Part shown: positions 1-42,837 of the stretch, one piece after another
Numbering within the stretch: the first letter of the stretch is position 1
Layout: every line of letters starts with the position of its first letter
Source of the DNA: a virus
IMG/VR virus record: IMGVR_UViG_3300047289_000036
Span: 1 to 42,837 of that record
Strand: one strand, 5' to 3'
Length of the DNA: 42,837 nt
Made by a program: the position numbers and the translations under genes
The notes under the pieces: model-generated
Told to the model about the DNA's origin: nothing
Database searches by the model: none
The model's input: only the letters and a program-made list of their open reading frames with translations

Positions 1-82
1 AGGTGGGGGGAGTTTTGGGTTTTTTGAAATCGAAAATCGTTTTTTCCGCATCGACCCCCGTCAGCTTTACATAATTCGTCAT
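1..82 (-). CDS. 5' part of a leftward gene running off the window
   Basis: The ATG at 82-80 (minus strand) follows a strong ribosome binding site, AAGGGGGTGA. Twenty-seven codons are open to base 1 (start MTNYVKLTGVDAEK, then lysine- and proline-rich). No family is recognised. If the two window ends were joined, the frame would read seven more codons into the right end and stop (end TYFDPHPL), giving a 34-residue protein. That fits a circularised or permuted genome but does not prove one. It could equally be the start of a longer, cut gene. Confidence 0.5.
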   Translation of the reverse strand, partial: MTNYVKLTGVDAEKTIFDFKKPKTPPT

Positions 83-128
83 TTCACCCCCTTGATTTGA
101 TTAAACGCTCGCCTATAGCGTCAACGCG

Positions 129-231
129 CCCCAAGCATATAACCCAGCTACTATGTGAAATAGTGCCTCAAAACGCGTTTTATAGCGTTTTAGCTCTATA
201 TCTAACCCACAATCCCCAAGCATATAACCCA
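129..231. repeat. 18-bp direct repeat pair in non-coding DNA
   Basis: The 18-mer CCCCAAGCATATAACCCA occurs exactly at 129-146 and 214-231. Between and before the copies are repeated TATAGCG and AACGC elements (about 105-190). The stretch lies between the end of the leftward cassette and the leftmost gene start. It looks like a protein-binding or origin/packaging region rather than coding DNA; the function is unknown. Confidence 0.6.
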
Positions 232-308
232 ATTGATCCACCAATCCAAAACAAAAACCAAGCAAACCCAAGCCGGACCAATCCAAAACAAAACCCGATC
301 CAATCCCA

Positions 309-388
309 AAAATGTAAGTTAGCGCTTACTAACCAAACCCTTAAAAAAAGGGACCGGCGCACCGATCCACTTTTTAAAAAGTCCGGAC
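309..388 (-). terminator. palindrome cluster, possible leftward terminator
   Basis: Four inverted repeats lie just past the stop of the last cassette gene at 388. They are GTCCGGAC (381-388), the perfect 14-mer ACTTTTTAAAAAGT (369-382), CCCTT/AAGGG with an A5 loop (338-352), and GTAAG/CTTAC (315-329), which on the minus strand is followed by ATTTTT. They could end leftward transcription from the 1890 promoter. None is a textbook GC-rich hairpin, so confidence is modest. Confidence 0.35.
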
Positions 389-558
389 TAATCCGGCAAA
401 CGATCCAACAAACACCAGAATTGATCCGGCAAACAAACCCGCACCGCATAAGGTCCGGCAATTGGTTGGCAATACACCAAGCCACCGGAAACCCCAGTAA
501 CCCGCACCAAGTCCGGACCTTGGGTGGTAATAACGCCCACATTGTCAATTTTTGGCAT
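388..558 (-). CDS. hypothetical 56-residue protein
   Basis: The ATG at 558-556 follows GGGGTAACTT, which overlaps the end of the gene upstream. The product, MPKIDNVGVITTQGPDLVRV and onward, reads like a small beta-rich folded protein with three cysteines (in VYCQP, VRVCLP and FWCLL) and no charged low-complexity tail. It is the last gene of the leftward cassette, 3 bases after the 562-678 gene. A longer open frame in another register (548 to 180) is tryptophan-rich because of the local TTGG/TGG composition and is judged a shadow. No family is recognised. Confidence 0.45.
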   Translation of the reverse strand: MPKIDNVGVITTQGPDLVRVTGVSGGLVYCQPIAGPYAVRVCLPDQFWCLLDRLPD

Positions 559-561
559 AAG

Positions 562-678
562 TTACCCCATAAGAATGGTTTTTAATTGGGCAATGGTTTT
601 GCCGGTCAATTGGGCCAATTGGGCCAATGTAAGGTTAGGGTTTGAATCGTAATATTCGCAAATTGCTTGGTTTGTCAT
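562..678 (-). CDS. 38-residue helix-turn-helix-like peptide
   Basis: The start ATG overlaps the stop of the 228-residue gene as ATGA (678-675), so translation is probably coupled. The product contains LTLAQLAQLTG followed by KTIAQLKTILM, the spacing expected of two helices of a minimal helix-turn-helix. The DNA for this part is built from repeated TTGGCCCAA units. It may be a tiny DNA-binding regulator of the cassette or an accessory partner of the upstream protein. The match is by eye only. Confidence 0.5.
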   Translation of the reverse strand: MTNQAICEYYDSNPNLTLAQLAQLTGKTIAQLKTILMG

Positions 679-1361
679 TGGGCAACCTTTGCAAAAAATA
701 CTTTTTGGACCTTGGCCTTAGCATTGCCGTGCGCCGGAAAACCCACAATTGTGGATCGATCGGACACCGCACAAAGTTTGCAAGTGGCGCACGATACGTT
801 ATCCCGATAAGTTGCCGGACAAGTTACCACCGTGCGGCCCTTAGGTGTCAATTGCTTGGGTGGTGCGTCAATTGGTAAAACAGTTACCACCGGACCGGCC
901 CCAATATCGGCCAATTGATCGGCATGCTCTAGATCGTTTGCGCTAAGGTTTACAGTAAAACCCCAATCATTAGCGGCCTTGATCCATTGGAAATTAGCGG
1001 TGTCGTTTGTTTTATGCGTATAAGTAAAACCCTTTTTCCCTTGGTTTGCGGCAACCAATTGGCCCAAGGCCACTGGATCGATTGTTTCCCCAGCACCGAT
1101 CAAGTCCCCAGCGGCATTGTGTCGCCACAATTGGCCCAATGGCAAGCCACTAATTTGCGCCACAAAATCGGACCAAGGCAAACCCCGATCCCCTTGGGTT
1201 ACTTTGCGCCAATGAATTGCCAAGGGTCCACCCTTTGCGTAACAACCACCACCCGAAAACGGGCAACTATCGGGGCAACTATCGGACCCAGTGATAGACA
1301 CCGGAATTGGCCCGGTTTTTACATTGGCACTTTTTAACGTTAACGCTACATTACTTTGCAT
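675..1361 (-). CDS. cysteine-rich phage protein (DUF7227-like), 228 residues
   Basis: Main gene of the leftward cassette; SD AAGGGGA overlaps the preceding stop. Two cysteine clusters stand out. N-terminal C29-x3-C33-x6-C40 is followed by YAKGGPLAIHW; C-terminal CPATYRDNVSCATCKLC is followed by GFPAHG. This is the layout of a widespread phage family of unknown role that I recall as DUF7227. The cysteines could bind zinc or an Fe-S cluster, but the first set does not match the radical-SAM CX3CX2C pattern. Neighbours are a 31-residue membrane peptide upstream and a 38-residue HTH-like peptide downstream. Codon choice (TTG, GCC, ACC, CAA) differs from the structural genes. Confidence 0.75.
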   Translation of the reverse strand: MQSNVALTLKSANVKTGPIPVSITGSDSCPDSCPFSGGGCYAKGGPLAIHWRKVTQGDRGLPWSDFVAQISGLPLGQLWRHNAAGDLIGAGETIDPVALGQLVAANQGKKGFTYTHKTNDTANFQWIKAANDWGFTVNLSANDLEHADQLADIGAGPVVTVLPIDAPPKQLTPKGRTVVTCPATYRDNVSCATCKLCAVSDRSTIVGFPAHGNAKAKVQKVFFAKVAQ

Positions 1362-1371
1362 TTTTATCCCC

Positions 1372-1467
1372 TTACTTGGTCAAAACGTCAAAATAGGCCA
1401 TTAGACAAACCAAGGCCACCGAAAATGAAAAGGCAAAGCCCAAGACAGTGAAAAGTTTGTTTTGCAT
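1372..1467 (-). CDS. 31-residue single-span membrane peptide
   Basis: The ATG at 1467 follows AAGGGGAAAACC. The product starts MQNKLFTVLGFAFSFSVALV and is almost entirely one hydrophobic span ending in FDVLTK. It lies between the 110- and 228-residue genes, and its stop region supplies the ribosome binding site of the next gene, so the three form one operon. Size and topology resemble tiny phage inner-membrane effectors (inhibitors, lysis or exclusion peptides), but no family is recognised. Confidence 0.55.
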   Translation of the reverse strand: MQNKLFTVLGFAFSFSVALVCLMAYFDVLTK

Positions 1468-1477
1468 GGTTTTCCCC

Positions 1478-1810
1478 TTACTTGATCAAGTCAAAACCAA
1501 TGCGCTTAGTGGCCTTGGTTTTGGTGGTGTGGGCCGTGATCAATTGGTGGCTTGGTTCAAATTTGCGGGCAATGGTTTCCCAATCGATCCGATCGGCTGG
1601 ATTAACTGGGGTGACTTTTGCAGTCCAAGCAAAGCCGGAATAATCCCCAGTTCCTTGGGCCTTAATGGTTTCCTTGATCTTGTCCAATTGCTTGGTTAAT
1701 GATTTGATCTCTTGATCTAATGCCCCAGCGTGATCGATAAGGGTAAAAAGGTCCGGTGTCAGTGCAATGGTTGCGTTGCCGGTGGTTTGGGTTTGGTTAA
1801 TTGTTTGCAT
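1478..1810 (-). CDS. hypothetical 110-residue coiled-coil protein
   Basis: First gene of the leftward cassette, starting 52 bases from a good minus-strand promoter. Residues 1-25 are threonine-rich; about 29-52 (DQEIKSLTKQLDKIKETIKA) form a short coiled coil. The C-terminal half contains FAWTAKVTPVNPADRIDWE and ends in a basic, threonine-rich stretch. It resembles small early phage proteins that precede recombination or replication genes, but I cannot assign a family. AGGA lies about 10 bases before the ATG. Confidence 0.65.
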   Translation of the reverse strand: MQTINQTQTTGNATIALTPDLFTLIDHAGALDQEIKSLTKQLDKIKETIKAQGTGDYSGFAWTAKVTPVNPADRIDWETIARKFEPSHQLITAHTTKTKATKRIGFDLIK

Positions 1811-1836
1811 GATATTAAGATCCTAGTTTTGCAATG

Positions 1837-1854
1837 CCAACCGGTGTTGGTTGG
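1837..1854. promoter_or_regulatory. inverted repeat, possible operator of the leftward cassette
   Basis: CCAACC-GGTGTT-GGTTGG is a perfect 6-bp inverted repeat with a 6-base centre. It lies in the 5' leader of the leftward operon between promoter and first gene. The position suits an operator or a leader hairpin. Confidence 0.4.
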
Positions 1855-1861
1855 TGTTTGT

Positions 1862-1890
1862 ATTGTATAGGTTTTCTTATACGTTTACAA
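1862..1890 (-). promoter_or_regulatory. sigma70-type promoter of the leftward cassette
   Basis: On the minus strand, TTGTAA (1890-1885) is followed after 17 bases by TACAAT (1867-1862). Transcription would start near 1855 and read the 110-, 31-, 228-, 38- and 56-residue genes. A perfect TTGACA also occurs at 1899-1894 but has no well-spaced -10 box. Confidence 0.5.
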
Positions 1891-1899
1891 GGGTGTCAA

Positions 1900-2398
1900 T
1901 CATTATTTGCTTAGTTGGTTAGACAATGAAATCATTAGTAACTTGAAATAGTGCCAATTCAAGATATAAAAGAAAAGAAAAGAACCCTTTGCCATTGGTT
2001 GCAATCCTATAAAGGGACAAGACAAGACAAGGCCCAAGGTTTCCAGCAATTGGTTGCCACTATAGAACCACCCCGAAACCCGCATAAGAACAAGGAAACC
2101 CCAAGCCTTTGTTTACTTTGCAGTAAGGGGAATACATAAGAGACAAGACAAGGGGACAAGATAAGGCCAAGACTAAAACCTATAAATGATCGGGCCACCC
2201 AGCCAAGCATTAATTACTGACCAGTCAGTCAGTTAAACAAGACCATCACCCCCCTAGCCACACCCCCCTAGCCATTCAGCCAATAGCGCGGAGGGGGTAG
2301 CACTGCGATAGGAGGCGAAGAGGGGAGGCCCACTCACCCATTCCCAAATTTTTTCTAAAAACATTTCCCCTATACACAGGCGAACTTACACATAGCGA
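1900..2398. other. non-coding spacer with purine tracts and a palindrome
   Basis: I see no convincing gene here. The stretch holds repeated GACAAGACAAGG-type purine runs (about 2019-2035 and 2141-2165) and the palindrome ACTGAC-CA-GTCAGT (2216-2229) followed by further CAGT repeats. A duplicated CCCCCCTAGCC motif lies at about 2248-2272 and a G-rich block at about 2289-2328. It sits between divergent transcription units next to the packaging genes, so an origin, pac/cos or control region is possible. Confidence 0.5.
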
Positions 2399-2427
2399 TT
2401 GCTATATAAAAATTTTTGTCCTAAAAT
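2399..2427 (+). promoter_or_regulatory. sigma70-type promoter ahead of tRNA and late genes
   Basis: TTGCTA (2399-2404), 17-base spacer, TAAAAT (2422-2427). It would start transcription near 2434, at the first base of the repeat-rich region leading into tRNA-Asn and the head genes. The ATAGC-GATT-GCTAT palindrome at 2393-2406 overlaps the -35 box and could be an operator. Confidence 0.45.
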
Positions 2428-2433
2428 CTTCGG

Positions 2434-2612
2434 TAGGGAAAGCTGTCGTAGACTTCTTCCCGTAGGGAAAGCGGATGCTAGTTAGTCGATGTACACGGCG
2501 ACCATAAAGAGAAGCTGGTGAAGCGAGTACCTACGTTGGTGAAAGCTGTCAAAGGAAGGTCGTTAGGCCCATAGCCTAAAGGTGACGCACAGGACAAGTA
2601 GCCAACACCTAT
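2434..2612 (+). ncRNA. possible structured RNA or tRNA leader
   Basis: About 180 bases without a credible open frame between a promoter and tRNA-Asn. GTAGGGAAAGC occurs at 2433-2443 and 2462-2472; GAAAGCTGTC at 2438-2447 and 2541-2550. Hairpins: TTCCC-GTA-GGGAA (2457-2469) and TTAGGC-CCATA-GCCTAA (2563-2579). It could be a processed leader, a small RNA or a packaging site. No known RNA family is recognised. Confidence 0.3.
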
Positions 2613-2688
2613 TCCTCAGTAGCTCAGTCGGTAGAGCAACGGACTGTTAATCCGTAGGTCACTTGTTCGAGCCAAGTCTGAGGAGCCA
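2613..2688 (+). tRNA. tRNA-Asn (GUU)
   Basis: Full cloverleaf. Acceptor TCCTCAG/CTGAGGA; D stem GCTC/GAGC with loop AGTCGGTA; anticodon stem ACGGA/TCCGT with loop CTGTTAA (anticodon GTT at 2646-2648). T stem ACTTG/CAAGT has loop TTCGAGC; discriminator G and encoded CCA (2686-2688). Every stem is fully paired, so it should be functional. Asn is frequent in the fibre proteins downstream, mostly as AAC, which this anticodon reads. Confidence 0.97.
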
Positions 2689-2755
2689 TTGGATACTTAA
2701 AATCTGAAGTTGTATAGTTAAAAAAATGCGCGGCTTGCTCCGCAAGGGGAATAGT

Positions 2756-3301
2756 ATGGAATGGTCATTGGCTCACCCTCTGCATGATGTAGAGGATATT
2801 GTGGATATGGCGGACAGCTTCTTTGGACATGAGGCTGATGGGATACTGAAGCGGGACCGTGGGGTGTTCCAACATCGGGTTACTGTGGCTTGCACTGAAC
2901 AACTGTTTAACAAGTCCCGTGAGTTTATTGCTGTGTGCAGAGAAGGTGGGGAAACTCATTGGGATGGGGAAAACCTAATCGTTCCTGAAAACAACCTTAT
3001 GGGCTTCTGCTGGTTTGACCGTGGTGGTTATACAACCTACTCTAACGAAGAAATTTCAAATGCAAAGTTCCACCATCTTGATCTGGGCTTGCCTGTACGT
3101 ACTCGTGTACGTCTTGTTAACCAGATGATTGACCAACATATACTGTGGGCGCATACTTGGGGTGTTCCCATTATTTGCTCAACATCCATTCGTGCTGACC
3201 ACGATGGTTTCATGAAGATTCACAAGAAGCGTGGGTTTACTGTCAACGGCTCTTACGCTTGGATTCGTACTGAAGAGGCTATGAAATGTTTGACGAAATA
3301 A
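2756..3301 (+). CDS. GNAT-like acetyltransferase-type protein, 181 residues
   Basis: The start at 2756 is chosen over an upstream in-frame ATG (2726) because AAGGGGA sits five bases before it. The upstream ATG lies in a small hairpin. The C-terminal half (RVRLVNQMIDQHILWAHTWG, then HDGFMKIHKKRGFTVNGSYAW) has the shape of phage GNAT-fold proteins found beside packaging genes. A classical acetyl-CoA P-loop (Q/RxxGxG/A) is not visible, so enzymatic activity is uncertain. First protein gene of the late region; overlaps the next gene by 16 bases. Confidence 0.6.
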   Translation: MEWSLAHPLHDVEDIVDMADSFFGHEADGILKRDRGVFQHRVTVACTEQLFNKSREFIAVCREGGETHWDGENLIVPENNLMGFCWFDRGGYTTYSNEEISNAKFHHLDLGLPVRTRVRLVNQMIDQHILWAHTWGVPIICSTSIRADHDGFMKIHKKRGFTVNGSYAWIRTEEAMKCLTK

Positions 3302-3771
3302 GACCAGAAGGTTCCCACGTTTCTTCCGAAGAAAAGAAGGCTGAAGCTCGTGAGTACGCAGCTCGTAAACGTGCCGAAAAGAAAGCCATGAAACTGGCTA
3401 CTGGCGAAAAGCTACCCCGTGAACGTACTGGTGGCTTTTCTGACCCTGCCAACCGTAACACCGCTGGTCGGCCTAAGTCCATCATTAACAAGGTCACCGA
3501 ATACGGCGCTACGTTCAACAAACTCAATGAAGAACGTACAAGCATGGGCTTGCCTCCTTTGACCTCGGCTATGGAAACTCTTATCCATGCAATGAACTCT
3601 GACGAGCTAGACATCAAGGAAAAGGCTAGGATTGCTGATAAGCTGGCTGCGTTTGAATCTTCCCGCGCCCCCATCATCTCTATTGAACACATTCAAAACG
3701 TGAACAAGGACGAAGATGTCTCGGCTGAAGGTGCTATGGACGACTTCTTGGATGCTTTGCGAAAAGTGTGA
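3286..3771 (+). CDS. candidate small terminase subunit
   Basis: Starts inside the end of the previous gene (coupled). The N-terminal 40 residues are a highly charged helix (EEKKAEAREYAARKRAEKKA). A NTAGRPKSIINK segment follows, resembling the basic GRP-x-N-K motif of phage DNA-packaging proteins. A helical region holds IKEKARIADKLAAFESSRAP, similar to the oligomerising helices of small terminases, and the tail is acidic. Its place a few genes before TerL supports DNA recognition for packaging. Identification is by pattern and position only; a scaffold-like accessory protein is possible. Confidence 0.55.
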   Translation: MFDEIRPEGSHVSSEEKKAEAREYAARKRAEKKAMKLATGEKLPRERTGGFSDPANRNTAGRPKSIINKVTEYGATFNKLNEERTSMGLPPLTSAMETLIHAMNSDELDIKEKARIADKLAAFESSRAPIISIEHIQNVNKDEDVSAEGAMDDFLDALRKV

Positions 3772-3802
3772 TAATTGGACAACCAAACATGAAAGGTTCC
3801 AA

Positions 3803-4078
3803 ATGAGTGGATATACCTCTGGCAACAATGCCCCTACCCTTATGGCTCAATCTCCCAACCGCAAAGGCAATACGTCTAAGCACACGCCTACTGGCACTGG
3901 TGGCGCAACTGGCGTTACTCGTCCTCAAGGCTCTACGGCTTACGGCGCTGGTCACGTTGGCGCTCCTTCTGCTGGTGGCAAGGTGAATGGTCGCAATCAA
4001 AAAGTGCAAGTGTCATACCCCAAGGAATCTTGCGGTTGCAACACTGGCTACTTGAAAAATTCTTCTTACTTGAAGTGA
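3803..4078 (+). CDS. hypothetical 91-residue glycine/serine/threonine-rich protein
   Basis: Start ATG at 3803 after GAAAGGTTCCAA. The product is low in hydrophobic residues and rich in Gly, Ser, Thr and Asn (GTGGATGVTRPQGSTAYGAG), ending in SCGCNTGYLKNSSYLK with a CGC pair. It looks disordered and may be a minor virion component. It sits in a run of small genes between the small and large terminase candidates. No family recognised. Confidence 0.6.
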   Translation: MSGYTSGNNAPTLMAQSPNRKGNTSKHTPTGTGGATGVTRPQGSTAYGAGHVGAPSAGGKVNGRNQKVQVSYPKESCGCNTGYLKNSSYLK

Positions 4079-4085
4079 GGCAACC

Positions 4086-4313
4086 ATGTCTGCATACGGT
4101 AAAGTAATCTCTGGTGGCGCTCAAGTCCAAAAGACAGGCGCTAAATCCATCAATAACAAGTTGGATGGTTTTGCTAACGAAAATAAACGCCGAGCTGTAG
4201 TGGCTGGCGCTGTTCGTAACGCATTTACCGTTCGTCACTTGTCCGACCAAACGACCAACAATGTGTCTGCTGGCGGTAAGTTCCAAACCCCAAAAGTTCC
4301 AAGCAAAGTTTAA
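4086..4313 (+). CDS. hypothetical 75-residue basic protein
   Basis: Preceded by GTGAGGCAACC. The product (MSAYGKVISGGAQVQKTGAK and onward) is basic, with a central ENKRRAVVAGAVRNAF helix and a PKVPSK tail. It lies 7 bases after the previous gene and 9 before the next, in one head operon. It resembles small unassigned head-region proteins of podoviruses. Confidence 0.65.
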   Translation: MSAYGKVISGGAQVQKTGAKSINNKLDGFANENKRRAVVAGAVRNAFTVRHLSDQTTNNVSAGGKFQTPKVPSKV

Positions 4314-4322
4314 AGGATTGAC

Positions 4323-4964
4323 ATGGCAACGTATGACATTGAGGCTTTAAAGGCCGACTTACCCACGGCTAAAGAACTTGCGCAATTTGTGTATGACCGT
4401 ACACAGATTTCGCTTGATCTGATTGGCAAAACCAAAGAAGACCAATACTTGGTCGCCAAAAACGCTCTTGAAGGCAAGAAAGTTCCTGCTGAATACATTA
4501 CGGATGAAAATCCTTATGTAGACCGCAAGGAACAGATTCCTGTTGACGAGGTGCGTAAGCTTCCAGAGCGCAGTAAAGACCTGCCTCCAGAAGAAGAGCA
4601 AGTCCACTTCTTTGGTGCTACCAACATGCCTCACCCGTTAGACCCTCAGTCCGACAAAAAGGTTGGCATCAACTTTAAGAAATACAGCAATGGCTTAATC
4701 ACGTATCAAGTGATGGGTCCATTGGAACAGATTGCTGTCGGTACTAAGATTAATCGCTATGGTCAAGAAGTGCCTGAGCGTTTTTCTTGGATTGACCCAC
4801 GTACCGAAGAAATGGTGATGCGTAATGTTGACGGTTCTTTCACTCAAAAAGGTCGTGGCTTGCACACGTTCCTGATTGGCGAAAAGGGTGGTGGCGTATG
4901 GTCATTGATTGACCGCGACATGACTCAAGTCACAGCTAAAAACATTTCGGACCCTTGGGCTTAA
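4323..4964 (+). CDS. hypothetical 213-residue head-region protein
   Basis: RBS AAAGGATTGAC before ATG. The N-terminal third is helical (YDIEALKADLPTAKELAQFV). A proline/acid linker follows (DEVRKLPERSKDLPPEEEQ), then a more beta-like C-terminal half (GLITYQVMGPLEQIAVGTKI; GRGLHTFLIGEKGGGVWSLI). No motif allows assignment. The stop codon abuts the next start (TAAATG), so translation is likely coupled towards TerL. A virion accessory role is inferred only from position. Confidence 0.75.
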   Translation: MATYDIEALKADLPTAKELAQFVYDRTQISLDLIGKTKEDQYLVAKNALEGKKVPAEYITDENPYVDRKEQIPVDEVRKLPERSKDLPPEEEQVHFFGATNMPHPLDPQSDKKVGINFKKYSNGLITYQVMGPLEQIAVGTKINRYGQEVPERFSWIDPRTEEMVMRNVDGSFTQKGRGLHTFLIGEKGGGVWSLIDRDMTQVTAKNISDPWA

Positions 4965-5153
4965 ATGGAAGACTTCTCTGCTATCTTTCGGCAGAGATTG
5001 TCTGGACAGGCAGAGGTTTGCGCTCGTAAAAGTTTAGAGTGGTTGCAAAAAGACCTTCAAACTGAGCAAAAGCTTCAGCCTGATGAAGTTTATTACTTGG
5101 CACAAGCCGCTCATATCTTGTTGAACATACGAGACACATATGGCAAAAAGTGA
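4965..5153 (+). CDS. hypothetical 62-residue helical protein
   Basis: Starts directly after the previous stop (TAAATGG) with no separate ribosome binding site, so it depends on coupling. The product is helical and charged (RKSLEWLQKDLQTEQKLQPD, YYLAQAAHILLNIRDTYGKK). It overlaps the TerL start by 14 bases. A small packaging or terminase-associated factor is possible. Confidence 0.6.
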   Translation: MEDFSAIFRQRLSGQAEVCARKSLEWLQKDLQTEQKLQPDEVYYLAQAAHILLNIRDTYGKK

Positions 5154-6732
5154 AGCAAGTGATTACATCCAGCCAATCTACAAAGACCGAGCTTTAAAGT
5201 ACCTCGTCAAATTGGCAGGGGGTAAAAAAGCCGCCAACGCTCTTTCTGATGAACAGAAAAAGAAGATGATGATTGCACGGGTCAAGCTGGCCCATGAGAT
5301 GCAATTTAACCAACTCAAGTGGTTTAGACCCTTTGAGTACCAAAAGAAATTCTTTGAGACAGGCGCTCACTTTGCTCGTAGGGGCATGATTGCTGCCAAC
5401 CGTGCTGGCAAAACCATTGCGTCTACCTATGAGACTGCCTATCACTTGACAGGCCGCTATCCTCCTGATTGGAAGGGTAAGACTTGGGATAAACCTATTG
5501 TGGCTATGGCTGCTGGTGAATCTTGGGAGCAGGTGGCTAAAACCTTGCAGTCAAAACTTCTTGGCTGTGATGACATCAAGCAAACGTATAAACTTGGCAC
5601 AGGTTCAATCCCAAGGGAGTGCATTGATGACAAATCCTACCGATCCGATGGAGCCAACGTCCTCTCAATCGAAATCTGGCACGTTAGTGGTGGAAAGTCC
5701 AAGCTTTATTTCTCCAACTACACACAACAGGTTCGCCACCTTCAAGGTTTCGAACTTGACTTGGTTGTGCTTGATGAACAGCCACCAGATGAAACTTTTT
5801 CAGAACTTGTTGTCCGTACAGCAGCTCGAAACGGACAGGTTATCTGCTCGTTCACCCCGCTGAAAGGTTTATCAGGTCTGGTTCGTAAATTCTGGGATCA
5901 AGTAGAAGGCTACTCGCATGTGCGAGTGACTTGGAATGACATTCCCTACGAAAACGAATGGGGTGAGCCGTTTTTTTCCAAAGAAGAACGTGAACAACTT
6001 AGCCGAGACTTTATGCCTTGGGAACGTGAGTGCCGTATCAACGGTATTCCTATGGTTGGCAAAGGTGTGGTGTTCCCGCTGCTTTCTTGGCCTACTTACG
6101 ATGGATCAAAGGTTGACCTACGTAATAACCCTGACCTTGAACGCCTGATTAGCTTTGACTTGGGAATTAAAAATGACCCGACAGTTATCTCATTCCTTTT
6201 TCGAGACGCTATTCAAGAAATCATCTACTTGCATAGGCAAATCACCATACCAAATGGAGAAACGCCTGATGAGTACGTTCACTACCTTCTTGACAAGGAA
6301 TCCAAAGGTGTCCCAATCGCGCTTCCGCACGATGGCGGCACGGCGGGTCGTTACACTCTTACGGAGCAATCTGTTAGGGAGGTGTTCGAGGACTCGTATG
6401 GTCTTAACTGCATTCAGGGCGCAATCCTTAACCCGCCAAACGATCAAGGCAAGGTAACGAACCACATTGCCTACGGAATCAATATAATGCGGCTAGGAAT
6501 GGAGCGCGGCACTTTCATGATTAATGAAAACTGCAAAGCGTTTCTAGATGAGGCTCGCAACTATGCCATTGATGATCACGGCAAGTTTACAGGCAAAGAT
6601 GACCACATTGATAGCGCTAGAATTGGCATTCTGGCCTTGATTCAAGGTCATGGTGAATCAGTTGTTAGCCGAGCCAATACATTTGCCGCAAGACGGTTTG
6701 CTCCCATAGAGGGAAAAGTCCAAAGGATTTGA
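5140..6732 (+). CDS. terL: terminase large subunit (TerL)
   Basis: Packaging motor ATPase and headful/cos nuclease that loads DNA through the portal. The ATPase domain has a Walker A-like AANRAGKT (residues 85-92), Walker B LDLVVLDE (206-213) and the coupling segment SFTPLKG (237-243). The RNase H-type nuclease domain has FDLGIKNDP (Asp340), PHDGG (Asp398) and GKDDHIDSARIG (Asp487/488/491) as the likely metal ligands. At 530 residues it is a normal length. It lies directly before the portal gene (one base between stop and start), the classic phage order. Confidence 0.95.
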   Translation: MAKSEASDYIQPIYKDRALKYLVKLAGGKKAANALSDEQKKKMMIARVKLAHEMQFNQLKWFRPFEYQKKFFETGAHFARRGMIAANRAGKTIASTYETAYHLTGRYPPDWKGKTWDKPIVAMAAGESWEQVAKTLQSKLLGCDDIKQTYKLGTGSIPRECIDDKSYRSDGANVLSIEIWHVSGGKSKLYFSNYTQQVRHLQGFELDLVVLDEQPPDETFSELVVRTAARNGQVICSFTPLKGLSGLVRKFWDQVEGYSHVRVTWNDIPYENEWGEPFFSKEEREQLSRDFMPWERECRINGIPMVGKGVVFPLLSWPTYDGSKVDLRNNPDLERLISFDLGIKNDPTVISFLFRDAIQEIIYLHRQITIPNGETPDEYVHYLLDKESKGVPIALPHDGGTAGRYTLTEQSVREVFEDSYGLNCIQGAILNPPNDQGKVTNHIAYGINIMRLGMERGTFMINENCKAFLDEARNYAIDDHGKFTGKDDHIDSARIGILALIQGHGESVVSRANTFAARRFAPIEGKVQRI

Positions 6733-6733
6733 C

Positions 6734-8905
6734 ATGTTAGATAAACAGAATATTGTTGTAGATGGCTTGGAAAGTCCTCCCGCTAACAAAGGTATCGAAT
6801 ATCAAGTAGCTCATGAAGCTTACTTAAAGATGGTTGATTACCTTCGTTTGACTCAGGCAAAGAACACGCTCAACCGAATGAGCGACTACCATTACCTCAA
6901 TATTGCTGTATCTAACTCTACAGAACCTGTTCGCGGTATTGACTACATTTCGCCCGTAGTCAGCCCCGGCATTGACTATTCCACTGCCGTTATAACCAAA
7001 TGTTTGATGCCAAACGGCAAACTGAACTTTGAGTTTGAACGATTTAGTGAATCTGATGCTGCTGGCGCTCAACAAGCCGCAAAGATGGCTATGCACTTTA
7101 TCAACAGCAAGAATGACTCTTACGCTGTGATTCGTGATTGGACTCAAGACGCTCTGTTGCACAAAAACGGTGTGGTGATGATTAAACCCATCCGCGACAA
7201 AATCACTCAGTACAAAGAAGTCGAAGGCACAAAAGACCAACTTCGTAGCTTTGAAATCATGGCTGCTGAAAAAGGACTTGTTGCAAAACGACAACAAATG
7301 CGCCGTATTGATGTTGACTTGCAAGGCGTGGCTCAAGAAACCATGATGCCTGATGAAACAGGTATGCCAATAGAGCCATCTGGCGAAGAAGTGCAAGACG
7401 CTATTCGCAACAACACAATTTACCGTGCTAAATACAAGATGACAGGTTATTCAACCAACATCCAAATCAAGCACGTTGCTCAACATTACTTTGTCTGTAA
7501 TCCAACAATTCCCGGCATTCGTAATCAAGATTTTTGCGGTTTTTATGACCCCATGACCATTCATGAGGCCAAAACTCAATATCCATACATTGACTTAGAG
7601 AAATTCGCCGATCATGCTGCTTACGGTCCTGCTGGTGCTTATCAAGCTGGCGCTTTGGAGAACGACCTTGCACTTCATGCGCGAGATTCCACTCCCGTAC
7701 CCGGACAGGGTGTTATTGCAAGTGCAGGTGCTGATCGTTATAGTCGCGTTGTGATGATTACTACCGCTTGGCTACGCAGAGACGTTGACAATGACGGTGA
7801 AGAAGAAATCATTGAAGTTTGCTACTCTGGCGGCTACATTTTGTACGTCAAAGAAGTCGATTTCATCCCATTGGCTGTGATTGTTCCAAAGCCAATCGTT
7901 GGCAACCACTTTGGCTACTCTCAAGCCGAGCGTTTGGTTCCTTTGCAGGAATACAAGACCGCCATCAACCGCGCTGAGATTGCTTTTGCCTTGCAAGCCT
8001 CTACTCCTCGCGTTGGTGTCAACCCAGAATTCGTAGATGCCGAAGAAATGCAACGTGGCGTATCTGCCTTGTTCATTTTGGATCGTAAATTTGATCCAGC
8101 CAAGCACGTTTATGAGTTCCAACCTATGCAGGGTAACCTGTCGTATGTTCAGGACGCTATGGAGCGTTTTGATCAAGATACGAGCCGTATGCTGGGCATG
8201 ACAAACCCTGCTGACACTTTGAACCCTGAAGTCATGAAAGATGGAAACAGTGGCTATAAGTTGCAGTTGGCTATGGGTCCAAATCAGCTCATTCAAGACG
8301 AGATGGTCAAGAACTGTGCCATCGGTGTACGCGACATGATCTATATTGTGTGGAAAACCATGATTCAGTATGCCGATGACTACAACATTCAGCAATTGGC
8401 TGAAGCCATGTTGCCAGGCGCTGGTTTCTTGGATGCCAAGTCGATGGAAAACTTTGATTTCATTGACCGCAACATGATTAATGTGGATTTGGCTTTGGGT
8501 TTCTTGTCTGATGAAAACCGTTTGACTCGTCAACAGCTCATCATGCAAGCTCAACAAGGCTTTGCTGCTGTAATGATGCAATTAGACCCAAGCGTTCCAG
8601 AATTGTTCATCAAAGCTCGCCGTCCATTTGAGGACACCTTATATGCTTTAGGTGTTAAACATTGCGACTCTTATCTCCCCACGTTGGAAGAAGCCGCAAA
8701 GATTATTCAAGCCAAAGCTCAACAAGGTCCTGGCGTGGCAGAGCAAGAAGTTCAATCCAAAGTGAACCTGAACAACGCTAAAACTCAAGAATCCCAGACA
8801 GTTGCGGCTTTGAACATGAAGAAAGCTGAAGACATTGACATGGATAACTTCTTTGAAATGAAAGCGATGAAAGCAGGTAAACTTTCTGCGGTAGAAATTG
8901 ATTAA
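6734..8905 (+). CDS. portal protein (P22/SU10-like), 723 residues
   Basis: Forms the dodecameric head-tail channel on which TerL docks. The size is close to the P22 portal (725 residues). The central region has the family-type segment RDVDNDGEEEIIEVCYSGG, then IVGNHFGYSQAERLVPLQEY and NRAEIAFALQASTPRVGVNP. The C-terminal 70 residues are a long charged helix (EVQSKVNLNNAKTQESQTVA), as in the portal barrel/crown of this group. It sits between TerL and the scaffold. Confidence 0.9.
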   Translation: MLDKQNIVVDGLESPPANKGIEYQVAHEAYLKMVDYLRLTQAKNTLNRMSDYHYLNIAVSNSTEPVRGIDYISPVVSPGIDYSTAVITKCLMPNGKLNFEFERFSESDAAGAQQAAKMAMHFINSKNDSYAVIRDWTQDALLHKNGVVMIKPIRDKITQYKEVEGTKDQLRSFEIMAAEKGLVAKRQQMRRIDVDLQGVAQETMMPDETGMPIEPSGEEVQDAIRNNTIYRAKYKMTGYSTNIQIKHVAQHYFVCNPTIPGIRNQDFCGFYDPMTIHEAKTQYPYIDLEKFADHAAYGPAGAYQAGALENDLALHARDSTPVPGQGVIASAGADRYSRVVMITTAWLRRDVDNDGEEEIIEVCYSGGYILYVKEVDFIPLAVIVPKPIVGNHFGYSQAERLVPLQEYKTAINRAEIAFALQASTPRVGVNPEFVDAEEMQRGVSALFILDRKFDPAKHVYEFQPMQGNLSYVQDAMERFDQDTSRMLGMTNPADTLNPEVMKDGNSGYKLQLAMGPNQLIQDEMVKNCAIGVRDMIYIVWKTMIQYADDYNIQQLAEAMLPGAGFLDAKSMENFDFIDRNMINVDLALGFLSDENRLTRQQLIMQAQQGFAAVMMQLDPSVPELFIKARRPFEDTLYALGVKHCDSYLPTLEEAAKIIQAKAQQGPGVAEQEVQSKVNLNNAKTQESQTVAALNMKKAEDIDMDNFFEMKAMKAGKLSAVEID

Positions 8906-8914
8906 GGATTGTTA

Positions 8915-9244
8915 ATGAAAAGCTTAGTAAAGAATATCCGCGATTACTTTAATCGCAGAACACGGGCAATAGATTCGTCAAAGGAGGCGCATGTAAATCG
9001 ACAAACTCTGGTACTTCAAAATGGCGAAGCCGCTAGACGGCTTTTAAAGAATGAAGATTTTGCATTGATGTTCAACCTGTATAGGTTCAACATGCTGGAA
9101 CTCTTAGAAGACTCTAAGGAAGATTCCGAAAGAATTGGCAACGCATATTATGTTGCTGGGGTGCGTGATTTCATTACCTTCATCGAGAAGAGTGAATATC
9201 TCGCTAAGAAACTGGAGAAATCCAAACTTAACGAAATGGTGTAA
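8915..9244 (+). CDS. hypothetical 109-residue helical protein
   Basis: The ATG at 8915 is preferred over an upstream TTG because AAGGA (8904-8908) is well placed. The product is charged and helical throughout (KSLVKNIRDYFNRRTRAIDS; LLKNEDFALMFNLYRFNMLE; YLAKKLEKSKLNEMV). Small helical proteins at this spot between portal and scaffold are common in podoviruses, and their function is generally unassigned. Confidence 0.75.
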   Translation: MKSLVKNIRDYFNRRTRAIDSSKEAHVNRQTLVLQNGEAARRLLKNEDFALMFNLYRFNMLELLEDSKEDSERIGNAYYVAGVRDFITFIEKSEYLAKKLEKSKLNEMV

Positions 9245-9247
9245 TAT

Positions 9248-10366
9248 ATGTCAGACGTAATCACAAATGATGTGACCGCCACTGAGCAAACTGGTGCAGT
9301 GAACCCCGCCGATGCTATTGCAGCGATGATTGCCGCTAACAAGCGTAACGTCCCGCAAGCCGATAGCACAGCTCCACCAGCAGGACAAGTTGAGGCGCAA
9401 GCTCCGACCCCTGAGGCGGCTCCTGATGAGGAAGCCGAACCTGAAGATAGTTCAATTGAGACTACAGAAACTGTAGAAGCCGAGAATGAGGATGAGGCCA
9501 CCGATGGTGTAACCCAGCCTATTAATTTCTTGGAGTTTGCAGAGGAGCATCCAGACATGCTTTGGAGGATTCCAAATAAAGACGCAGAAGGCGGCTTTGT
9601 GGAGATTCCAGTGTCAAAGGCTGCTGCTATTCTTGGTCAAGGTAGTGCTATCCATGAAAATGCGCGTAAGCTTAAAACCGAACGTGCTGATTTTGAAGAA
9701 TATGAAGCCAATCGTAGGAAAGAACTCGATGGTTTGCAGATTGGACTAGAGCTGACTATTCAGCCCAAACTCCAAGAGTATGCAGATGAGTTAATCACTC
9801 TTCAGCAATACAACCAGCAATGGGCGCAGATCAGAGATGCAGCTACAGACGAGGTTCAACGCAGTGAAGCTGAAGCGGCTATCCGCCAGAACGCTAAGTT
9901 GATCCAAGAAAAGAGCGATTTCATTTCTACGAACCGTCCGAAAGTTGAACAGTTCTATCAACACCGCTCTGCATTCGTGCAAGAGCAACTTGAAAAAGCG
10001 CGTCAGGGATTCTCTGACAAGGAACTGGCTAACAAGGCAACCTTTACTGATTTACGGGAAAAGTTGTCAAAGGATTGGAAAGGCGCTAATGGGTCATTTG
10101 TACCCGGTGTACCAAACCTCGATTTGGTGACCAGTGATGAATACCTATTGAGCTTGATCCGTGACGGTATGAAGTTTCGTGAGGGTCCGAAAGTGCGTAA
10201 TGCAGGTGGTTCGTTAGCAGCAGCTAACCAGCCTAAAGCAAAAGCCAAGACTTCTCAAGATACAAAGGCTGAAGAACTTCAAAAGAAAGCTGCGACAGGC
10301 GATAAAAGCGCTACACGCGACCTTTTGGCAACTTTTCTTGCGTCTCAAAAACGCAGACCTCGTTAA
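9248..10366 (+). CDS. capsid scaffolding protein
   Basis: Expected to guide procapsid assembly and leave before DNA filling. Residues about 35-95 are a proline/acid-rich disordered segment (APTPEAAPDEEAEPEDSSIE). Residues about 140-260 are long charged helices (HENARKLKTERADFEEYEAN; IRQNAKLIQEKSDFISTNRP). The C-terminus is basic, ending QKRRPR, typical of the coat-binding end of scaffolds. The gene lies immediately upstream of the major capsid gene and is acidic and Gln/Glu-rich overall. Assignment is by composition and position. Confidence 0.85.
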   Translation: MSDVITNDVTATEQTGAVNPADAIAAMIAANKRNVPQADSTAPPAGQVEAQAPTPEAAPDEEAEPEDSSIETTETVEAENEDEATDGVTQPINFLEFAEEHPDMLWRIPNKDAEGGFVEIPVSKAAAILGQGSAIHENARKLKTERADFEEYEANRRKELDGLQIGLELTIQPKLQEYADELITLQQYNQQWAQIRDAATDEVQRSEAEAAIRQNAKLIQEKSDFISTNRPKVEQFYQHRSAFVQEQLEKARQGFSDKELANKATFTDLREKLSKDWKGANGSFVPGVPNLDLVTSDEYLLSLIRDGMKFREGPKVRNAGGSLAAANQPKAKAKTSQDTKAEELQKKAATGDKSATRDLLATFLASQKRRPR

Positions 10367-10385
10367 TTAACTCAGGAGCTTAAAA

Positions 10386-11540
10386 ATGGCAACTATCACA
10401 TCCGCCGCACTCGGCAACGGTAACGGTTCGTACACCACCGACATCGTGGTCAAAGACCTCGACTTGACAGTCTCTAACTACGTTAAAGACCGTACTCCCG
10501 TCACCAACATGGCTATGTCCAAAAAGCGCAAGATCAATTCGACTTTGCACATTTGGCCTAACGACTATTTCCGTACCCCCGCTTTGAACGCAAAGTTGGA
10601 AGGCGCTTCTGTTACCGCTGGTGCAGCCGCTTCTAACACCCGTTCTAACTTGGGTAACTACACACAGATTTTCACCACTGTGATCGGTGCTACTGGTACT
10701 GCTCGTGCTGTTGAACAAGCTGGTGGCGATCCTCAAGCCTACCAAGAAGTCAAGCAATTGACTGAAATCATGTTTGACGTTGAGCTGCAAATGCTTCGCG
10801 CTGACGGTGCTTCTATCAAGTACAGCGGTCAAGCTGCTACCCAAGGTTCTAGCCCTGACAACGGTCGCCGTTTTGGTTCTTTGTTTGCCTTTGCTGGCAC
10901 ACGTTCAGGCAACGACACTGATGGCACTTCTGTGTTGAACTTGGCTGCTTCTGATAGCGATGACACAACTACTGCCGTTAACACCAACACACCTTTCAAC
11001 GGTTCGTTGGCTAACGCTGGTTTGGGTTACTTCACTTTCAGCTCTGGCGTGACTCTGCAAGCTTTCAGCCCTGTGCTGTACAAGCAGTTGGTTACTGTTG
11101 CTGAACAACGCTTCAATGCCAAGATCACCAACATGGTTGTCCCAACATCGCTGCGTACCACCATCTCTGACAACATCCCTCAGAGCCGTTCTATCAACCG
11201 TTTCAACCCTGCTGACAAGGGCGACACGATTGGTACTTACGAAGGTGACTTCAACTACACCTACCAGATTGACGATAGCTGGGTGATGGACCAAACTGGT
11301 TCTGACAACACTTCTATCCTCTTCTTGAACCCTGATGTGGTTCAGTGGGGTAGCTTGCGTGAACTCGGTCCAAACAACGAAGTGTTCTCGAACGCTGACG
11401 CTTCTTTGGATCAGTACATCATGGAAGGTACATTGATCGTGCGTAACCCAGCAGGTGTGGCTGTCTTGGCAGCTATGACTACTGGTTCTGTGGTGACTAC
11501 ACCACGCGCCGCCGCTCAAGTCAAGCGCTACTTGGCCTAA
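10386..11540 (+). CDS. major capsid protein, SU10/DUF5309-like
   Basis: Main shell protein. Strong RBS AGGAG seven bases before ATG. The segments TPVTNMAMSKKRKINSTLHI, AKLEGASVTAGAAASNTRSN and GNYTQIFTTVIGATGTARAV, followed by QLTEIMFDVELQML, match the layout of the SU10-type HK97-fold coat family (DUF5309). At 384 residues it fits that family. It follows the scaffold and is closed by a strong terminator at 11557-11579, which would cap the head transcript and raise the relative yield of coat mRNA. Codons are strongly biased (GCT, AAC, GGT), as expected for a highly expressed gene. Confidence 0.9.
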   Translation: MATITSAALGNGNGSYTTDIVVKDLDLTVSNYVKDRTPVTNMAMSKKRKINSTLHIWPNDYFRTPALNAKLEGASVTAGAAASNTRSNLGNYTQIFTTVIGATGTARAVEQAGGDPQAYQEVKQLTEIMFDVELQMLRADGASIKYSGQAATQGSSPDNGRRFGSLFAFAGTRSGNDTDGTSVLNLAASDSDDTTTAVNTNTPFNGSLANAGLGYFTFSSGVTLQAFSPVLYKQLVTVAEQRFNAKITNMVVPTSLRTTISDNIPQSRSINRFNPADKGDTIGTYEGDFNYTYQIDDSWVMDQTGSDNTSILFLNPDVVQWGSLRELGPNNEVFSNADASLDQYIMEGTLIVRNPAGVAVLAAMTTGSVVTTPRAAAQVKRYLA

Positions 11541-11556
11541 TAGGTCATTTACTGAA

Positions 11557-11579
11557 AGGGCCTCTTCGGAGGCTCTTTT
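11557..11579 (+). terminator. intrinsic terminator after the capsid gene
   Basis: An 8-bp stem AGGGCCTC/GAGGCTCT (one G-T pair) is capped by a UUCG tetraloop and followed by TTTT. It stands 17 bases after the capsid stop and just before the next gene's AAGGAGA site, so some read-through must supply the connector genes unless an unseen promoter exists. Confidence 0.85.
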
Positions 11580-11594
11580 GGTAAGGAGAATTGC

Positions 11595-12101
11595 ATGGAA
11601 TTGAACTTAAACAACGAAGAAGCCAAAGTTGACGAAGACTACTATCTCAAAGGCAATCTTGCTGGCGGGATGGAAGGCGCGTTAATTAAAAACGACAAAA
11701 TGTTTAATGAGGTCAAGTCTGGTACTTGGTCACAAACATTTAAAACCAAAAACATCGACTACAAAGTTGGTGCTTTGGATGGCGCACGATATGTGCAATA
11801 CGAGCAAAAGAACGTAGAAGCTATTCGTGAGGAATGTAAGAATCGCCGTGAGTTTTATAAAGAACATGGCACTGACAATCCATTTTTTGCTGGTACGTTC
11901 CATGCGATGGAATTGCCTAAATGCTTTGCACACGAGATTAGTTCCAAGTGGTTTAACAACCGTCCTTGGGAGTTGATTAAGCAAGACAAGAAAGACAAAA
12001 TCTTGTTCTATGCAATTGTCAATGAATACTATTCTGACTTCGTTTGCCACCCAACAGGTAAAATCCCACTGCCTTATAATCCCGCAATACCGACCAAGTA
12101 A
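11595..12101 (+). CDS. hypothetical 168-residue protein after the capsid gene
   Basis: RBS AAGGAGAATTGC. The N-terminus is acidic (MELNLNNEEAKVDEDYYLKG). The middle is Lys/Asn-rich, and a helical part holds AHEISSKWFNNRPWELIKQD and ending LPYNPAIPTK. It is the first gene past the capsid terminator and before the tail adaptor, where some phages place a decoration or head-completion protein. No motif supports a specific name. Confidence 0.7.
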   Translation: MELNLNNEEAKVDEDYYLKGNLAGGMEGALIKNDKMFNEVKSGTWSQTFKTKNIDYKVGALDGARYVQYEQKNVEAIREECKNRREFYKEHGTDNPFFAGTFHAMELPKCFAHEISSKWFNNRPWELIKQDKKDKILFYAIVNEYYSDFVCHPTGKIPLPYNPAIPTK

Positions 12102-12110
12102 GGAACATTT

Positions 12111-13097
12111 ATGGCCCTATTCATTCAATCTGCTAACAGCTTGGTTAGCCGAGTAGCACAATGGGTGGGGGCGATTCCTTCAAGCATTAGCATCAACGCA
12201 ACAGCTTATAACTCGTCAACTGGCGTTATTACAACGTCTGCTGATGCTTCTGGTTCTTTGATTGTTGGTGACTTTATTGGCAACAGTGCCATTGGTCCAT
12301 TCACTCCCGTTTTAGACATTTCCAGCTCCACTATTACCGTCAGCGACCCTGATGGAGTATGGAGCGGCACTACTTTGCCTAAAGCAATTTTGAAGTTGCC
12401 AACTCAATCAAGTATTGAGGTTTTGCAGTGCATTCAATTATGCGAACTGAAGATGCGTACTGCCGAGCTACCTGCTTTGCGTAGTAACCCATATGGCGAT
12501 GATGGCGACTATGTTTTAACTGATGAAAATGGTATGGCTGCTATCCCACGGGATATGAACTGGCCTATTTTGTTTTTTCAAGAAACGCCAAATTCTGATG
12601 TAGCTCCAGGTACTCCTGCCGCCAGTATGGGTCCGTGGATTATTTATGACCGTGTTGGTGATCGTGAAATTATTCGCCGCCGCATGACTGACCAACTGTA
12701 CGTTCGTCCTTTTGGTGTGCCTCGCGTTATTCGCGCTTCATTTTCTGAAGTCGGTCAGAAGTATGTTTTTACTCCAAACCCCGGTCAAGGCGTAAAAATC
12801 AAAGCTTACTACCAACGAATCTTCCCGTTCCTTTATAGCGCTACAGGCGATGTGTTGAATCCAATTGTGCAAAACAATGCTGCATTGGCTTCTTTCCCTG
12901 AAGGCTATTTGTACGGTACGTTGGAAGCGTATTACGACAAAAACAAAAACGTCAACGAAGCTCAAAAATGGGCAGCTCGATTTGATGATGCTTATGGCCT
13001 TATTGAAGATCAAAACTTCAAAGACAAATGGCGCGGTGGTGATCAACATCTCACATCTGAGTTCCAACCACGCGACTATCGTTACAGCTTCCGTTAA
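12111..13097 (+). CDS. tail adaptor / head-tail connector protein (SU10/P22 gp4-like)
   Basis: Likely sits below the portal and anchors the nozzle and fibres. The N-terminal 95 residues are beta-rich (SSSTITVSDPDGVWSGTTLP). The rest includes helical SSIEVLQCIQLCELKMRTAE, a GVPRVIRASFSEVGQKYVFT strand region and a C-terminal helix (YLYGTLEAYYDKNKNVNEAQ, KWAARFDDAYGLIEDQNFKD) like adaptor subunits that pack against the portal. Position right after the head block and before fibre genes agrees. Assignment is by layout, not by a signature motif. Confidence 0.65.
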   Translation: MALFIQSANSLVSRVAQWVGAIPSSISINATAYNSSTGVITTSADASGSLIVGDFIGNSAIGPFTPVLDISSSTITVSDPDGVWSGTTLPKAILKLPTQSSIEVLQCIQLCELKMRTAELPALRSNPYGDDGDYVLTDENGMAAIPRDMNWPILFFQETPNSDVAPGTPAASMGPWIIYDRVGDREIIRRRMTDQLYVRPFGVPRVIRASFSEVGQKYVFTPNPGQGVKIKAYYQRIFPFLYSATGDVLNPIVQNNAALASFPEGYLYGTLEAYYDKNKNVNEAQKWAARFDDAYGLIEDQNFKDKWRGGDQHLTSEFQPRDYRYSFR

Positions 13098-13109
13098 TAA
13101 GGAAAAACC

Positions 13110-15101
13110 ATGTCACTTTTTGACACTCCTACAGAATCAGTTAGTTTGTATGGCAACACCGTTACTTACGGTGGCACGTACTTTGAATGGTTCATCTTCC
13201 AAGAAGCTTCAACAGCGCCAGCAACTCCAACTGGTGGCTCTTGGAACTTTCTGACAAACACAGGAACTGCACCTTCTGGCTGGACAACGGTACCACCTGC
13301 TAACCCAACGCTGACGGTGTGGGCATCTATTGCGATTGTGAATTCGCGTGATACCTTGCCTTTAACTTGGTCAACTCCTGCCGCATGGACAAAGCCAGGT
13401 ACGCCAGGTACTTCGGCTACTGTGGCTGCGGGAACTACAACTACAGGTGCGGCTGGTACATCGGCTTCCGTTACTAACTCTGGCACTTCAACTGCGGCTG
13501 TTTTTAACTTTACCATCCCTCGTGGCGACACTGGTGCTACAGGTGCTGCTGGTACTCCAGGAGCTGCCGCAACGATTGCCGCTGGCACAACCACCACAGG
13601 CGCGGCTGGCACTTCTGCCTCGGTAACAAACTCAGGCACATCGTCTGCCGCAGTTTTTAACTTCACTATTCCTCGTGGCGACACGGGCGCTACTGGTCCA
13701 ACTGGCGCAACAGGTGCTACTGGCGCAACAGGCGCAACAGGTGTAAATTGGCTTGGCGCTTGGAGTAGCTCAACCACATACGCTGTGCGTGATGCTGTTT
13801 CTTACTTGGGTAGCTCTTACTACGCTATTGCGGCAAGCTTAAACCAAGCGCCAGCAGTTGGTGCTTATTGGGATTTGTTGGCAGAAAAAGGCGCTAACGG
13901 AGCTGGTACAGGTACAGTGACATCTGTTGGGGTATCTGGTGGTACTACAGGTTTGACCACTACAGGTAGCCCAGTTACCTCTGCTGGAACAATTACTATT
14001 GGCGGCACATTAGCTATTGCCAACGGTGGTACAGGCGCTACTACTGCTGGTGGCGCTTTGACAAACCTTGGCGCTGTTGGAAGTGTGGCTTCTGCTGATG
14101 GCTCTGTGACTGTAAGTACAGTAGGTTCTGCTGTTGACTTGTCTGTTGCTACAGCGGCATCTACCACCAACGTGCTTTGTCAAGTCCGTAATACAACTGG
14201 CGCTACTTTGACCAAAGGCACTGTGGTTTACATGTCTGGCGCTACAGGCCAGATTCCAACGGTCAGCAAAGCTTTGGCAACAACCGATGCCACATCTGCT
14301 CAAACTTTGGGCATGATGACTGCTGATTTGGCTAACAACTCAAATGGTTATGTAACAGTAATTGGCTTAATTACTAATATTGACACATCTGCATATACAG
14401 ATGGCGCTCAGTTGTATTTGAGTGGCGTTACAGCAGGGACTGTTACAACAACAAAACCTTATGCGCCTATCCATTTGGTGTATGTTGGTGTTGTTGAATA
14501 TGCTCACCCAACCCAAGGCAAGATTTTTGTCAAAGTACAAAACGGGTATGAGCTTGATGAGCTTCACAACGTAAGCGCACAGACTCCAACTACTGGTCAA
14601 ACCATTGTTTACAACAGTGCTACAAGCTTGTGGGAAAAGAATACTGTTTCTTTGACTACTGGTGTTAATGGAACATTGCCTGTAGCTAATGGCGGTACAG
14701 GCGTAACAACTTCAACAGGCACTGGCTCTGTTGTTTTGTCAACTAGCCCAACATTCGTAACCCCATTGCTTGGCACTCCAACAAGTGGTGTTTTGACAAA
14801 CTGTACAGGTTATACATACGCAAACTTGTCAGGCACTATTCCTACATGGAACCAAAACACAACAGGCACTGCTGCTGGCTTGTCGGCTACATTGGCTGTT
14901 GGTTCTGGCGGCACTGGAAAGACTTCAATTACCGCAAACAGTGTTGTCTTGGGTAACGGTACAAGTGCTTTGCAAGAAGTGGCTCCCGGAACATCAGGTA
15001 ACGTGTTGACCAGCAACGGTACAACTTGGGTGTCCTCCCCTTCATCGGGTGGTGTTTCAACAGGCAAGGCAATCGCTATGGCGATGATTTTCGGCGGCTA
15101 A
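13110..15101 (+). CDS. collagen-like tail fibre with carbohydrate-binding module
   Basis: Virion fibre likely to contact the host surface. Residues 1-100 are the N-terminal attachment region. 103-145 and 154-196 are two nearly identical 43-residue modules ending in IPRGDTGATG; 191-212 are collagen-like GAT triplets. About 213-257 (WLGAWSSSTTYAVRDAVSYL) resembles a CBM5/12-type chitin- or glycan-binding module. The rest has repeated ANGGTG motifs and an end resembling phage fibre tips (SGNVLTSNGTTWVSSPSSGG). Rich in Gly, Thr, Ser and Ala; no charged core. First of the fibre block. Confidence 0.85.
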   Translation: MSLFDTPTESVSLYGNTVTYGGTYFEWFIFQEASTAPATPTGGSWNFLTNTGTAPSGWTTVPPANPTLTVWASIAIVNSRDTLPLTWSTPAAWTKPGTPGTSATVAAGTTTTGAAGTSASVTNSGTSTAAVFNFTIPRGDTGATGAAGTPGAAATIAAGTTTTGAAGTSASVTNSGTSSAAVFNFTIPRGDTGATGPTGATGATGATGATGVNWLGAWSSSTTYAVRDAVSYLGSSYYAIAASLNQAPAVGAYWDLLAEKGANGAGTGTVTSVGVSGGTTGLTTTGSPVTSAGTITIGGTLAIANGGTGATTAGGALTNLGAVGSVASADGSVTVSTVGSAVDLSVATAASTTNVLCQVRNTTGATLTKGTVVYMSGATGQIPTVSKALATTDATSAQTLGMMTADLANNSNGYVTVIGLITNIDTSAYTDGAQLYLSGVTAGTVTTTKPYAPIHLVYVGVVEYAHPTQGKIFVKVQNGYELDELHNVSAQTPTTGQTIVYNSATSLWEKNTVSLTTGVNGTLPVANGGTGVTTSTGTGSVVLSTSPTFVTPLLGTPTSGVLTNCTGYTYANLSGTIPTWNQNTTGTAAGLSATLAVGSGGTGKTSITANSVVLGNGTSALQEVAPGTSGNVLTSNGTTWVSSPSSGGVSTGKAIAMAMIFGG

Positions 15102-15122
15102 CAAATTTTCGGAGCTTAAATT

Positions 15123-15497
15123 ATGGCAAATCCCAACATCGTAAACGTAACGGTAATTAACGGTAACTCATCTCAGGTGTCGTTAAGTACAACATCTGCC
15201 ACATCTCTGGCAAGCAATGCTGCTGCAAGTGGCAAAGTGTTCAAAATCAACTCTATCGTTGTGGCTAACACCAACGGTACGACTGCTGCGAACATTACGA
15301 TCAACACTTACTCAGCGGCTGCTTTGGGTGGTACTGCTTACCCTATTGCCTCTACAATCTCAGTGCCAGCGAACGCTACTTTGATTGTTACTGACAAGTC
15401 AACTACGTTCTATTTGCTGGAGAACCAATCTATTGGTGCTGTTGCTGGTACGGCTAACTACCTTACCGTGACAACATCATGGGAAGAGATTACCTAA
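15123..15497 (+). CDS. small beta-rich virion protein, 124 residues
   Basis: Alternating hydrophobic strands with Asn/Thr turns (NIVNVTVINGNSSQVSLSTT; ISVPANATLIVTDKSTTFYL; ANYLTVTTSWEEIT). This matches a family of short beta-sandwich proteins seen beside fibre genes in aquatic phages, thought to be virion decoration or fibre-connector subunits. No signal peptide or membrane span. Lies 12 bases before the first giant fibre paralogue. Confidence 0.7.
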   Translation: MANPNIVNVTVINGNSSQVSLSTTSATSLASNAAASGKVFKINSIVVANTNGTTAANITINTYSAAALGGTAYPIASTISVPANATLIVTDKSTTFYLLENQSIGAVAGTANYLTVTTSWEEIT

Positions 15498-15509
15498 AAG
15501 GGAAGCAGC

Positions 15510-17993
15510 ATGTCTCAGCGTTACCTCGGCGGCATCATCACCGCAAACCCTACTACGCCTACGTTGTCATCAGCTTCGGGCGTATGGACGCTTGAGCAGG
15601 ACTTCCAAAACTCGGCTGCAATCACGCCACAAGTAATTGGGCGCTCTGTGCGTCTGCGCTCAAGTGCGAGTGCTTATTTCAATCGGACACCTGCAAGTGC
15701 TGGTTCTCGCACAACATGGACTTGGAGTGGGTGGGTTAAGCGTGGATCGCTTGGAACTGGACAAACTATTTTTGGGCGCGACCAAAATGGTTCTGGTCAA
15801 GCGTTTGCTCAATTAAATTTTAACTCGTCAGACCAGTTGAACTTCATCAACTATTCAACGACCACGGATAACGTCAAAACCTCCACACAAGTATTTCGTG
15901 ACCCGTCCGCTTGGTATCACATTGTTTGTGTTTTCAATTCTGGTAACGCAACAGCAGCAGACAGGATTCAGTTGTATGTGAACGGTCAGAGAATCACAGC
16001 GTTTGCGTCTTCAACCGACCCATCTTTAAATTACAATGGATACATCAATGAGTCTGGGTTGCAACACAACATAGGTTCTATCCTTGTTAGTTCTCGCATC
16101 AATTATGTTGACGGCTACCTAACCGAAGTCAACTTCATTGACGGTCAAGCCTTAACCCCCAGCTCGTTTGGCGCATTTGACTCCAACGGAATTTGGCAAC
16201 CTTTGAGCTACCGTGGCACATACGGTACAAACGGTTTCTACCTGAACTTCAGCGACAACAGCGCGGCTACAGCCGCAGCTATCGGCAAAGACTACTCAGG
16301 TAACGGAAACAACTGGACACCGAACAACATCAGCGTCACTGCTGGTGTGACGTATGACTCCATGCTTGACTCGCCTACTAACTCGCCTGATGGCGGGAAT
16401 GGGCGGGGGAATTACTGTGTTTTAAATGGAGCCAACAACGGCTACGGAACAACAACTCTTTCTCAGGGCAACTTGTATTCCGTGATAAGCGCGCCCGGCG
16501 CAACAGAAGGTATGGCTGTTGGCACGATTGGCATGACAACGGGTAAATGGTATTGGGAAGTCAATTTGGTGTCAGCCAACACGACTTACTCTTATCCCTG
16601 CTCAATCGGCATTGGAAACTTGTCCACCACCACTGGGGTGGGTATGCCCAACACATCGTATGCCTACAACTCAAAAGACGGAAACAAATTAAGCAGCACT
16701 GGTTCGTTTGTCTCTGCGGCATATGGTGCTTCTTACACTGCAAGCGATGTAATTGGTGTTGCTTTTGATGCCGATGCTGGAACACTCACGTTCTACAAGA
16801 ACAACACAAGCCAAGGAACAGCTTTTACGGGTATCGCGTCTAGCACATGGTTTGCCCGTGTTGGCTCAAATGACGGTTGCACTACCGCGTTTAACTTCGG
16901 CCAACGCCCCTTCGCCTACACCCCACCCACAGGCTTCAAGGCGCTGAACACGCAGAACCTGCCAGCAGTGAACATCAACAATGGTGCTCAGTACATGAAT
17001 GCCGTCACCTACACAGGTAACAGCGGCAGCCAGACTGTCAGCAACGGTGTGTTTCAGCCCGACTTGACTTGGCATAAGACCCGCAGCGTTGTTGCTTCCC
17101 ATGTGTTGTTTGATTCGATTCGTGGTGCAAGCTCAGGTTTGAACTCTGACGCAACCAGCGCACAAAATAATAACTGGACAGGACAATCATTTACATCAAC
17201 TGGTTTTACCGTCAGTAATTCCTATTCGTCAGAGAGTAATTACAACGGGCAAACTATGGTTGCTTGGCAATGGAAAGCCGCAGGGTCTTCTGTCTCCAAC
17301 ACCTCTGGCTCTATCACTTCAACCGTAAACGCTGGTACAACACAGGGCTTCTCTGTGGTGACGTTTACTTCTTCAGTCAACGGAACACCTACGATTGGTC
17401 ATGGCCTTGGCGTTGCTCCAAGCATGATCATTACAAAGAGCAGAAGCTCTACAGACACTTGGTTGACTTACCATGCTTCGCTTGGAGCTACCAAAGGTAT
17501 TGCATTGCAAACAACAGGTGCAGCGGTAACGTCTGCAAACTATTGGAACAACACAGCACCAACTTCGTCTGTGTTCACAATCAACGCAACCGCATCTGGT
17601 AACTTTTACAACACCAGCCAAACCTACGTTGCCTACTGCTTTGCTCAAGTCGCAGGTTATTCTGCGTTTGGAACTTATACAGGCAACGGGTCTGCTGATG
17701 GCCCTTTTGTTTACACTGGGTTCCGTCCTCGTTACATCATGTGGAAGCGTACAGACAGCATAAGCGATTGGTCAATTATTGATTCATCACGAAGCACATA
17801 CAACGTGCAAAATGATGAGTTGTATGCAGATTTAAGCAGTGCTGAAACTGCGGCTGGTGCGCCTCGTTTAGATAACTTGTCAAATGGTTTTAAGATCAGA
17901 AACGCTGGTGGTGCAGCTATTAACGCAAGCGGAGGCACGTACATCTACGCAGCCTTTGCCGAAAACCCATTCAACATCGCCCGTGCGAGATAA
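15510..17993 (+). CDS. LamG/SPRY-like adhesin-type virion protein, copy 1 (827 residues)
   Basis: Probably a host-binding fibre or tail-associated lectin. About 45-225 is a LamG/concanavalin-like jelly roll (SVRLRSSASAYFNRTPASAG; DPSAWYHIVCVFNSGNATAA). About 235-290 is a linker, GTYGTNGFYLNFSDNSAA, then YSGNGNNWTPNNIS. About 330-475 is SPRY-like (GKWYWEVNL; VIGVAFDADAGTLTFYKNNT; NFGQRPFAYTPPTGFKALNT). The C-terminal 330 residues are repeated beta modules (DUF7483-like; GWQWKAAGSSVSNTSGSITS, ending IYAAFAENPFNIARAR). The next gene is a full-length paralogue. Confidence 0.85.
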   Translation: MSQRYLGGIITANPTTPTLSSASGVWTLEQDFQNSAAITPQVIGRSVRLRSSASAYFNRTPASAGSRTTWTWSGWVKRGSLGTGQTIFGRDQNGSGQAFAQLNFNSSDQLNFINYSTTTDNVKTSTQVFRDPSAWYHIVCVFNSGNATAADRIQLYVNGQRITAFASSTDPSLNYNGYINESGLQHNIGSILVSSRINYVDGYLTEVNFIDGQALTPSSFGAFDSNGIWQPLSYRGTYGTNGFYLNFSDNSAATAAAIGKDYSGNGNNWTPNNISVTAGVTYDSMLDSPTNSPDGGNGRGNYCVLNGANNGYGTTTLSQGNLYSVISAPGATEGMAVGTIGMTTGKWYWEVNLVSANTTYSYPCSIGIGNLSTTTGVGMPNTSYAYNSKDGNKLSSTGSFVSAAYGASYTASDVIGVAFDADAGTLTFYKNNTSQGTAFTGIASSTWFARVGSNDGCTTAFNFGQRPFAYTPPTGFKALNTQNLPAVNINNGAQYMNAVTYTGNSGSQTVSNGVFQPDLTWHKTRSVVASHVLFDSIRGASSGLNSDATSAQNNNWTGQSFTSTGFTVSNSYSSESNYNGQTMVAWQWKAAGSSVSNTSGSITSTVNAGTTQGFSVVTFTSSVNGTPTIGHGLGVAPSMIITKSRSSTDTWLTYHASLGATKGIALQTTGAAVTSANYWNNTAPTSSVFTINATASGNFYNTSQTYVAYCFAQVAGYSAFGTYTGNGSADGPFVYTGFRPRYIMWKRTDSISDWSIIDSSRSTYNVQNDELYADLSSAETAAGAPRLDNLSNGFKIRNAGGAAINASGGTYIYAAFAENPFNIARAR

Positions 17994-17996
17994 CAC

Positions 17997-20468
17997 ATGA
18001 ATCAATACTCTGGAAAGATTATCCGCAAGAACCCAGTAGTGCCGACTCAACAGTCGGCTTCTGGTGTTTGGACTGTAGAAGATGCGGCTGTTGCAACACA
18101 AACCAATACATGGCCTGTATCAGGTGTCCCATATCCTGTTAGCCGTTCTTTGCGTTTGCGTTCATCTGCATCTGCTTATTTAAACCGAACACCATCCACT
18201 GCTGGCAACCGTAGACTGTTCACTATTAACTGTTGGGTTAAACGTGGCGCACTTGGTTCTGCTCAAGATATTCTTTCTGCCACAGGTGGTGCAAGCACTG
18301 TTATGTGGTTTAGGTTTAACTCATCTGACCAACTTGACTACGTTGAATATAACGGCGCAGCATTTACAGCTAACGCTCAATCAACTGCTGTTTTCCGTGA
18401 TCCATCTGCTTGGTATTGCATTACTTTGGCTTTTGATAGCGCACAAGTCACTGCCGCCAACCGTTTGAAGATATACGTCAACAACGTATTGCAAACAATG
18501 TCAGGCACATTGCCAACATTGCTTTTGGATAGCTATGTCAATGGAACAGGCGCTCACTTCATTAGCCGTGAAGCTCGTTCTGCAATTGAATTCATTGATG
18601 GCTATGTATCTGAATACACATTTGTTGACGGTCAAGCTTTGACACCTTCTAGCTTTGGCACTACAGATTCAAATACTGGTGCTTGGATTCCTATGGCCTA
18701 CTCAGGTACATACGGAACCAACGGGTTCTACTTGAACTTCAAAGACAACACCAGCACCACAACGCTGGGTTACGACTACAGCGGCAACGCAAACAACTGG
18801 ACTGCCAACAACATCAGTTTGACTGCTGGGGTGACCTACGACTCAATGTTGGACGTTCCAACGCCTTGGGTGGGCTACAACACCGATGGTGGTGCGTCTG
18901 TGACTCGTGGTAACTACGCAACATTGAATCCGTTGGACTACTCTGCTTCCGGCACTATTACTCTGACAAACGGAAACTTGACTACAAGCGGTTCTGGCGC
19001 AGCGCAAGGTTTTTACAGAGGCACAATGTCTTGCGACTTCAAAACATATTATGAGGTGTTTTGCACAAGCGTTGGCTCTGCTGGAACTTGGATTGGTTTT
19101 GCTACAGCATCTGCAACAACCGCTGGAACTGGCACAATTTATTACAACGCAGCGGATGGAAAAATTTATTTGAATGGCTCCATCACCGCCAGCTACGCTA
19201 CTTTCACCACAAATGATGTGATTGGTTTGACTTACAACCCATCCACAGGGTCTGCAACTTTTTACAAAAACAACACATTGCAGGGCTCAGTATCAACTGG
19301 TTTTACAAATCCAGTTTTTGCAATTGTTGGAGATAATTCATCATTGACAGTGACTCTTGATGTCAACTTTGGACAACGCCCTTTCAGCTACACACCCCCA
19401 ACAGGGTTCAAATCACTGTGTACAACCAACCTGCCTGAGCCAACAATCAAGCTGGGTGCGCAGTACATGGCTGCGTCTACCTACACGGGTAACGGCGGCT
19501 CTTTGGCTGTAAGCAACGGAACCAACAACACAACCTCAACTACGTTCCAGCCAGACTTTGTTTGGATTAAAAACAGGGTGGGCGCGTATAACCATTATTT
19601 GTACGATGCACTTAGAGGCGCAAATAATGTCTTGGAGTCAAACACCACCGCCGCAGATTCGACCCAAGTAAACGGATTGAACGCTTTTACTTCGACTGGT
19701 TTTACGTTAAACGGCAATAGACTTAACGTCAACGAAAGCGGGTCTGCAATTGTCGGATGGCAGTGGAAAGCTGCTGGCTCATCTGTCAGCAACACAAGCG
19801 GCACGATCACCTCTACTGTGAACGCAGGAACTACTCAAGGGTTCTCTGTGGTGACGTACACAGGCACTGGAGCTAACGCAACTGTTGGACATGGGCTTGG
19901 CGTTGCTCCAAAAATGATAATTGTGAAGCGTAGAGACTCAGCCACAAACGGAGATTGGTTTGTCTACACAGCTACAACTGGAAACACTAGCACGTTATAT
20001 TTGAATTTAACCAACGCCGTAGCTACTGGACAGGTTGCTTGGAACAGTACAACTCCAACATCAACAGTTTTTTCTATTGGAAACACTACGGGTGTAAACG
20101 CAAGTGCATCAACTTACGTTGCCTACTGCTTTGCAGAAGTCGCAGGCTATTCCAAGTTTGGTTCGTACACAGGCAACGGTTCGGCTGACGGCCCGTTTGT
20201 GTACTGTGGTTTCAGACCTCGTTGGATCATGGTTAAAAGCTCCACTGAAGTTACCAGTTGGTGGATGTACGACTCGTCAAGAGACACATACAACGCCGCC
20301 ACAAACTTACTTCGTGCTGATTTATCCAATGTCGATACAACACAAGGTTATCCTGACTTTCTTTCAAATGGTTGGAAAGTTCGCAACACAGGGCAAAACA
20401 CATCTGGTCAGACTTACATCTATGCCGCTTTTGCTGAAAACCCCTTCAAATACTCAAACGCTCGTTAA
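17997..20468 (+). CDS. LamG/SPRY-like adhesin-type virion protein, copy 2 (823 residues)
   Basis: Full-length paralogue of the gene just upstream, with the same domain order and shared blocks. These include SASGVWT near the start, SLRLRSSASAYLNRTPS, FRDPSAWY, DGQALTPSSFG, FGQRPF-YTPPTGFK, GWQWKAAGSSVSNTSG, GFRPRWIM and the IYAAFAENPF end. The variable parts are the jelly-roll loops and the SPRY-like centre (here YATLNPLDYSASGTITLTNG onward). It begins 3 bases after copy 1 stops. Two divergent copies suggest two receptor specificities or a heteromeric spike. Confidence 0.85.
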   Translation: MNQYSGKIIRKNPVVPTQQSASGVWTVEDAAVATQTNTWPVSGVPYPVSRSLRLRSSASAYLNRTPSTAGNRRLFTINCWVKRGALGSAQDILSATGGASTVMWFRFNSSDQLDYVEYNGAAFTANAQSTAVFRDPSAWYCITLAFDSAQVTAANRLKIYVNNVLQTMSGTLPTLLLDSYVNGTGAHFISREARSAIEFIDGYVSEYTFVDGQALTPSSFGTTDSNTGAWIPMAYSGTYGTNGFYLNFKDNTSTTTLGYDYSGNANNWTANNISLTAGVTYDSMLDVPTPWVGYNTDGGASVTRGNYATLNPLDYSASGTITLTNGNLTTSGSGAAQGFYRGTMSCDFKTYYEVFCTSVGSAGTWIGFATASATTAGTGTIYYNAADGKIYLNGSITASYATFTTNDVIGLTYNPSTGSATFYKNNTLQGSVSTGFTNPVFAIVGDNSSLTVTLDVNFGQRPFSYTPPTGFKSLCTTNLPEPTIKLGAQYMAASTYTGNGGSLAVSNGTNNTTSTTFQPDFVWIKNRVGAYNHYLYDALRGANNVLESNTTAADSTQVNGLNAFTSTGFTLNGNRLNVNESGSAIVGWQWKAAGSSVSNTSGTITSTVNAGTTQGFSVVTYTGTGANATVGHGLGVAPKMIIVKRRDSATNGDWFVYTATTGNTSTLYLNLTNAVATGQVAWNSTTPTSTVFSIGNTTGVNASASTYVAYCFAEVAGYSKFGSYTGNGSADGPFVYCGFRPRWIMVKSSTEVTSWWMYDSSRDTYNAATNLLRADLSNVDTTQGYPDFLSNGWKVRNTGQNTSGQTYIYAAFAENPFKYSNAR

Positions 20469-20480
20469 GGAGAAAACACC

Positions 20481-20972
20481 ATGAGCTTCGCAGTCGTTCA
20501 AAACGGTCAAATTCGTCAAGTCCTGCAAATGGACATCGCCTTCACAGTGGGCGACAAACAATATTCAAGCGCGTTCTTGCGCAACAGCACTCCAGAAGAA
20601 AAACTGGAAGCTGGCGTGTGGGAAATCATCGAAGGCGTTCGCCCTGATGACCGTTTCTACTGGGTGTCAAACGCAAGCTACCACGTAAACGAAGTCAACA
20701 GCACTGTTGAGGCAAGCTACCCAGCCACCGCCAAAGACTTGAACGAGCTGAAGGCTAATGCTGTTGCACAATCCAAAGCCGCCGCTGGCTCTGCATTGGC
20801 TAAAACTGATTGGACAATCATTCGCAAAATGGAACGTGACGTTGCAATTCCTGCTGAAGTAATTGCTGAACGCGCACAGATTGTTGCCGACTGCACTGCC
20901 AAAGAAGCGGCGATTGTTGCCACCACTACAGTTGAAGAATTGATCTCTGTTCTAAATCCTCCTACAGAGTAA
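20481..20972 (+). CDS. tail fibre assembly-type protein, 163 residues
   Basis: RBS AAGGAGAAAACACC. The N-terminal half is beta-rich (SFAVVQNGQIRQVLQMDIAF; GVRPDDRFYWVSNASYHVNE). The C-terminal helical part has the signature KTDWTIIRKMERDVAIPAEV followed by IAERAQIVADC. This K-T/S-D-W--IRK-ER--AIP pattern is common in small proteins encoded right after phage fibre genes (fibre chaperone or DUF4376-type). It probably assists folding or attachment of the preceding adhesins. Confidence 0.75.
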   Translation: MSFAVVQNGQIRQVLQMDIAFTVGDKQYSSAFLRNSTPEEKLEAGVWEIIEGVRPDDRFYWVSNASYHVNEVNSTVEASYPATAKDLNELKANAVAQSKAAAGSALAKTDWTIIRKMERDVAIPAEVIAERAQIVADCTAKEAAIVATTTVEELISVLNPPTE

Positions 20973-20996
20973 AATTAGCTCAACTAAGGACTTGCC

Positions 20997-22610
20997 ATGA
21001 GCTACACCACGCTTCGTACCCCATTTTTGAACATGTCGTTCACTCCTGATGTTCCTAGCAATGCTCTTGGCACAAATGAGTACAACTCTGGTCTGAATGT
21101 CGAGGCTGATGTTCGTGGCATAAAGAAAATCTCTGGTGAAGAACAAATCCTATCTACTATCCCCGGAAACGCCATCTTTCTTGAAGGTGGGTTTCGCGGG
21201 ACAGAGTGGACTTATATTGTTGCCACTAGAGAAGGCAAGTGGTACAAAATCACATCTTCAGGTATTGCCAACATTACCCCAGGGGTTGGAGCAAACCCAA
21301 ACGTAGCTTTGTCTGGCTACAGTGATGACACAAACATTACTGCCTCATGGGTTGGTAATGTGTTTTTCATCAATGATGGATTGCGTTCGCCAATGTACTT
21401 CTTGGCAACAGCCACTGAAATCTACATCTATGACCAAGCACCTGATAACTACGTATGGAACTATGACGTAGATGTATCAGCAACTCGTGCTGGGTTTGTT
21501 CGCAATTTCTGCTCGCCAAACGTAGGCAACATCTTGATTGCAGGTAATCTGACAAAAGATTACACAAGCACAAGCACCACGGTCAACTACCCAACAACCA
21601 TTCGTTGGTCACAGGCTTTTGCGAATACAGGTGTTCCAGCCACTTGGATGCCAACCTTGTCAAACGTGGCTAACGAACAAGAGATTCCTGTTCGTGGTCC
21701 TATCATTGATGGATTCTTTTTGGGCGCTAACTTCTATGTTTGCTCCTATTGGGACACTGTTGTTCTAACTCCAATCGCCTATCAAAACAGCACAGCGCCA
21801 GTGTTTGGTGTTCGCCTGTTTAACCAAGGCCGTGGACTGATTAACAACAACTGCTGGTCAAACACTGACTCAGAAGTTTATGGCGTAGATAGCCGAGACA
21901 TTTGGGTGTTTAACGGTTCTGAGTTTGCTCCATTGGGCAACCAGCGTGTACGTGACTATTTCTTCAGAAACCTAAGCACAACTTATTCCGATCGAATCTT
22001 TATGGTGAACAACACCCAAAAGAACCAGATCGAGATTTATTACCCTGACCTGACATCTTCTGGCTGGTGTAACAAAATGCTGTCGTATCGTTACGATTTG
22101 AAGATTTGGAATGCTCCAAAGACAATCGCAAACGCTTGCATGGGTACTGAAGGGCCTGTCTACACATCTGGTGCATTTAAATATGCCTCTAGGACCGTCT
22201 CATACGCCCAAGGAGGCACTGCAAGCTCTAAGGTGGTACAAACAGGTAGGGGCAATTCTTTTATGAATTCAGCGCCTATTCCTACATTGTTTGAGAGAAC
22301 CAACGTAACTCTGCAAACAGATGAAGGGCCAGTTCCTTATTCTTCAAAAGTCTATGTTCACCGAATCCTTCCAGAGATTGCAGGTACAGGTAATGTGAAC
22401 ATTACTGTTGGTGGAGCTAATTCAACTGCTCAAACCCCAACTTATGGTCAAACATCAACTGTTGGCGTGATCACTGACAACCCTTGGGTGACTACTCAAC
22501 AAAACACAGTTCGTACCGTGTCTATCAAAGTTGAATCAAATGATGCAACGGATACATGGAATCTTACGGCTTTGAATTGGCAAGCTGCTGTAACTGAGGA
22601 TGCGTTCTAA
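20997..22610 (+). CDS. tail nozzle / DNA stabilisation protein (P22 gp10-like beta-propeller)
   Basis: Likely forms the tail nozzle that seals packaged DNA. 537 residues, almost all beta: repeated GxxW/Y-type blades such as GTEWTYIVATREGKWYKITS, SWVGNVFFINDGLRSPMYFL, GRGLINNNCWSNTDSEVYGV and DSRDIWVFNGSEFAPLGNQR, then LSYRYDLKIWNAPKT. This layout (N-terminal LNMSFTPDVPS segment and propeller-like body) matches podovirus stabilisation/nozzle proteins. The stop overlaps the next start (TAATG). Confidence 0.75.
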   Translation: MSYTTLRTPFLNMSFTPDVPSNALGTNEYNSGLNVEADVRGIKKISGEEQILSTIPGNAIFLEGGFRGTEWTYIVATREGKWYKITSSGIANITPGVGANPNVALSGYSDDTNITASWVGNVFFINDGLRSPMYFLATATEIYIYDQAPDNYVWNYDVDVSATRAGFVRNFCSPNVGNILIAGNLTKDYTSTSTTVNYPTTIRWSQAFANTGVPATWMPTLSNVANEQEIPVRGPIIDGFFLGANFYVCSYWDTVVLTPIAYQNSTAPVFGVRLFNQGRGLINNNCWSNTDSEVYGVDSRDIWVFNGSEFAPLGNQRVRDYFFRNLSTTYSDRIFMVNNTQKNQIEIYYPDLTSSGWCNKMLSYRYDLKIWNAPKTIANACMGTEGPVYTSGAFKYASRTVSYAQGGTASSKVVQTGRGNSFMNSAPIPTLFERTNVTLQTDEGPVPYSSKVYVHRILPEIAGTGNVNITVGGANSTAQTPTYGQTSTVGVITDNPWVTTQQNTVRTVSIKVESNDATDTWNLTALNWQAAVTEDAF

Positions 22611-23512
22611 TGCCTTTCCTTTTAGATGGAAATCCAACTCAGAGTGAAATTTCTGAGGCCATTAACTATTTGCTCAGTAATTTTGGGCAAACGGTTAATG
22701 CTGATCCAGCTACTGGAGAAATTACAGGCCCAACAGGTCAGGTAAGTGGCTATTTGTATAAGTACCTTGCTGTACGTTATGCAGACAGCTTTGATGGCTC
22801 TGTTAACTTCAGCAACTCGCCAACTGGTCGTTTGTATTACGGCATCAGGAATACAAGCTCTACAGTAGAGTCAACCAACCCTGCTGACTATATTTGGACA
22901 ATGGTCACTGGAGGTTTTGGTACTACCAAATTTCTTTGGTACTTAACCACTGGTGGAAGACAAATTCAATTCACAGTGGCGACCTCTTTGCCAAATGCGG
23001 GATGGGTTCAAGATGATGGATCATCTATTGATCTTGACATCATTACTGGCGCAGGTGGCGTAGCAAATTTCGTAGTTATTCGCATCACAAACGACTCATC
23101 GGCTCCAACTGACGCTGAATGTATTGCGGCTATTGGCAGAACTCCAATTGACGGTGACCTTTGCACGATTAACTATAACAGTGGAATATCGTCTATTGTG
23201 TATAAATACACTACAGGCTGGGCTATATTCCAAAAGTACATTACTGGTGATTTGATTGTTGCAAACACAATTACTGGCACTAATATTGCCGCAACAACAA
23301 TTACTGGCTCCAATGTTGCCGCTGGAACTCTTACTGCCGACAAGATGAGTGTTTCTCAGCTTTCTGCTATTTCGGCAGACATGGGGACAATTACAGCGGG
23401 TACGATTCGACTTCCTGCAACTGGCTCAAGCTACATCATTATTGACGGTGCAAACAACCGCATTGATGTATACGACAGCGGCACGTTGCGAGTTAGATTG
23501 GGGAGTCTGTAA
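22610..23512 (+). CDS. tail tip / fibre protein with gpJ-like C-terminus
   Basis: 300 residues. Helical N-terminus (NPTQSEISEAINYLLSNFGQ), then a beta-rich middle. From about residue 205 comes the series GDLIVANTITGTNIAATTIT, GSNVAAGTLTADKMSVSQLS, ISADMGTITAGTIRL and IDVYDSGTLRVRLGSL. This ladder is typical of C-termini of phage central fibre/host-specificity proteins. Start and stop overlap neighbours (TAATG at both ends), so it is coupled to the nozzle and next tail genes. Confidence 0.75.
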   Translation: MPFLLDGNPTQSEISEAINYLLSNFGQTVNADPATGEITGPTGQVSGYLYKYLAVRYADSFDGSVNFSNSPTGRLYYGIRNTSSTVESTNPADYIWTMVTGGFGTTKFLWYLTTGGRQIQFTVATSLPNAGWVQDDGSSIDLDIITGAGGVANFVVIRITNDSSAPTDAECIAAIGRTPIDGDLCTINYNSGISSIVYKYTTGWAIFQKYITGDLIVANTITGTNIAATTITGSNVAAGTLTADKMSVSQLSAISADMGTITAGTIRLPATGSSYIIIDGANNRIDVYDSGTLRVRLGSL

Positions 23513-23793
23513 TGTCTTATGGCTTACAAATATTTAACTCATCTGGTCAAAATACATTTACGGTAACTGATTCGCTTACCAAAAGCCTCACCTCATTTAC
23601 CGTAAGTTCAAATGGTTCTGCTGTTTATCCTGAACTTTCAGGAAGAACTCTATATTTCATTGTGTATAGGGTAACCACAGACCCATTTTTGTACCAAATC
23701 CCTGTGATAACTCAATCAGGTACTACTGTCAGTTGGACGTATAACTCCTCGTATAGCAGGTCACCTGCGCGAATCATTTTGGGGTATTACTGA
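23512..23793 (+). CDS. small tail protein, DUF6453-like, 93 residues
   Basis: Opens with YGLQIFNSSGQNTFTVTDSL, the YGL-V/I-F/S-N-x-x-G start seen in small phage tail proteins I recall as DUF6453. The rest is beta-rich (LYFIVYRVTTDPFLYQIPVI; ARIILGYY). Start and stop overlap both neighbours by TAATG/TGATG-type junctions. The same opening recurs twice in the next gene, so the two are related. Confidence 0.7.
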   Translation: MSYGLQIFNSSGQNTFTVTDSLTKSLTSFTVSSNGSAVYPELSGRTLYFIVYRVTTDPFLYQIPVITQSGTTVSWTYNSSYSRSPARIILGYY

Positions 23794-24470
23794 TGACATA
23801 TGGATTAAGCGTTTCTAACACTGCTGGAACTGTTCAGATTGACAACACATATCGCAATATGTCGTTGCAACAGAAGACTTCATACAGCCTTGGCTCTGGT
23901 GGTGAAACAACCATCACTCAAACCAATGCTGTTAATCCAATGCTGTTTTTCAGGCCGACATCTGGTAGCGTGGGTGTTATTTATGTATCTCTTTCTGGCT
24001 CAACTTTTACATGGCAAATTAGAGCCGCAAGTGCAAGCTCTGGAGATGTGTACATATTTGACGAGCCTAATGCCGCACTTACATCAGGTTATGGAATGAG
24101 AGTATTTGATAGCAGTGGAAATGATATTTTCAACTCATCAAATAAATATCTTCGGGTTGTAGAGCAATTCAACTGTCCGTATTCTGTTGTGTTTGGCAAC
24201 CCGCAGGGAGCTATTGGCTCGACAGTTACTAGGACTTATGCCACTGGAACATATGCAGTTGGAATGGGTGAAGCTAGAATGTATTACACAACGGCTGGAG
24301 CAAACTTTAACTTTTACACAGATTCAGTTTCTTTGACATCAACATCAGTCACTGTTGCTCAAAATCTGGTTAGAACTGTTGCTCCAGGCACTGGAACGCA
24401 TACTGGTTTTCAGTTTTTGAATGGGAATGGATATGTCCCTGCAATTACCATCAATGTAGAAGGATATTAA
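23793..24470 (+). CDS. tail protein with two DUF6453-like repeats, 225 residues
   Basis: Starts MTYGLSVSNTAGTVQIDNTY; the motif returns near residue 105 as YGMRVFDSSGNDIFNSSNKY followed by LRVVEQ. It therefore looks like two copies of the 93-residue unit encoded just upstream. All beta-rich with Ser/Thr/Asn turns, no membrane segment. Probably a minor tail or fibre-tip protein; last gene of the tail block. Confidence 0.7.
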   Translation: MTYGLSVSNTAGTVQIDNTYRNMSLQQKTSYSLGSGGETTITQTNAVNPMLFFRPTSGSVGVIYVSLSGSTFTWQIRAASASSGDVYIFDEPNAALTSGYGMRVFDSSGNDIFNSSNKYLRVVEQFNCPYSVVFGNPQGAIGSTVTRTYATGTYAVGMGEARMYYTTAGANFNFYTDSVSLTSTSVTVAQNLVRTVAPGTGTHTGFQFLNGNGYVPAITINVEGY

Positions 24471-24471
24471 T

Positions 24472-24729
24472 ATGGGCGTACCAACCGCACAAACACAACA
24501 ATCCCAAACAGGGGGTGGCGGCAAAGGTCAGTCAGGCCAATATTCTCCTGCTCAACAGTTACAGACTGCACCTCAACCTATGGGTAAAGGTGGCGCTCAG
24601 ACAAATTCTGCAACATCTGGACAGCCCCGTGTTGGTCAAGAAAACCAATATTCCAATACTGTCGGACAGTGGGATAATACGCAACAACAAACTCAGTCGC
24701 CCATGCAGGGCAAGGGCAAAGGAGCTTAA
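24472..24729 (+). CDS. Gln/Gly-rich low-complexity protein, 85 residues
   Basis: RBS AAGGATATTA overlaps the previous stop. The product is nearly all Gln, Gly, Ser, Thr, Pro and Asn (TAQTQQSQTGGGGKGQSGQY) and ends in basic MQGKGKGA. Predicted disordered. First of five consecutive low-complexity genes that together look like the DNA-ejection (internal virion) set. Confidence 0.6.
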   Translation: MGVPTAQTQQSQTGGGGKGQSGQYSPAQQLQTAPQPMGKGGAQTNSATSGQPRVGQENQYSNTVGQWDNTQQQTQSPMQGKGKGA

Positions 24730-24731
24730 TT

Positions 24732-25445
24732 ATGGGAATGGGTAAATCATCTGGATCGCAACAAGCGCAAATCTCTCCCGCGCAAGAGCGTGTTCTTAAC
24801 GCGCAAACAGATGCGTTGCAAGGAACTTTCCTTCCTGCCTACCAAAAAACTATTGGGCAAGCTCAAGATGTATATGGGCAAACAGCTCCTGCCGCTACTA
24901 CTGCCGCCAATCAAGCATCTGATGTAGCAGCTCAAACTGGCAACGTCCAACAAGCCGCTGGTACTGCTGGCACTGCAATTGGCATGTCTGGCCTTGCTTC
25001 TTTGTTTGGCCCTCAGTATGAAGAAGGCCAAGTCCAAGCTGCGTTGCAAGCTGGTCGTGAATCTGCTCGTGAATCACAAGCTGGTCAAAACGCCATGTTC
25101 GGTGGTGCTGGTGGTTTGGGTAGTTCTCGTATGGCTTTAGCAGACCGCAACTTGGCTGGGTTAAACGAACAACGTCAAGCTACTGCTGCCGCTTCTGCTC
25201 GTGCTGGTGTTCAAGCGAACAAAGCTGCGGCGGCAAACCAGTTGGCTACTCTTGGCGGTCAACAAATTGCGTCTGCAAATCAAGCCGCTTCTGCTCGTAT
25301 TGGTTACGCTCAAACCCCACAAGATGTGTTGGCAAAGTATGCTTCCGTTATTTACGGAACTCCTCAAGGCAACACAACGCCAAACTTTCAAGGTACTCAA
25401 GGTGCAACCACTTCGGGTTCTGGCAAAGGTATCAAATTCGGTTAA
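24732..25445 (+). CDS. putative DNA ejection / internal virion protein, 237 residues
   Basis: Ala/Gln/Gly-rich with long amphipathic helices (AQERVLNAQTDALQGTFLPA; GIGMSGLAS-like centre AIGMSGLASLFGPQYEEG; QASARIGYAQTPQDVLAKYA). A GGAGGLGSSRMALADRNLAG segment mid-protein resembles a motif common in podovirus internal proteins released into the host envelope. Basic glycine tail (SGSGKGIKFG). Function by analogy to P22-type ejection proteins. Confidence 0.65.
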   Translation: MGMGKSSGSQQAQISPAQERVLNAQTDALQGTFLPAYQKTIGQAQDVYGQTAPAATTAANQASDVAAQTGNVQQAAGTAGTAIGMSGLASLFGPQYEEGQVQAALQAGRESARESQAGQNAMFGGAGGLGSSRMALADRNLAGLNEQRQATAAASARAGVQANKAAAANQLATLGGQQIASANQAASARIGYAQTPQDVLAKYASVIYGTPQGNTTPNFQGTQGATTSGSGKGIKFG

Positions 25446-25454
25446 GGACTTGTT

Positions 25455-25838
25455 ATGCCATTTGATCCAAATAAATTCATCAACCCCGGTCAGTTTTCTG
25501 ATTACTCTTCATACTCAGGTATGGGGGGTGATAACCAACAGATGAAAAGTCTGAAACAGGTTGCCGCTGAAGCTGTTGGCGTACCTGCTGCTGGTGGTCC
25601 TACTCCAGATCAAGTATCTGCTCCTGTTGCTCCACCTCAGACAATTGGTGAAATGGCTACTCAACAGTTCAATCAAGCCGTTGCTCCTGTTCAGCAAAAA
25701 TTCACCAATGTTTCAAATGCCGCGACTCAATTCGGTCAAGGCAATTTTGCTCAAGGCGTTAATGCTTATCGTGGGTATGCTCCAGCTACACCACAGCCAC
25801 AGCCAAGCGTAATCAATCAACACTATGGAGTTGAATAA
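25455..25838 (+). CDS. Pro/Gln-rich internal virion-type protein, 127 residues
   Basis: RBS AAGGACTTGTT. Contains an alanine/proline-rich centre (AEAVGVPAAGGPTPDQVSAP) and a C-terminal APATPQPQPSVINQHYGVE tail. Largely disordered with one helix (TIGEMATQQFNQAVAPVQQK). The stop overlaps the next start (TAATG). Placed within the ejection-protein block; no family recognised. Confidence 0.6.
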   Translation: MPFDPNKFINPGQFSDYSSYSGMGGDNQQMKSLKQVAAEAVGVPAAGGPTPDQVSAPVAPPQTIGEMATQQFNQAVAPVQQKFTNVSNAATQFGQGNFAQGVNAYRGYAPATPQPQPSVINQHYGVE

Positions 25839-27370
25839 TGACAGAAGAAGCTATTGCTCCTACAACTGGTGGTGTCGGGATTAAAACCCCATCCAATTTA
25901 GATTGGGGTCAAAGTCAAGACTTTGAACAACTGAACAAAGATGCTGCTGATTTACATAATCGCGTCTATGCTCCTATTGTTGAAAAGGTTATGACTGCGG
26001 CTTCTGGTCAAGGAACTCCTGAAGACAACATTGAAGTTGCTAACGTATTCAAAACTGCTAACGAAGCACGTATTGGCGATGTTTTGGCTGGCATCTTTAA
26101 AGCAGACCCATTAAGAGTCTATGTTGGCTTAACTGGTGGTGCTGACGTTCATGAGCGTGGCTATGACGGTGCTGGCAATCAATACGGCGCAGTCTACAAC
26201 CAACGTGGTGAATTGCGTGGTTACAAGAACTTGTCAAACGGCAAGTATTTGACTGAGCAAGAGCTTGCACAGATTGGACCAATCACATCCAAGTCAGACA
26301 TTACTGCTGAACGTCAACAAGCATTCAAGTCTATTGGTGCTAACTTGGCTGATGTTGCTAAGGCTCGTGCTACCGACTTTATAAAAACTCAACAACTTGC
26401 TGGCGAGGCAGGTGCTAACGGCGGCATGATTCGTGAACTTGGCGCTCAGAATAATGAGATTTCCAAACGCTTGTCTCCTGCATCTTTAGACCCAAAGACT
26501 CTTGCCTTGGTTAAAGGTGTTTCAAGCATTCGTACTGGTGATGAACAACAGACTCGTTCTACTGTTGACACATTGAAGCAATTTGCTAATGGCAATAAAG
26601 CTTCCAATGAACTTTCAAAATCTGCCAAAGATTCAATTGGTTTGAATTTTGGTTTGCAATATCACCAAGGCCGTGGCTGGGTAGACAGCAAAGGTAATGT
26701 TGCTTCTAATGAACAATTAGAAAAGATGGGTCGCCAATTTGAAGAAAGTCAATCTTCTAACAAGGCAATTGAGACTCGTCAACAAGACATGTTGCAACGC
26801 GCACAAATCTTGGCGGCAGGTAAGCCTGAGTTGTTGAATGATATTACTGCTTTGATTAACAACAACTACAAGATTGCTGTTGCTCAAAACGCTATTGAAC
26901 AGCATGGCGGCATTGGTGTTGCTCGTCCTAACTTGCCACAACAACTTGGCGACAGCTTCATGTCTGCTCGTCAAAAGGCTATTAGTGATGAATATTACGG
27001 CGCAGCTTCAGAAGCTTTCTACAGCTTCATGGAAAAGCGTTTGAAAAATATTCCTGCTGGTCGTAGCCCTGACATTGGCGCTCTTCGTGCTGAGTTTGCT
27101 CAATCTCCAGAAATGGCTAGATTGCGTAAAAACGCCGCAGAACAAAGCCATATTGTTGATAAAGAAAATGCCGTGATTTCATCTGAAATCGGTCAACGTC
27201 AAGCAACTCAAGGATTGACAAATGAAACAGGTCGTGAGGCTGTTGCTCCTCGTGAGAACGCTAGAAGTAACATGGGTCCACAAGGTAGCCGTCCACCTGT
27301 TGCCGCACCTGCTACTGAAGCGCCACAACGCCGTTCATTGGCTGAAATTCGTCAAAGCATGAACCGATAA
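25838..27370 (+). CDS. internal virion / ejection protein, 510 residues
   Basis: Long, mostly helical and polar. A short ordered segment, RVYVGLTGGADVHERGYDGA, then YNQRGELRGYKNLSNGKYLT, is followed by helices (EARIGDVLAGIF; AERQQAFKSIGANLADVAKA; IETRQQDMLQRAQILAAGKP). The C-terminus is disordered and Pro/Arg-rich. No peptidase or lysozyme motif is visible. Size, helicity and place agree with the large ejection proteins of P22/SU10-like phages that extend the DNA channel into the cell. Confidence 0.65.
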   Translation: MTEEAIAPTTGGVGIKTPSNLDWGQSQDFEQLNKDAADLHNRVYAPIVEKVMTAASGQGTPEDNIEVANVFKTANEARIGDVLAGIFKADPLRVYVGLTGGADVHERGYDGAGNQYGAVYNQRGELRGYKNLSNGKYLTEQELAQIGPITSKSDITAERQQAFKSIGANLADVAKARATDFIKTQQLAGEAGANGGMIRELGAQNNEISKRLSPASLDPKTLALVKGVSSIRTGDEQQTRSTVDTLKQFANGNKASNELSKSAKDSIGLNFGLQYHQGRGWVDSKGNVASNEQLEKMGRQFEESQSSNKAIETRQQDMLQRAQILAAGKPELLNDITALINNNYKIAVAQNAIEQHGGIGVARPNLPQQLGDSFMSARQKAISDEYYGAASEAFYSFMEKRLKNIPAGRSPDIGALRAEFAQSPEMARLRKNAAEQSHIVDKENAVISSEIGQRQATQGLTNETGREAVAPRENARSNMGPQGSRPPVAAPATEAPQRRSLAEIRQSMNR

Positions 27371-27381
27371 GGAAAAACAAA

Positions 27382-28851
27382 ATGGCTGATGTACATGGTT
27401 TTATTTCTAATGCTCTTCAAGAAGGTCATCCAATTGAAGACATCGTAGGTTTCTTGGGTGAGTCTCAAGACCCTGATGAAAAGGCATGGGCTGATCGTTG
27501 GAAAGCAACGGCTGCGGCTCCTGAGTATCAGCCAGGCGCTGGTATCAAAGAAGATAAAACTGGCGCACCAAGTGCTGGCCTTCTTGAAAAGGTTGACCAG
27601 ATGACACCAGGGCAGATTGCTACTGGTGTAATTGGTACGGGATTGGCTTTAAAAGCGCCAAGCATCTATCAGGGCTATCAAGAAAATAAAATTGCTAATC
27701 GCAAGCTTGACATTGAAGCACGTAAGGCTGACTTGTATGCTCAACAAGTAAATAAGCAAGGCATGACTCCTGCTGTTGCTGAACCTTTTTTTGCTCCTGA
27801 ACTTGCTGGCGCTCCAGAAGCTCCTAAGTTGTCTCCATTGGAAGAAGCTCGTATCAACACTGAACGCGCTCGTGCTGAAGCCATCCAAGCAAAGATTGCT
27901 TTGCAAGAACGTAAGATTGCTTTAGAAGAGCAAAAAGCTAAAGCCGCTCAAGAAGCCAAAGCCGCTACTGCATCCGCTCAAAAGACTACATCTAGTGGCG
28001 CTGTTAATCCTGAAGACCGTCAGATGTTGCAAAGCTCTGAGAAGGCCAAGATGGATAAAGCCATTACTGCTGAACAGAAAGTGACTGAAGCTTCTTCTCG
28101 TGCCGCACAAGCCGCTGAAGCTTTGGCTGTTCCACCTCCTGTTGCACCTACTGCACCTGTTGCGGCAACATCTACGCCAGCACCAGTTGCCAATCAACCT
28201 GTTGTGCCGCCAAAGGGTCCAGAGATTACTTTGACACCTTCTGCTGAAGTTGTTTCTGAAATGCAAGTTGTTCCAAAGGAAGCTGTTCCTCAAGAAGCTC
28301 CTCGTCCTGCTGGCTCTGTTCCTCCAAAAGCCAAAGACAAATTAACCTTCAAAAAGATTGAAGAACTTCCAAAAGACATGCAATTCAAAGCAGGTGTTGG
28401 CGGTGGTGATAGCTGGCTGCATGACACTGTTGGTCCTGACATTCGTAAGTTCATCATTGATGAATTTAACGGTGGCAAGCCTATTGGGGGTGGAAAAGAA
28501 GGCATGGAGAAAGCATATGGAATGGTTAGCAAGTATGAGCAATGGCTAAAAGAAAATATTCCAGAGCAAACATTGACTCGTTCTGAACGCAAGTTTGCAG
28601 GTATTCCTCCTGCCAAGCAATATGGTCCATTGGGTAAGGCTGTCAAAGTAGCTGGCGCTACTGGCTTACTCATGACTGCGGCTCAATCAGCTAACGCAGC
28701 AGAGTTGGCGCGTAATGTTGGTGAAGCATTGCTTCCAATTGGCGCTACTCCAAGTGAACTGGCTCCCGGCACTCTGACTGAGAAGCAATTAAATGCTTTC
28801 AGAGAGGCTGAGAAGCTTGGTAGTCCTTATCGAACTGTAAAAAAGAAGTAA
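27382..28851 (+). CDS. internal virion / ejection protein with coiled coil, 489 residues
   Basis: Helical start (MADVHGFISNALQEGHPIED), then a hydrophobic helix (PGQIATGVIGTGLALKAPSI). A long charged coiled coil spans about 155-235 (RARAEAIQAKIALQERKIAL; EEQKAKAAQEAKAATASAQK). A Pro/Ala/Val linker follows (VAPTAPVAATSTPAPVANQP) and then a C-terminal domain with a second weakly hydrophobic helix (VKVAGATGLLMTAAQSANAA). Such proteins are injected and may insert in the inner membrane. Last of the ejection set, 3 bases before the holin-like gene. Confidence 0.65.
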   Translation: MADVHGFISNALQEGHPIEDIVGFLGESQDPDEKAWADRWKATAAAPEYQPGAGIKEDKTGAPSAGLLEKVDQMTPGQIATGVIGTGLALKAPSIYQGYQENKIANRKLDIEARKADLYAQQVNKQGMTPAVAEPFFAPELAGAPEAPKLSPLEEARINTERARAEAIQAKIALQERKIALEEQKAKAAQEAKAATASAQKTTSSGAVNPEDRQMLQSSEKAKMDKAITAEQKVTEASSRAAQAAEALAVPPPVAPTAPVAATSTPAPVANQPVVPPKGPEITLTPSAEVVSEMQVVPKEAVPQEAPRPAGSVPPKAKDKLTFKKIEELPKDMQFKAGVGGGDSWLHDTVGPDIRKFIIDEFNGGKPIGGGKEGMEKAYGMVSKYEQWLKENIPEQTLTRSERKFAGIPPAKQYGPLGKAVKVAGATGLLMTAAQSANAAELARNVGEALLPIGATPSELAPGTLTEKQLNAFREAEKLGSPYRTVKKK

Positions 28852-28854
28852 GCC

Positions 28855-29040
28855 ATGACTAACGACCATGAAACAGGCGCGGCAGTAGCTGCTAAATCAG
28901 CCCTACCAGTTGGTATCTCATTGGCTACGGTCATGGGTTACCAAGTCAGTGACATCTTGATGTGGATGACCTTAATCTACACATTGCTGTTGATCGTTCA
29001 CAAGGTCTACCTGATGTACAAAGACTTTCGTAAGAAGTAA
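28855..29040 (+). CDS. putative small holin, 61 residues
   Basis: A moderately hydrophobic stretch (ALPVGISLATVMGYQVSDIL) is followed by one clear membrane span (MWMTLIYTLLLIVHKVYLMY) and a basic tail (KDFRKK). This is the layout of short class II/III phage holins that time host lysis. It opens the lysis block directly after the virion genes. A 29035 protein with two spans (30035-30526) is a rival holin candidate. Confidence 0.65.
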   Translation: MTNDHETGAAVAAKSALPVGISLATVMGYQVSDILMWMTLIYTLLLIVHKVYLMYKDFRKK

Positions 29041-29042
29041 AT

Positions 29043-29729
29043 GTGCCGATCGGGACTGCGCTTTTTGCTGCGACCACCGCATTTCAGTTAGTCAAAGACG
29101 GTTGCGCTCTTTACAAAGAAGTCAAGGGCGTAGCTGGTAACGTCAAGCAAATCTATGATGAAATTTCTGGGCAGTTTGCTGGTAAGGAAGTTACTAAGGA
29201 GCAAGCTAAAAAGATTGAGGCTGAGAAGGCGCGTATTCAGGAAGTAGCTCAAGCTGACCCTGACCAAGTTATCTTCAAAATTGGAGACGAGCTTGGCAAC
29301 ATGTTTGATGCGTTCGATAGATTAGAAGCATTGTTTTGGGAGCAGGAAAGAGAAGCAAAGAAGGTACAGGCTCCTGGTACTTCATTAAAGCGAATGGCTT
29401 TGCAACGAATCATGGTTCGTAACAAGCTGTTGGCTATGCAGGTGGAATTGAGAGAACAGATGGTGTATCACTCACCTCCAGAATTGGGAGCCTTGTGGAG
29501 CCAATTTGAAGAGATGAGAGAACAAATTGAAGAAGAGCAAAGGGTAGCTAGGGAAAAGCAAGCGAGAGAGGATTCAGCCCTTCAAAAAGAACGTGAAGCT
29601 TTGAGAGAAGAGATTCGTGTGAAGTCGATGGATGCCGCAATAGCATTGGTTGGATTAATCTTTCTGGGTTGGATGTTGTGGCTACTAAGAAATCAAGCGA
29701 TAGCACGAGCGTCTTTCTGGCACACCTAA
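29043..29729 (+). CDS. coiled-coil protein with C-terminal membrane anchor, 228 residues
   Basis: GTG start at 29043, two bases after the holin-like stop; an ATG at 29041 is out of frame. The N-terminus is mildly hydrophobic (IGTALFAATTAFQLVKDGCA). The body is very charged helix (EQAKKIEAEKARIQEVAQAD; EEMREQIEEEQRVAREKQAR), and the C-terminus is one membrane span (AAIALVGLIFLGWMLWLLRN). Conserved in layout with membrane proteins of aquatic phage lysis regions, role unknown (holin partner or spanin-like scaffold possible). Confidence 0.65.
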   Translation: MPIGTALFAATTAFQLVKDGCALYKEVKGVAGNVKQIYDEISGQFAGKEVTKEQAKKIEAEKARIQEVAQADPDQVIFKIGDELGNMFDAFDRLEALFWEQEREAKKVQAPGTSLKRMALQRIMVRNKLLAMQVELREQMVYHSPPELGALWSQFEEMREQIEEEQRVAREKQAREDSALQKEREALREEIRVKSMDAAIALVGLIFLGWMLWLLRNQAIARASFWHT

Positions 29730-29869
29730 TTGTCTTGTGTGTCTTGTTGGTTGTGTTCACTTTTTCTTTTATGGCGTACATCGACACGCTGTGGATGAAA
29801 GAGGAAATCAAGAAAGAAGCAAGGGAGCTGCGTAAGCTCAAAGAAGAATTGAAGAAGGAGTCGAAATGA
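29669..29869 (+). CDS. small membrane-anchored coiled-coil protein (i-spanin-like topology)
   Basis: Starts in another frame inside the previous gene (TTG at 29669, or GTG at 29678; start uncertain). One N-terminal span (VFLAHLIVLCVLLVVFTFSF), then a charged coiled coil to the end (MKEEIKKEARELRKLKEELK). Its stop overlaps the start of a lipoprotein gene. N-in membrane anchor plus periplasmic coiled coil followed by a lipoprotein is the arrangement of spanin pairs, although a classic Rz/Rz1 pair is encoded further on. Confidence 0.55.
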   Translation: MDVVATKKSSDSTSVFLAHLIVLCVLLVVFTFSFMAYIDTLWMKEEIKKEARELRKLKEELKKESK

Positions 29870-30078
29870 GATTTGTACTTGTCTTGCTGTTGCTGTTAGC
29901 AGGTTGTGAAGACCGCTATCGGTATTACTGCCAAGACCCTGCTAACTTCTCTGCAAAGAGATGCCAACGCCCAGACTGTCTATTCAGCCAAGACTGTCCT
30001 GATTACCTCGTAGCCCCTGTATTGGAGAAGCAAATTGCCCCACAAGCACCAACACCATCAGCGTCATCTGACCGCTGA
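29866..30078 (+). CDS. cysteine-rich lipoprotein, 70 residues
   Basis: Short signal sequence MRFVLVLLLLLAGC with lipobox LAGC, so Cys14 should be lipidated. The mature part has four more cysteines (C22, C33, C38, C44) that could form two disulphides, and a Pro/Ala/Ser tail. ATGA overlap with the upstream membrane protein. Could be an outer-membrane spanin-like subunit or a superinfection-exclusion lipoprotein. RBS AAGGAGTCGAA is strong. Confidence 0.75.
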   Translation: MRFVLVLLLLLAGCEDRYRYYCQDPANFSAKRCQRPDCLFSQDCPDYLVAPVLEKQIAPQAPTPSASSDR

Positions 30079-30526
30079 AGAATTTGAAACCCGCATCTGG
30101 GGTTTTGTTGTTATTGTTGTCACGCTGATTCTGGCTGGCATCGTTGCCTTCATGCTGTACAGCCTAGCGTTTGTTGTGCAGCCACTGAAGTCTATGGCTC
30201 CAATGGACCAAGCCTTTGCCAAGATGTTGAATGACATCGTTTTGCTTGTTGTAGGTGGCATTGGTGGCGTGATGAGCCGTAAGGGTGTGCAAGCAGCTGC
30301 GGAGAAGATGGCATCCCCACAGCCCCAAACCGTAGCGCCTAGTAATAGCCCCGCGCCTACGGTTTCATCGGGCATGTTTGATTTCAACTTTAACGGTTTC
30401 AAGAATCCAGAGTTGGATGAGACATGGAGAGCACCACCGCCTCCAACAACACCTGCTAACTATGTTGACCCTGCCTTGGAAGAGATTGCCCATGAACGAG
30501 CAGCAGCCAAACTGGAGGGAGCATGA
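30035..30526 (+). CDS. two-span membrane protein, holin candidate, 163 residues
   Basis: TTG start at 30035 supported by GGAGAAG six bases upstream; overlaps the lipoprotein gene by 44 bases. A His-rich cytosolic start is followed by span 1 (WGFVVIVVTLILAGIVAFML) and span 2 (MLNDIVLLVVGGIGGVMSRK). A long Pro-rich soluble tail contains FDFNFNGFKNPELDETWRAP. Two spans close to the N-terminus fit a class II holin; the long tail is unusual. ATGA coupling to the Rz gene. Confidence 0.65.
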   Translation: MPHKHQHHQRHLTAEEFETRIWGFVVIVVTLILAGIVAFMLYSLAFVVQPLKSMAPMDQAFAKMLNDIVLLVVGGIGGVMSRKGVQAAAEKMASPQPQTVAPSNSPAPTVSSGMFDFNFNGFKNPELDETWRAPPPPTTPANYVDPALEEIAHERAAAKLEGA

Positions 30527-30945
30527 TCAACCCTTGGATGATTCTGGGGGCTATCGCTGTAGCCTTCACTGTGTATTTAACAGGCCACCATGCAGGTTAT
30601 GCACAAAAGGAAGCGGAAGACCAAGCCCTGATTGCACAGAAGAACGGCGAAATGGTCAAACTCAAGGATGAACAAGATGCAAAAGACAATGAAACTAAAC
30701 AGCAGTTTGAAACTAAGCTTGATGGCATTCTGTCTTCTCGCCCAAGGCTGTACGTCCCCCTCGCCTCCAAGGGTGGATGTTCCACCACTACCTCCAACGA
30801 TGGTAAAGAGAGAGCCGAACTTGACGGACAGACTGTTGAAGACCTTATCAGGCTCGTTGCCGAAGGAGACAGAGCCATCATCGAATTGAACTCATGCATT
30901 GACCGCTATGAGTCCATTCGTAAAACGCTCAGTGGAACGCAATAG
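30523..30945 (+). CDS. Rz: i-spanin (Rz-like)
   Basis: Inner-membrane half of the complex that fuses inner and outer membranes at lysis. One N-terminal span (WMILGAIAVAFTVYLTGHHA), then periplasmic coiled coil (KDEQDAKDNETKQQFETKLD). The family-type region RLYVPLASKGGC is followed by KERAELDGQTVEDLIRLVAE and GDRAIIELNSCIDRYES. Rz1 is fully nested in it in another frame (30677-30889). The last 17 bases overlap the end of the antisense homing endonuclease gene. Confidence 0.85.
   Translation: MINPWMILGAIAVAFTVYLTGHHAGYAQKEAEDQALIAQKNGEMVKLKDEQDAKDNETKQQFETKLDGILSSRPRLYVPLASKGGCSTTTSNDGKERAELDGQTVEDLIRLVAEGDRAIIELNSCIDRYESIRKTLSGTQ
30677..30889 (+). CDS. Rz1: o-spanin (Rz1-like) nested inside Rz
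   Basis: Lies entirely inside the Rz gene in a different frame. The start at 30677 has AAGGA (30664-30668) eight bases upstream. Signal MQKTMKLNSSLKLSLMAFCL runs into lipobox LAQGC, so Cys25 is lipidated; Gln at -2 is slightly unusual. The mature protein is Pro-rich (TSPSPPRVDVPPLPPTM) as in Rz1 proteins, which bridge the periplasm to Rz. Nested order and size (70 residues) match lambda-type Rz/Rz1. Confidence 0.85.
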   Translation: MQKTMKLNSSLKLSLMAFCLLAQGCTSPSPPRVDVPPLPPTMVKREPNLTDRLLKTLSGSLPKETEPSSN

Positions 30946-31393
30946 GATGATGAATCTTTTTGGCTTCAATGTAGGCTTGATGCGCAAGTTCTGGCGTATT
31001 GAAATAGCCTATGTGTTTGCGTTTTTTGTTTACAGCTATTTGAGCCAACCATTTGTTTTTCTTTTTGCACCAGCAAACTCCTCTATATCCGCTGGTGTTG
31101 CTGGAATATGGGTTGTGTTGGTTTTGCATATTTTGTTGGTGAGTCGCCAATCTCAAATTGCAAATCCTATTATCTGTCTTGACTTCATTGATGTGGTCAA
31201 TTGCGAAATCAGGAAAACATTTGTAAGTCAAATACCAAGCAACTCTGTGTGCCTGATACAGCTTTGTCTTGTTCCTAAAAACTACATAGCCTCTGTTGTT
31301 GATGCAACCAATAGGTTTTTGGAGATTTTTAGTTCTGTAAAACAATCCAGTGTCTGCGTTGTAAACAAGACCTGTAAAATCAATATCGTTCAT
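30929..31393 (-). CDS. HNH homing endonuclease with AP2-like DNA-binding domain
   Basis: Mobile DNA endonuclease inserted antisense in the lysis cassette. The HNH core is H49 (YQAHRVAWYLTY), then IDHINEVKTDNRICNLRLAT with H67 and the -NL-AT-QN-QN ending (residues 66-91). The C-terminus (GYRGVCWCKKKNKWLAQIAV and RKHIGYFNTPELAHQAYIEA) is an AP2-like DNA-binding domain. SD GAGGGTG lies before the ATG. The codon use (AAA, AAT, AGA) is more AT-rich than in neighbours, as expected for a late arrival. The end overlaps Rz by 17 bases without breaking it. Confidence 0.9.
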   Translation of the reverse strand: MNDIDFTGLVYNADTGLFYRTKNLQKPIGCINNRGYVVFRNKTKLYQAHRVAWYLTYKCFPDFAIDHINEVKTDNRICNLRLATHQQNMQNQHNPYSSNTSGYRGVCWCKKKNKWLAQIAVNKKRKHIGYFNTPELAHQAYIEAKKIHHPIAFH

Positions 31394-31427
31394 GCTGTTG
31401 CACCCTCATGCAATGGTTTGAGAAGTA

Positions 31428-31455
31428 ACGGCTTGATGTTGACGCATCAGGCCGT
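31428..31455. promoter_or_regulatory. strong hairpin between homing endonuclease and endolysin
   Basis: ACGGCTTGATG (31428-31438) pairs with CATCAGGCCGT (31445-31455), 11 bp with one G-T pair and a 6-base loop. Downstream on the plus strand is the endolysin SD (31467-31473); on the minus strand it lies in the leader of the HNH gene. No T-run follows on either strand, so it is more likely an RNA-processing or translation-control element than a terminator. Confidence 0.55.
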
Positions 31456-31461
31456 TGCGCC

Positions 31462-31467
31462 ATTATA
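31462..31467 (-). promoter_or_regulatory. perfect -10 box, possible HNH gene promoter
   Basis: The minus strand reads TATAAT at 31467-31462, so a start near 31455 would transcribe the hairpin and the HNH gene. No good -35 hexamer is seen at 16-18 bases, so activity is uncertain. The same bases overlap the endolysin ribosome binding region. Confidence 0.3.
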
Positions 31468-31481
31468 AGGAAGACATTGCA

Positions 31482-32084
31482 ATGATTACTGCCGAACAAC
31501 TAACCAAGCTGCACATCAATCCTGAGCTTGCAGGTCCATTGAACGAAACCTTTGAGAAGTTCAACATCAGCACTGTGCGCCAGCAAGCAGCCTTCTTGGG
31601 TCAATGCGGTCACGAGTGTGGCAACTTCAAAGTCTTTGAAGAGAACTTGAACTACCGTGCTGAGACATTGATGAAGCTTTGGCCCAAGCGTTTCCCAACT
31701 CTTGAGTTTGCCAAACAGTACGAGCGTCAGCCTAAAAAAATTGCCAACTCTGTTTACGCCTCACGTATGGGAAACAGGGACGAAGCTTCAGGGGATGGGT
31801 ATCGTTTTCGAGGCAGGGGGGCTATCCAATTGACAGGCCATAGCGGTTACTACCATGCTGGACAAGCGTGTGGTGTTGACTTTGTGATGGAGCCTGATCT
31901 GGTTGCCACGCCAAAGTATGCCCTGATGACTGCTGGCTGGTTCTGGTCCACCCACGGATGCAACCCGTTAGCTGAGAACGCTGATTGGGTAGGTCTTACA
32001 AAGAAGATCAACGGTGGCACTATTGGCCTTGATGACCGTGTAAAACATACCCAACAGGCTATCTCAGTGCTTAGTCAGGGTTGA
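31482..32084 (+). CDS. endolysin, GH19 chitinase-like muramidase
   Basis: Cleaves peptidoglycan glycan strands at lysis. 200 residues from the ATG at 31482 (AAGGAAG upstream); a longer frame from 31455 has no ribosome site. GH19 hallmarks: AAFLGQCGHECGNF with the catalytic Glu45, ENLNYRAETLMKLWP, GYRFRGRGAIQLTGHSGY (106-123) and a C-terminal LTKKINGGTIGLDDRV. No signal peptide, so export needs a holin. Ends convergently inside the first leftward early gene (21-base overlap). Confidence 0.92.
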   Translation: MITAEQLTKLHINPELAGPLNETFEKFNISTVRQQAAFLGQCGHECGNFKVFEENLNYRAETLMKLWPKRFPTLEFAKQYERQPKKIANSVYASRMGNRDEASGDGYRFRGRGAIQLTGHSGYYHAGQACGVDFVMEPDLVATPKYALMTAGWFWSTHGCNPLAENADWVGLTKKINGGTIGLDDRVKHTQQAISVLSQG

Positions 32085-32249
32085 TGGCTCAAAGAGAGTT
32101 ATCCCAAGGTCTTTGCGGTAACTCTCAATGATGCGCTCTTGGCGCTCAATCATGGCGTAAAGAAACAGAACTTCGCTGGTCGCATCATGCGAATCAATCA
32201 CAGTGCCTGTTTCATCACGTTCAAGGATGACGTAGGCAAACTCACTCAT
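32064..32249 (-). CDS. hypothetical 61-residue protein
   Basis: Last gene of the leftward early operon; its 3' end overlaps the endolysin end. The product (MSEFAYVILERDETGTVIDS, then LFLYAMIERQERIIESYRKD) has a strand-like start and a charged helix. The ATG lies within the end of the upstream 34-residue membrane gene, so translation is coupled. No family recognised. Confidence 0.65.
   Translation of the reverse strand: MSEFAYVILERDETGTVIDSHDATSEVLFLYAMIERQERIIESYRKDLGITLFEPSTLTKH
32094..32126. terminator. inverted repeat at the convergent junction
   Basis: GAGAGTTA (32094-32101) and TAACTCTC (32119-32126) form an 8-bp stem with a 17-base loop, ten bases after the endolysin stop. It could slow or end rightward transcription facing the leftward operon, but no T-run follows. 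It lies inside the coding part of the 61-residue gene. Confidence 0.35.
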
Positions 32250-32346
32250 CTAGGCTCCAAAACTTGGCTATGCCAATCAATACAAGCCCTACTGCTACAC
32301 AGGCAATACCCATCAGCAATACGATGGTTAATATTCCTTCAATCAT
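32242..32346 (-). CDS. 34-residue single-span membrane peptide
   Basis: The start overlaps the upstream stop as ATGA (32346-32343), and the end overlaps the next start by 8 bases. The product is MIEGILTIVLLMGIACVAVG, then LVLIGIAKFWSLDE: one membrane span with an acidic tail. Too short for common ORF cut-offs, but tight coupling at both ends argues that it is translated. Confidence 0.6.
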   Translation of the reverse strand: MIEGILTIVLLMGIACVAVGLVLIGIAKFWSLDE

Positions 32347-32597
32347 TTAACCCCCTTTGGCATACCTGCCCTTGAGTACATGTAAAAGTCAGTAGGAGCA
32401 AGAGACACACGTTTTGTTTTTGGTGTGTGACTGATTGTGAATACAGCAGCCCCTTTGACACTTTCACGGGTAGCACGGTTCATGGAGCCATACTTTTCAC
32501 CATTGGCTTTGGCTGCTGATTCCTTACGAATCGTTGACATGAACTCAGGCATGTAGGTTGCCACGTAGTCTTTGTGGAACGCATTGATTTCTTTCAT
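32343..32597 (-). CDS. hypothetical 84-residue basic protein
   Basis: The start at 32597 is chosen because GGAG lies just upstream and the ATG overlaps the preceding stop (ATGA). An in-frame ATG at 32609 lacks a site. The product is basic (TIRKESAAKANGEKYGSMNR; SVKGAAVFTISHTPKTKRVS) with an FYMYSRAGMPKG end. Possibly nucleic-acid binding; no family recognised. Confidence 0.65.
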   Translation of the reverse strand: MKEINAFHKDYVATYMPEFMSTIRKESAAKANGEKYGSMNRATRESVKGAAVFTISHTPKTKRVSLAPTDFYMYSRAGMPKGVK

Positions 32598-32896
32598 AGC
32601 GCTCTCCATTCACGCTCTTGGCGACCAGAGTTTGACGTTACTGTTTTGCCTGTCAACTCTACCAAGGGAGGGGTGAAATTTGCCATCTCTGGCAAGCGGC
32701 GTGAGACTTGGTTGGGGTTCATGTCGAGAGCCATTGCAATGGAGTCTTTACCCATTGGTCCATGTTCGTGAAGGCATTCATGAATGCGTTGCATGTGGAT
32801 TGGCGCAACATCTTTTACTGAAACAGCAGCTTCGTGGCTGGTTGTCGGATCAAGGGTACGTGCGCGTTTAAAGAATTTACCAAGAAAGTGGGTCAA
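32594..32896 (-). CDS. winged-helix/HTH DNA-binding protein, 100 residues
   Basis: TTG start at 32896 with GGAGA in the end of the upstream gene. Residues 34-75 (MQRIHECLHEHGPMGKDSIA, MALDMNPNQVSRRLPEMA) have the helix order of a MarR/winged-helix fold. After them come LVELTGKTVTSNSGRQE, a beta wing-like hairpin, and a W-R-A-L end. Similar small proteins are found in early operons of many phages, presumably transcription regulators. Coupled to both neighbours. Confidence 0.7.
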   Translation of the reverse strand: MTHFLGKFFKRARTLDPTTSHEAAVSVKDVAPIHMQRIHECLHEHGPMGKDSIAMALDMNPNQVSRRLPEMANFTPPLVELTGKTVTSNSGRQEREWRAL

Positions 32897-33185
32897 TTTG
32901 AGTCTCCATTACATTACTTTTTAAAGGTTTCACAAACAAGGGCGCTACCTTCTTTTGCATTACGACTTGAACAGAGTGCCATTGTTCATGACATCTTTGT
33001 TTAGCCACCATTTTCATTTTGTATTCAGATACACAGTCTTCGCAGATTGTGCATTGCTCTTTTGCAAGCCTTGCCAACCTTAGCCATTCAGCATACTGTT
33101 CGTAGCTTTGAAAGCAATCAGGGGTAATTAGGTTTTTATTGGGGTTCATTGGTGGAGGAGGACTATCAAACAAATCTAATTGCAC
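32877..33185 (-). CDS. putative zinc-binding early protein, 102 residues
   Basis: GTG start at 33185 after AAGGGGGACTGTT. The N-terminus MQLDLFDSPPPP resembles a clamp- or helicase-binding QLDLF peptide (seen in proteins that bind the sliding clamp). The centre CTICEDCVSEYK followed by KQRCHEQWH offers three to four Cys and His ligands for zinc. The start codon and motif are adjacent, so the peptide would be N-terminal and exposed. Function not assigned. Confidence 0.65.
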   Translation of the reverse strand: MQLDLFDSPPPPMNPNKNLITPDCFQSYEQYAEWLRLARLAKEQCTICEDCVSEYKMKMVAKQRCHEQWHSVQVVMQKKVAPLFVKPLKSNVMETQIDPLSW

Positions 33186-33205
33186 AACAGTCCCCCTTAG
33201 TTACA

Positions 33206-33472
33206 TCAGAATGGTAAGTCTGACCCGTCATCCAACTCAGGCTCTGGAGCTTTACGAGTTGGCTGGCTCACCTGACGAGCCTGTTGCTCTTTAGGCTTGA
33301 CAGACAAAGAGAAGAACTTCTTGCCGTCTTTGCTTTCCTTGATCCAACCACTGAGCCAGCAGTCAACTCCATTGAAGTTAATGGAGCCGCTGTAGTCAGG
33401 GTGGCTGTCTTGGGTTTTCTTTTCTTTGTTATTGAAAAGTACACCACGGTTTGTGTTGTCGAACTCTGCCAT
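33206..33472 (-). CDS. SSB-like small protein with acidic C-terminal tip
   Basis: 88 residues. The core DYSGSINFNGVDCWLSGWIK, then ESKDGKKFFSLSVKPKEQ, is a compact beta pattern with aromatic residues suited to binding single strands. A Gln/Arg/Pro linker follows, ending DDGSDLPF (81-88), close to the D-D-I-P-F tip by which bacterial SSB recruits partners. It lies 9 bases after the ERF gene in the same operon, supporting a recombination role. It is much shorter than a standard SSB, so this is an analogue rather than a clear homologue. Confidence 0.7.
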   Translation of the reverse strand: MAEFDNTNRGVLFNNKEKKTQDSHPDYSGSINFNGVDCWLSGWIKESKDGKKFFSLSVKPKEQQARQVSQPTRKAPEPELDDGSDLPF

Positions 33473-33481
33473 TTCAATTCC

Positions 33482-34099
33482 TTATTGAGATTTTGATTTT
33501 TTAATTGCACTGCGGGTTGCAGCATCCATTTGGTTAGATAACCAAACCTCTTGGTCTGAGTCAAGAACAGCTTCCTTGATCATCAGGTATGCGTCTTTAG
33601 CCTGGCCTTTCGCTACAAGTTCTGTACACGACTGAGCCATCTCACGCAAAAACTCTTTGTCTTCATTTGGCAGGTCATCACCAATGCCGCCCTTTGGAGT
33701 CACGATAGGCGCATCACCTTTACGACCTGTTGTAGCGTCTAACGCATCATGCTCGACAATCTCAAGCGCTGCAACCCACAAATAACGGCGCAGGTATGTT
33801 TGTACTGCCCCAAGGTTTTGAACCTCATGACAGCCCTTTAAAGCGGCGCTAGACATGGGTGAAGTAATGAAGACCTTCTCTTCTGGCTTCTCAGTGTTGA
33901 CAATCTCCATCACTGCGTTTTCATTGCCAAAACTGATGATTGATGTCAAGCCAACTTCATGGAAGATTTGCAGTGCAGGGATGATGAAGTCACCCAACTC
34001 AAAGTAGTAGTAGTTAGCAAACTTGTTGTGACCAGACTTCTTGAGCTTCTGTGAGTGAAACTGATCTCGTGCTGCGTTAAGTTTTTGATAGACGTTCAT
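33482..34099 (-). CDS. erf: ERF-family single-strand annealing protein
   Basis: Recombinase that anneals complementary single strands, needed for genome circularisation or concatemer formation. Typical ERF features: N-terminal KLNAARDQFHSQKLKKSGHN, then KFANYYYFELGDFIIPALQI, and later SMSSAALKGCHEVQN-LGAVQTYLRRYLW region with the conserved YLRRY core. The C-terminal third is linker plus helices (DKEFLREMAQSCTELVAKGQ). 205 residues, normal for the family. ATGA coupled to the Cys-rich gene upstream, followed by the SSB-like gene. Confidence 0.9.
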   Translation of the reverse strand: MNVYQKLNAARDQFHSQKLKKSGHNKFANYYYFELGDFIIPALQIFHEVGLTSIISFGNENAVMEIVNTEKPEEKVFITSPMSSAALKGCHEVQNLGAVQTYLRRYLWVAALEIVEHDALDATTGRKGDAPIVTPKGGIGDDLPNEDKEFLREMAQSCTELVAKGQAKDAYLMIKEAVLDSDQEVWLSNQMDAATRSAIKKSKSQ

Positions 34100-34302
34100 T
34101 TGGTTACCTTTGCGTATGCTTTGTCAAATTCTTCGTTGATGATTTCTTTCTGATCCTCTTCGTACAAATCACCAAAAGTAACGAAGTGGTTCTCTTGGCA
34201 ACAGCTAAAGCCTTCTTGTGGCTGGCAGCAATAGCAACAGTATTTTTGGTCTGATGCCAAGAATTCGGCGCGGATGGCCTCGTACAAGCTTTTAGATTTC
34301 AT
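34096..34302 (-). CDS. cysteine-rich early protein, 68 residues
   Basis: The start at 34302 is set by AAAGGG six bases upstream; a longer frame (34338) lacks a site. It has a knot of cysteines, KYCCYCCQPQEGFSCCQENH, that could bind one or two zinc ions, then an acidic helix (GDLYEEDQKEIINEEFDKAY). The stop overlaps the ERF start (ATGA). May bind nucleic acid or protein; unassigned. Confidence 0.65.
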   Translation of the reverse strand: MKSKSLYEAIRAEFLASDQKYCCYCCQPQEGFSCCQENHFVTFGDLYEEDQKEIINEEFDKAYAKVTK

Positions 34303-34522
34303 TGGATTCCCTTTGCAAAATATTTTCCAAGCGTTCAATTGTTCTATCGCGCACCAAGTTCATGATGTTCGTGCCATCAACGGTTTGAATTTCGTCAATG
34401 GAGAACATGTTCTCGTAGATGCGGTGGTAGAAGAGGATTAGTTTGATGTCATCAAACTTGATGTGACGCACATACTGACCTGTTTTAAGGTTCCATGTGG
34501 TGAAGTTGTCTTGCCATTCCAT
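34292..34522 (-). CDS. hypothetical 76-residue early protein
   Basis: Start by TAATG overlap with the upstream stop (34524-34520). The product (MEWQDNFTTWNLKTGQYVRH, IKFDDIKLILFYHRIYENMF) mixes strands and helices and ends in a charged helix (DRTIERLENILQRESNEI). Overlaps the next gene by 11 bases. No recognised family. Confidence 0.6.
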   Translation of the reverse strand: MEWQDNFTTWNLKTGQYVRHIKFDDIKLILFYHRIYENMFSIDEIQTVDGTNIMNLVRDRTIERLENILQRESNEI

Positions 34523-34704
34523 TAAATTACTTTCATTGCGATTGAGACGGCAATTATGCCGAGGATTAAAAGAATCCAAACAACATAATTGTTATTAGGA
34601 GGGCGTTTGTAATACTCAATTCCTGACATGTAGTCGACTTTATAAGCCTCCATACGGGAGCGTGGAAAACATCGGGTTGTTGGGTTAAGGTCTTTAATAG
34701 TCAT
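34522..34704 (-). CDS. 60-residue tail-anchored membrane protein
   Basis: ATG at 34704 has AAGGA eight bases upstream (a second ATG at 34710 is too close to the site). Soluble N-terminus (TIKDLNPTTRCFPRSRMEAY), then a C-terminal membrane span (NYVVWILLILGIIAVSIAMK). C-tail anchored, so the N-terminal part faces the cytoplasm. The stop is coupled to the next start (TAATG). Confidence 0.6.
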   Translation of the reverse strand: MTIKDLNPTTRCFPRSRMEAYKVDYMSGIEYYKRPPNNNYVVWILLILGIIAVSIAMKVI

Positions 34705-34951
34705 AGTCATCGTCCTTGCAGTTATCACGGATTGCTTCTTCAATCTGTTCAACTTCATTTTCTGTAGGCTCGTATTTAAGCAGCTTCCCGTTCATGTCTA
34801 GCAAGTCATACTCAAACTCTTCATAGCCGTAGTAGTCAATGTCGCTGTCCCAAGTACGTGGATTGCCATCGACCTTTGTGTAGTTCAAGATGCCAATCTG
34901 ACACTCTGTTCCATCATCAAGACAAAAATCAAGTTTTTCTTTGTATGTCAT
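34694..34951 (-). CDS. acidic 85-residue early protein
   Basis: Very acidic (DSDIDYYGYEEFEYDLLDMN; NEVEQIEEAIRDNCKDDDYD) with a beta-like start (FCLDDGTECQIGILNYTKVD). A highly negative small early protein could mimic DNA, but that is speculation. ATGA overlap with the upstream gene and an 11-base overlap with the next. Similar acidic proteins occur in other phage early operons. Confidence 0.65.
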   Translation of the reverse strand: MTYKEKLDFCLDDGTECQIGILNYTKVDGNPRTWDSDIDYYGYEEFEYDLLDMNGKLLKYEPTENEVEQIEEAIRDNCKDDDYDY

Positions 34952-35097
34952 GCTGCCACCTGCTCACGGAGTTTGTTGATTTCTCGAATGATGTCAGTCA
35001 GCGTTTTGCAATCCATGTTGCACCATTCGTTGATTTGCTGAACAGCCAGGTTTAAACCATCACTGTGTCCTTGTTGCCAAGCCTCAATCTTGTTCAT
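34948..35097 (-). CDS. 49-residue helical early protein
   Basis: Both ends are ATGA overlaps with neighbours, strong evidence of translation. The product: MNKIEAWQQGHSDGLNLAVQ, then QINEWCNMDCKTLTDIIREI and a NKLREQVAA end; helical with a short coiled coil. Unassigned. Confidence 0.65.
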   Translation of the reverse strand: MNKIEAWQQGHSDGLNLAVQQINEWCNMDCKTLTDIIREINKLREQVAA

Positions 35098-35252
35098 ACG
35101 TTCACCTCTTTGATTAGATACATTGGTTGCTCATCGTCTGAATTAGTCTCCAGCAAGTAGTCAAGCATGTGTTGAGCTTTGCTTTGCTCTTGGTACGAAT
35201 GAATGAGCCGTGGAAGCTCATCTCGAATGCAAAAAACCATGTAAATTGTCAT
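35094..35252 (-). CDS. 52-residue early protein, first gene of the leftward operon
   Basis: Start at 35252 after AAAGGAACGGCA; an upstream in-frame extension to 35318 would start inside the leader. The product: MTIYMVFCIRDELPRLIHSY, then QEQSKAQHMLDYLLETNSDD and EQPMYLIKEVNV. A beta-alpha-beta-like small fold, unassigned. The stop overlaps the next start (ATGA). Read from the divergent control region 35253-35414. Confidence 0.65.
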   Translation of the reverse strand: MTIYMVFCIRDELPRLIHSYQEQSKAQHMLDYLLETNSDDEQPMYLIKEVNV

Positions 35253-35323
35253 TGCCGTTCCTTTCATTAAATTGTTGGCGTAGAAGTAATGTAATCTAAC
35301 TTTGGCTGTATGAAACAAATTAT

Positions 35324-35353
35324 TTTTTATGGATAAAGATTCCTAATAGTCAA
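35324..35353 (-). promoter_or_regulatory. promoter candidate for the leftward early operon
   Basis: The minus strand has TTGACT (35353-35348), 18-base spacer, TAAAAA (35329-35324). The start would be about 65 bases before the first gene. Regulation by the adjacent Cro-like protein is plausible because the two genes diverge from one 162-base region. On the plus strand TACTAT (35383-35388) is a possible -10 for the regulator but lacks a good -35. Confidence 0.4.
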
Positions 35354-35414
35354 AACCAATCAGACTATCTACAGTTTTAGCTTACTATAGCGACCTTCAA
35401 CAACTGGAGTTCAC

Positions 35415-35579
35415 ATGAAGATCGAAGATTTAGAAAAATACGCAACCTGCTATCGCATTGCTAAGTTGCTTAACGTGACACCTACCTCTGTTTATCAGTG
35501 GAAGAAAACGGGCAAAGTGCCACCTCTGCGAGTGTTTCAACTCAAAGAAATGAAGCCTGAGTGGTTCAAGGGTGGTTGA
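35415..35579 (+). CDS. Cro-like helix-turn-helix regulator, 54 residues
   Basis: First gene of the rightward early operon, GGAG before ATG. Residues 11-34 (TCYRIAKLLNVTPTSVYQWK, then KTGKVPP) are a textbook Cro/YdaS-type helix-turn-helix with the Y-Q-W-K recognition end. A short LRVFQLKEMKPEWF tail follows. Too short to contain anything but the DNA-binding domain, like lambda Cro. It probably binds the divergent control region just upstream. No CI-type partner is seen in the window. Confidence 0.8.
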   Translation: MKIEDLEKYATCYRIAKLLNVTPTSVYQWKKTGKVPPLRVFQLKEMKPEWFKGG

Positions 35580-35580
35580 T

Positions 35581-35766
35581 ATGCGATACATGATTGGCTT
35601 TCCTATCGCTTGGTTGGTGGTCTACCTCATGTTTGCGTTCATCACTCTGAGCTTTAGCCCATCTGATTGGACAGAGCCATACCGCATTCTGTGTGCTTTG
35701 TTTGGCATGGCTTGGGGCTTTGCCCTGTCTTACCGCATCAGTCAGGATTGCAAATGGGCATTCTGA
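35581..35766 (+). CDS. two-span membrane protein, 61 residues
   Basis: ATG at 35581, right after the Cro-like stop, with AAGGGTGG inside that gene's end as the site. Spans: MIGFPIAWLVVYLMFAFITL and YRILCALFGMAWGFALSYRI, with a short hydrophilic loop (SPSDWTEP) between. No family recognised. Overlaps the next tiny frame by 13 bases. Confidence 0.65.
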   Translation: MRYMIGFPIAWLVVYLMFAFITLSFSPSDWTEPYRILCALFGMAWGFALSYRISQDCKWAF

Positions 35767-35807
35767 TTGTCTACATCATTGTTGATTGGCTGTTGGAGGA
35801 CGCATGA
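35754..35807 (+). CDS. 17-residue hydrophobic peptide
   Basis: ATGGGCATTC at 35754 opens MGILIVYIIVDWLLEDA. It overlaps the upstream gene's end by 13 bases and the next gene's start by ATGA, so it bridges the two. It may be a real micro-peptide or only a coupling device that carries ribosomes to the next start. Sequence alone cannot decide. Confidence 0.3.
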   Translation: MGILIVYIIVDWLLEDA

Positions 35808-36016
35808 GTAAAGGTAGTGGAAAACGCAAAGAAGACTCAGAAAAAGTCAGAGCAAATTGGGGTGGCGCTTTTGATAAAAAAGAAAGCTGTCCTGCTTGTG
35901 GCTCTGAAGAATACGACACATATCGCCTAAACCCATCAGTAGGCGATTCAAGCATTACATACAGCATCTGCTGTCAATGCCAACATGAATTTAACGGCAA
36001 ACCACATTGGGAGTAA
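35804..36016 (+). CDS. zinc-ribbon protein, 70 residues
   Basis: Start at 35804 set by GGAGG five bases upstream. Basic N-terminus (MSKGSGKRKEDSEKVRANWG), then CPACGSEEYDTYRLNPSVGD and CCQCQHEFNG. This is a classic C-x2-C ... C-x2-C zinc ribbon, often found in nucleic-acid- or polymerase-binding phage proteins. Coupled downstream to the MazG gene by position (4 bases apart). Confidence 0.75.
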   Translation: MSKGSGKRKEDSEKVRANWGGAFDKKESCPACGSEEYDTYRLNPSVGDSSITYSICCQCQHEFNGKPHWE

Positions 36017-36020
36017 AGAA

Positions 36021-36329
36021 ATGAGTAGTTACGCAGAATTGGAAATGAAGGTCTTGCAATGGTCCGAAGCTCGCAAGATCGTGCCTAACAGCACACCCTT
36101 TGCACAGTCAATCAAGGCTGTAGAAGAGATCAATGAGCTAGTAGACGCATTGCGTGATGGCAACAGGATTGAAGCCATTGACGCTGTTGGTGACACTATG
36201 GTGTGCCTGATTAACGTCTGTGCCTTAATGGATGTCAACCTTACAGACTGCCTTGAAGCTGCCTATCACCAGATCAAAGATCGCCGTGGCTACATGAATG
36301 CCGAAGGTATCTTTGTGAAGGAACAATGA
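36021..36329 (+). CDS. MazG-like nucleotide pyrophosphohydrolase, 102 residues
   Basis: Hydrolyses nucleoside triphosphates to monophosphates; in phages often thought to reset the host nucleotide alarm state. The metal-binding signature is complete: E35-E36-x2-E39, then 11 residues, then E51-x2-D54, with D58 (AVEEINELVDALRDGNRIEA; IDAVGDTMVC). Conserved end YHQIKDRRGYMNAEGIFVKE. The start at 36021 removes a 12-residue upstream extension lying in the previous gene. The stop overlaps the DUF3310 gene. Confidence 0.85.
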   Translation: MSSYAELEMKVLQWSEARKIVPNSTPFAQSIKAVEEINELVDALRDGNRIEAIDAVGDTMVCLINVCALMDVNLTDCLEAAYHQIKDRRGYMNAEGIFVKEQ

Positions 36330-36649
36330 TGTCTATATGCGCTAAATGCAAACATTTATCAGATGACAGCCATAACTTCCATACAGAACCATGTGGGAGT
36401 TGCTTCAACTATGTGAAGTTTGAGGCTAAAGAAACGCCTTTAACGAAGCAAGAAGGCGGTCAACACTACAAAGACAAGGCTATCCAGCCTATCGTCTACA
36501 TCCATGCCAATAAGCTTGGATTCTGCGAAGGTAATGTAGTCAAGTACATCACCCGTCACAAAGAAAAGAATGGTGCTGAAGACATTAAAAAGGTCATCCA
36601 CTACTGCGAATTGTTATTGGAATTGGAGTACAAAAATGAAGCATTATGA
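36326..36649 (+). CDS. DUF3310 protein with N-terminal zinc motif, 107 residues
   Basis: N-terminus CAKCKHLSDDSHNFHTEPCG then SCFNYVKF: a C-x2-C ... C-x2-C zinc knuckle. The second half GGQHYKDKAIQPIVYIHANK, LGFCEGNVVKYITRHKEKNG and AEDIKKVIHYCELLLELEY is the DUF3310 domain, common in phage early regions beside MazG and nucleotide-metabolism genes; exact activity is not settled. ATGATG start inside the MazG stop. Confidence 0.85.
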   Translation: MMSICAKCKHLSDDSHNFHTEPCGSCFNYVKFEAKETPLTKQEGGQHYKDKAIQPIVYIHANKLGFCEGNVVKYITRHKEKNGAEDIKKVIHYCELLLELEYKNEAL

Positions 36650-36821
36650 AATCACAATTTATCTAAGAGACACAGAAGAGAGAAGTGGCAGTCTAAAAAT
36701 CTTTGAGCAGACTATTGATTTTGACTACATGAGGCAATTCAATCCAGCAATGATGCAAAAAATTGTGGCAGTAATTAACAATCTGCAGGTCCCAACTGGT
36801 CTTGACCCATTAGGTGAATAA
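36636..36821 (+). CDS. hypothetical 61-residue early protein
   Basis: The ATG at 36636 lies within the end of the DUF3310 gene (GGAG upstream). The product: MKHYEITIYLRDTEERSGSL, then KIFEQTIDFDYMRQFNPAMM and QKIVAVINNLQVPTGLDPLGE-like end. Beta-beta-alpha layout, unassigned. The next gene starts two bases after its stop. Confidence 0.65.
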   Translation: MKHYEITIYLRDTEERSGSLKIFEQTIDFDYMRQFNPAMMQKIVAVINNLQVPTGLDPLGE

Positions 36822-36823
36822 AA

Positions 36824-36997
36824 ATGAGTGAAGTAAACATTATCCTGACAGACAAAAAAGACGGCACTCTAGGCATCCGTATCGTGTCTGACGCACCTGA
36901 TGACTCTGGTGCAAGCACTATTGCAAAGATGTTCATTGAGTTTGTAGGCCAACTACAAGCCCAAGAGCAAGCTCCAAAAATCATCACAGGGAAATAG
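36824..36997 (+). CDS. hypothetical 57-residue early protein
   Basis: ATG at 36824 after GGTGAATAAAA. The product: MSEVNIILTDKKDGTLGIRI, then VSDAPDDSGASTIAKMFIEF and a Gln-rich end (QLQAQEQAPKIITGK). Its N-terminal strand pair resembles that of the preceding 61-residue protein, so they may be distant paralogues. Unassigned. Confidence 0.6.
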   Translation: MSEVNIILTDKKDGTLGIRIVSDAPDDSGASTIAKMFIEFVGQLQAQEQAPKIITGK

Positions 36998-36998
36998 T

Positions 36999-37148
36999 AT
37001 GGGACAGTTAATTGGATTGCTTTGTTTTGCGGCTTGGTTGACTCACATCTTCACTTGCTTTGCTCACGGCTTCTGGGGCTTCTTGGTAGCTGGCGCTATT
37101 TTCTTTCCTATTGGAATTTTGCACGGGTTCTACCTGTGGTTCAATTAA
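36999..37148 (+). CDS. 49-residue two-span membrane protein
   Basis: ATG at 36999, one base after the previous stop. The product: MGQLIGLLCFAAWLTHIFTC, then FAHGFWGFLVAGAIFFPIGI and LHGFYLWFN. Two short hydrophobic spans with His and Trp, no soluble domain. Resembles small membrane proteins of unknown role in phage early operons. It is the last gene before the extended -10 promoter at 37151. Confidence 0.65.
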   Translation: MGQLIGLLCFAAWLTHIFTCFAHGFWGFLVAGAIFFPIGILHGFYLWFN

Positions 37149-37150
37149 TG

Positions 37151-37159
37151 TGATATAGT
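37151..37159 (+). promoter_or_regulatory. extended -10 promoter upstream of the replication gene
   Basis: TGATATAGT: a TG-n-TATAGT extended -10 element with no good -35. Predicted start about 37166, the first bases of the structured leader. A sister element TGATATGAT lies at 41508-41516 in front of the second copy of the same RNA structure. Confidence 0.55.
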
Positions 37160-37164
37160 AGTTT

Positions 37165-37242
37165 GAAACACGGCTAGGAATGGCCTGATCTCCATTCCGA
37201 AAAGAGTTACCCCTTCTCCTGCCGCCGTTTCTTTCAAAGGGG
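37165..37242 (+). promoter_or_regulatory. pseudoknotted leader RNA, copy A
   Basis: P1: ACGGC (37170-37174) with GCCGT (37224-37228). An alternative longer helix uses GAAAC (37165-37169) with GTTTC (37227-37231). P2 hairpin: GGAATGG (37177-37183) with CCATTCC (37192-37198). Then GAAAAG (37199-37204), a five-base spacer, P3 strand CCCCTT (37210-37215), CTCCT before the P1 return strand, linker TTCTTTCA, and P3 return strand AAGGGG (37237-37242). P1 and P3 interlock as a pseudoknot. It ends 19 bases before the start of the DUF1376 gene, which lacks an obvious SD. The same plan recurs at 41523-41586. Confidence 0.6.
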
Positions 37243-37261
37243 CTGTGAAAAAGCGGGCTAT

Positions 37262-38023
37262 ATGCACTATTACCAGTTCAACATTGGGGACTATGCTTCC
37301 CATACGCGCCACCTCGACTTGCTTGAGGATTTGGCGTATCGCAGGATACTTGACCTGTACTACCTTCATGAGCGTCCACTGAGTGGCGATGCTTCACTTG
37401 TTGCCAAACAGATTGGCATGAGAGATGACGCTGCGACTGTTCGTGACGTTCTCAATGAGTTCTTTGAACATACGCCTGATGGCTATGTCAATGCCCGTGC
37501 TGACAAAGAAATAGCACATTACCATTCCAAAATTGAACAAGCGTCACGCGCTGGTAAAGCATCCGCTGAACGTAGGTCTAACAACCGTTCAACGGACGTT
37601 CCAACGGACGTTCAACCAAACAATAAACAAGAACCATTAAACAATAAACAAGAACCATATTTAGAAGCTAAAGCTTCTTTGTCGAAAACTGCGTTTCCAA
37701 CCTGTCCGCATCAAGAGATTCTTAACCTCTATGCCAAGCACTTGCCGCAACTTAGCCAACCACGGGTATGGGAAGGTAACCGCCAAGAGGCACTACGCGC
37801 ACGTTGGAGACAAGCTGCCAAACCATCTGACTACTCGCCCGAAGGGTACAAGGACGTTGCTGGTGGCCTGAAGTGGTGGGACTCGTTCTTTGGCTACATT
37901 GCCAACGATACCAAGCTTGCGGCTGGCTTTGAGACTCAAGGTAGAACTTGGCGACCAGACTTAGAGTGGATTGTTACTGCTGGCAACTTTGCCAAAATCA
38001 TTGATGGGAAGTACAACAAATGA
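37262..38023 (+). CDS. DUF1376 replication initiator-type protein, 253 residues
   Basis: Likely binds the phage origin and recruits the host helicase. Residues 1-95 are the DUF1376 domain (MHYYQFNIGDYASHTRHLDL; EDLAYRRILDLYYLHERPLS; a winged-helix fold), followed by a basic linker with repeated NNKQEP. The C-terminal region (RARWRQAAKPSDYSPEGYKD; GLKWWDSFFGYIANDTKLAA; GRTWRPDLEWIVTAGNFAKI) is the typical partner domain of such initiators. No clear SD; translation may depend on the leader RNA. The linker DNA carries iteron-like repeats. Confidence 0.85.
   Translation: MHYYQFNIGDYASHTRHLDLLEDLAYRRILDLYYLHERPLSGDASLVAKQIGMRDDAATVRDVLNEFFEHTPDGYVNARADKEIAHYHSKIEQASRAGKASAERRSNNRSTDVPTDVQPNNKQEPLNNKQEPYLEAKASLSKTAFPTCPHQEILNLYAKHLPQLSQPRVWEGNRQEALRARWRQAAKPSDYSPEGYKDVAGGLKWWDSFFGYIANDTKLAAGFETQGRTWRPDLEWIVTAGNFAKIIDGKYNK
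37582..37658 (+). repeat. iteron-like repeats inside the initiator gene, candidate origin
   Basis: CAACGGACGTT occurs at 37590-37600 and 37602-37612 (12-base period), each with a quasi-palindrome AACG-GA-CGTT; a partial copy precedes at 37582. Directly after come two exact copies of a 20-mer AAACAATAAACAAGAACCAT at 37618-37637 and 37639-37658 (21-base period), which are AT-rich. Iterons next to an AT-rich tract inside the initiator gene is the layout of the lambda O origin. Confidence 0.55.
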
Positions 38024-38328
38024 GCTTTGCTAAACCAAAAACCAAAGACAACTTTGCGGATGACGAATACAAGCGCTTGCAGTGCAGCATGTCAGGCTGT
38101 GGCTCACCTTGGTCAATCCAAATCGACAGGCCAATGTGTACGTTCCATCAGTGGGGTACAACAACCTATGACCTTGATAAACCTGACCACACCATGAATG
38201 CGTTTGCGTCTGGTGATGGCAAAGGTTGGGCAAGACTGATTCTTGAGCGCAAAGCCAAAGGCCAACGTCTATCGCCTATGTCAGTGAAGTTTGCAGAGCA
38301 AGCACTTGAACGGGAGTTGAAGCGATGA
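38020..38328 (+). CDS. putative zinc-binding protein, 102 residues
   Basis: Start coupled to the initiator stop (ATGA). Residues about 22-43 (CSMSGCGSPWSIQIDRPMCT, then FHQW) give C-x4-C ... C-x2-H as probable zinc ligands. A C-terminal charged helix follows (ARLILERKAKGQRLSPMSVK, FAEQALERELKR). Proteins with this pattern follow DUF1376 initiators in other phages; a replication accessory role is likely but unproven. Confidence 0.7.
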   Translation: MSFAKPKTKDNFADDEYKRLQCSMSGCGSPWSIQIDRPMCTFHQWGTTTYDLDKPDHTMNAFASGDGKGWARLILERKAKGQRLSPMSVKFAEQALERELKR

Positions 38329-38600
38329 ACCTCAGTACCGCACATGCCATCCTGAACCAGGTAAAGCTTGGGATGCACTTTTCAGATGCAAAGATAAACG
38401 AAGCCCTTTATACAACTGGTGACCTAGATGTACAAAAAATTGCGCCAAGAGCTTGTAGAACACTACGCGAGGATGGCCTTCAATCCTGCTACGTTAGAAC
38501 AAGCCAGATGGAGTACGAAGAATTTGAAGGACGATCCTACTGGTCTATGGATTGGAATAGAAGACGAAATAGCAGCGAGATTGAAGGAGCTGGAAAATGA
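38325..38600 (+). CDS. hypothetical 91-residue protein overlapping another frame
   Basis: ATGA overlaps at both its start (38328) and its end (38597), so ribosomes should pass through it. Residues 1-35 (MNLSTAHAILNQVKLGMHFS, DAKINEALYTTGDLD) look like a real folded helical start. After residue 35 the frame overlaps the 38428-38643 gene and reads Arg/Ser-rich, less protein-like. It may be a short gene whose tail is read by overprinting, or a gene that lost its stop. Confidence 0.55.
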   Translation: MNLSTAHAILNQVKLGMHFSDAKINEALYTTGDLDVQKIAPRACRTLREDGLQSCYVRTSQMEYEEFEGRSYWSMDWNRRRNSSEIEGAGK

Positions 38601-38643
38601 AGAAGCCACGCAAAAAATACACTCCAAAACCAATTCGCGTTGA
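38428..38643 (+). CDS. hypothetical 71-residue helical protein (overprinted)
   Basis: Lies in a second frame over the last 173 bases of the previous gene. The product MYKKLRQELVEHYARMAFNP, then WSTKNLKDDPTGLWIGIEDE and IAARLKELE looks more like a conserved small phage protein than the frame it overlaps. GGTG lies upstream as a weak site. The last 47 bases also overlap the 159-residue gene. Confidence 0.55.
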   Translation: MYKKLRQELVEHYARMAFNPATLEQARWSTKNLKDDPTGLWIGIEDEIAARLKELENEEATQKIHSKTNSR

Positions 38644-39076
38644 CACTATGCACTATGTAAAGTCTGGGCTATTGAAGGTAGCTGATGTACCAGTAGCAGG
38701 TGCAAAGCTGTCTATCCAAAACCATGTGTCCTTTGATGAGATTCGTGAAGGCCGTGGTGACTCTGACCATGTGGACGTTCTCATCAAGATGGTGAACATA
38801 GCAGAGGCTTTAGCCCACCTGCGACTAGGCCATGATTGGTTGCCAGAGATTGAGCAAGCACAACAAGCCCTGCATGACCTTGGACAGCGTGGCGTGAGTG
38901 GCAAAAACTTTATCTTTAAAGGTGAAGAGTTAAGCATTGTTCAAACCATCCTTGAATTGCATGACGAACAGTTGAGAAACTGTCCTGTCAAAAAGATGGA
39001 ACAAGCCATTGACATGGTGGATAACGAAGAAAAGCATGGGCGTATGCGCCGCATTACACGACTGGAATACGCATGA
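38597..39076 (+). CDS. hypothetical 159-residue early protein
   Basis: Basic start (MKKPRKKYTPKPIRVDTMHY), then mostly helical: DVLIKMVNIAEALAHLRLGH, EIEQAQQALHDLGQRGV, EELSIVQTILELHDEQLRNC. The end is basic (EEKHGRMRRITRLEYA). A type of protein found after initiator genes in phages of Betaproteobacteria; function unknown. ATGA coupling at both ends. Confidence 0.7.
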   Translation: MKKPRKKYTPKPIRVDTMHYVKSGLLKVADVPVAGAKLSIQNHVSFDEIREGRGDSDHVDVLIKMVNIAEALAHLRLGHDWLPEIEQAQQALHDLGQRGVSGKNFIFKGEELSIVQTILELHDEQLRNCPVKKMEQAIDMVDNEEKHGRMRRITRLEYA

Positions 39077-39297
39077 CACACAAAATATGGTGGGACATGG
39101 AAGGTAGCGCTATGCGTCCTTTGCCAAATGAAGACATGGAAGAGTTTGCTAAACGCATTTCAGAGATTGCTTGGTCAAATGGTCAATACATAGAGCGTGA
39201 GGCGTGTGCAAAGGTGTGTGATGATTACGAAGGGGAAGATTACGATACTGTTTCTGACATACTTTCCATTGCGATCCGAGCAAGAGGTGAAGCATGA
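39073..39297 (+). CDS. hypothetical 74-residue early protein
   Basis: ATGA overlap with the previous gene. The second half has the EREACAKVCDDYEGEDYDTV, then ILSIAIRARGEA pattern that recurs as a module in many phage proteins of unknown role (the I-R-A-R-G end). Start could also be the ATG at 39112 (within it), but coupling favours 39073. The stop overlaps the RuvC-like gene. Confidence 0.65.
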   Translation: MTHKIWWDMEGSAMRPLPNEDMEEFAKRISEIAWSNGQYIEREACAKVCDDYEGEDYDTVSDILSIAIRARGEA

Positions 39298-39746
39298 TGT
39301 ACTTAGGCATAGACCCCGGCTACACAGGTGCTTGGGGGTTGATTGACCACAATGGCAAATACCAATCTTGTGGCGACATGTTGCACAACGAGAAGCACAT
39401 TCTGTCTCGCGCTGTTTGGGCAGAGATGTGCCAAGCAATTGACCGACAGGATGTGGAAATCATCATTGAATCTGTTCATTCGATGCCAGGCCAAGGTGTC
39501 AGCTCCAGCTTTAAGTTTGGAATGGCCTTTGGAGCCGCTATAGCGATCACAGAGCGCTTTAATTGTCCTTGGCATCTGGTTACCCCTCAGAAGTGGAAAA
39601 AGGCCTTAAAACTCGATTCAGACAAGAATCATTCTTTAGAACTGGCGCGAGAGCTTTGGCCTAACGCACCACTGTCTCGCAAAAAAGACAATGGCAGGGC
39701 AGAGGCGTTGTTGTTAGCGGAGTATTTGCGCCGTGAGCAACAGTAA
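39294..39746 (+). CDS. RuvC-like Holliday junction resolvase
   Basis: RNase H-fold nuclease that resolves branched replication/recombination DNA before packaging. Acidic active-site residues in place: Asp7 in YLGIDPGYTG, Glu59 in VEIIIESVH, and Asp132/Glu137 in KDNGRAEALLLAEYL. The M-P-G-Q-G-V-S-S stretch (64-71) and TPQKWKKAL (97-105) are usual in phage RuvC-like enzymes. 150 residues, normal size. Confidence 0.88.
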   Translation: MMYLGIDPGYTGAWGLIDHNGKYQSCGDMLHNEKHILSRAVWAEMCQAIDRQDVEIIIESVHSMPGQGVSSSFKFGMAFGAAIAITERFNCPWHLVTPQKWKKALKLDSDKNHSLELARELWPNAPLSRKKDNGRAEALLLAEYLRREQQ

Positions 39747-40035
39747 GCACTTCATCAGTTGGGACGGATTGGACTTCAAAGAAAAGGAGTCTGACTACAA
39801 CAAGTACCACAAGAAACCTGAGCATTTCAAAGAGACTTTTGTTGGTCCACGGAACACTTGGGGTGGTGCTAGGCGTGGTGCTGGACGTAAGCCTTGGAAA
39901 AAAGTTGAAGAAAAACCACAAGATGGCTTGACTGTACAACTAAAACTGAATAACATACAGGTTATGTTACTTAAAGAAATGGGTAACGGAAGCTTGGACG
40001 CAGGTGTTCAGGCGTTAATTGAAAAGGAAATGTAA
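39733..40035 (+). CDS. basic AT-hook-like protein, 100 residues
   Basis: GTG start at 39733 within the resolvase end. The centre GGARRGAGRKPWKKVEEK contains an R-G-A-G-R-K-P core like an AT-hook, common in phage DNA-binding and packaging proteins. The C-terminus is helical (LNNIQVMLLKEMGNGSLDAG, VQALIEKEM) and may dimerise like a ribbon-helix-helix protein. TAATG coupling to the next gene. Confidence 0.65.
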   Translation: MSNSKHFISWDGLDFKEKESDYNKYHKKPEHFKETFVGPRNTWGGARRGAGRKPWKKVEEKPQDGLTVQLKLNNIQVMLLKEMGNGSLDAGVQALIEKEM

Positions 40036-40181
40036 TGAATAGAGAACAAGCTTTGGAGTTGCTTAAATTGTTGTCGGCACTTGAATCGTGGTCGTTTGCT
40101 GATAAACACGCATTACCAGACTATTTGTACGAAAAGCTGGCAGATGCAATGGAAATTCTGACAAAGGAAATTCTGAAATGA
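40035..40181 (+). CDS. 48-residue helical early protein
   Basis: The start overlaps the previous stop (TAATG) and the stop overlaps the next start (ATGA). The product: MNREQALELLKLLSALESWS, then FADKHALPDYLYEKLADAME and an ILTKEILK end. All-helical; unassigned. Confidence 0.6.
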   Translation: MNREQALELLKLLSALESWSFADKHALPDYLYEKLADAMEILTKEILK

Positions 40182-40282
40182 ATTGGCCCTTCCCTAGCTA
40201 TCCACCAGTACCGTGGACAAAAGCACAAGAAAAAGCGTATCAACAAGCGCAACGCGCACAACTGCCAGAAAGCCCTTTATGA
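40178..40282 (+). CDS. 34-residue Pro/Gln-rich peptide
   Basis: ATGA overlap at both ends. The product MNWPFPSYPPVPWTKAQEKA, then YQQAQRAQLPESPL has an aromatic-proline start resembling short phage peptides that sit in similar chains. Translation is likely from coupling, function unknown. Confidence 0.5.
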   Translation: MNWPFPSYPPVPWTKAQEKAYQQAQRAQLPESPL

Positions 40283-40530
40283 ACATCAAATCTCAAACAA
40301 TGATTGACGTTATGCAAGCCATGATTGATACGGAAAACGTATGGCTAACGCAAAAAGACAGAAACATAGACGACATGATTAACCCAAACGCTCCAGTCAT
40401 CATTCAGATTGGCGACTATGGTTACGAAATCCAAAGTGTTGGCGGCGATGGAGAGGTGGAAGGGTTTGTCATCATGTGCAAAGAGAATCCCGTGTGCAAA
40501 TGGGAAGGCATGGAGTGCATTAAGTTATGA
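40279..40530 (+). CDS. hypothetical 83-residue early protein
   Basis: Start at 40279 (ATGA with the previous stop) rather than the longer upstream frame. The product: helical start (MIDVMQAMIDTENVWLTQKD), then a beta half (VIIQIGDYGYEIQSVGGDGE; VEGFVIMCKENPVCKWEGME). Ends with ATGA coupling. Unassigned. Confidence 0.65.
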   Translation: MNIKSQTMIDVMQAMIDTENVWLTQKDRNIDDMINPNAPVIIQIGDYGYEIQSVGGDGEVEGFVIMCKENPVCKWEGMECIKL

Positions 40531-41057
40531 CTAATAAACAAACACTTGAGTTGGCTCTTAATGCTTTGAAATGTTTATTTGGATTGCCAGACAAATTTAC
40601 TGGTGAAGGCGGTGATGTTGCTGTCTGGCGCTTGGGCGGTTCATATCGAGCGCAAGAAGCCATCAAAGCCCTAGAAGAAGCACAACCCAAGCAAGAGCAG
40701 GGTGAGCCTGTGGCGTGGAAGCCGATTGAGACTGCACCAAAAGATGGGTCAATGATACTTATTTGCCTACCAAGACAAATGAATATCGTGGTTCGTGCTT
40801 GGTACAACAAAATCCACAACTTTTGGCTAACAGATTACGAGGGAGAAGGTGGTATTACTAGACCAACATATTTCCATGAAGGAGATTTATGGCATCCAAT
40901 CCCGCCTCTTTACGCCACACCACAACAACGCACATGGGTTGGGCTGACGGATGAAAAAAAGTACGCACTGGCTGATGATGTTGCGCGGCGTGGAGTTCCT
41001 GTATTTGAGGCCATCTGCGAAGCCGAAGCCAAACTCAAGGAGAAGAACGGTGCGTAA
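40527..41057 (+). CDS. mosaic early protein with DUF551-like domain, 176 residues
   Basis: Three parts. A helical start (LELALNALKCLFGLPDKFTG; RAQEAIKALEEAQPKQEQGE), then a DUF551-like segment (WKPIETAPKDGSMILICLPR, later YFHEGDLWHPIPPLYATPQQ) and a last module, RTWVGLTDEKKYALADDVAR. Such mosaics of short exchangeable modules are common in phage early regions; the biochemical role is unknown. Overlaps the next gene by 8 bases. Confidence 0.7.
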   Translation: MTNKQTLELALNALKCLFGLPDKFTGEGGDVAVWRLGGSYRAQEAIKALEEAQPKQEQGEPVAWKPIETAPKDGSMILICLPRQMNIVVRAWYNKIHNFWLTDYEGEGGITRPTYFHEGDLWHPIPPLYATPQQRTWVGLTDEKKYALADDVARRGVPVFEAICEAEAKLKEKNGA

Positions 41058-41184
41058 GCCCATAGGTATCACAGTCCCATATCGAGAGGTTGGATACAAA
41101 GAGAAGTCAACCCTTGAGGAGCTTGAAAAGAAAATCAAAGCCCTTGAGAAACGTATTGAACAACTAGAGAAGGAAAAGAAATGA
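41050..41184 (+). CDS. 44-residue leucine-zipper-like peptide
   Basis: GTG start at 41050, with AAGGAGAAG a few bases upstream in the end of the previous gene. The product: MRKPIGITVPYREVGYKEKS, then TLEELEKKIKALEKRIEQLE with a KEKK end, heptads of Leu/Ile typical of a parallel coiled coil. Probably oligomerises; may be a subunit or adaptor. Confidence 0.6.
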   Translation: MRKPIGITVPYREVGYKEKSTLEELEKKIKALEKRIEQLEKEKK

Positions 41185-41510
41185 CCGAAGTAGAAGCACA
41201 AAAAGCAATCGACTTTATACGTGATAACGCTCCTAAATTTGCCCAAGCAAAATCAGAGCGCACATACATTGAGAACGCATTGAAGAGCAAGAAAGCCATT
41301 CTGATGGCTGACAGTGATGCCAGCTCTTTGGGTGCAAAAGAAATGTATGCCTATGCACATCCTGACTACATGACGCTGTTGCATGGCTTGAAGGCTGCTG
41401 TGGCAATTGAGGAAGAGATGATTTGGATGATGAAGGCGGCGCAACTTCGCTTTGAACATTGGAAAACACAACAGTTCAATCAAAGAGTTGAGGCTCGTGC
41501 TTTAGGCTGA
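41181..41510 (+). CDS. hypothetical 109-residue helical early protein
   Basis: ATGA overlap with the zipper gene. Helical (EAQKAIDFIRDNAPKFAQAK; GLKAAVAIEEEMIWMMKAAQ, then LRFEHWKTQQFNQRVEARAL), with a conserved-looking KKAILMADSDASSLGAKEMY centre typical of a phage family without assigned function. The stop codon (41508-41510) is the first three bases of the extended -10 element of copy B. Confidence 0.7.
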   Translation: MTEVEAQKAIDFIRDNAPKFAQAKSERTYIENALKSKKAILMADSDASSLGAKEMYAYAHPDYMTLLHGLKAAVAIEEEMIWMMKAAQLRFEHWKTQQFNQRVEARALG

Positions 41511-41516
41511 TATGAT
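41508..41516 (+). promoter_or_regulatory. extended -10 promoter upstream of the HNH-like gene
   Basis: TGATATGAT: TG-n-TATGAT extended -10, predicted start about 41523, exactly where the second leader RNA begins. It shares form and spacing with the element at 37151-37159. Confidence 0.5.
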
Positions 41517-41522
41517 TAGGGT

Positions 41523-41586
41523 ATGGCTACCTTTAGCGGGGGAAAAGGCGATTCGTTACCGCCCTGCCATGTTCTTTTAGTAACGA
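41523..41586 (+). promoter_or_regulatory. pseudoknotted leader RNA, copy B
   Basis: P1: ATGGC (41523-41527) with GCCAT (41566-41570). After TA comes a weak P2 (CCT 41530-41532 with GGG 41539-41541), then GAAAAG (41542-41547) and a five-base spacer. The P3 strand is TCGTTAC (41553-41559), CGCCCT precedes the P1 return strand, the linker is GTTCTTTTA (41571-41579) and the P3 return strand is GTAACGA (41580-41586). Order and lengths match copy A, while P1 and especially P3 differ in sequence but stay paired. It lies 23 bases before the HNH-like start, whose own site GAGGTG is at 41600-41605. Confidence 0.55.
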
Positions 41587-41609
41587 TTTCACCAATAACG
41601 AGGTGCAAA

Positions 41610-42056
41610 ATGAAATCACACGGTCACACAAAAAACCGTTCCAAAAGTCGAACCTACTACACATGGACATCTATGAAAGATAGATGCAACAGGGAATCTT
41701 ATTTCCTGTATAAAAACTATGGTGGAAGAGGTATTACATACTGTGAGGCATGGGAAACATTTGATAAGTTTTTGGCTGACATGGGCGAAAGACCAGATGG
41801 ACTAACCCTTGATCGGTTGGATGTAAACGGCAACTATTCCCCTGAAAACTGCAAATGGTCAAACAAGCTTGACCAAGCTAGAAACAGGAGAAATATGAAG
41901 AAATTTGAACATCAAGGAAAAGACTATCTTTTGGTTGAATTGGCTGAAATTTATGGAATACCTTCAAAAATAATCCAGCAAAGAATGAAAAGAGATGGCA
42001 TGACGTTAGAACAAGCTTTGACTAAAACGAAAAGAAAATGGACAAAAAATGTATAG
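41610..42056 (+). CDS. HNH-type homing endonuclease-like protein, 148 residues
   Basis: Start at 41610 set by GAGGTG; an upstream in-frame ATG at 41523 lies in the leader RNA. Core: TWTSMKDRCNRESYFLYKNY, GGRGITYCEAWETFDKFLAD, then LTLDRLDVNGNYSPENCKWS and DQARNRRN. The D-R-x-D ... P-x-N-C-x-W ... N pattern (68-95) looks like an HNH variant, with C26, C45 and C81 as possible zinc ligands. C-terminal DNA-binding-like helices (VELAEIYGIPSKIIQQRMKR). AT-rich codons (AGA, AAA, ATA) suggest recent gain. Overlaps the DUF1364 gene by 8 bases. Confidence 0.7.
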   Translation: MKSHGHTKNRSKSRTYYTWTSMKDRCNRESYFLYKNYGGRGITYCEAWETFDKFLADMGERPDGLTLDRLDVNGNYSPENCKWSNKLDQARNRRNMKKFEHQGKDYLLVELAEIYGIPSKIIQQRMKRDGMTLEQALTKTKRKWTKNV

Positions 42057-42408
42057 AGACCCTAACCTACTGAAGCTGGCGCAAGGCCAGAAGTGCCTCC
42101 TTGAATGCCATCCATACTGTGATGGCGATGAAGGTTCAACAACCGTGGCCTGTCATAGTAATGAGCTTGTACATGGCAAAGGCCGTGGCCTCAAGGCTGA
42201 TGACTGCATGAGTGTGTGGGGCTGCTACAAGTGCCATACATGGTTGGACCAAGGCCCGATGTCAAAGACTGAAAAAAAGAAGCTGTTTGACAAGGCATGG
42301 TTCAAGCAAGTACACGAATGGTGGCTAATCGCAGATAATATGGCCTTGAAACCTTGGAAGGTAGAAGCTGCCTTACGGGTGCTAAACCACATTGGAGCGA
42401 AGAAATGA
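42049..42408 (+). CDS. DUF1364 (Ref-like) nuclease-type protein, 119 residues
   Basis: Pattern LLKLAQGQKCLLECHPYCDG (C16, C20, C24), VACHSNELVHGKGRGLKADD, then WGCYKCHTWLD (C59, C62, H63). This is the DUF1364 layout, a zinc-binding HNH-like family related to the phage recombination enhancement factor. Probably acts on recombination or replication intermediates with ERF and the RuvC-like enzyme. Its start overlaps the HNH-like gene, so the insertion left it intact. ATGA coupling to the last gene. Confidence 0.8.
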   Translation: MYRDPNLLKLAQGQKCLLECHPYCDGDEGSTTVACHSNELVHGKGRGLKADDCMSVWGCYKCHTWLDQGPMSKTEKKKLFDKAWFKQVHEWWLIADNMALKPWKVEAALRVLNHIGAKK

Positions 42409-42761
42409 AAGAATCAGCCGACTTCCTGCTAACCCTGCTACACGCAGTGACCAACACACACCTGTTGCATTGGACAACTAAAAGTTATGCGGAACATCAA
42501 GCTCTGGGTACGTTCTACGAAGAGTTGTCAGAGTTAGTAGATGGTTTGGCTGAAACCTTGATGGGAAAATATGGGACTACCCTTAGTTTTAAGGGGGGCT
42601 ACTATGCCCAAGCAGCTAATGGCAAGGCAGAGCTTGAAGAGCTGAAAGAGTATGTTGAGACTCAGCGCATGAAATTGCCACAAGACAGCGAGATTCAAAA
42701 CGAAGTAGACAACATCGCAAACTTGATCAATCAAACCTTGTTTCTCCTACGTTTTCACTGA
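42405..42761 (+). CDS. ferritin/Dps-like helical protein (DUF5856-type), 118 residues
   Basis: Start 42405 by ATGA coupling. Helices: SADFLLTLLHAVTNTHLLHW, then TTKSYAEHQALGTFYEELSE and LVDGLAETLMGKYGTTL. The C-terminal helix (QNEVDNIANLINQTLFLLRF) completes a four-helix bundle. H-x2-H-W...SYAEH-A is the arrangement of the phage DUF5856 family, which resembles Dps/ferritin proteins; metal binding is possible but unproven. Last gene of the rightward early operon, directly before two hairpins. Confidence 0.75.
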   Translation: MKESADFLLTLLHAVTNTHLLHWTTKSYAEHQALGTFYEELSELVDGLAETLMGKYGTTLSFKGGYYAQAANGKAELEELKEYVETQRMKLPQDSEIQNEVDNIANLINQTLFLLRFH

Positions 42762-42816
42762 TTGTTCATGGGTGAAAACCTTGACCTTCCTCAGAAATGG
42801 GGAGGGTCTTTTTTTT
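42751..42816 (+). terminator. tandem hairpins ending the rightward operon
   Basis: First stem GTTTTCAC/GTGAAAAC (42751-42758 with 42772-42779), overlapping the last stop codon. Second stem GACCTTCC/GGAGGGTC (42783-42790 with 42801-42808, one G-T pair) followed by eight T, a standard intrinsic terminator. After it the window ends in two G5 runs. Confidence 0.85.
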
Positions 42817-42837
42817 ATAGGGGGTGGGGGTCAAAGT

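Follow-up and report, generated by a model that had tools for sequence, protein, structure and literature searches.

The question raised by this locus is what kind of RNA is encoded twice within one viral genome (IMG/VR virus record IMGVR_UViG_3300047289_000036, analysed over its 42,837 nt and referred to here as the window), and what it does ahead of two different genes. The original prediction described an unknown RNA with a pseudoknot, placed where a transcript begins. Alignment to the family covariance model indicates that both copies (A and B, both on the + strand) are real and are int-alpA RNA (Rfam RF02996); a genuine, repeated and pseudoknotted RNA at a 5′ end is supported, as had been proposed, and it belongs to a known family. 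Copy B scores 37.6 bits, above the curated cut-off of 35.8 bits, and copy A 29.6 bits (E 2.7e-4, or 6.8e-6 in another search), below it. The comparison with Rfam suggested along with the prediction yielded this single model, to which both copies align end to end (cmscan; positions 1–71 of 71, including the 3′ tail, R1). The plan that the copies were said to share (−10 box, P1, TA, hairpin P2, GAAAAG, P1 return strand, pyrimidine linker and pairing strand) is present in the sequence, and in the cmscan alignments hairpins P2 and P3 emerge from a junction that P1 closes, with UA, GAAAA and CU as the joiners. The carriers are phages or integrated elements: the window is itself a virus record, and relatives lie in virus records and in an integrase-bearing E. 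coli island. Minimum-energy folding gave no support for either copy (z of +1.2 and +0.2), as expected for a pseudoknot, and the support for the RNA is comparative. Since BLAST of both copies against annotated phages returned neighbouring genes only, or no match, relatives were collected by family-model and pattern searches.

Copy A is preceded by an extended −10 element read from the sequence (TGATATAGT, 37151–37159; hexamer 37154–37159), which lies 7 nt before P1. Within its core (37167–37229; 29.6 bits), the P1 5′ strand AACACGGC (37167–37174) is followed by UA, the P2 hairpin (37177–37198), GAAAA, the P3 hairpin (37204–37218; stem GAG..CTC), CU and the P1 3′ strand GCCGCCGTT (37221–37229). 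The P1 register first given for this copy, ACGGC/GCCGT, is unavailable in its relatives L010, L377 and L384, and P1 consists of CGGC/GCCG, an interruption and then AAC/GTT. The P3 loop strand CCCCTT (37210–37215) is complementary to R1, AAGGGG (37237–37242), its pseudoknot partner by sequence and by the family test (z=25). Further downstream, AAGCGGG (37251–37257) occupies the Shine–Dalgarno position as an imperfect second partner, R2, forming five pairs with the loop, including one G–U, plus one C–C mismatch; relative L010 carries a compensating change here (loop TCCCTT with R2 AAGCGGA). A further hairpin around R2 (P4) is not evident in copy A. The gene that follows (37262–38023, +) encodes a DUF1376 primosomal/replication-initiation protein (PF07120, E 6e-23; primosomal protein in PHROGs).

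Copy B has an extended −10 element (TGATATGAT, 41508–41516; hexamer 41511–41516) with TTGAGG at −35 and a 17-nt spacer, the one promoter-like site found there by a promoter scan (9/12). Its core (41520–41573; 37.6 bits) consists of the P1 strands (41520–41527/41566–41573), P2 (41530–41541), GAAAA and P3 (41547–41563; stem GGCG..CGCC), whose loop strand TCGTTAC (41553–41559) is matched in the sequence by R1, GTAACGA (41580–41586). In this copy P4 can be drawn as CACC-AATAACGA-GGTG (41590–41605), ending 4 nt before the ATG (family test z=12.2), and its loop contains R2, TAACGA (41596–41601), which adjoins a GAGG Shine–Dalgarno sequence and is a second candidate for pairing with the P3 loop (family test z=16.1). 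The gene behind copy B (41610–42056, +) encodes an HNH endonuclease (phrog_3377, E 1.4e-46; profile starting at residue 6). An ATG at 41523, within P1 and in frame with this gene, was weighed as the genuine start but is probably there by chance: the profile match opens at the 41610 start, and in close leaders the upstream position holds in-frame stops or different bases. The two downstream genes, a DUF1376 initiator and an HNH endonuclease, are unrelated.

The pairings originally labelled P3 (CCCCTT/AAGGGG in A and TCGTTAC/GTAACGA in B) are both present but do not form a helix of that kind: the earlier plan had missed the P3 hairpin, whose stems (GAG..CTC and GGCG..CGCC) enclose the pairing strand, and what it drew as P3 is, judged by pairing, a pseudoknot between the loop of this hairpin and the 3′ strand R1. 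The tail of the RF02996 model, AgGG, corresponds to R1 here. The both-sided change of the outer P1 pair, from C–G in A to T–A in B, holds. Compensatory change between two copies is by itself weak proof of an RNA, but across 103 non-redundant sites, chosen on P1–P3 alone, the pseudoknot covaries well beyond chance: in a permutation test each P3 loop formed 5.50 bp with its own R1 versus 3.29 bp with the R1 of other members (z=25.4). In addition, among E. coli satellite variants collected by blastn, P1 and P2 covary, with six pairs changed on both sides and 98.9% of cells paired, and a loop change from GCCTTA to ACCTTA accompanies a change in R1 from TAAGGC to TAAGGT.

The structured unit, taken earlier to stop at R1, continues to the start codon, through R2 in both copies and P4 in copy B. 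Comparison across the family identifies R2 as a second copy of R1 at the Shine–Dalgarno position and as an element outside the Rfam model; it ends a median of 7 nt before the start codon and usually lies inside the loop of the small hairpin P4. On the same 103 non-redundant sites, the P3 loop formed 4.91 bp with its own R2 versus 3.46 bp with those of other members (z=16.1; still z=9.1 for loops lacking CCT, TCC or CTC), P4 gave z=12.2, and control regions showed no such complementarity to the loop (coding start z=0.3, upstream z=−1.5). These signals recurred when 28 loci were chosen with the Rfam model as the sole criterion (R1 z=5.9, R2 z=5.4, P4 z=3.7, control −1.4). R2 is not universal: at least five Watson–Crick pairs with the loop were found in 56 of the 94 scored representatives, and in the Pseudomonas-type members L144 and L169 the loop fits R1 only.

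Sequence comparison further places the RNA between a −10 box and a start codon, ahead of unrelated genes. The −10 hexamers of relatives concentrate 0–10 nt before P1 (50, versus 30 in the next 34 positions), with the cluster itself at 2–8 nt, the start codon follows P1 at a median of 33 nt in the family test, and the ATG of an ORF of at least 40 aa lies 18–64 nt downstream at 24 of 28 Rfam-model loci versus 23% of random positions. The first genes behind the leaders are unrelated and include homing endonucleases, replication proteins and satellite genes; endonucleases are common among them. Most records contain a single copy. The two copies within one phage bear different loop codes, both in the window and in L043, and in G050 the two copies lie on opposite strands.

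We consider it probable that both elements, as int-alpA 5′ leaders, act in cis on how the gene behind them is translated, through a P3 loop with two partners. By comparison, transcription starts at about P1, and P1, P2 and P3 meet as a three-way junction with the conserved joiners UA, GAAAA and CU. The P3 loop can pair with R1 just 3′ of P1, forming the pseudoknot, and is also complementary to R2, the copy of R1 at the Shine–Dalgarno sequence, whose flanks tend to form P4, ending at the start codon. The two pairings would be mutually exclusive and may constitute a switch: with the loop held by R1 as a decoy, the ribosome-binding site would be free (ON), and a kissing interaction between the P3 and P4 loops, at R2, would mask it (OFF). 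The predicted duplex energies are nearly equal (loop:R1 mean −7.05, loop:R2 mean −7.23 kcal/mol), the balance that a bistable switch needs. We would guess that this balance is set by a binder of the junction (a small molecule or a host protein) or by the order of co-transcriptional folding. As the module stands ahead of many unrelated genes, it should report a general cue from the cell or the infection and not a gene product. The weaker points of this proposal are that R2 is not found throughout the family, that copy A has a mismatched R2 and no evident P4, and that the ON and OFF states are our reading of the pairings.

Among the functions first proposed, the best fit is a leader of the riboswitch type, given the link between the RNA and its own gene's ribosome-binding site. 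A riboswitch would combine a conserved ligand-binding core with an expression platform at that site; what was observed is a set of conserved joiners and, at the Shine–Dalgarno sequence, the R1/R2 arrangement. With distinctly less conviction, and as a possibility more than an expectation, we suggest that int-alpA may be a translational switch of new design, widespread in phages and satellites, in which a loop with a private code pairs with a decoy copy of the Shine–Dalgarno sequence or with that sequence itself, under the control of a conserved three-way junction that would sense a general signal from the cell or the infection, possibly as an unrecognized class of riboswitch.

The complementarity to the Shine–Dalgarno sequence could be simple masking without a switch, with the pseudoknot protecting the 5′ end and P4 or loop:R2 pairing merely lowering translation. 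Among phage homing endonucleases, mobE and segB are known to have masked ribosome sites, and endonucleases are frequent here, but a mask would need only one of R1 and R2, which share one sequence and both track the loop, and the conserved junction bases in the 28 loci selected by covariance model suggest recognition by something; we regard a static device as unlikely, and stabilization of the 5′ end may be a side effect of the leader. Slightly less likely still is a trans-acting sRNA, a released core of ~70 nt whose P3 loop would pair with the Shine–Dalgarno sites of other messages. The Rfam type ('Gene; sRNA'), the often anti-Shine–Dalgarno-like loop and the pyrimidine run 3′ of P1 would suit such an antisense function, which is nevertheless disfavoured by the loop code: it fits the R2 of its own gene better than that of other members, and it differs between copies in one phage. 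Moreover, a consensus scan found no terminator-like site at either copy, though release by processing is conceivable, and the start codon follows P1 closely.

Still less probable is an antiterminator like put of HK022, which would bind RNA polymerase and suppress downstream terminators. This was our first hypothesis, drawn from the divergent copies in G050, which recall putL and putR. Both RNAs measure ~70 nt, lie at promoter-proximal 5′ ends (for put, those of early transcripts) and can be present twice in a phage, and put works without a protein factor. The idea was dropped once R2 and P4 appeared and RF02996 gave no match above chance in the HK022 genome (best 10.3 bits, E 0.6); put also folds otherwise, as a pair of stem-loops and a triplex where int-alpA has a three-way junction and a loop pseudoknot, coupling to a ribosome-binding site and start codon has no role in antitermination, and single copies prevail. 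Finally, R1 and R2, as short direct repeats 15–20 nt apart downstream of a promoter, might be thought DNA operators for a regulator. We give this almost no credence, for in many lineages both covary as complements of the P3 loop across P1 (z=25 and 16), which a DNA site would not need.

The cis-acting leader that we favour resembles, and departs from, several known systems. In the preQ1-II, SAM-II and THF riboswitches and in PK-repZ, a pseudoknot between a loop and a 3′ strand near the Shine–Dalgarno sequence governs translation; the int-alpA loop differs in having two partner copies, one near and one at the Shine–Dalgarno sequence. The hairpins of I-TevI, mobE and segB likewise place a structured Shine–Dalgarno sequence before a stand-alone endonuclease gene, but are simple, without three-way junction, pseudoknot or decoy copy. 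In E. coli satellites int-alpA lies between the integrase and a small HTH gene, whence its name, and a paper on an E. coli satellite does not mention a leader RNA; in the open-access literature searched, the name was found in one paper, as a list entry. The Rfam entry ends at R1, so that R2, P4, the fixed distance to the start codon and the association with genes for homing endonucleases and replication fall outside the model. If the R1/R2 switch is true, an orphan RNA that Rfam lists among the sRNAs would turn out to be a cis-acting regulator of translation, and a single leader module would be common to phages, satellites and homing endonucleases across unrelated genes; its small junction would be a place to seek a ligand. 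In a sample of 274 genomes from one proteobacterial class, 36 carried int-alpA, and of 5426 complete E. coli genomes 198 were matched by one satellite leader used as a DNA query.

The only RNA other than tRNA matched by an Rfam scan of the window, a virus record of 42.8 kb, was int-alpA (RF02996). Copy B, before the HNH endonuclease gene, scored 37.6 bits at 41520–41585 (cut-off 35.8), and copy A, before the DUF1376 gene, was matched end to end by the same model at a relaxed threshold (37167–37241; 29.6 bits, E 2.7e-4 in 401 bases). Since both copies match one model, the original prediction was right that they share one plan, and the comparison with Rfam that it proposed gives the RNA a name: the element is real and belongs to int-alpA, and the predicted structure is mostly right. 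Among the open-access papers searched, one names the motif, as a list entry. The left part of the window carries a tRNA gene (2613–2685; RF00005, 70 bits).

Within helix P1 lie hairpins P2 and P3, with joiners UA, GAAAA and CU, and the P3 loop pairs with R1, 3' of P1, to form a pseudoknot: CCCCTT/AAGGGG in copy A (37210–37215 with 37237–37242) and TCGTTAC/GTAACGA in copy B (41553–41559 with 41580–41586). This pairing had been predicted as ‘P3’; the pairing stands but the label does not, the strand being the loop of a hairpin whose stem was overlooked. In copy A, P1 has an interrupted register, CGGC/GCCG plus AAC/GTT, which three relatives (L010, L377, L384) retain; they lack the GCCGT strand originally assigned to it.

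Relatives were gathered from virus records and bacterial genomes by pattern scans and the Rfam model; a script whose sole criteria were P1, P2, P3 and the three joiners picked 151 sites, of which 103 remain after clustering to <80% similarity. When the P3 loop of each was compared with the 22 nt after P1, the longest Watson–Crick helix averaged 5.50 bp with its own partner vs 3.29 bp with loops shuffled among sites (z=25.4). Loop sequences are unrelated from member to member, so this fit implies massive compensatory change in the pseudoknot, extending to 103 relatives what had been claimed from two copies. Among blastn-detected variants of an E. coli integrated element, six pairs are changed on both sides and 98.9% of cells are paired, vs at most 42% in slid controls; P1 changes from ATTGAGCC/GGCTCAAT to ACCGGAAC/GTTCCGGT, and loop GCCTTA to ACCTTA is answered by R1 TAAGGC to TAAGGT. 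This satellite-like element (L457, L458), at the rph/yicC locus, has the order integrase, leader, hypothetical gene, HTH gene, antirepressor, TOPRIM/DUF927 gene; its leader region is matched in 198 of 5426 complete E. coli genomes.

A start codon follows P1 by 20–60 nt in 142 of the 151 sites. Matches to TATAAT (at least 5/6) occur at 50 sites 0–10 nt before P1 vs 30 in the next 34 positions, with peaks 3 and 7 nt before P1, the spacings of copies B and A; the RNA would thus start at or within P1, as the predicted transcript 5' end has it. Judged by these comparisons, the RNA from P1 to the start codon is a 5' leader.

Between R1 and the start codon a second short sequence, R2, is complementary to the same P3 loop (4.91 vs 3.46 bp permuted, z=16.1; 103 sites), and ends a median of 7 nt before the start codon, the usual Shine–Dalgarno place. 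Because many loops resemble an anti-Shine–Dalgarno sequence, the test was rerun on loops without CCT, TCC or CTC, and still gave z=9.1; loop complementarity was absent from the first codons (z=0.3) and the 22 nt before P1 (z=−1.5). The R2 flanks are mutually complementary (3.60 vs 2.56 bp, z=12.2), as in a hairpin, P4, whose loop holds R2 and whose 3' strand adjoins the start codon; comparison shows P4 as a tendency. Copy B reads R1 GTAACGA, P4 CACC-AATAACGA-GGTG, then ATG; L003 reads R1 TAGGCA, P4 GATTAC-GGAGGCAA-GTAATC, then ATG; and L251 has GCTAA twice. R2 is not universal, with at least 5 pairs in 56 of 94 scored representatives; in copy A the R2 pairing (AAGCGGG) contains one mismatch and no clear P4 is seen, while L010 carries a matching change (loop TCCCTT, R2 AAGCGGA). 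In an independent set of 28 loci, found in genomes of one class by the Rfam model and not by pattern scans, R1 (z=5.9), R2 (z=5.4) and P4 (z=3.7) recur against a control of −1.4; an ATG of an ORF of at least 40 aa lies at 18–64 nt in 24 (vs 23% of random positions), and the joiners are kept in 25 (UA), 17 (GAAAA) and 20 (CU). What goes beyond the Rfam model is the R2/P4 element and the way it is tied to the ribosome-binding site.

Mean predicted duplex energies are similar for R1 (−7.05 kcal/mol) and R2 (−7.23 kcal/mol), and the two pairings would be mutually exclusive. We propose that R1 may be a decoy that holds the P3 loop off the Shine–Dalgarno sequence, making the R1 state ON and the R2 state presumably OFF. 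Static masking of the ribosome-binding site, which has precedent in phage homing endonucleases, leaves unexplained why in int-alpA both R1 and R2 track one loop. Conservation of the joiners suggests that something binds the junction, the alternative being a folding-order timer. The case for such a switch is strongest for copy B and for the family as a whole, and weaker for copy A, given its mismatched R2 and lack of an evident P4.

Rfam types int-alpA as an sRNA, which would act in trans; however, a consensus scan found no terminator-like site between P1 and the start codon at either window copy, and the loop code is private to its own gene in cis. The put-like antiterminator originally offered among the options fares no better: put RNA of HK022 is bound to RNA polymerase and has a different fold, and the RF02996 model finds no match in HK022.

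Among 75 first genes, Pfam domains (counts may overlap) include HNH_3 (7), GIY-YIG (5), NUMOD3 (4), HNH (3), DUF927 (3), DUF1376 (2), LAGLIDADG (1) and KilA-N (1), and the PHROGs matches are to endonucleases (HNH and homing), primases and primosomal proteins. Copy B-type leaders, near-identical in sequence, precede both HNH-like genes and the DUF1376 gene of copy A (L392, L445); the leader is a module independent of its gene. In one record (G050; L123, L139) two copies face opposite ways some 3 kb from each other, as at divergent operons, and the first fits R2 better than R1. The longest ORF of the window's HNH gene would take an ATG inside copy B P1 and extend in frame through the leader (41523–41609), an RNA that automatic gene callers may thus annotate as protein. 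The next gene matches the putative nuclease YbcO (42049–42408; PF07102), and 42405–42761 matches the PHROGs ‘starvation-inducible transcriptional regulator’ (Dps-like, phage-encoded; E 1e-23).
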